Shown in pieces: positions 1-31,455 of a DNA stretch of 31,455 nucleotides. This DNA comes from a virus. The stretch is from positions 1 through 31,455 of IMG/VR virus record IMGVR_UViG_3300031578_000223; one strand, written 5' to 3'. A program made the translations under genes and the position numbers. Each line of letters begins with the position of its first letter. Position 1 is the first letter of the stretch. The notes beneath the pieces are model-generated. The model was not told the origin of the DNA. It worked only from the letters and a program-made list of their open reading frames with translations, and did no database searches.

Positions 1-2
1 CT

Positions 3-1829
3 AAAGTAAGAGATGCCCAATATCATATGGCTCTTTATGAATTATTAGCTGAGTTAAATAATAAACATTCTGCAATACTTAAAAAACGTCAGATTGCATC
101 TTCATATTTTCATATGGGTAAACTTATCAATACCTATTGGTTTGAAGAAGGTAGTATTTGTAAGATTGGCGCATCACTTAAAGATTTCATAAACGACAAA
201 GGTTCATGGAAATTTTTAGATGAATATAAAACATTTCTTAATGAACACACTGCTTGGTACAGACCAAGTAATCCAGAAAAAGTTTTATTATGGCAACAAC
301 AGATTGAGGTTAAAGTTGGTAACAGAAAAACAGCAAGAGGTTTAAGATCAAAAATACAAGGGGGATCATTTGAGAAAAATGCTACTACTGGTGTAGGTGG
401 TCCATGTACATACTTCTTTCATGAAGAAGCGGGTATTGCTCCAAAGATGTCTGAGACATATGAGTACTTGCGTCCTGCAATGTCTTCCGGTATGATGACT
501 ACGGGTATGTTTATTGCTGCGGGTTCAGTGGGAGATTTAGAACAATGTAATCCCCTGAAAGAAATGATTACTAATCCAATAGCAAATGACATATATGCCG
601 TTGAAACTAATCTTATTGATGCAGATGGTACAATAGGTATGGCTGGTTTATTTATTCCAGAACAATGGTCAATGCCACCATACATAGATGATTATGGAAA
701 CTCTTTAGTAAAAGAAGCTGAAGTAGCAATACATGAAGAAAGAGAAAGATGGAAGAATGAATTAAATGGTGAACAGTTTCAATTAAGGATATCTCAGAAA
801 CCTTTAAATATTGCTGAAGCATTTGCCTACAGAAAAGCATCTATATTTCCTCAAGGTATTTTGAGTAGACAACAAAAAAGAATTGAGGAAAAAGAATACC
901 CCTATGAACTAATTGAACTAGATAGGGATGAAAAAGGTATTTTTGCAAAAAGAACTAGCAAGCTTCCAATTAGCAGATTTCCTGTAGATAAAAAGCAAGT
1001 GGATAAGACGGGTAGTATTGTTGTTTGGGAACGTCCTGTCAAAAGTCCTGAGTTTGGGGCTTATTATGCCTCTATTGACCCCGTATCAGAAGGTAAGACA
1101 ACTACTTCTGATTCCCTATGTAGTATCTTTGTATATAAGAATGCAACAGAGGTTACAAGAACCATGATATCAGGAGATGTAGAACAATTCTTAGAGAAAG
1201 ATAAAATTGTAGCATCATGGTGTGGTAGATTTGATGATATAAATAAAACACATGAAAGACTAGAGTTAATTATAGAATGGTACAATGCCTGGACTATAGT
1301 TGAAAATAACATATCTTTGTTTATACAGCATATGATTGCTAGAAAGAAACAAAGATATTTAGTACCTAAACAACAAATATTATTTCTAAAAGATCTTGGT
1401 TCAAACAATAGTGTTTACCAAGAATATGGATGGAAGAATACTGGTACATTATTTAAAAGTCATTTGATATCATATGCAATTGAATTTTTAAGAGAAGTCA
1501 TAGATGAAGAAACTGATGTTGGTGGAGTTGTAACAAATCAAACATTAGGTGTTGAAAGAATACCTGATCCAATGCTTATTAAAGAAATGCTAGCATATTA
1601 CCCAGGTCTTAACGTAGATAGACTGGTGGCATTTGGGGCACTAATAGCTTTTGTTAAAATACAACAATCAAACAGGGGTTTTTCAAAAAGACGTGAATCA
1701 GAAGAAAAATCTTTGGTAAATTCAGAAAATTTGTATAAATTAAAGTATAGTCCGTTTAAGAATATTGGACGTGCTGGAAACAATACTGCAAATACAATAA
1801 AAAGATCGGGTTTTAAAAATTATAAATAA
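3..1829 (+). CDS. terL: Terminase large subunit (5' partial)
   Basis: This is the ATP-driven DNA-packaging motor and headful nuclease. The frame is open from the left edge (in-frame codons K-V-R-D-A-Q-Y-H precede the first Met at 27), so the true start and Walker A loop lie upstream. A Walker B-like stretch YFFHEEAG is encoded at 411-434, with HEE where DE is usual. The C-terminal RNase H-like nuclease shows its acidic residues in order: YASIDP (Asp codon 1077), IVENN (Glu codon 1302) and NVDRLVAFG (Asp codon 1617). The C-terminal tail is basic. The portal gene follows after 12 nt. Motif order and the portal neighbour make TerL nearly certain; assignment to the crAss-like branch is inferred from the gene block. 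Confidence 0.93.
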   Translation, partial: KVRDAQYHMALYELLAELNNKHSAILKKRQIASSYFHMGKLINTYWFEEGSICKIGASLKDFINDKGSWKFLDEYKTFLNEHTAWYRPSNPEKVLLWQQQIEVKVGNRKTARGLRSKIQGGSFEKNATTGVGGPCTYFFHEEAGIAPKMSETYEYLRPAMSSGMMTTGMFIAAGSVGDLEQCNPLKEMITNPIANDIYAVETNLIDADGTIGMAGLFIPEQWSMPPYIDDYGNSLVKEAEVAIHEERERWKNELNGEQFQLRISQKPLNIAEAFAYRKASIFPQGILSRQQKRIEEKEYPYELIELDRDEKGIFAKRTSKLPISRFPVDKKQVDKTGSIVVWERPVKSPEFGAYYASIDPVSEGKTTTSDSLCSIFVYKNATEVTRTMISGDVEQFLEKDKIVASWCGRFDDINKTHERLELIIEWYNAWTIVENNISLFIQHMIARKKQRYLVPKQQILFLKDLGSNNSVYQEYGWKNTGTLFKSHLISYAIEFLREVIDEETDVGGVVTNQTLGVERIPDPMLIKEMLAYYPGLNVDRLVAFGALIAFVKIQQSNRGFSKRRESEEKSLVNSENLYKLKYSPFKNIGRAGNNTANTIKRSGFKNYK

Positions 1830-1841
1830 ATTAAATTTAGA

Positions 1842-4589
1842 ATGAAAGTACTTAATGCAATGCAGCTAAAGGCTGGTGCAAAAAAAGAACAAGGTTCTAC
1901 CTTTTCTAGTTTAACGCAACCCATACAGTTTTTACCATACGGTGAAAAAACAGATGACTGGGCAGCATGGAATTTAGACTGGCTAGAAGAACAAGGTGTT
2001 CAATTTTTAAAACTTAATTCCAGAAGACTTTTAAAAAATTATAAATTAGCTAAGGGAATTATAGATAAAACAGACTATATAGTTGAACCTGATAATGACT
2101 ATAAAGATTTAATGGATGTTTTAACTAAAGAAAATGATTCAGCTTTAGAACTTAAATTTTACCCCATTATTCCAAATGTAATTAATGTATTAAGCGGAGA
2201 GTTTTCTAAAAGATACAATAAAGTGCAATTTAGAGCTGTAGATGATAAGTCATACAATGAGATGCTTGAGCAAAAAAGAATACAGGTTGAAGAATCATTA
2301 CTTGCAGATGCATCAAGAAAGTTAATAGAAAAAATGATCCAAATGGGAATGGATCCGGCATCTGAAGAAGCTAAACAACAACTTGCTCCAGAAAACATTA
2401 AAACATTACCTGAGATTGAAGACTTCTTTAGTAAGTCATATAGAAGTTCTATTGAAGAGTGGGCATCCCATCAATTAAATATTGATGAGGAAAGATTCAA
2501 AATGCAAGAGCTTGAAGAAAGAGGCTTTAAAGATATGCTTATTGCTGATAGAGAATTTTGGCATTTCCGTATGTTAGAGGATGATTATGATATTGAGTTA
2601 TGGAATCCTGTTTTAACATTCTATCAAAAGTCTCCAGATCAAAGATATATTTCTGATTCAGCTTATGTTGGTAAAATTGACCTAATGACTGTATCTGATG
2701 TTGTAGATAAATATGGATATTTGATGAGCCAAGAACAATTGGAATCATTACAAAGAATTTATCCTGCAAGATCTGCTCAATATCAAGTTAATGGGTATCA
2801 AAATGATGGTGCTTATTATGATGCAACAAGATCACATGCATGGAATACTGATTCACCAGGTTTAGCCTATAGACAATATACAAGTAACTACATGGCAGAT
2901 CCTGCTAGAGGTGGTGATATCTTAACTCAAATTTTAAGTCAAAGTGAAGATTTAGCTTATTATGGTGATAGCAACTTGATGAGAGTTTCTACAATTTATT
3001 GGAAGACTCAAAGGAAAGTGGGTCATCTTACTAAGATAGAATTTGATGGAGAAGTTACTCAAGAGATAGTTGATGAAACATTTAAAGTAACTGAGAAAGC
3101 TGTTTATGATACATCAATATTTAAAAACAAAACCAAAGATACATTACTACAAGGAGAACATATTGATTGGATCTGGATTAATGAAATCTGGGGTGGTGTA
3201 AAAGTAGGACCAAATGTACCTGCAATGTGGAGAAGTTCAACTAGTGGTGAAATTAATCCTATGTATTTGGGTATTAATAGAACTAAGCCCGGTAGATTAC
3301 CATTTCAATTTAAAGGAAACAATTCTTTATATGGATGTAAGCTACCTGTAGAAGGTAGAGTATTCTCTGATAGAAATACTAGATCTACTTCTTTAGTAGA
3401 TTTAATGAAAGCATATCAAGTTGGTTACAATATGGTTAACAATCAAATTGCCGATATCTTAATTGATGAATTGGGTACGGTGATTATGTTTGATCAAAAC
3501 GCATTACCGCGTCACTCTATGGGTGAAGATTGGGGTAAGAACAATTATGCTAAAGCATACGTGGCAATGAAAGATTTTCAAATGCTTCCTCTTGATACTT
3601 CAATTACTAATACAGAGAATGCAGTAAACTTCCAACACTACCAGACTCTAAACATGGAGCAAACTAGTAGGTTGATGAGTAGAATACAATTGGCCAATTA
3701 TTTTAAACAACAATGTTTTGATGCAATTGGTATTAATCCTCAAAGGTTGGGCGGTGCTGTATCAGCCGAAACAGCTACGGGTGTAATTAACGCTATGCAA
3801 CAATCATATGCTCAAACAGAAATTTACTTTGTTCAGCATTCTGATCAACTTATGCCAAGAGTTCATCAAATGAGAACAGACTTAGCACAATACTATTATA
3901 GTACCAAACCCAGTATAAGGTTGAGTTATATCTCTACCGAAGCAGAAAAGGTGAACTTTACTATTAATGGTACAGATCTTTTATTAAGGGACTTAAATGT
4001 ATTTGCTACAACTAAAACAAATCATAGAGCTATTCTTGAGCAGTTAAAACAAATGGCATTAACTAACAACACAACGGGTGCTAGTATATTTGAACTTGGT
4101 AATATTGTTAAAGCAGATTCTATTGCCGAAGTGACAGATATATTAAAAGATTCTGAAGCAAGAATTACAGCGCAAAGACAGGAAGAAATGCAACAGCAAC
4201 GTCAAATGCAAGAGCAACAATTACAAGCACAGGCACAAGACGCTCAGATGAAAGCTCAAATGCAACAACAAGAATCTGAAAAAGATAGACAGAAAGATAT
4301 TACTGTTGCTGAAATTAGAGCCGCTGGATATGGAGCTGGTGTTGATATAAATGAAAATCAAGTAAGTGATTATCAAGATGCGCTAAAAGATATTCAACAG
4401 ACAACTCAATACAGAGAGCAAATGAATATGAAGCGTGAAGAGATGGTATCTAAATCATCAACAGAAACCCAAAAGCTTCAAGTTGAAAGAGAGAAGATAG
4501 CAGCTCAAAAGCAAATAGCACAAACTCAATTGGATATAGCAAAAGAAAACAAAAATAAATATGATATGAAAAAATCAAAAGATAAATAA
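1842..4589 (+). CDS. Portal protein
   Basis: A 915-aa protein directly downstream of terL, in the place and size range of podovirus/crAss-like portals. Twelve copies would form the ring at the capsid vertex through which DNA passes and on which the ring proteins dock. It begins with MKVLNAMQLK and has an aromatic WAAWNLDWL segment near residue 40. The middle is a mixed alpha/beta region, and the last about 140 residues (from roughly 775) form a long, very Gln/Lys/Glu-rich coiled coil, plausibly a barrel or core-contacting tail. No catalytic motif is expected. The call rests mainly on synteny (terL-portal-scaffold-MCP) and length. ATG is preceded by an AT-rich leader without Shine-Dalgarno. 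Confidence 0.85.
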   Translation: MKVLNAMQLKAGAKKEQGSTFSSLTQPIQFLPYGEKTDDWAAWNLDWLEEQGVQFLKLNSRRLLKNYKLAKGIIDKTDYIVEPDNDYKDLMDVLTKENDSALELKFYPIIPNVINVLSGEFSKRYNKVQFRAVDDKSYNEMLEQKRIQVEESLLADASRKLIEKMIQMGMDPASEEAKQQLAPENIKTLPEIEDFFSKSYRSSIEEWASHQLNIDEERFKMQELEERGFKDMLIADREFWHFRMLEDDYDIELWNPVLTFYQKSPDQRYISDSAYVGKIDLMTVSDVVDKYGYLMSQEQLESLQRIYPARSAQYQVNGYQNDGAYYDATRSHAWNTDSPGLAYRQYTSNYMADPARGGDILTQILSQSEDLAYYGDSNLMRVSTIYWKTQRKVGHLTKIEFDGEVTQEIVDETFKVTEKAVYDTSIFKNKTKDTLLQGEHIDWIWINEIWGGVKVGPNVPAMWRSSTSGEINPMYLGINRTKPGRLPFQFKGNNSLYGCKLPVEGRVFSDRNTRSTSLVDLMKAYQVGYNMVNNQIADILIDELGTVIMFDQNALPRHSMGEDWGKNNYAKAYVAMKDFQMLPLDTSITNTENAVNFQHYQTLNMEQTSRLMSRIQLANYFKQQCFDAIGINPQRLGGAVSAETATGVINAMQQSYAQTEIYFVQHSDQLMPRVHQMRTDLAQYYYSTKPSIRLSYISTEAEKVNFTINGTDLLLRDLNVFATTKTNHRAILEQLKQMALTNNTTGASIFELGNIVKADSIAEVTDILKDSEARITAQRQEEMQQQRQMQEQQLQAQAQDAQMKAQMQQQESEKDRQKDITVAEIRAAGYGAGVDINENQVSDYQDALKDIQQTTQYREQMNMKREEMVSKSSTETQKLQVEREKIAAQKQIAQTQLDIAKENKNKYDMKKSKDK

Positions 4590-4674
4590 TTTATGTTAGC
4601 TATATACTGCAAGAAACTTTACAATTTTATCAAATATAATAAGTTTAGTGTGGTAAAACCAAATAAAGATTTAT

Positions 4675-4698
4675 TATATTATATATATAAAGCATTAA
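4675..4698 (+). promoter_or_regulatory. Candidate phage promoter (TATATTATA class)
   Basis: The core TATATTATA at 4675-4683 continues as TATATAAAG and lies 34 nt before the start of the scaffold-like gene, in a 128-nt non-coding gap. It shares a TATATTATATATATA run with the site at 11981. The upstream T-tract is weaker here (ATTTAT). It would drive the scaffold-MCP unit. It is called from recurrence of the motif before unit-leading genes. Confidence 0.5.
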
Positions 4699-4717
4699 CC
4701 ATTAAACCAACAATAAA

Positions 4718-6022
4718 ATGAGTACACAAAACAACACAATGAACAGTAATGTAGAGACTTTAGACATTGATTTAGATACAATATTTAATGCAGCACCTAG
4801 TGGTGCTGATATTACTTTGCCATCTGAAAAAAATACTAAAACTACAAACAACATTTTTTCAGGAATAAATAAAAAAGCAGATTTTTCATTTGCTGATCCT
4901 GATGCAAATGATGCAGATGATTTGACTAATATAGGCGAACCTGAAAAATCAAACAAAGATCTTCTTTCAGATAATGAAGAAGATGGGGAAATTGTATCTA
5001 AAGCAAATAAAGAAGATACAAAAAACATTATTGATAGTTTGGGTGATGAAGATGATGAGGAAAAAAAAGAGACTAGAGGTAGAAAACCTATTTCCGGAAT
5101 CTCAGATGTCTTCTCAAAAATGATTAAAGAAGATAAATTAGTTCCCTTTGATGATGAAAAATCTTTTGATGAATATACCCCAAAAGATTGGGAAGAATTA
5201 ATTGAAGCTAATTTAGAAGAAAAAGCAAATCAAGTAAGACGTGAAACACCTAAACAGTTTTTTGACAGTTTACCTGAAGAATTACAAATTGCCGCAAGAT
5301 ATGTAGCAGATGGTGGTACTGATTTAAAAGGTTTGTTCTCAACTTTAGGTCAAGTAGAAGAAACTAAAGATTTAGATGTTAAGTCTGAAAAAGACCAGGA
5401 GACAATTATCAAAGAATATCTAAACGCTACTGGTTACGGAAGTGCTGATGAAATAGAAGAAGAGATTGAAATTTGGAAAGATTTAGGAAAACTTGAACAA
5501 CAAGCATCTAAATTTAAACCAAAGTTAGATAAGATGGCAGAACAAATTGTTATCAAAAAAGTGCAAGAGCAACAACTAAAACAAAAACAACAAGAGCAAG
5601 CATCTAAAGTATATATGCAAAATGTATATGATACTTTAAAAGATGGTAATCTTGGAGATATTAAAGTTGATAGAAAAACTCAAGCAATGTTATATAATGG
5701 TTTAGTTCAACCAAGTTACCCTTCAGTGAGTGGTAGAAATACTAATTTATTAGGACACTTATTAGAGAAGTACCAATTTGTAGAACCAAACTATTCATTG
5801 ATATCAGAAGCACTGTGGTTGTTGCAAGATCCTCAAGGATATAAAGCAAAAATTATGAATAAAGGAGCTCAACAAAGTATTGAGCAAACAGTAAGAAAAC
5901 TAAAAACAGAACAAGGTAATCATAGTTCAACTTCTCTTGGTATTCAGGATAAAGATGAGGAAACAAGAAAGCAACCAACTAAAAAATTACCAAGAACCAA
6001 CAACATTTTCAAACGGATTTAA
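4718..6022 (+). CDS. Probable capsid scaffolding protein
   Basis: A 434-aa protein between portal and major capsid protein, the usual place for a phage scaffold. The first about 115 residues are strongly acidic, low-complexity and rich in Asp/Glu/Asn/Lys, followed by a short basic RGRKP patch near residue 120. A Gln/Lys/Glu coiled coil spans about 256-301, and the C-terminus is basic and ends in PRTNNIFKRI. Acidic body, coiled coil and basic tail are typical of scaffolds that hold coat subunits during prohead assembly and then leave. No protease is visible in the window, so whether it is cleaved or exits intact cannot be told. A packaged internal protein is the alternative. Confidence 0.6.
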   Translation: MSTQNNTMNSNVETLDIDLDTIFNAAPSGADITLPSEKNTKTTNNIFSGINKKADFSFADPDANDADDLTNIGEPEKSNKDLLSDNEEDGEIVSKANKEDTKNIIDSLGDEDDEEKKETRGRKPISGISDVFSKMIKEDKLVPFDDEKSFDEYTPKDWEELIEANLEEKANQVRRETPKQFFDSLPEELQIAARYVADGGTDLKGLFSTLGQVEETKDLDVKSEKDQETIIKEYLNATGYGSADEIEEEIEIWKDLGKLEQQASKFKPKLDKMAEQIVIKKVQEQQLKQKQQEQASKVYMQNVYDTLKDGNLGDIKVDRKTQAMLYNGLVQPSYPSVSGRNTNLLGHLLEKYQFVEPNYSLISEALWLLQDPQGYKAKIMNKGAQQSIEQTVRKLKTEQGNHSSTSLGIQDKDEETRKQPTKKLPRTNNIFKRI

Positions 6023-6069
6023 CAATCAAATATATAAACATTTAACAAAAAATAAAACAATTAAAAATT

Positions 6070-7689
6070 ATGACAACTCCAGTATTAAATAATGGGATTT
6101 TCCTAAGAGACACAAGCTACAAAGCTAGTTCTCATGTTGATTCTTATCACCTAACCCAAATGCTTGGTAATGCCGAGCCTATGGATATGGGACCAGTTGA
6201 TCTTTGGGCTATGACCCAGAAGGTAGAAATGCCTTTGTATCAAATGGCTTCTTTTGGTGGAAAGAACACAATCATGGTGGACAATGCACGTGGTGAGTAC
6301 AAATGGCAAACTCCTATTGCGCAAGATCTTCCATACATTGTGGCAGACATTGAACCAGCTAATGCCGCTAAAGGTGTGGATGGAACAACATTTAAAATTA
6401 AAATTTCTAAAAGAACATTTGGACATGGTGATATTATCACTTATGACAAATACAACGGATTAGAACTTTACATCACAGCTGATGATATCATCCCTGCTGG
6501 TGACGGTTTTATCTATACTGTTCAATTAGTAAACAACAACAACGTAGCTAGCTTAGATAATAAGTATTTAGCTAAAGGTACTAAGTTCTTCAGAAAAGGT
6601 TCTGCAAGAGGTGAGTACGGAGAAAGATTCTCTGACATTGAAACGGGTTCTGGTTTCCGTGAGTTCTACAACTTCGTAGGAGGAGCTGAAGCACACGTAC
6701 ATTATTCTGTTTCTAGCCGTGCTGATCTTATGATCAAAGGTGGTTTGAATGCAGATGGTACTGTACCAGTAACTGAAATCTGGAGAAACTTTAACAATGA
6801 TCCTAATAATCCATCAGTACCTAGCATTGAGGGTTTAATTGCCAACATGGGTAAAGCCGGTGCAAGAGAAGCATTTGAAAATGGTTCATTGACTAAAACA
6901 TTTATCACAAACATGGAAGCTGCTCACTTATCAAAAATTGCTTCTGATATTGAAACTTACTTAATGTGGGGTAAAGGTGGTAGAATCAAACAAGATGGTC
7001 CAGATGATATTAGATTATCTGTGGGATTATGGGCACAGTTGGATAACTCATTCAAAAGAGTTTACAACAAGTCTTCTTTCACACTTGATATGTTTAAATC
7101 TGAATTGTATAACTTCTACCAAGGTAAAGTTGAGTTCAAGGGTCCAGATCCACAAAGATCACTTGTTGTTCAAACAGGTATTGGTGGTATGCAATTGATC
7201 AACAAAGCTATTGCTGATGAGGTATATGGTTCTGGTCTAGTACAAAATGCTAGTGATATTGGAGCTGTTAAAGGTTCTGGTATGGATCTAGATTATGGAT
7301 TTGCTTACACTTCATTTACTATTCCTTTCTTAGCTAACGTTAAGTTTGTATTGAACCCTGCGTTTGATAACTTGAATACTAATGATATTGAGAATCCATT
7401 AATTGATGGTCGTCCATTAAGTTCTTACAGTTTCATAATCTTTGACGTAACAGATGAAGGAAATGATAACATCCATTTGTTGAAATTATCTTGGGATAAT
7501 CAATTGAAATGGTTCTACCAAAATGGAACTATGGATTACATGGGAAGAAGTCAAGGTTTTGCATCTACAGGTAACTTTAATGGATACCGTGTAATGATGT
7601 CACAAACTATGCCTGCAATCTGGGTTAAAGATCCAACTAAAGTTCTTAAAATAGTTATGAGAAACCCTATTACCGGTGGATCATTCTAA
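6070..7689 (+). CDS. Major capsid protein
   Basis: A 539-aa protein after the scaffold candidate. Its length and position fit crAss-like major capsid proteins, which have the HK97 fold. It starts MTTPVLNNGIFLRDTSYKAS and carries two RGEY segments (NARGEYKW near residue 77 and SARGEYGERF near 180). The composition is rich in Gly, Asn and aromatic residues, and it has no Cys in the parts inspected. Codon use is cleaner than in neighbours, with more C-ending codons such as AAC, TTC and TAC, as expected for the most abundant protein. A strong intrinsic terminator follows 17 nt after the stop. HK97 fold is established for the family and is not derived here. Confidence 0.85.
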   Translation: MTTPVLNNGIFLRDTSYKASSHVDSYHLTQMLGNAEPMDMGPVDLWAMTQKVEMPLYQMASFGGKNTIMVDNARGEYKWQTPIAQDLPYIVADIEPANAAKGVDGTTFKIKISKRTFGHGDIITYDKYNGLELYITADDIIPAGDGFIYTVQLVNNNNVASLDNKYLAKGTKFFRKGSARGEYGERFSDIETGSGFREFYNFVGGAEAHVHYSVSSRADLMIKGGLNADGTVPVTEIWRNFNNDPNNPSVPSIEGLIANMGKAGAREAFENGSLTKTFITNMEAAHLSKIASDIETYLMWGKGGRIKQDGPDDIRLSVGLWAQLDNSFKRVYNKSSFTLDMFKSELYNFYQGKVEFKGPDPQRSLVVQTGIGGMQLINKAIADEVYGSGLVQNASDIGAVKGSGMDLDYGFAYTSFTIPFLANVKFVLNPAFDNLNTNDIENPLIDGRPLSSYSFIIFDVTDEGNDNIHLLKLSWDNQLKWFYQNGTMDYMGRSQGFASTGNFNGYRVMMSQTMPAIWVKDPTKVLKIVMRNPITGGSF

Positions 7690-7706
7690 AAATAAATAAT
7701 TAAAAC

Positions 7707-7736
7707 GGGGGGCGGTTAAAACCTCCTCCCTTTTTT
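7707..7736 (+). terminator. Intrinsic terminator after the major capsid gene
   Basis: A 10-bp stem pairs GGGGGGCGGT (7707-7716) with ACCTCCTCCC (7721-7730) over a TAAA tetraloop. It has one C-T mismatch and one G-U pair and is followed by six T. It stands out as a GC-rich patch in AT-rich DNA and ends the scaffold-MCP unit. Confidence 0.88.
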
Positions 7737-7758
7737 CAATCTTTAAAATATTAAAAAA

Positions 7759-7959
7759 ATGGCACTAGATATTAAAAAAGCAAATAAAACAACTGAATTT
7801 ACTAATTTAAGTGTTTCTAAGATAATGGCTTCAAAAGCTGTAGGTAAAGATATTTTAACTAGAGCTCACGCAACTAATGCTGCTGCAAAAACAGCTGGGT
7901 TAGTCAATGGAGATCTATATCATACTGCAGGTATTTTAAAAATAGTATACGAAGTTTAA
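7759..7959 (+). CDS. Small conserved phage protein of 66 aa
   Basis: A small protein beginning MALDIKKANKTTEFTNLSVS. The C-terminal half, NAAAKTAGLVNGDLYHTAGI plus LKIVYEV, resembles a short 'AGL-x-x-GDLY' ending that I recall from many environmental phage virion proteins. The gene sits just after the MCP terminator, 22 nt past its T-run, so it may be expressed by read-through. Position suggests a small capsid accessory or decoration peptide. There is no enzymatic motif, membrane segment or Cys. The function is not known to me. Confidence 0.65.
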   Translation: MALDIKKANKTTEFTNLSVSKIMASKAVGKDILTRAHATNAAAKTAGLVNGDLYHTAGILKIVYEV

Positions 7960-7981
7960 TTAAAAATACTCAATTAACTTT

Positions 7982-8001
7982 TGTCAGTGTAAAAACTGAC
8001 A
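7982..8001 (+). other. Perfect 7-bp hairpin without T-tract
   Basis: TGTCAGT (7982-7988) and ACTGACA (7995-8001) pair perfectly over a 6-nt loop (GTAAAA). No T-run follows on the + strand, so it is not a classical terminator. It may be an RNA stability or processing element, or a protein-binding site, at the start of the 127-nt leader before the 338-aa gene. Confidence 0.5.
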
Positions 8002-8026
8002 TTAGAAATATTAATAATAATAAACT

Positions 8027-8047
8027 GTACATAATTATGTACTTTTG
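8027..8047 (+). promoter_or_regulatory. 16-bp perfect palindrome fused to a TAnnTTTG element
   Basis: GTACATAATTATGTAC (8027-8042) is a perfect palindrome. Its last bases run into TACTTTTG (8040-8047), which matches the Bacteroidota -7 promoter element TAnnTTTG. No good TTTG -33 box is seen at the normal spacing. The arrangement resembles an operator overlapping a promoter ahead of the 338-235-172 aa gene group. A GTACTTTTGA string recurs at 15652. Confidence 0.4.
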
Positions 8048-8086
8048 ACAAATGATAACAATTATTAAATTTTAAAAAACCAAATT

Positions 8087-9103
8087 ATGAACGATTACAC
8101 AATTGTAGAAAAGTATCAGCAAACAAAAAATCAAACTATTGCTATACGTCCTTATTTTAATTCTTCAAAAGAGAATATGGGCTTAGAGCATTACGGATTA
8201 TCTTTGCATGATGGAGTATTTCATGAAGAAACATTAGCTTGTTTAGAAATGAATGGTGTTAAACGGTATCTTACAGGACTGAATGAATTTGCTCCCGATG
8301 TAAAAATGTTACCCCCAAAAGAAAAAGCAGCAAAGGCAAAAGAGATTAGAAAAGTTGTTGCTCAATTAGAAGCTGAATTAGCATCTAATGTTGTTGATAT
8401 TGAAGATAAAGAATTTTGGAATAAGCTTACAGTAATGAAGCCTGATAATTCAAAATTCTGGGATAAGATTAGTTTAAGATGTGGTAATGATCCTGTATTT
8501 TTAGATCCAGAAAAAGATCCTTATGACTTAATTAAATTACATGCTATTCATGCAGGTGGTTTTTCTATTGTTGCAAAATCATTGAGAGAAGCAAGAGAAT
8601 CAGGTAATCCACCTAAGTTCTATCTTGATACAATGGAGGAAACATTAAGTACTAGAACAGAACTTAGTAAATTAAAAAATAAAGCATTAGTTGAATTACA
8701 AAAAATGTATGATACAAATGTTTCAAAATTAATGTATGTTGCTAAAATTTGTGATGCTGATAGTGTGCAGTATATTAAAAGTACACCTAATGATATTCTT
8801 TATGAAAACATGGATGAATACATTAATGGTAATGGTGCTGAATCTTCTAAGAAAAGAGCGGCTTCACAATTCATAGAAGTATCTGGATTATCAATGGAAG
8901 AATTAAAAATAAGAGCTTTGATTAAAGACTCTTTGTATTATAGATTTATTACTACTAAAGCCGGAGGTTGGATTGAACCAATTGATAGTGGAATTAGATT
9001 AGGTAAGTCACCATCTGAATGTCTGGAATTTTTAAAGAATCCAGAGAATGAAGAAACGTTGATGTCATTACTTAATAAAGTAGAGCCGTACTGGAACTCC
9101 TAA
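8087..9103 (+). CDS. Conserved virion-type protein of 338 aa, function unknown
   Basis: First gene of a tight three-gene group (10 nt to the 235-aa gene, which is 2 nt from the Dps-like gene). It starts MNDYTIVEKYQQTKNQTIAI. Lys/Glu/Ala-rich helices appear around residues 80-105 (KEKAAKAKEIRKVVAQLEAE) and 190-225. The rest is mixed alpha/beta with several aromatic clusters, and the end is WIEPIDSGIRLGKSPSECLE followed by a short helical tail. There is no catalytic motif, signal peptide or transmembrane segment. A protein of about this size lies shortly after the MCP in crAss-like phages as I remember them, so a head or connector role is plausible, but this is inference from position. Confidence 0.75.
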   Translation: MNDYTIVEKYQQTKNQTIAIRPYFNSSKENMGLEHYGLSLHDGVFHEETLACLEMNGVKRYLTGLNEFAPDVKMLPPKEKAAKAKEIRKVVAQLEAELASNVVDIEDKEFWNKLTVMKPDNSKFWDKISLRCGNDPVFLDPEKDPYDLIKLHAIHAGGFSIVAKSLREARESGNPPKFYLDTMEETLSTRTELSKLKNKALVELQKMYDTNVSKLMYVAKICDADSVQYIKSTPNDILYENMDEYINGNGAESSKKRAASQFIEVSGLSMEELKIRALIKDSLYYRFITTKAGGWIEPIDSGIRLGKSPSECLEFLKNPENEETLMSLLNKVEPYWNS

Positions 9104-9113
9104 AATATAAAAA

Positions 9114-9821
9114 ATGGATAATAACACACTCTTAATTAAATTAAAGCAAAGATTAAATAAACTAGATAGCCAAGACTATGATAACATAGAATGTTGGCAG
9201 TTTGTTGAAGCATTTAATAAAGTACAAGTAGACTGGTGTAGAAGAAACTTACACGGTGGAAATATGTATAAAGAGGGTGATGAATTATCTAAAAGAAGAA
9301 TTGATGATTTACAGCCCCTGTTGAGAGAGTTATCTTTAACAGGAGTTGTAACTGATCAGTACTTTGAAACAAATAATTTTCCAGTAGGTACGTATTTAGA
9401 ATACAAAAGAGTAAGTACAGACGCTACAAGTGAATGTTGTCCAGATCCTAGATCAATGACAGTATATTTAGCTGAAGAGGCTAATGTTTCTCTATTACTA
9501 AGAGATCCATTAAAGGATCCAAACTTTGAATGGGGTGAAACATTTTGTACAATGTTGGGAAACAAAATTAGAATCTATAGAAAACCAGATTTTAATATTG
9601 TAAATCCTGTATTGACTTACTATCAAAAACCAGTGTATATTCAAATACTAGGATGTGTTGATCCATATACAGGGGTTGTTAGTACAGCTAACATACCATG
9701 TCAATTTAAAGATGATGTAGTTGAGGTATTATTAGATGACACAGCTTCACTTATTGCAGGAGATATAGAGAATATTTATCAACAACAAAGGGGCCAAGGT
9801 TCTGCTGAAAGAAATAACTAA
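9114..9821 (+). CDS. Connector/ring-like structural protein (235 aa)
   Basis: The N-terminus is helical (MDNNTLLIKLKQRLNKLDSQ) with an aromatic ECWQFVEAFNKVQVDWCRR. A beta-rich middle carries SECCPDP and VYLAEEANVSLLLRDP. The C-terminus, DDVVEVLLDDTASLIAGDIE, is helical and acidic and followed by a Gln-rich end. Helical ends around a beta middle and a double-Cys loop are also seen in the two ring proteins at 22520 and 23197, which suggests a head-tail connector or adaptor ring in the P22 gp4 tradition. It lies only 2 nt before the Dps-like gene. The alternative is a head accessory protein. Confidence 0.6.
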   Translation: MDNNTLLIKLKQRLNKLDSQDYDNIECWQFVEAFNKVQVDWCRRNLHGGNMYKEGDELSKRRIDDLQPLLRELSLTGVVTDQYFETNNFPVGTYLEYKRVSTDATSECCPDPRSMTVYLAEEANVSLLLRDPLKDPNFEWGETFCTMLGNKIRIYRKPDFNIVNPVLTYYQKPVYIQILGCVDPYTGVVSTANIPCQFKDDVVEVLLDDTASLIAGDIENIYQQQRGQGSAERNN

Positions 9822-9823
9822 TC

Positions 9824-10342
9824 ATGGAAAATAAAACAAGGGTATTAAAACTAAACACTGAACCGGCTAAGACAATTAGTAGACCATCTGCAAAAGTTGA
9901 AGAAAAAAAAGAAGAATCTGTTATAGCTAAACCTGTACCAGATACTGGTGTTGGTGGAAGTTCTTTAGATACTATGACTGCTAATTTAGCAACTGAAATG
10001 ATGAATGCTGCAATCAGTTTTCATAGACTACATTTAAAAGTAAAAGGTGAAGGTTCTTATTCTGCACACATAGCTTTAGGTGGTTTTTATGAAGGTTTAC
10101 ATGAGCAAGCAGATGTTTTAGTTGAAGGATATCAAGGTGTTAGTGAAAAACTTTTATCATATAAAGATTCACCAATTAGAACATTAGATACTGTAGCAGA
10201 TGCTGTAGGATATTTGAGAGATTTGTATAACACGGTTAACAAATTACAAGGTATGATGCCTTACTCAGAAATTGTAAACAACTTGGATCTTGTAAAAGAT
10301 TCAATTAATTCAGCAAAATATAAATTAATTTTCTTATCATAA
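9824..10342 (+). CDS. Dps/ferritin-like four-helix protein (172 aa)
   Basis: About 50 disordered, Lys/Pro/Glu-rich residues precede an all-helical domain of Dps length. The stretch beginning FHRLHLKVKG aligns with Dps: H70, H82, D97 and E101 have the same spacings (12, 15 and 4 residues) as E. coli Dps H51, H63, D78 and E82. The position of Dps D67 is Gly86. A G-x-x-x-x-x-H and FYEGLHEQAD pattern surrounds them. In Dps these residues form the inter-subunit ferroxidase site that oxidises Fe(II), and the shell protects DNA. I recall related small phage proteins of unknown function with a ferritin-like fold. Packaging into the virion or action in the infected cell are both possible. The fold call is fairly strong; metal chemistry is inferred. 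Confidence 0.7.
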   Translation: MENKTRVLKLNTEPAKTISRPSAKVEEKKEESVIAKPVPDTGVGGSSLDTMTANLATEMMNAAISFHRLHLKVKGEGSYSAHIALGGFYEGLHEQADVLVEGYQGVSEKLLSYKDSPIRTLDTVADAVGYLRDLYNTVNKLQGMMPYSEIVNNLDLVKDSINSAKYKLIFLS

Positions 10343-10348
10343 TGATAA
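10334..10348. repeat. Inverted repeat across the stop codon
   Basis: TTATCAT-A-ATGATAA, 7-bp arms with one central base, spans the TAA stop of the Dps-like gene. No T-tract follows, so it is not called a terminator. It may be chance in AT-rich DNA. Confidence 0.35.
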
Positions 10349-10358
10349 ATTAAAAAAG

Positions 10359-10390
10359 TTTTCTTATATTATATCTGTACACGAAGTACA
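10359..10390 (+). promoter_or_regulatory. Candidate phage promoter (TATATTATA class) with TGTAC inverted repeat
   Basis: TTTTCT leads into the core TATATTATA (10365-10373) and CTGTAC, 54 nt before the 487-aa virion gene. Directly downstream, TGTAC (10376-10380) and GTACA (10386-10390) form an inverted repeat around ACGAA that could be an operator or a small leader hairpin. It would drive the single-gene unit closed by the terminator at 11926. Confidence 0.5.
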
Positions 10391-10427
10391 ACTTTATATA
10401 TTTATTAACAAAAAAAAAACAAAAATT

Positions 10428-11891
10428 ATGGCTTATTTTAATCATGCGTTTTACAAAACGTTTGTTGCTACATCAACCCAAGCGTCAGCTGGAGTAGCAA
10501 CCTCAGCATTAACTGCTGGACAGCTTGGTTTAGTTACTGATGCAACATGGCAAACAATTGCTGTTGCTGGTGGTACTTTACCTGCTAACTCATTAGCTTA
10601 TCTTGTACAAGGTAGCTACTACACTAAAGATACTATTGGAAACAATCCAGGTAACGGTGGTTACAAGGAATCTGTTAAATCAAAAGGTATCAATCCTAAA
10701 TTTATTTCAAGAGCATGGGTAACTAATTGTTTGGTAGCTCAACAATCTACTGCATCTTTGTCTTTAGCTTCTGATTGTGCTCCTTGTGGAAAAACTCAGT
10801 TCATGAGAATTGACGTTAAAGGTTCTCCAACATTACGTTTCTTAAATCACAATGCATATGCAATTGGTGATAGTGCAAACATTTGTTGTGTTGATGGACA
10901 AACATATTTAGATCCAACATTGGTTTCTGCAGCTATGGCTCAAATGGTTCTTGGTGATCCATTAATTAAACCATTTGTTGCTGAAGGTGATGTTAACGGT
11001 GTTCAAACTGCTACATTAGCTGGTGGTTCTGGATATTCTGTTGCTAACGCTGTTGCTACAACTGGTGGTACTGGTTCAGGATTTAAAATTAATATTTTAA
11101 CTGTATCAACTGGTGCTATTGCTACTTATAGCGTTGCTGCTGTTGGTGCTGGTTATACTGTAGGTGATGTATTAACAGTTGCTGGTGGTACTGGTGGAAC
11201 TTTAACAGTTACTGCTCTTACTGCAGGTGGTGTTGTAGTTACTGAAACTACTGGTGCTGTAGCTGTACAATCTGTATACAGTATTGATCAAGCTTTAGGT
11301 GCAGCTGCTTCTGGAAATTATTTTCCCTCAAGTGATCCTAATGGTACAACTAAAGTTAGTGCTACAGTTAATTTTGTAGGAGCTTATGTTGATACTAAAT
11401 TTGGTAACTGTTCATTTGATACTAGGGATCATTTTAACGCTGAACCTGTAGTTATCATTGCTTCTATTCTTGATGAAACTGGAAATCCATGTAATGATTG
11501 TGGTGTTGCTACAAGCACTCCTGGTCAAATGCAAGAAACTCAAGGTGAGCAAGTAGTTAGAGATTTAATTTTATCTGAAAGATACAGACAGTCTCCATTC
11601 AATCAAGGAAATGCAGATAGTGCAAGAATTAGAGAGATTGAGATGTCAGATGAAATCTTAGGTGCTGTTGATAGAAACGCTACTTATAAAGCATACTATA
11701 TCCAACATACTGTTCCAAGATTCAATAACCCAAGTGGTTTATTTGATAATGACCAATATGTATACCAAATATATGTTAAGTGTTCAGATACAACTGCTAA
11801 CACAAATGTATTAGCATTAGTTAACAAAGTGGTTGCTTTAGCAAATACCGCAGGTAATAACATTGCATTAGAAACTAATTCTTACTGGTAG
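10428..11891 (+). CDS. Probable abundant virion protein (capsid accessory) with inserted Gly-rich repeat domain
   Basis: A 487-aa protein starting MAYFNHAFYKTFVATSTQAS. A first beta-rich domain includes the Cys pairs CAPCGKTQFM and ICCVDGQT (about residues 123-165). Residues about 193-275 are a low-complexity insert with two GxGY repeats (GGSGYSVANAV and GAGYTVGDVLTVAGGTGG), a beta-type module common on phage surfaces. The original fold resumes at FVGAYVDTKFGNCSFDTRDH and ends in a helical segment with ILSERYRQSPFNQGN and SARIREIEMSDEIL. It has its own promoter candidate and a strong terminator, and Ala/Thr/Gly-rich codons like those of the MCP, so high expression is likely. It ends in TAG, the only non-TAA stop among complete genes. 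A tail-tube role is the alternative, though none is expected in a podovirus. Confidence 0.65.
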   Translation: MAYFNHAFYKTFVATSTQASAGVATSALTAGQLGLVTDATWQTIAVAGGTLPANSLAYLVQGSYYTKDTIGNNPGNGGYKESVKSKGINPKFISRAWVTNCLVAQQSTASLSLASDCAPCGKTQFMRIDVKGSPTLRFLNHNAYAIGDSANICCVDGQTYLDPTLVSAAMAQMVLGDPLIKPFVAEGDVNGVQTATLAGGSGYSVANAVATTGGTGSGFKINILTVSTGAIATYSVAAVGAGYTVGDVLTVAGGTGGTLTVTALTAGGVVVTETTGAVAVQSVYSIDQALGAAASGNYFPSSDPNGTTKVSATVNFVGAYVDTKFGNCSFDTRDHFNAEPVVIIASILDETGNPCNDCGVATSTPGQMQETQGEQVVRDLILSERYRQSPFNQGNADSARIREIEMSDEILGAVDRNATYKAYYIQHTVPRFNNPSGLFDNDQYVYQIYVKCSDTTANTNVLALVNKVVALANTAGNNIALETNSYW

Positions 11892-11925
11892 TCTTTATTT
11901 CTGAGTAAGATTATTTTATTAAAAA

Positions 11926-11959
11926 GGGGTGGGGGTGAAAACTCCCACTCTTTTTTTTT
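11926..11959 (+). terminator. Intrinsic terminator after the 487-aa virion gene
   Basis: An 11-bp stem pairs GGGGTGGGGGT (11926-11936) with ACTCCCACTCT (11941-11951) over a GAAA tetraloop. All positions pair if three G-U wobbles are allowed. Nine T follow (11951-11959). It supports the preceding TAG as a true stop. Confidence 0.9.
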
Positions 11960-11970
11960 ATTTATTCTAA

Positions 11971-11999
11971 TTTTTTTTTGTATATTATATATATAGTGT
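11971..11999 (+). promoter_or_regulatory. Candidate phage promoter (TATATTATA class)
   Basis: Nine T plus G (11971-11980) lead into the core TATATTATA (11981-11989) and TATATAGTGTA, 28 nt before the 190-aa gene. It lies 11 nt beyond the T-run of the terminator at 11926. It is one of the two best matches to the recurring motif and would drive the group of small proteins and fibres. Confidence 0.55.
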
Positions 12000-12017
12000 A
12001 TCAAAATAAATAAAAAA

Positions 12018-12590
12018 ATGGCTGACAAACATATATTAAGTTTAGAAATACCAACAGTATCTAACTGCAATCTTTTGTGTATTAAAGATACAAGTCAGTA
12101 TTCCTCAGAACTTGCTGTTGATTGTGAAGAATTATTAATCACACTTCCAGGATTTACTGTTCCTGTATTACTTAAAGTAACAAAAGGTTTTGACATGTGC
12201 TTAACTGCATGTGCTCTTGCAATACAAAAAGTTAATTGTGGAACTATACAACAAGAAATTCCTGATGGAATTTATGTTATTAGATATAGTGTATCTCCTA
12301 ATTCAAAAGTTTATGTTGAATATAACCACTTAAGGATTACTAGATTAATGACAAAGTATTATGAAGTATTATGTGATTTAGATATTCAAGCATGTCAACC
12401 CGAAACATACAAACAACAATTGTTAGATGAAATGGGTTATATTAAAATTATGATTGATGCTGCTGTAGCTAATGTTGAATATTGTCAATCTCCAGCTCAA
12501 GGTATGCAATTGTATAACTATGCAAAAGATAGATTAAATAAAGTAATTTGCCCATCAGGAAATTGTGGTGGAAAAACATACTTATACTAA
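12018..12590 (+). CDS. Hypothetical structural-block protein of 190 aa
   Basis: It starts MADKHILSLEIPTVSNCNLL. The N-terminal half is predicted beta (ELLITLPGFTVPVLLKVTKG, IPDGIYVIRYSVSPNSKVYV), and the second half is helical (LRITRLMTKYYEVLCDLDIQ, QLLDEMGYIKIMIDAAVANV). Eleven cysteines are spread along it, including a C-terminal CPSGNCGGKTYLY. It is the first gene after the 11981 promoter candidate and leads two small genes and the fibres. A short beta domain followed by helices would fit a small connector or fibre-docking protein, but I recognise no characterised family. Confidence 0.7.
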   Translation: MADKHILSLEIPTVSNCNLLCIKDTSQYSSELAVDCEELLITLPGFTVPVLLKVTKGFDMCLTACALAIQKVNCGTIQQEIPDGIYVIRYSVSPNSKVYVEYNHLRITRLMTKYYEVLCDLDIQACQPETYKQQLLDEMGYIKIMIDAAVANVEYCQSPAQGMQLYNYAKDRLNKVICPSGNCGGKTYLY

Positions 12591-12625
12591 TTATAGAGAT
12601 TTAAATAAACCAAAAATAAATTAAT

Positions 12626-12829
12626 ATGAATTGCGCAAACTGTAATAAGACTTTTACTTGTGGTTGTCAAAAAGCATTTGATGATCAAGGAACAGCCATA
12701 TGTAAAACATGTGTAAATGAATGGTCTAACAAAAGATTGAGTGGTGAAGAACCTTCACAGGTATTACCAACAAGAGATTTAAACTTACAATTAGCTGCTC
12801 AACAAATAAGAGATTTTAGAAACAAATAA
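12626..12829 (+). CDS. Small zinc-finger-like protein of 67 aa
   Basis: Cysteines are arranged C3-x2-C6, C12-x-C14 and C26-x2-C29, followed by an amphipathic helix. This resembles a compact treble-clef or zinc-ribbon knuckle (MNCANCNKTFTCGCQKAFDD). The rest is a Gln/Asp/Arg-rich tail ending QQIRDFRNK. I recall similar 'CxxCGKxFxxGCQK' mini-proteins in environmental phages without known function. It lies 4 nt upstream of the 166-aa gene, inside the fibre group. Zinc binding is inferred from Cys spacing only; a disulfide-stabilised virion peptide is less likely for a cytoplasmic product. Confidence 0.72.
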   Translation: MNCANCNKTFTCGCQKAFDDQGTAICKTCVNEWSNKRLSGEEPSQVLPTRDLNLQLAAQQIRDFRNK

Positions 12830-12833
12830 AACT

Positions 12834-13334
12834 ATGGAGCAAGCACTTATTAAAAGAATTAAGACTGAACAAAACTTTGCAGTACAAGCCTATACAAATT
12901 TTAAAGAAATTAAATTTGGTATAGAACCTTGTTGCTATACTGATTTTGAAACAGCTGCTTTAAATAAGTATTTGTGTGACTGGCAAAACAGTGCTTCTAA
13001 CAAAATAATTATTGATAGTGGTCAAATAGGTGTCTTTATTGAACCATTAGCAACTATCAATACGGAAGCAAGTATGTCTTGCCCAGTTATACCAACTAAT
13101 GTTTGTACAATAATAGATTTAGAATCTATTTTATGCAATACAGGGACATACATACATACTCAAGATGTGCCATTAGCAGTTTGGGTTATAACACATAATC
13201 TAGGGAGTTATCCTTCAGTGACAGTAGTTGATGATTTAAATCACGTTGTTGTTGGTGATATATCATACAATAATTCAAATACATTAACAATAACATTTAC
13301 TTCTGCATTTGAGGGGTATGCATATTTAAATTAA
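12834..13334 (+). CDS. Short fibre/decoration protein with C-terminal beta knob (166 aa)
   Basis: The N-terminal about 100 residues start MEQALIKRIKTEQNFAVQAY and contain several Cys (EPCCYTDF, CPVIPTNVC, SILCNTG). The C-terminal about 60 residues form a compact beta module with HTQDVPLAVWVITHNLGSYP and VTVVDDLNHVVVGDISY, ending AFEGYAYLN. This 'HNL-x-SYP-x-V-x-V-x-D' module is one I recall at the ends of many phage fibre and adhesin proteins. A related ending is seen on the neighbouring 747-aa fibre. It is probably a surface-exposed head or tail appendage, or a partner that caps the long fibre. Confidence 0.68.
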   Translation: MEQALIKRIKTEQNFAVQAYTNFKEIKFGIEPCCYTDFETAALNKYLCDWQNSASNKIIIDSGQIGVFIEPLATINTEASMSCPVIPTNVCTIIDLESILCNTGTYIHTQDVPLAVWVITHNLGSYPSVTVVDDLNHVVVGDISYNNSNTLTITFTSAFEGYAYLN

Positions 13335-13364
13335 AAACAATAACTAAAAACAAAAACAAATATT

Positions 13365-15608
13365 ATGGCAATTAAGTATTTAAATAGTATTGATCTAAAT
13401 CAGAATGAATTACAATTTGCTGTAATACAGAATTTAGGTGCTGTCCCTTTAACGTCCACGGAGGGTCAGATTTATTATGACACACTAACGGACAAATTAC
13501 AATTAAAAACAGCTACTGGTTGGGTACCAATTCAATCAGGACCTAATGCTAATACAACTTACACATTAGCTACAGCTCCAACAGGAACTGCAATTAGATT
13601 AACAGGTAGTGATTCTACTACTAATGATGTTACATTTACTGCTGGTAGTAATGTTACTATTACAAGAACAAGTGGTACAGTATTAACAATTGCATCAACA
13701 GATCAATTTGTTGGTACAGTAACTTCAGTATCTGGTGGAACTGGTATTACTATTACGGGTACATCAACAATTAATCCTACTGTAAGTATTCTTTATGCTG
13801 GTGCTTCAAATGCAATTTTAACTGCAGCAGCAGCTACTCCGGTTGGTGCTGATACATTATGGTTTAGTGATGCTACAGATAGTACAATTAAAAAAGCTTT
13901 ATTTTCATCATTCCCTGGATTTGGTGCAGATGGAACTGTTACAAATGTTAGTGGTGCTGCTTCTACATTTGTTTCAATTTCTGTAGCTACTGCAACAACA
14001 ACCCCCGCTATTACAGTTGCTTTAAGTGCAACAGGTACACCAAGTGCATCTACTTATTTAAGAGGTGATAATACTTGGGCTACTTTTGCAGCTGGGTATG
14101 CTGGATGGAATGTAGGTGCTACTACTGGAGTTGCACAATTAGTTGCATCAGGTGCAACTACAAGTTTTTTTGCTGGTTCGGGTATTACAACTACAGTTGC
14201 TCCAAATGCCGGTAATCCAACTGTAACTATTGTGAATACAGGAGTTCTTGCACTTACAGCAGGTACTAATGTTAGTATTACAGGTACAAATTCAAACTTA
14301 ACTATTAACTCAACAGACCAATTCCAAGGTACAGTAACTTCTATTACATTAGCTGCTGGAACAGGAACTGGTACCGCAATTACATCAAGTGGTACATTTA
14401 CATTTGCTGGTGGTACAAACGTTACAACTTCAGTATCTGGAACCACAGTAACAATTAACTCTACTGATCAATTTGTAGGTACTGTAACAAGTGTTGCTAC
14501 AGGGGCCGGTTTAACTGGTGGTACAATTACAAGTTCAGGTACTCTAGCTGTTCAATACACAGGTGCAGCTAACGTTGTAAATTCAGCATCAGCAGTAACT
14601 GCACTAGGTACTGATTCCGTTTTAATTCATGATGCTTCAACAGGTAATGCTGCTAAAGCATTGATTTCAGGTATTTCATTAAGTCAATTAGCTGTACCAA
14701 CAGCTGCTTTATCAATTGGTACACAAAAATTAATTAATGTTGTTGATCCAACAGCAGCTCAAGATGCTGCTACTAAAAATTATGTGGATACTACATTTGC
14801 GGGTTCCGGAGCATTAATTTATCAAGGCGCGTATAATGCCTCTACAAATACACCAAACTTAGATGTTCCCCCAACGGGAACTGTTAATAAAGGATTTACT
14901 TATACCGTAACGGTAGATGGTACTTTCTTTACTGAACAAGTTAGAGTTGGAGATTTGCTTATTGCAAATGTTAATACACCAACCACATTATCTGATTGGA
15001 CTACTGTTCAGAATAACATAGATATTGCTAGTACAACCACGGTGGGTATTGCTAGTTTTGCTGCTGCAAGTTTTGCGGTAAGTGCGGTTGGTGAGGTTAC
15101 TATTAAAAATGGTGGTGTTATATTAGGTACACAAACTACAGGTTCTTATAACCCCACTGTTGGTACAAGTACAAGTATTAATATTGGAAATAATGGTGCA
15201 TCAGGTGTAGAGGTAATAAATACCGTTTCATTAACAAATGGTGTTATTACAGCATATACTTCTGAAAACATTCAATCATCAACTACGGTTAACCCTGGGG
15301 TAATTTTAATTGCAAGTGATGCTGAAGCTACTGCTGGTATTGTAACCACTAAGGCCGTTACTCCAGCACAATTAATTTCTAATGCAATTACTACTGTAAC
15401 AAGTAGAGAATTTAAACAAAATATTTCTGCAACAGGAAGTTTAACACATAACTTGAACTCATATGATATCATGGTACAATTGTATGATACAGTTACTTTT
15501 GAAACTGTATATGCTGATGTAGTAAGAACAAGTGTTAACACAGTCAATATTATATTTGGGGCAGCACCTGCAAATGCCATTAGGGTATTGATTACAAAAA
15601 TAGCATAA
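13365..15608 (+). CDS. Long fibre protein (747 aa) with TDQF repeats
   Basis: The N-terminus MAIKYLNSIDLNQNEL with LTSTEGQIYYDTLTDKLQLK and TGWVPIQ matches the attachment end typical of Bacteroidota phage fibres. The shaft is Thr/Ser/Gly/Ala-rich. TDQF-x-GTVTS units occur near residues 112, 317 and 367, interleaved with GTxxTxSGT strands typical of trimeric beta shafts. About residues 450-475 carry the common fibre phrase LINVVDPTAAQDAATKNYVD. A later ASDAEATAGIVTTKAVTPAQ segment is also fibre-typical. The C-terminal knob (LTHNLNSYDIMVQLYD…) resembles that of the 166-aa protein. It is likely a head or tail fibre that contacts the host surface. Which capsid part it attaches to cannot be told. 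Confidence 0.82.
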   Translation: MAIKYLNSIDLNQNELQFAVIQNLGAVPLTSTEGQIYYDTLTDKLQLKTATGWVPIQSGPNANTTYTLATAPTGTAIRLTGSDSTTNDVTFTAGSNVTITRTSGTVLTIASTDQFVGTVTSVSGGTGITITGTSTINPTVSILYAGASNAILTAAAATPVGADTLWFSDATDSTIKKALFSSFPGFGADGTVTNVSGAASTFVSISVATATTTPAITVALSATGTPSASTYLRGDNTWATFAAGYAGWNVGATTGVAQLVASGATTSFFAGSGITTTVAPNAGNPTVTIVNTGVLALTAGTNVSITGTNSNLTINSTDQFQGTVTSITLAAGTGTGTAITSSGTFTFAGGTNVTTSVSGTTVTINSTDQFVGTVTSVATGAGLTGGTITSSGTLAVQYTGAANVVNSASAVTALGTDSVLIHDASTGNAAKALISGISLSQLAVPTAALSIGTQKLINVVDPTAAQDAATKNYVDTTFAGSGALIYQGAYNASTNTPNLDVPPTGTVNKGFTYTVTVDGTFFTEQVRVGDLLIANVNTPTTLSDWTTVQNNIDIASTTTVGIASFAAASFAVSAVGEVTIKNGGVILGTQTTGSYNPTVGTSTSINIGNNGASGVEVINTVSLTNGVITAYTSENIQSSTTVNPGVILIASDAEATAGIVTTKAVTPAQLISNAITTVTSREFKQNISATGSLTHNLNSYDIMVQLYDTVTFETVYADVVRTSVNTVNIIFGAAPANAIRVLITKIA

Positions 15609-15615
15609 TTAATAT

Positions 15616-15660
15616 TTTCATATGAAATATGAATTTTATAAATAAAAAATTGTACTTTTG
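15616..15660 (+). promoter_or_regulatory. Palindrome and TAnnTTTG element before the second fibre
   Basis: TTTCATATGAAA (15616-15627) is a perfect 12-bp palindrome. TACTTTTG (15653-15660), preceded by TTG, matches the Bacteroidota -7 box and lies 23 nt before the 418-aa fibre start. No clear -33 box is seen. The GTACTTTTGA string repeats the one at 8039. It may allow separate expression of the second fibre. Confidence 0.3.
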
Positions 15661-15683
15661 ATACCAATATAAAAAAAATAAAG

Positions 15684-16940
15684 ATGGCAATAAAATTTTT
15701 AAGTAGTCAAGATATACAAGCGGGTTCATTAACTGTATCAACTATATCCAATTTAGCCACAGCCTCAGATTTTTTTTTAGTTTCAGATGGTGGTTTAATT
15801 AAATATAGAACTGCTGCTCAAGTAAGTTCTGATATTGGTGGAGGTGGGGGACTTACGTATTTTTCAGAAGGCAATGTTACTTCACCACAAGAAGTTTCCA
15901 GCTTAAGTGCTTTAGGGGTAGCAGCTGATGTATATGCAGCAATAGTTCCCAAAGGTACAGGAGGTATTCTTGCATCAATACCAGATGGAACAGCTGTGGG
16001 CGGTAATGCTAGAGGAACTTATGCTGTAGATTTACAGACAATAAGAAATAATGCTAACCAAGTGGCAAGTGGTGTTTATTCTGCTATAGGTGGGGGAAAT
16101 AGAAATAGAAATGATGCTAATTTTGGCACTGTTGGTGGAGGTTATTCTAATACGTTAACAGGTGCTGGCAATTCTGAGAGCGCAACGATTGTAGGTGGTA
16201 GAGGTAATGTTATAACTTATGGTTATGGCGCTATGATAGGAGGTTATATAAATTCTTCTAGTCATAATGCTACTACAACTTTTGGTATTGGCTGTAGTAA
16301 TGGTGGCCCAGGTGGTACTATATGTGGCGGCCAATATAATACAATAGCTAGTTTTAGCAATAATAGTAGTACTATACTGGGAGGTGCTTATAATCAGATA
16401 ATAGTTAATGGTTATACGTCAGGTTATAATACAGCCAAAGGGTTTAGATCACAGGCATATACTTATGCCATGCACTCTGCTAGTGGTGGGATGTTTTCGG
16501 CTACAGGTGATGCACAGAGAATAGAGTTATTTCTTAGAAGGCTTATAGTAGGTACTACAGTTACTAAATTAACTGTAGATAATAGCGCTAACACAACAAC
16601 TGGTATATGGAAACTAATGCACACCAATGGTATACTTAGAGTGGTTGCAGAGGTTGGTGCGGTTACTACAGTGGCTGACGGAGGAGTGGTTTTGGGTGCA
16701 GTTACAGGAGAGACTTTGACGTTTACCATGAAAGTAATAGGTAATATAATAAGTTTAGTAGGCTCAGTGGTAAGTAGTAATAGACAGGAGGATCCCACAA
16801 TGTCCACTTCGTACTTTACTATAGTTGCAAATAACACAAACAAGGCTATTGATTTTGAATGGACTCCTCCGAGTATTGGTGGGCCACTTTCTACGTACAG
16901 AGTAATGGCCGTAATAAAAGCACTAGAAATTAGATATTAA
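15684..16940 (+). CDS. Second fibre protein (418 aa) with beta-roll repeats
   Basis: It starts MAIKFLSSQDIQAGSLTVST, related to the start of the 747-aa fibre. After GGGGGLTYFSEGN comes a beta-roll shaft at about residues 125-252 with six repeats of the form x-x-(I/V)-(G/C)-GG-x-x-N: SAIGGGNRN, GTVGGGYSN, ATIVGGRGN, AMIGGYIN, GTICGGQYN and STILGGAYN. These resemble the head repeats of YadA-type trimeric adhesins and are common in phage fibres. The C-terminal about 165 residues form a beta knob (LRRLIVGTTVTKLTVDN…ISLVGSVVSSN…YRVMAVIKALEIRY). The codons appear richer in ATA, AGT and GGC than in the 747-aa gene, which may indicate separate acquisition. It is probably an alternative or partner receptor-binding fibre. 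Confidence 0.8.
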   Translation: MAIKFLSSQDIQAGSLTVSTISNLATASDFFLVSDGGLIKYRTAAQVSSDIGGGGGLTYFSEGNVTSPQEVSSLSALGVAADVYAAIVPKGTGGILASIPDGTAVGGNARGTYAVDLQTIRNNANQVASGVYSAIGGGNRNRNDANFGTVGGGYSNTLTGAGNSESATIVGGRGNVITYGYGAMIGGYINSSSHNATTTFGIGCSNGGPGGTICGGQYNTIASFSNNSSTILGGAYNQIIVNGYTSGYNTAKGFRSQAYTYAMHSASGGMFSATGDAQRIELFLRRLIVGTTVTKLTVDNSANTTTGIWKLMHTNGILRVVAEVGAVTTVADGGVVLGAVTGETLTFTMKVIGNIISLVGSVVSSNRQEDPTMSTSYFTIVANNTNKAIDFEWTPPSIGGPLSTYRVMAVIKALEIRY

Positions 16941-16944
16941 GATT

Positions 16945-17268
16945 ATGATAGAATTTATAACAAAAGATAAGGTTATAGTTGACCCTAGAAAAGGTACAAT
17001 GGAGAAGGTAATTATGAATGTAGATTCTGTATGGTATGGGCCATTGGGATATGCTGCTAGTATAAGTTATAGAACTTCATCAGGTGAAATACTACCTCAC
17101 CCACCAATAGAAGAATTTACGATATTGGAGGCAGAAACTCTGGAAGATTATTTGGGTGTAGATGGAGTTACTGTTACAGAAAAATTTACCTCATTAATTG
17201 AGAAGGTAACATTATTTAATTTGAATTTAGATAATACTTATGGTAGTCAATGGGAGATTTTAACTTAA
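16945..17268 (+). CDS. Hypothetical protein downstream of fibre (107 aa)
   Basis: It starts 4 nt after the 418-aa fibre stop, so the two are probably translated together. The sequence MIEFITKDKVIVDPRKGTME begins a small predicted beta protein (VWYGPLGYAASISYRTSSGE) followed by an acidic helical stretch (EEFTILEAETLEDYLGVDG) and a short helical end. It has no Cys, signal or membrane segment. Size and position fit a fibre-assembly chaperone or a small fibre-associated subunit, but no family is recognised. Confidence 0.65.
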   Translation: MIEFITKDKVIVDPRKGTMEKVIMNVDSVWYGPLGYAASISYRTSSGEILPHPPIEEFTILEAETLEDYLGVDGVTVTEKFTSLIEKVTLFNLNLDNTYGSQWEILT

Positions 17269-17292
17269 AACCAAATAAATAATAAATTATTT

Positions 17293-17318
17293 TTTGTAAT
17301 AAATAAATTATATATTTG
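17293..17318 (+). promoter_or_regulatory. Candidate host-type (Bacteroidota) promoter
   Basis: TTTG (17293-17296, end of TTTTTTG) and TATATTTG (17311-17318) match the Bacteroidota -33 (TTTG) and -7 (TAnnTTTG) elements, 26 nt before the 94-aa gene. The 14-nt spacer is a few bases shorter than the usual range, which lowers confidence. Confidence 0.42.
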
Positions 17319-17343
17319 CGTAACAATTTAAAATAAATCAAAA

Positions 17344-17628
17344 ATGAGAAAAACCAAATTACCAGAAAAAGCAGATGTTGAAGTAAAAAAACTTGCAGCT
17401 GAAGAATTAGAAAAAATTGTTGAAGTTCAACAAAGAATTAATAACATTACTTTAAATTTAGGTAATGCAGAATTAGCCAAAGCAGAAATAATGATTCAAT
17501 ATTCTAAAGTTAAAGCTGAATGGGATATTATTGCAAAAACGTTAGAAGACAAATATGGTCAAGTTAATGTTAACTTAGCCGATGGATCAATTCAATCAAT
17601 TGATCCTTCTGCAAATCCTTTGGGATAA
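17344..17628 (+). CDS. Small coiled-coil phage protein (94 aa)
   Basis: Apart from its tail the protein is helical: KADVEVKKLAAEELEKIVEV and NAELAKAEIMIQYSKVKAEW form a probable coiled-coil hairpin. It ends KYGQVNVNLADGSIQSIDPS. Small proteins with this helical hairpin and a 'YG-x-(V/G)-N-(V/I)-(N/D)-L-x-x-G' ending are frequent in phages, as I remember, but have no established role. It is a single-gene unit with a promoter candidate 26 nt upstream and a strong terminator beginning 24 nt after its stop. No membrane segment or Cys is present. Confidence 0.72.
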   Translation: MRKTKLPEKADVEVKKLAAEELEKIVEVQQRINNITLNLGNAELAKAEIMIQYSKVKAEWDIIAKTLEDKYGQVNVNLADGSIQSIDPSANPLG

Positions 17629-17652
17629 TTTCCTTATACATAAATATTTTAT

Positions 17653-17698
17653 AAAAAATTTTATAACTAAACTTTCTTGTTTGGTTATAAAATTTTTT
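17653..17698 (+). terminator. Long symmetric intrinsic terminator
   Basis: Two 20-nt arms (17653-17672 and 17679-17698) pair at 19 positions plus one G-U, over the loop TTTCTT. The core stem is TTTTATAACTAAAC with GTTTGGTTATAAAA. The right arm ends in six T and the left arm begins with six A, so it could work in both directions. The promoter core at 17700 starts one base beyond it. Confidence 0.85.
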
Positions 17699-17717
17699 GT
17701 ATATTATAACTGTATAG
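17693..17717 (+). promoter_or_regulatory. Candidate phage promoter (TATATTATA class) abutting a terminator
   Basis: TTTTTTG (17693-17699) plus TATATTATA (17700-17708) and CTGTATAG form one of the best matches to the recurring motif. It is 48 nt before the 739-aa gene. Its T-tract is also the T-tract of the preceding terminator. Confidence 0.58.
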
Positions 17718-17756
17718 ATTGCAATAAGATATTACATCACAGTAAAAAAAATATTT

Positions 17757-19976
17757 ATGATACCAATAAATTCAAGTAATTCAACTAATGGATGTGATAG
17801 TATTTCATCCAATTGTGTCATTTGGCAAGGGCCAGATATTAGTTGTATAAATCTTTGTAATGGAGATACAATCAGTGAAGTAACTGCTAAGTTAGCTGAA
17901 TTAGTATGTACAATAATTGAAGATGGTGTTGCAATTAACCCTAATTTAACAGGTTTAGATTTATCTTGCCTTAACATACCGGGTATAACCCCCACTACAT
18001 TAGTTCCTGTTTTACAAGAAATGATTAATGCAATATGTGCAGAAAATTGTTCATGTTCTGAATATACCCTTCCCATAATGACATTACCTAATTGTATGCA
18101 GTATGATGATGCGGCAGGTAATCCGGTATATGAATTACCTTTAGATTTATTTACTGCTTTAATAGCAAATAAAGTTTGTGATATATTTACAACTATAAAC
18201 CTTATTCAAATAACATTAGACAATTATGACACCAGAATATCAGTTTTAGAAGCCTGTGTATTACCATGTACGGGAGCTATAGCAGAAACACAGGTTGTTC
18301 CTACATGTATAATTAATGTTGGTCAATTAACAGATGTATCTGTTTTATTGCTTGCTTTAGAAGTAAGATTTTGTGCATTAGAAACAGCAGTAGGTTTACC
18401 TGCTGCAATTAATGCTGCTATCAGTCAAGGATCGTGTATATTATCAACCACCACTACATTAGCTAATCCATCAATATCATATGGTTCAATACCCGGATGG
18501 AATAATACTCCAACAAATTTAGCACAAAGCACACAAAATATATGGGCTGTGTTATGTGATTTATATAATTCTGTTTTAAACATCCAAACTAATTGTTGTC
18601 CTTCCGGTTGTGAAGGTGTAACTTTTGGTTATAACACATTAAATATATTAGACACTAATGGTGTAATTTCAGGTATCAATTTTAACTTTCAAAATACAAC
18701 GGGAACGGGATCGGTTATTCCAGCAACATTTAATGATTGTGCTGGTAGTACAATTATTACTATTACAGATAGTAATAATGTTTCAATTACTAGTACAGTA
18801 AGTGTATCATCTTTACAAAATTCTGCTAGTGGAGTTACTATATCATTGCCGGGATTAAATATATATAACGGTTTAACTACCAGTGTAGCATTTTGTGTTA
18901 CAGATGGTAGAGATACATGTAGTTATACTATAGTTAAATCAATTGATGGTGTTATACCTTGTCCATTGCCAATTATAACAACCATTACGGAAACAGAAGC
19001 CACCGTTACATTTACAAATTCTTTAGGTATAACCCCTGTTTATATTATAGATATACTTAATAATACAACAAACGCTCTAGTAGCAACATATACTCAAAAT
19101 TCTCCGGGCATTAATGTAACGCATGTCTTTACTGGTTTAGTTCCGAGCACTGAATATAAAACTAGAATAACAATTCAAGTTGGTGGTGCAACAAAAGTTT
19201 GTACTAATACAGTAACATTTACAACAGCGTCTGCTGCAGCTCCATGTAGTAATGGATTAGATGTTGTATTTATATTAGACTATACAGGTAGTATGGGTAC
19301 TGCTATTAATACAGTTAAAGCTGGTATACCATCTACAATATCCACAATACAAACAGCATCTGGTACTAATGATTATAGATTAGCTTTAGTTTTAGCGGAT
19401 GAAGCACTTAGTTCTACTCCAAGTTATGATACTTCAACAGATTATGTTGCATTACCGGCATCACAAAAAGTTATAAATACAGGTAGTGGTGGCAAATATC
19501 AATTTATTACTGCAGTAGAAAAATTTGCCACAAATAATGCAACATCATTTACTACACAATTAAATAAAATTAATACCGGTTCACCTACTGCCTATTGGCC
19601 GTTGGGTGATGGTGCCGGCTTCCCAGAACCTACAGATATGGCAATTGGTTTTGTTATAGAAGGTTTAGATTTTGCAGGTGCATTTAGAACAGGTGTTGCT
19701 AAATATCTATTAATTTATACAGATGCTCCAGCAAGTGGTGATGATGATACATTTAATAATACTGATATTGTAAGATTAAACACATTGGCTCAAAGTTGCT
19801 TATTACAAGGCATTAAGTGTTTTGTATTAGGAGCGGGTGTTGATGAGACATATACCCCAGTTGGCGGAACACAAACATATCCTTGGAGAGTATTTGCAGA
19901 TGCAACGGGTGGTGCGTGGAATCAATCTTATTCAACTGCAACCGTAAACGCATTAATCACCGATGGTTGTGCATAA
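17757..19976 (+). CDS. Virion surface protein with FN3 and vWA domains (739 aa)
   Basis: The N-terminal about 60 residues (SNCVIWQGPDISCINLCNGD, TISEVTAKLAEL) form a Cys-rich docking module that I recall in Bacteroidota phage structural proteins. Residues about 60-290 are Cys-containing and helical. Residues about 290-400 are beta-rich. An FN3-type domain lies at about 400-498 (TVTFTNS…VFTGLVPSTEYKTRITIQV). A von Willebrand A domain fills 500-739. Its MIDAS shows D508-Y-T510-G-S512 (FILDYTGSMG), T626 and D656 (LLIYTDAPAS), a DxTGS variant of DxSxS. vWA domains bind ligands through a metal ion, so host-surface adhesion is the likely role. It is followed by the 186-aa Cys/FN3 gene after 19 nt. 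A second vWA is in the muzzle. Confidence 0.82.
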   Translation: MIPINSSNSTNGCDSISSNCVIWQGPDISCINLCNGDTISEVTAKLAELVCTIIEDGVAINPNLTGLDLSCLNIPGITPTTLVPVLQEMINAICAENCSCSEYTLPIMTLPNCMQYDDAAGNPVYELPLDLFTALIANKVCDIFTTINLIQITLDNYDTRISVLEACVLPCTGAIAETQVVPTCIINVGQLTDVSVLLLALEVRFCALETAVGLPAAINAAISQGSCILSTTTTLANPSISYGSIPGWNNTPTNLAQSTQNIWAVLCDLYNSVLNIQTNCCPSGCEGVTFGYNTLNILDTNGVISGINFNFQNTTGTGSVIPATFNDCAGSTIITITDSNNVSITSTVSVSSLQNSASGVTISLPGLNIYNGLTTSVAFCVTDGRDTCSYTIVKSIDGVIPCPLPIITTITETEATVTFTNSLGITPVYIIDILNNTTNALVATYTQNSPGINVTHVFTGLVPSTEYKTRITIQVGGATKVCTNTVTFTTASAAAPCSNGLDVVFILDYTGSMGTAINTVKAGIPSTISTIQTASGTNDYRLALVLADEALSSTPSYDTSTDYVALPASQKVINTGSGGKYQFITAVEKFATNNATSFTTQLNKINTGSPTAYWPLGDGAGFPEPTDMAIGFVIEGLDFAGAFRTGVAKYLLIYTDAPASGDDDTFNNTDIVRLNTLAQSCLLQGIKCFVLGAGVDETYTPVGGTQTYPWRVFADATGGAWNQSYSTATVNALITDGCA

Positions 19977-19995
19977 CTTTAAATAAAATAATAAA

Positions 19996-20556
19996 ATGGC
20001 ATGTAATTGTACAAAATGTAGTAGTAAATGTGGTTGTGCTGATACAGCACTAACTAATCCGTGTACATATACCGACTGTAGTGTTGGTAGTGAAAGATGT
20101 GATGATATACAATGCGCGGAATGTGTTAGTTACTGCGGTACTTCTTTTCAAATAGGTGATCCCGGATCATTACTTCAAATAACTAAAGGTGAAAGACTTG
20201 ATTCTATCATACAAAAATTTGCTATGATATTATCTAATGGTTTGGGTGCGTGTACATCTAATGATCTACAGCATGATCCGTTTAATGTATATGCTGGTAT
20301 AATTACAAGTGGTACAGCATCAGTATTATGGAATGGTACTTGGAGTGGAAGCACGGGTGTTAATATTTATTATAATACACAAATTGCACCAGGTACATGG
20401 ATTTTAGCTAATCCGGTACCAATAGTTACAACCATATTTAATTATACAATAACAAATCTTATGGCTAGTACAGCATATAAAGTAAAAATAGTAGATGCTA
20501 ATAATTCAGTTTCTTGTAAACCAATAGAAATATTATTTTCTACACCAGCAGTATAA
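19996..20556 (+). CDS. Cys-rich plus FN3-type virion protein (186 aa)
   Basis: Eleven cysteines fall in the first 48 residues (CNCTKCSSKCGC, then CTYTDC, CDDIQCAECVSYC), enough for a knotted or metal-binding head. A segment IGDPGSLLQITKGERLDSII then resembles the docking module of the 739-aa protein (ISCINLCNGDTISEV). Residues about 95-186 form one FN3-type beta sandwich (SGTASVLWNGTWSG…YTITNLMASTAYKVKIVDAN). It is probably a short surface appendage that shares its attachment site or partner with the 739-aa protein. It is the last gene before the terminator at 20610. No catalytic residues are seen. Confidence 0.72.
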   Translation: MACNCTKCSSKCGCADTALTNPCTYTDCSVGSERCDDIQCAECVSYCGTSFQIGDPGSLLQITKGERLDSIIQKFAMILSNGLGACTSNDLQHDPFNVYAGIITSGTASVLWNGTWSGSTGVNIYYNTQIAPGTWILANPVPIVTTIFNYTITNLMASTAYKVKIVDANNSVSCKPIEILFSTPAV

Positions 20557-20575
20557 AATTAAAAAAACAACAAAA

Positions 20576-20601
20576 GTGATAGTTTGTTGGTTTTCTGTCA
20601 C
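20576..20601 (+). other. Leader or 3'-UTR hairpin
   Basis: GTGATAG (20576-20582) and CTGTCAC (20595-20601) pair with one G-U over a 12-nt loop (TTTGTTGGTTTT). It sits 8 nt upstream of the next stem (20610-20637). The two stems together give a 62-nt structured RNA ending in a T-tract. Confidence 0.5.
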
Positions 20602-20609
20602 AGGAGTTG

Positions 20610-20644
20610 AAAGAGGCTGGGGTAACTTAGTCTCTTTTTTTTTT
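20610..20644 (+). terminator. Intrinsic terminator after the 739/186-aa unit
   Basis: AAAGAGGCT (20610-20618) pairs with AGTCTCTTT (20629-20637), with one G-U, over a 10-nt loop (GGGGTAACTT). A run of ten T ends at 20644. It separates the surface-protein unit from the metallophosphoesterase. Confidence 0.86.
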
Positions 20645-20672
20645 AAAAACGCATAATGTTATAAAAAAACTT

Positions 20673-20680
20673 TAAATTTG
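20673..20680 (+). promoter_or_regulatory. TAnnTTTG box 3 nt before a start codon
   Basis: TAAATTTG matches the Bacteroidota -7 element and ends three bases before the ATG at 20684. If real, transcription would begin at or near the ATG and the mRNA would be leaderless. No -33 box is clear upstream (the area is the T-tract and AAAACGCATAATG). Confidence 0.35.
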
Positions 20681-20683
20681 CAT

Positions 20684-21889
20684 ATGAGTTATTTAAAAAA
20701 TAAAATACTTGAGTCATTAAAATGGAAGAAATCACCGGCTTATTGTGCATCAAAATTAGGAATATCAGAGGAAGAATATATTAAGGTTAAAAAACAAATA
20801 TCAAATAAATTTAAAAAATCTTCTTACAGACAAAACCCAGCAATAGCTGAATCTGTAGACTTAGAAAAGGGTCAATCAACAATATCGGGTTCATTTACAT
20901 ATGAGCCAAAATCAGCAGAAGAGATAATTAAACTTTTGAAAATTGATACAAAGGTTTGGAAGTTATCACAATATTGGAATAAACAAATGGGAGACCATTG
21001 GAGAGTTTCAGCTTTAATAACTAAAATTAAAGAAAACACCAAAGAAGATTTATTACTAAATGTATTAAATAACTGGAAACCAAAGGTTTACAAAACACTT
21101 ACTACAATTAAATTCCATGACTCTAATAAAGCAGATGTATGTGGAATTATATCTTTACAAGACATTCATTTTGGAAAACAAGGAAATGAAACCATTGATA
21201 AAGATTTTGAAGACACCATCAAAAATTTATTAAGCAGAGGGGTAGCATCACACAATATTAAAGTACTATACTTTGTGGTTGGTGGTGACTTAATCAATAT
21301 GGATACTTTTGCTGGTACAACAACAAGTGGAACACCTCTTGATAACTGTATGTCTGCAACAGATGCATATATGCAAGCTTTTGATGCAATGCATTGGGCT
21401 GTGAATTATATAAAACATTACTGTGAAGAACTTGTAATAGTATATGTTCCCGGTAATCATGATAGATTATCTTCTCATCATCTGGTACATGCCCTATCTA
21501 AATCTATTTATAATGAAGGAGATATAGTCTGGGATATAAAATATGAAGAAAGAAAAGTACATGTATGGCATAATAATTTTAATGCATTTGAACATGGTGA
21601 TAAGTTAAGTAAAAACAATCCTTTAATATATGCATCAGAATACCCAAAAGAATGGGGTAGCACAATAAACAGGACATTGTATAAGGGTCACATCCATACT
21701 GATAGAAAAGTTGAGTATATGACCTCTAATGAGACCGCAGGTTTTATAGAAAAAACATTACCCAGTTTAGGTAAGACAGATTATTATCACTACAGCAATA
21801 AGTATACTGGTAACAGAAGATCGGGTAAATTAGAATTACAAGATCCAATTTTAGGAAATATATGTGAATTAACTCATCAATCAATATAA
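20684..21889 (+). CDS. Calcineurin-like metallophosphoesterase (401 aa)
   Basis: I chose ATG at 20684 (MSYLKNKILE); an in-frame TTG two codons upstream is less likely. An N-terminal HTH-like helix pair (AYCASKLGISEEEYIKVKKQ) and a linker precede the catalytic domain from about residue 150. All five signature blocks are present: D160-I-H162 (SLQDIHFGK), GGD 200-202, GNHD 257-260, EHGD with H304, and GHIH 335-338. These bind two metal ions. The family includes phosphodiesterases and nucleases such as SbcD/Mre11, but the substrate here is unknown. It is an enzyme gene within structural genes and has terminators on both sides, like a moron. Roles in DNA processing, nucleotide signalling or host control are possible. 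Confidence 0.88.
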   Translation: MSYLKNKILESLKWKKSPAYCASKLGISEEEYIKVKKQISNKFKKSSYRQNPAIAESVDLEKGQSTISGSFTYEPKSAEEIIKLLKIDTKVWKLSQYWNKQMGDHWRVSALITKIKENTKEDLLLNVLNNWKPKVYKTLTTIKFHDSNKADVCGIISLQDIHFGKQGNETIDKDFEDTIKNLLSRGVASHNIKVLYFVVGGDLINMDTFAGTTTSGTPLDNCMSATDAYMQAFDAMHWAVNYIKHYCEELVIVYVPGNHDRLSSHHLVHALSKSIYNEGDIVWDIKYEERKVHVWHNNFNAFEHGDKLSKNNPLIYASEYPKEWGSTINRTLYKGHIHTDRKVEYMTSNETAGFIEKTLPSLGKTDYYHYSNKYTGNRRSGKLELQDPILGNICELTHQSI

Positions 21890-21926
21890 AGACACAACTT
21901 AAATTTCATTAAGTGGTCTTTTTTTT
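21888..21926 (+). terminator. Intrinsic terminator after the metallophosphoesterase
   Basis: AAAGAC (21888-21893) pairs with GTCTTT (21916-21921), and ACTTAA (21897-21902) with TTAAGT (21909-21914). A small internal loop separates them, and the loop is ATTTCA. Eight T follow (21919-21926). The stem overlaps the last two bases of the stop codon. Confidence 0.78.
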
Positions 21927-21942
21927 GTAAATTATAAATATA
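21919..21942 (+). promoter_or_regulatory. Candidate phage promoter (TATATTATA class) abutting a terminator
   Basis: Eight T plus G (21919-21927), then TAAATTATA (21928-21936) and AATATAA. One base differs from the TATATTATA core. It lies 11 nt before the ATG at 21948, so the leader would be very short. It would drive the 188-aa, ring, muzzle and cargo genes. Confidence 0.5.
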
Positions 21943-21947
21943 ACCAT

Positions 21948-22514
21948 ATGATTAACAATTTTAAAAAACCAGATTTAAAAGCACCAAGATACAGAGAAAA
22001 AAGATTGGGTATATTAAATGAAGAAACAATAAAAGAATTTAAAGAAAAAAAACCTTTATATTCTAATATAGATAATGATAAATTAAAAAAAATAATAAAA
22101 CTATATAATGTAAATTTATGGCAAGCAGTAATTAAAAATAGAGATGGTGTAGAATTACCTGATTCACTGGGGTACTTGTTTATTGGAACATGTCCTTCAT
22201 CTAAAACGGTAAATACAAATTATGCATTGTCTCAACAGTATGGTAAAGTTTTACAAAATAAAAATTGGGAAACTGATGGTAACATAGGAAAAATATTTTA
22301 TACTAACTGGTCAACAAAATATAGATTTAAAAATAGAGAGCTATGGGGATTTACAGCATGTAGAGAATTTAAAAGAGCGGTGGCTAAAACTTACCCTCAA
22401 GATTGGACTAAGTATGTTGTAATGAAAAACAAATATAGAGTAGCACATCTATATTATATGAATACAAAAGAAACCAAAAAAGAATTAGAGTCTTATAATG
22501 AATTTGAAACATAA
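21948..22514 (+). CDS. Basic conserved structural-block protein (188 aa)
   Basis: The Lys/Arg/Asn-rich N-terminus (MINNFKKPDLKAPRYREKRL) is followed by helices and a compact domain with LWQAVIKNRDGVELPDSLGY, LFIGTCP and NIGKIFYTNWSTKYRFKNRE, and then an aromatic LWGFTACREFKRAVAKTYPQ. The pI is clearly basic. It leads the ring-muzzle unit and lies 5 nt before the first ring gene. I remember a conserved protein of similar size in this position in crAss-like phages, without an assigned role. A nucleic-acid contact inside the neck, or a non-structural assembly factor, are both possible. No Cys pairs, membrane segment or catalytic motif is seen. Confidence 0.75.
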   Translation: MINNFKKPDLKAPRYREKRLGILNEETIKEFKEKKPLYSNIDNDKLKKIIKLYNVNLWQAVIKNRDGVELPDSLGYLFIGTCPSSKTVNTNYALSQQYGKVLQNKNWETDGNIGKIFYTNWSTKYRFKNRELWGFTACREFKRAVAKTYPQDWTKYVVMKNKYRVAHLYYMNTKETKKELESYNEFET

Positions 22515-22519
22515 ACAAA

Positions 22520-23197
22520 ATGTCACAGATAATAATAGCAGAAGCAATATCAAGAATAAGAGGCCAGGTTAAAGCTGAGGTTCAAGATTCTTTTGTAACA
22601 GATAGATATATCTATAGTTTAATAGAAAAGTATTCTCAAGTTTTAATGAGAAGGCAAGATTCATTAAACAAATTAATGAAATTTAACTCAGTATGGGCAA
22701 CCCTTCCATACGTTGAAATGGTTGATGTTGACAAAGTAGAAGCATGTTGTTCTGGAATAACTAGTGGTTGTACCATTAAACGTTCAAAACTTAAGTTGCC
22801 ATCAATGGTTGAAGGTTATTGGGGTCCACTGATTAGAACTATAAGTTCTATAGATGGTTCACAAGAACTTCAAGCTACATATCCTGGAGTATATACATCA
22901 ATGACTAAAACAACATCCTTTAAATATAATAGAGTAAAATATTTTTGGTGGTTAAATGGTTACATTTATTCACCTAATATTGAATGGGATGCTGTCAAAG
23001 TTGAAGGTGTATTTAATGATGATATTACAAAGTGGAACTGTGATGAAAAAGATGATTGCACACCAAGATATAAACAACCAATATATGTACCTGAAGCAAT
23101 GTTTGCTGAGATTGAATCTCAAATCATAAATATTATGATGAACACAATGAAGATACCTGGTGAAGATTCTGATAATAAACAAAACATACATAGATAA
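22520..23197 (+). CDS. Tail tubular/ring protein (225 aa)
   Basis: The helical N-terminus (MSQIIIAEAISRIRGQVKAE, DRYIYSLIEKYSQVLMRRQD) is followed by a beta region with the signature EACCSGITSGCTIKRSKLKL and PSMVEGYWGPLIRTISSIDG. The middle is aromatic (RVKYFWWLNGYIY), and a C-terminal helix (FAEIESQIINIMMNTMKIPG) follows. The double-Cys loop followed by C-x-I-x-RSK-x-KLP matches what I recall of crAss-like ring proteins that stack below the portal. Its stop overlaps the next start as TAATG, so the two products are probably coupled. In ΦcrAss001 several such rings lie between portal and muzzle. Confidence 0.78.
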   Translation: MSQIIIAEAISRIRGQVKAEVQDSFVTDRYIYSLIEKYSQVLMRRQDSLNKLMKFNSVWATLPYVEMVDVDKVEACCSGITSGCTIKRSKLKLPSMVEGYWGPLIRTISSIDGSQELQATYPGVYTSMTKTTSFKYNRVKYFWWLNGYIYSPNIEWDAVKVEGVFNDDITKWNCDEKDDCTPRYKQPIYVPEAMFAEIESQIINIMMNTMKIPGEDSDNKQNIHR

Positions 23198-24111
23198 TGG
23201 GAGTATCACATAAATATAGAACATTCACTCAACTATATGAAGATGTTACAGTTGACTTTGCATCTTATTCATTGGAAGGAATGATTGAACCACAACAATT
23301 AATTAAAGTTGCTACTAAAATTAATTATGAATTAGGTTTAAAAATACATAGAACTAAAGAAACAATAATTGATGTTGAACACGGTAGAGCTCAATTACCT
23401 AGAGATTTTGCATATATCAATTATGCATTTCTTTGTGGTGAATATCATATCAATGCAACAATGCCATCAGGTACTCATGTAGAAACTTTCAATGATGTAC
23501 CATATGTTCCGGCACCTGGTGAAGTTGCTGCTTGTAGTACAGGAACTGGATGTGCTGATGTATGTGTAGTTCAGACATGTGAAGATAAAAATAGTTATCA
23601 GTTAGTTCAAAGAATTTCACCAAATCAATATAGAACTTATAGTACTTGGACAGAATTAAAAATTCAAGACATAAATCAAAAGAGTTGTTTTTGTCCTGAC
23701 CTTGCTGCACAAGCACCTGATATTGCGCAAATAGTTGATGGATTTTTAATGACTAACTTTACTAGTGGTAGAGTTTATATAAGTTATCAAGGAGCTATGG
23801 AATCTCCTGATGGAGACTTATTAGTTCTTGATCAACCTCTTTGTAATGAATATTATGAGTATGCCTTAAAACAAAGAATACTTGAAAATATGATATGGCA
23901 AGGAGAACAGGTTGCACCTCAATTACAATTAGTAGAAATACGTTTAAGAGCTGCAAGAAATAATGCCTTATCATTTGTAAACACTCCGGATTTTGCTGAA
24001 ATGCAAAAAGTATTTACAATGAATAGAAGAGCTCAGTATCATAATTACTATAATATGTTTTTGAGTTATGCTCCCCATAATCCAAGGCTTCATTCGGGTA
24101 TCAATACATAA
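23197..24111 (+). CDS. Second tail ring protein (304 aa)
   Basis: Starts at the overlapping TAATG. MGVSHKYRTFTQLYEDVTVD leads a helical domain with QLIKVATKINYELGLKIHRT. A beta part follows with HGRAQLPRDFAYINYAFLCG and a Cys-rich insert (AACSTGTGCADVCVVQTCED). Then come a conserved-looking core (RVYISYQGAMESPDGDLLVL) and a C-terminal helix bundle with RLRAARNNALSFVNTPDFAE and RRAQYHNYYNMFL. Size, layout and position directly before the muzzle fit the crAss-like ring protein that docks the muzzle (called gp43 in ΦcrAss001, from memory). The muzzle gene follows after 45 nt. Confidence 0.8.
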   Translation: MGVSHKYRTFTQLYEDVTVDFASYSLEGMIEPQQLIKVATKINYELGLKIHRTKETIIDVEHGRAQLPRDFAYINYAFLCGEYHINATMPSGTHVETFNDVPYVPAPGEVAACSTGTGCADVCVVQTCEDKNSYQLVQRISPNQYRTYSTWTELKIQDINQKSCFCPDLAAQAPDIAQIVDGFLMTNFTSGRVYISYQGAMESPDGDLLVLDQPLCNEYYEYALKQRILENMIWQGEQVAPQLQLVEIRLRAARNNALSFVNTPDFAEMQKVFTMNRRAQYHNYYNMFLSYAPHNPRLHSGINT

Positions 24112-24156
24112 AGTAGTATTAATAATCCCACACACTAATAAAAGAATTAAATTATT

Positions 24157-27100
24157 ATGGCACAGCAAAATGAAAATCCAGGAACATCATCTGTAATTAC
24201 TAATTCATTCTTAAAAGGAATGAATAAAGATATTACACAGTCTATGGAGCCAAATGAAAGTTGGAGGCATGCGCGTAATGCCATGAACAACTCTACTGAT
24301 GGTGATCTTGGGGTAATTGGTAATGAACCATCAAATTTACAGTGTGGTATAATACCATATACAATTATTGGTGCCATACACAGATATGGAGATCAATGGG
24401 TTGTGTTTTCTACAGATGATATAAACTCGGAAATTGGTAAATTTGATGATAGTTTGTGTCAATATGAAGTTATTGTTAATGACCCTTGTTTAAATTTTAA
24501 CAGAAAGTATTTAATAACTGGTGCAGCAAAAGAAAATTTTGATTGCACTTGGCAAGTATATTGGGATGATAGTAATAATCCATCACGTACATTAAACATT
24601 GATAATGTTCCCTGGATTCAAACTGTATCATCAGCACCAGGAGATCCTTGTATAACTTATAAAGATACAACAAGTTTAAATTGTGAAAAGATTAGACTTG
24701 CTCCTTTATTAGATACACCCTGTGTTAGTTTAAGTAAATCAATAGATGGTGGTATGTTACAAAATGGTGCATATCAAGCATTTATTGCATATACAGAAAA
24801 TGAACAAAGAGTAACTGATTACATTGGTGTTTCTAATATTCAAACGTTATGGTCACATTCTGGTACGGGGGGTTCATTAAACATTAAAGTAAGCAATTTA
24901 GATAAAGATTATGATTATTATGAGTTGGTATTACTTGTAAGAAATCAAGGTCAAACATATGCAAAACGCATAGGTCTTTATAGTACGCAGCAACAAGATG
25001 TTAATATTGATTATATTGATGATACTTTATTAGCTATAGATCTAAAAATAATTCCTCAAAGAAGCCCTGCTTATGAAAAATCAAATGCAATGTATGTTGT
25101 AAATGATTGGTTAATTAGACAAGGACCTATTACCCAATTTGATTTTAACTATCAACCAATAGCAAATGAAATTAAGGTTAATTGGGTAGCAAATCAAATA
25201 GATGCAAGTTATTATCATTTGGGTGGTAATAAGATGGGTTTTTTAAGAGATGAGCAATATGCCTTCTTTATTAGGTGGATTTATAATACAGGAGAAAGAT
25301 CTTCTTCTTATCATATTCCAGGAAGAGCACCAAGGCCATTTACAACCCCGTCAGGAACTTATTTAGAAACAGATATTATATACGGTGCTAATGTTTTAGA
25401 CACTGCAGGAGATCCTTTATATAAGGTTTATAATACAGGAACAATTACAGCACAAAACTTAACAGAAGTTCAACCAGATGGTTCATTAATTATTGCCAGA
25501 GGTGAAATGGGATATTGGGAATCAACAGAAAGATATCCTGCTGATAGACCTGATATTTGGGGTAATCTTTGCGGTAAACCTATTAGACATCATAAGTTCC
25601 CCACTGAAGAAGTAGGGAATGCAGATTCACCATTACATATTAGTACAACGGGGGGGGATTTGATTAATGTTTTGGGTGTTGAATTTACAAATATTGGTAA
25701 ACCAAAAAACAATGATGGTTCATATATTACTAATATAGTAGGATATGAGATATTAAGGGGTTCTAGAGCTGGAGCTAAATCTATTTTAGCAAAGGGGTTA
25801 TTTAGAAATATGCGTAAGTATACTATACCCAATGCAGAAAAGCCAATAGGTAGTACTGTTCAAGGATTATATCCTAATTATCCATATAATGATTTAAGAC
25901 CTGATATTTATTTTCATGATGGAAATGCAAACTCTATTCATAGAACAGAAGGTTGTGATAATTTTACTCAATCATTAAATACTTTTAAATCATTAGGTTC
26001 AGCTCCCCCTATAGATGGTGATCCTTCTGGATATTCTAAAAAAGTATTTACATTTTCATCACCCGATCTAATGTTTACTAAACCATTCCTTAATGCATAT
26101 GAAACAAGATTATATGGTTATTTAAGTGGAAATCAATTGGGTTCTTTTATAGCATCAGAAGACCATCCTCAATTTAAATTGTTAAGAAATGGTTCAGCAT
26201 TAATGGGTGCAATTATAGGATTGGGTTATGCTATAGCTCAAGTTCAAGGAGATAGAGGAACCCATAGAACTTCAGGAAGCGTGGGACCATGGATGGCAAA
26301 TGGTGATAGTGCAGGAATAGTTGCAAATGCGTTATTAAATACTACAGGTGCTAGTGCTAATGCGGGAATTATTAATGGTGCTGTAATTACTTATGAGTCT
26401 TTAGATAGTACTTTAGGTTTAGCTGATTTATGGACGGGTGGTGCAGGTTTAGAATTTGCTAATGGTGTATTTAGTAATACAACGTCTTTAGTTGGTATAG
26501 CTCCTGCAGGAACAGGTGGAGAATATACAATAACTAATAATAAAAATACACCGCTTTCTCAATTACCTTTTGGATTTAAACTTATAGTAACTACTTTTAC
26601 AACGGCAGCTAATATTGCTATAGGGGGTAATGAAATAATAGAATTAATTTACAACTTAGTTAATAAATCTGATTTTGTATTAAAATATAATTCAGCAGGG
26701 TTCTTTAATAAATTTGATAAAATTAATACAGGATTATTTAGAATAAAAAATACAGACTCAAATTATTTAGGTCAGTCATTTCAATCATTTGATAGTGGAA
26801 AGTATAAGATAAATAATTTATTTAGACCGTCTACAGTGGCCGTTTCTTTAAAGGAGGATATAACTGAACCAAGTGTAAATGATACATCAAGATTTACAAT
26901 TGGTGGAGATATAAATACAAATGGCACAGTTAATGTTTATTCTGGTGATTATTTAACTAATCCATCAGATAAAAAAATAAGACCTATATCTGCTTACTAT
27001 GGTGCTCTTAAATTTAATTTTGATAATCAGTACGGTCAATTAGATGGTATTAAGCAAGTTCAAATGCGCGGTTGTGTAGAATATTTAGACCGCACTAAAC

Positions 27101-30100
27101 CCAATGCTTTTAAATATTCTAGTTCTGCTATATTTAGCGGTGATACATTTATTACTAGATATACTGAAAAAGTTATCATGCCAATATTTGCACAATACTT
27201 ATTAGGTCAACCTGATGAATTTACATATGATTATTCACAACATGTTAATATTCCATATCCGAGGTTTTGGTTAAATTCTCAAAAATTTGATATGAGTAAA
27301 TTAGGTAGAAAAATAGCATCTTTAGGTATTATTAGTGGAAGCGGTTTAGATGCTTTGCTACCTAATGATTTATTTTATTTAGATAGAGGTAATGATAGTT
27401 GTAATAATCTTATTACTAGCATTGTTAATAACAGTGATCCTAATCCAATGTTTGCTATGAGATATGCATATATGTATTCTCATTCAAATGGTATATTAGA
27501 TTTCTTTGTAGAATCAGAATGTAATTTAGCTCATAGAGATTGGGAGGATAGAGCTGATGCAAGAATATATGACGTATATGGATACAATGATGTAAAAGAG
27601 TTATTTCATGCACAAATAGAAAAGAAAGATAACTTTTATAAATATGATGAATCATTAAGTCCATCTAAATTTGTAACACAGTTAAGTAGTTTTGGAGAAA
27701 TTCAACCAAGGTACTATGATCCATATGTTGCTGCTAATTGTTATGTAAGTTATCCAAAAAGGTTAATTTATTCTCTACAAGCACAAGTTGAATCTAAGAA
27801 AGATTTTTGGAGAGTATTCTTACCGTTTAATTATAAAGATTTTAAAGGTAAAGTAAGTGTAATTAAACCTATAGATAAAAGTGGGGCTATAGTATTCTTT
27901 CCTTATTTATCTCCGCAGATGTTCCAAGGATTGGATATATTAAAAACACAGTTAGATACTAAACTTACTATTGGTGATGGTGGATTATTTAGTCAACCAT
28001 TCCAAAATGTTGTTAATTCAGATTTATCAAATGAATATGGTTCTTGTGAAAGTTTAAGAAGTGTTATGAATACTCCTGTGGGTTTGTTCTTTATATCTCA
28101 AGCTCAAGGAAAAATATTTCATTTTACAGGTCGAACACTAGATCCAATATCCAATAAGGGTATGAAGTGGTGGTTTAATAAATATTTACCATCTCAACTT
28201 GTTAAACAATATCCTGAATTAGAATCTTCACCATTATCTGATAATGCAGTAGTTGGTGTAGGTTGTCAAACAATCTATGATCCCAATGATGATATAGTTT
28301 ACTTTATGAAAAAAGACTATAGAGTTAAGGCTCAGTATATTGCAGATATTACGTATAATGAAATCATAGGTTTTTCATTAAATAAAAATCTTATTATGTT
28401 GGGTGATCCAATATTTTTTGATGATTGTTCGTGGACTGTAAGTTATGACCCCAAATCTCAAGCTTGGATATCATTCCATGATTGGCATCCAGAATTTGCA
28501 TTGCCCAGTATTAATCATTTCTTTACAACAAAAACATTGCTCACAGATTTTCCCCAATGTCCACCGGGATATAATTTTAACTCTACTAATGGTTTATGTG
28601 AAAGATCCCTTAATATTGATGAATTAGCAATAGTTACTGTAGATCAACTTAACTCTGTTGTTAATGGTGGACCTTCAGATTGCTTAGTGGATATTGTTAT
28701 TGCAATGGACGTATCAGACTCAACAAACTCATTAGGCCGTAAACAAGCTCAATTAGCATGGTTAGATGCATTCTTAAATGATTCAAACATAACAACACCA
28801 ATGGCTGCAGGAAGAATGCAGATAGGCTTTACTGCTTGGGATGATTTAAATATAAACTATGATATACCCAATCCTTTAGGTGGTACTTGGACAATGAGTA
28901 ATACAGTTACCCCAACACAAGTTGCGGCATGGTATAATGCTAATTGGACAAGTATGGGCACCGATGTTTCTTTAGGAATGTCTGCTGGTCAAACAAGATT
29001 AAATAGTAAAGCATCTAGCCAGTTAGGTGATAGAGCTTCACAACCCTTTTTTAAACAAATTTTAATATTAGTTACAGATACAACAAGTAATCCTGGAAAT
29101 ATTGGTTGTCCATATCAAGGTATTGGTGTTTCTCCAAGTGCAGCTGGTCCGGCAAATCAAAGAGTATATGCATTATTTTGTGGTGCAAATACTTCTATAC
29201 CAGTTCCGGGTGTATTATCAAATATATCTTGTACAGCAGGACCCGTAAATGTTGATGGATATCAATTTGGAATTAATGCGGCTGTGCCTGCAACGTTTAC
29301 GGCTGTAGCAACAACTATTGCAAATTCTGTTTGTGCAGTTCCATTTGTATGTGATTGCGCACCCGGTTACACAAAAGTATTTTTTAATACAGCAACTAAT
29401 GTTTATACTTCACCAACTGGTATATGTGATAATATTACACCACCCGTATGTAGAAAAGTAAGCTGCACATGTCCGGAATCTCCTGCTGGTAGTATTACAA
29501 CAACAACGGGAAATTGTGATGATGTTTATTTACTTGGGGATCCAACATATGTAAATCCAGATCCTCAAATTTGTAATTTTTATAAATATGAATCAACACC
29601 GCCTAATTTTAATGTTGGTTCATTTTGGAGACATAATGTTAGATGTGATAGTTTTTCTAATTTCTATGGTACTAATTATCCATGGGAAGTAGAATTGATC
29701 TCTAATACTGGGCAAATAGTTAATACTGTTAGAAGTATGGAATATCAATTAGAGACTTATGTGTACAAAGGTGATATGGGATTTGCTTGTAATGATGATA
29801 GATGGGAAGATTTAAACTTTAACTTTGACCAATCAGTTATTTATAATAATGAGCAAGTATCCGGGTTATTACAATTGACTCCAACACCATATAATAATCC
29901 TGTATTAGAATTGAGCTACCCTATAATAAATTTGAATAACATAAATATTCTGTGTTCTAAGGTAGAACAAAAATATAGATTCAATCAGTTTTATGATATT
30001 ACTAATGATAGAGGAGAATTTACAAACGTTGAACAAGCAATTTGGGATACACAACCAAATGGATATATTAAAGATTTAAATACTACAAATTTAAGTTATA

Positions 30101-30231
30101 ATAAAGCCCCATTACAACACAAGAAGTTTAGACATTATTATAACAATGTTATTTTAAGAAGAGTTAATTCAGGAAATAGAAAGATGTTATTAAGATTGAA
30201 TAACACTAAATTACTTTTATCAATGAGATAA
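24157..30231 (+). CDS. Giant tail muzzle protein (2024 aa) with inserted vWA domain
   Basis: Probable homologue of the crAss-like muzzle (gp44 in ΦcrAss001, from memory; P22 gp10-like stabilisation role), forming the tail tip. The start is typical (NSFLKGMNKDITQSMEPNES, WRHARNAMNNSTDGDLGVIG). Later blocks include GCQTIYDPNDDIVYFMKKDY, WISFHDWHPEFALPSINHFF and SFWRHNVRCDSFSNFYGTNY. Between the last two, about residues 1460-1807 look inserted: C1468-PPGY, then a vWA domain at about 1505-1725 with MIDAS D1518-V-S1520-D-S1522, T1602 and D1641, then C1732-D-C-APGY and CRKVSCTCPES. The insert would lie on the exposed tip and may bind host receptors. The stop overlaps the next start (TAATG). Confidence 0.85.
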   Translation: MAQQNENPGTSSVITNSFLKGMNKDITQSMEPNESWRHARNAMNNSTDGDLGVIGNEPSNLQCGIIPYTIIGAIHRYGDQWVVFSTDDINSEIGKFDDSLCQYEVIVNDPCLNFNRKYLITGAAKENFDCTWQVYWDDSNNPSRTLNIDNVPWIQTVSSAPGDPCITYKDTTSLNCEKIRLAPLLDTPCVSLSKSIDGGMLQNGAYQAFIAYTENEQRVTDYIGVSNIQTLWSHSGTGGSLNIKVSNLDKDYDYYELVLLVRNQGQTYAKRIGLYSTQQQDVNIDYIDDTLLAIDLKIIPQRSPAYEKSNAMYVVNDWLIRQGPITQFDFNYQPIANEIKVNWVANQIDASYYHLGGNKMGFLRDEQYAFFIRWIYNTGERSSSYHIPGRAPRPFTTPSGTYLETDIIYGANVLDTAGDPLYKVYNTGTITAQNLTEVQPDGSLIIARGEMGYWESTERYPADRPDIWGNLCGKPIRHHKFPTEEVGNADSPLHISTTGGDLINVLGVEFTNIGKPKNNDGSYITNIVGYEILRGSRAGAKSILAKGLFRNMRKYTIPNAEKPIGSTVQGLYPNYPYNDLRPDIYFHDGNANSIHRTEGCDNFTQSLNTFKSLGSAPPIDGDPSGYSKKVFTFSSPDLMFTKPFLNAYETRLYGYLSGNQLGSFIASEDHPQFKLLRNGSALMGAIIGLGYAIAQVQGDRGTHRTSGSVGPWMANGDSAGIVANALLNTTGASANAGIINGAVITYESLDSTLGLADLWTGGAGLEFANGVFSNTTSLVGIAPAGTGGEYTITNNKNTPLSQLPFGFKLIVTTFTTAANIAIGGNEIIELIYNLVNKSDFVLKYNSAGFFNKFDKINTGLFRIKNTDSNYLGQSFQSFDSGKYKINNLFRPSTVAVSLKEDITEPSVNDTSRFTIGGDINTNGTVNVYSGDYLTNPSDKKIRPISAYYGALKFNFDNQYGQLDGIKQVQMRGCVEYLDRTKPNAFKYSSSAIFSGDTFITRYTEKVIMPIFAQYLLGQPDEFTYDYSQHVNIPYPRFWLNSQKFDMSKLGRKIASLGIISGSGLDALLPNDLFYLDRGNDSCNNLITSIVNNSDPNPMFAMRYAYMYSHSNGILDFFVESECNLAHRDWEDRADARIYDVYGYNDVKELFHAQIEKKDNFYKYDESLSPSKFVTQLSSFGEIQPRYYDPYVAANCYVSYPKRLIYSLQAQVESKKDFWRVFLPFNYKDFKGKVSVIKPIDKSGAIVFFPYLSPQMFQGLDILKTQLDTKLTIGDGGLFSQPFQNVVNSDLSNEYGSCESLRSVMNTPVGLFFISQAQGKIFHFTGRTLDPISNKGMKWWFNKYLPSQLVKQYPELESSPLSDNAVVGVGCQTIYDPNDDIVYFMKKDYRVKAQYIADITYNEIIGFSLNKNLIMLGDPIFFDDCSWTVSYDPKSQAWISFHDWHPEFALPSINHFFTTKTLLTDFPQCPPGYNFNSTNGLCERSLNIDELAIVTVDQLNSVVNGGPSDCLVDIVIAMDVSDSTNSLGRKQAQLAWLDAFLNDSNITTPMAAGRMQIGFTAWDDLNINYDIPNPLGGTWTMSNTVTPTQVAAWYNANWTSMGTDVSLGMSAGQTRLNSKASSQLGDRASQPFFKQILILVTDTTSNPGNIGCPYQGIGVSPSAAGPANQRVYALFCGANTSIPVPGVLSNISCTAGPVNVDGYQFGINAAVPATFTAVATTIANSVCAVPFVCDCAPGYTKVFFNTATNVYTSPTGICDNITPPVCRKVSCTCPESPAGSITTTTGNCDDVYLLGDPTYVNPDPQICNFYKYESTPPNFNVGSFWRHNVRCDSFSNFYGTNYPWEVELISNTGQIVNTVRSMEYQLETYVYKGDMGFACNDDRWEDLNFNFDQSVIYNNEQVSGLLQLTPTPYNNPVLELSYPIINLNNINILCSKVEQKYRFNQFYDITNDRGEFTNVEQAIWDTQPNGYIKDLNTTNLSYNKAPLQHKKFRHYYNNVILRRVNSGNRKMLLRLNNTKLLLSMR

Positions 30232-31455
30232 TGGAGAAAAAAATACAACATACAGAACGTAGAGGATTACCCGGTGGTCCAAATGAAATGCTTACTTATA
30301 TTACAGGAGTATTTTCTACAGAAGGATTCAGAATGGATAGTCCAGATGTAAATAATGAAGTAAACATTATTCCATCTGGTTCTATTACTATGAAAGAAAG
30401 AGATGGTAGCCCTTTAAGAAAGGGACCAATTCATGGTATAGATAATCTAGGTAATGAGCAAGTTATGTATCCAGGATTTGATTATCAGTTTCCAGGTACA
30501 GAAGTAACAGAAACATTAATAGCCAAAATGGGAGGTGCTCTATTAGATAAAACTATTGAGTGTGGTAACTGCGGTTGGAAATGGAAAGCTGCTGACGGTG
30601 GAAGTGATTTAACAACTTGTCATAAATGTGGCGGAGAAGCAAAGATAAAAGCTCAAGATGGAAAAGAAACTTCTTGGATTGACTATATAAATCCTTATAA
30701 TTGGGGAGTTACAGATTATTCTGATAAAGGAAATTTTAATTCTGCTTATGCTGCTGCAAGAAAAGCAGGAGAAAAAGAATTTATGTGGAATAATCAGAGA
30801 TTTAATACTACTCAAGTAGGTGAAGATAAAAAACCTGATACTAATTTTTTAAATAAAGCATTAGCAGATAACGTAACAGCATACGGTTTCTGGAGTGGTG
30901 GAAATGATAATGTTGCTCCCAATAAAGAATTAGCAGCAATTAATGATAAATATAACCGGTTAAGAGAAGAAGCAAATAAAAAATACAATTATGTTCCAAG
31001 AACATCTAAAGAACAACCAAGAGTTGCAGTTCCTACAGAATTAAGAAAAATCTATAAAAAAAATACAGAAGAATATAATAAAGAAATTTCTAAAATAGCA
31101 TATAATGTAAAAACTGGAGAAAAAATAAAATTACCAAAACATATAACTCCAAATACATTTAGTAAGAGAGTAGAAAATTATGTGGAAGGTAGTGATATAC
31201 ATTTTCCAAAGGTAAGACCAGCTAATATTAATGCTTCACAAGATGCTTTAAGTATTCATCAAGGACAACCTCAAAAATACAATTCATTTGAACTTTCTAA
31301 GTATAAACCTACTGTAACTAAAAATAATAATGTAAAAAATTATGATTTCAGGGGGGATGCTAAACAAGAACTTGAAGATGATTTATTTAAGTATAAAAAC
31401 TCAGATTTTATTAATTCAAAAGAAAAATTTAGACAAGTTACAGGTAGTCATGTTG
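30231..31455 (+). CDS. Cargo-like internal virion protein with zinc ribbon (3' partial)
   Basis: ATG at 30231 overlaps the muzzle stop, and the frame stays open to the window end (over 400 codons, first residues MEKKIQHTERRGLPGGPNEM). A segment RKGPIHGIDNLGNEQVMYPG plus FDYQFPGTEVTETLIAKMGG is followed by a zinc ribbon, C111-x2-C114-x15-C130-x2-C133. A hydrophilic Lys/Asn/Glu-rich region then looks extended and unstructured. In ΦcrAss001 the gene after the muzzle encodes a large cargo protein injected with the DNA (gp45, from memory), and this N-terminus and position fit. The ribbon may bind DNA or stabilise the N-terminus. Total length cannot be known here. Confidence 0.75.
   Translation, partial: MEKKIQHTERRGLPGGPNEMLTYITGVFSTEGFRMDSPDVNNEVNIIPSGSITMKERDGSPLRKGPIHGIDNLGNEQVMYPGFDYQFPGTEVTETLIAKMGGALLDKTIECGNCGWKWKAADGGSDLTTCHKCGGEAKIKAQDGKETSWIDYINPYNWGVTDYSDKGNFNSAYAAARKAGEKEFMWNNQRFNTTQVGEDKKPDTNFLNKALADNVTAYGFWSGGNDNVAPNKELAAINDKYNRLREEANKKYNYVPRTSKEQPRVAVPTELRKIYKKNTEEYNKEISKIAYNVKTGEKIKLPKHITPNTFSKRVENYVEGSDIHFPKVRPANINASQDALSIHQGQPQKYNSFELSKYKPTVTKNNNVKNYDFRGDAKQELEDDLFKYKNSDFINSKEKFRQVTGSHV

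Follow-up and report, generated by a model that had tools for sequence, protein, structure and literature searches.

The muzzle (tail nozzle) protein of the Crassvirales-like phage analysed here carries an insert of about 365 residues, comprising a cysteine-rich stalk and a predicted vWA domain with a complete MIDAS. Comparison with relatives, some of which lack the insert, keep only its stalk or carry a PA14-like version, and near-identical pairs of which have exchanged vWA domains, strongly supports its being a swappable cassette, as the initial annotation had proposed. We consider it probable that this is an exchangeable adhesion cassette whose vWA domain would bind a receptor, alongside the fibres.

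Genome setting of the muzzle

The window, meaning the whole stretch of DNA that was analysed, is an entire virus record of 31,455 bases (Table 1). It belongs to a Crassvirales-like phage: a crass major capsid protein (Crass_capsid match, E 5.7e-30), Ring 1 and Ring 2 are all present, and the portal is P22-like. The muzzle is homologous to gp44 of phage crAss001 (PF25731) and, by this homology, would form a hexamer at the tail end. For crAss_MUZ_C, which is present in gp44, Pfam returned no match at E 1 for the window muzzle. Two products encoded upstream, at 13365-15608 and 15684-16940, are putative fibre or decoration proteins of low complexity and repetitive sequence, the first of which matches a PHROG head-decoration family.

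Table 1. Coordinates of the muzzle cassette and associated features in the window.
Feature	Position	Strand	Evidence
Tail Ring 2 protein	22520..23197	+	PF25702, E 1.5e-15
Tail Ring 1 protein	23197..24111	+	PF24228, E 3.5e-9
Muzzle (tail nozzle) protein, 2024 aa	24157..30231	+	Pfam PF25731 crAss_MUZ, E 4.5e-28; directly 3' of the Ring 1 gene
Left anchor block, residues 1437-1459, WISFHDWHPEFALPSINHFFTTK	28465..28533	+	Conserved in muzzles with and without cassette
Whole cassette (stalk and vWA), residues about 1457-1820	28525..29616	+	Absent in 16 survey loci, csAssE-Sib, phi4:1 and Lbo-JY46
N-terminal stalk module, residues 1460-1508, CPPGY-x8-C	28534..28680	+	C1468 and C1481 invariant in 57 relatives; kept in stalk-only relatives
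Predicted vWA domain, residues 1509-1726, swapped payload	28681..29334	+	AF2 pLDDT >90; VIA-align Z 18.5 to 6tnj; Pfam VWA in 14/57 relatives
MIDAS motif 1, D1518-x-S1520-x-S1522	28708..28722	+	Invariant in 57 relatives
MIDAS Thr, T1602	28960..28962	+	55/57 relatives
MIDAS Asp, D1641	29077..29079	+	56/57 relatives
C-terminal stalk modules, residues 1727-1820, C-x-CAPGY ... CRKVSCTC ...	29335..29616	+	Invariant Cys; kept in stalk-only relatives
Right anchor block, residues 1822-1833, SFWRHNVRCDSF	29620..29655	+	Conserved with and without cassette
Fibre-like structural protein, 739 aa: constant N-terminus, fn3 stalk, C-terminal vWA (residues about 502-739)	17757..19976	+	Pfam VWA

Insertion site

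The cassette is inserted at a β-turn between two anchors, WISFHDWHPEFALPS, which begins at residue 1437 of the window muzzle, and SFWRHN, at 1822. In cassette-less relatives the anchor blocks lie 10-25 residues apart, and the reference points are separated by 16-25 residues in 15 of the 16 empty survey forms. The initial annotation described the two blocks as nearly adjacent in crAss-like muzzles, and they are so in the relatives without the insert, csAssE-Sib, phi4:1 and Lbo-JY46 among them. Alignment finds the segment missing from many relatives, so it is not part of a core fold common to all. The insert first placed at residues 1460-1807 is thus real, but its bounds are wider, at about 1457-1820, with the vWA domain itself at about 1509-1726.

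Pfam crAss_MUZ ends at residue 1235 in gp44, 1468 in L137 and 1396 in L177, in each case at the turn that takes the cassette, and direct alignment to gp44 agrees on a site at about residues 1235-1243. The distal crass domain and IG2 of gp44 end at residue 1021 (PMC10172136), and the cassette site therefore falls in the later propeller/C-terminal part. By alignment it maps to the C-terminal propeller region and, from the domain order of gp44, would be a hairpin of a propeller blade. On these two mappings a location in the distal crass domain was rejected; the tail-tip position is not supported in the form given in the initial annotation, since the site lies past the IG2/crass insertion. A search of the PDB with the muzzle profile did not match gp44, the link being made by Pfam and multiple alignment. 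The AlphaFold2 model assigns the cassette flanks a pLDDT of 35-60, values at which the orientation of the stalk is unreadable; the vWA domain would be exposed outward.

Predicted fold and MIDAS of the vWA domain

In the AlphaFold2 model, 310 of 483 residues, which take in the stalk and the vWA domain, have a pLDDT of at least 90, and strands and helices alternate in vWA order, giving the Rossmann-type fold that had been anticipated. Its best PDB match by VIA-align is the pilus-tip vWA of Mfa5 (6tnj; Z 18.5, rmsd 2.8, 180 residues aligned). The top Foldseek and VIA matches are vWA domains, with CMG2 and integrin I domains tying with Mfa5. The family profile, compared with the PDB, retrieved vWA chains only (PTMP1, 1.5e-7; integrin α-1 and α-2 I domains, E about 1e-4). 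Taken on its own, the window sequence gave no match to Pfam VWA; the best match among the 14 of 57 aligned relatives that have one is 1.6e-7.

The MIDAS residues D1518, S1520, S1522, T1602 and D1641 sit exactly where the initial annotation placed them, and the motif is complete as claimed: all five occur in 54 of the 57 relatives, so their presence is not due to chance, and the other three vWAs are short of one residue. Outside MIDAS-type positions conservation is lowest in the vWA, where the mean top-residue frequency is 0.52 vs 0.83 and 0.80 in the flanking core. The model and the motif together indicate that the cassette holds a vWA domain with a complete MIDAS, which would most likely bind a divalent metal. 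This metal site is not always needed, because L041 and L056 have degenerate vWAs that lack a MIDAS at this position in the muzzle, and because of the three incomplete motifs.

The stalk and the vWA domain as nested units

Before the vWA domain, CPPGY-x8-C runs from C1468 to C1481, as first reported. A cysteine motif also follows it, in the form C1732-x-C1734-APGY rather than CAPGY-x-C, and the next cysteine is C1757. Cysteines 1734, 1765, 1770, 1772, 1787 and 1806 are likewise invariant among the 57 relatives. The stalk module weakly resembles the Cys motifs of cEGF and CBM_14.

Muzzles with the stalk alone are found in several lineages. One of these is the window's own clade, of nine members and with a support of 99, where L008, L043 and L047 have this form. 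Such muzzles retain C-x-C-xPGY and nearly all of the other stalk cysteines. The idea of a cassette bounded by Cys hinges is not supported as worded: the Cys modules that flank the vWA belong to a longer stalk that is retained when only the vWA is lost. Because the stalk remains in muzzles without the vWA, the vWA and the stalk-plus-vWA have evolved as separate, nested units, and the mobile unit does not end at the Cys modules. Stalk-only muzzles also have no cysteine pair matching C1509 and C1726, which brackets the vWA, and the loss of this pair in stalk-only forms suggests that it may form a disulphide clamp at the vWA base.

States of the site among relatives

As survey query we used the 203 residues after the insert, which are blind to cassette content; this returned 80 loci, 78 of which were classed automatically. 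A vWA stands at the site in 43 of the 78, 16 sites are empty, eight hold the stalk only and five hold a PA14-like (PA14/lectin-like) domain (L058, L131, L133, L138, L139). The remainder are two degenerate vWAs, one vWA with a degenerate vWA (L135), one PA14-like domain with a degenerate vWA (L145) and two others; both unclassed loci, L162 and L166, have vWA motifs on inspection. The stalk-only and empty forms show the payload to be dispensable. Both muzzle flanks lie in one ORF in 79 of 81 cassette loci, and in the other two, where the locus or ORF is at a contig end, one flank was not found.

The PA14-like payload model, of low confidence (pLDDT 58), resembles the PA14, CBM6/35 and Flo1/Epa1 folds, which bind sugars (E about 1e-3 to 1e-2), and some of these payloads have weak Pfam PA14 matches. 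We treat a PA14/CBM-like alternative payload as a candidate, a lead from modelling.

In a distinct sister group (such as L155, L162, L166, L170 and L171), the neighbouring loop upstream, which runs from KKDY to the SWT strand, holds a further vWA-type motif, IVFAIDSSNS, along with Cys segments like those of the stalk; muzzles of this group would therefore have two vWAs per subunit. The muzzle of Cellulophaga phage phi4:1 (L185, 7783-8739) has about 290 residues inserted in the same KKDY-SWT loop. By eye this insert looked like a vWA (DIYATFDTTSM, FIDESNSS), but the hhalign probability is 0.2% and the assignment was rejected.

Payload exchange between near-identical phages

On the core tree, cassette state changes at least 16 times (shuffled mean 33.8), and empty L050, L134, L136, L060, L143 and L146 group with vWA-bearing L118, L037 and L130 with a support of 100. 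Loci L004 and L009 are 98.5% identical in the core, 92-94% in the stalks and 45% in the vWA; at the DNA level they are 92-100% identical over 12 kb, fall to 60-75% inside the vWA and return to 97-99%. Core and vWA identities are 99.2% and 59.6% for L017-L021, 97.9% and 68% for L067-L071, and 90.8% and 32% for L161-L163; L021 and L022 are 87% identical in both. In the vWA tree, L009 stands beside L036, L005 and L020, and L017 beside L067. AU tests on groups picked after the identities were seen rejected a common vWA origin for L004 and L009 (p 2e-33) and for L017, L021 and L033 (p 4e-96). These vWAs have recombined between close phages, and such modular exchange is typical of receptor-binding modules.

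Nearly all loci are metagenomic contigs, and chimeras can arise in flanks as similar as these. This would suit a view in which the insert is ordinary variable sequence within the muzzle core and the swaps are assembly chimeras. We hold this to be extremely improbable and already contradicted: clean in-frame states recur in many independent contigs, the core tree requires 16 or more state changes, and empty sites occur in the separately sequenced complete genomes of phi4:1, Lbo-JY46 and csAssE-Sib.

The same comparisons bear on a structural role, in which the vWA bridges the muzzle to a fibre, a ring or a neighbouring muzzle subunit and stabilises the tail. Domains of the vWA type often serve assembly, and the many conserved Cys residues fit such a role. 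So does the hexameric state of the muzzle by homology to gp44 (PMC10172136). However, the vWA is absent or replaced by an unrelated domain while the rest of the muzzle is conserved, and vWAs 45% identical on cores 98.5% identical argue against a co-adapted virion partner, leaving a structural role improbable.

The gene just after the muzzle (30231-31455) keeps an N-terminal part of about 110 aa, with a C-terminal part wholly different among near-identical phages; its counterparts are L004 14117-16804, L009 13388-15247, L011 14111-17614 and L043 13442-15169, the last with a C-terminal part that is lytic-transglycosylase-like by eye. It is a second swap hot spot and possibly encodes ejected cargo or an effector.

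A scan of bacterial genomes for a host origin of the vWA gave one match, WLWP01000004.1 (L188), filed in a Pseudomonadales MAG. This contig of 114.7 kb, a crAss-like genome size, has the crAss muzzle together with the cassette and is probably from a phage, so no cellular source was found; its presence in the MAG would reflect mis-binning or an unusual host.

A second vWA on a fibre-like protein

From its architecture and position, the product of 17757-19976 is presumably a fibre. Pfam VWA was matched by all 30 of its aligned relatives (best E 5.3e-9); in this vWA the first Asp and TD are invariant, and the middle Thr is present in 31 of 48. The C-terminus is replaced in the close relatives L024, L025, L018, L056, L061, L062 and L064, that of L025 being another DxSGS domain. 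A recent duplication giving rise to the muzzle and fibre vWAs was not supported (hhalign probability 4.5-5.5%), and the two are not close copies.

Proposed function

In the mechanism that we propose, a disulphide-rich stalk of short C-x-PGY modules would emerge from the muzzle hexamer at a β-hairpin turn of its C-terminal propeller region and present an integrin-I-like vWA with an intact MIDAS, in six copies per virion. The vWA would most likely bind a divalent metal, which would in turn engage an acidic group of a host-surface protein or glycan. Selection by changing hosts may then lead to payload loss, replacement and recombination at the conserved flanks, with an effect on host range. Whether binding is coupled to the opening of the gate (gate loop, propeller blade 4) is speculation.

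For the swappable adhesion cassette of the initial annotation, the swapping is strongly supported by the state changes and vWA exchange, and we infer the adhesion. Receptor binding is favoured by retention of all five MIDAS residues in nearly all relatives despite the vWA being otherwise the least conserved, and by the second, swapped vWA that ends the fibre-like protein of the same phages. Contact with the cell surface has been proposed for the crAss001 muzzle (PMC10172136). Counting against receptor binding, the cassette site lies in the propeller/C-terminal region, away from the distal domain for which cell contact is proposed, some vWAs have a degenerate or incomplete MIDAS, and the payload is dispensable.

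The main rival is that the cassette is adhesive without choosing the host, keeping virions near hosts on particles, mucus-like polymers or algal glycans, as has been suggested for Ig-like domains on the surface of other phages. Payloads of vWA or PA14/lectin-like type would serve this too, and some close relatives have no payload, as expected of an accessory function. Repeated swaps between near-identical phages are, however, typical of receptor-binding modules, and the nozzle location and the parallel vWA on the fibre-like protein suit cell contact; adhesion without setting host range is accordingly unlikely, though it retains a real chance.

With receptor binding as the preferred reading, the exchanges suggest that these phages change their grip on cells by swapping one module, which can be lost, replaced or supplanted by one of sugar-binding type. 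The odds seem even that a lineage of crAss-like phages uses the nozzle as a platform for exchangeable receptor binders that are metal-dependent and integrin-like, giving MIDAS-based host recognition, in which a fixed Cys-rich stalk on the propeller takes vWA or PA14-like heads; this broader reading includes the two vWAs per subunit of the sister group and the fibre-like vWA.

Host recognition is unexplained for most crAss-like phages, and the cassette offers a defined, exchangeable candidate receptor-binding module. Near-identical phages with empty, stalk-only and swapped sites supply natural controls, so the question is directly testable. If the MIDAS is used, a podovirus nozzle would have an integrin-like, metal-dependent adhesion mechanism.

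Comparison with known systems

Exchange of receptor-binding tips, vWA adhesins and muzzle length variation are each already known. In the literature searched, we found no swappable MIDAS vWA or PA14-like head in a crAss-like nozzle and no paper joining 'crAss-like' with 'von Willebrand', and none of 50,697 annotated phage records matched the cassette. Elsewhere in phages, vWA proteins include a virion protein of PaMx28 and the product of a separate crAss001 gene, gp52.

Variation in muzzle length by insertions has been described, in the crass and IG2 domains (PMC10172136); the window cassette sits at a different place, where crAss001 gp44 has just a short turn (AFK|DGKMW, about 1235). The closest structural counterpart, the type V pilus tip protein Mfa5 of Porphyromonas gingivalis (6tnj; PMC7835359), likewise has a complete MIDAS, and its vWA too interrupts a different domain of the adhesin. 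Identity is 14%, and Mfa5 is a cellular (Bacteroidota) pilus adhesin with an isopeptide-stabilised domain (PMC7835359), whereas the cassette stands on a phage nozzle with a Cys-rich stalk. The integrin α I domain is also a MIDAS vWA inserted in a β-propeller, that of the α subunit; integrins are animal receptors, and the shared propeller insertion, which depends on the domain mapping to gp44, would be convergent. Receptor-binding domain exchange in phage tail fibres similarly pairs a conserved stem with a recombining tip, but in the window phage and its relatives a vWA or PA14-like payload is exchanged at a turn in the middle of the nozzle protein.
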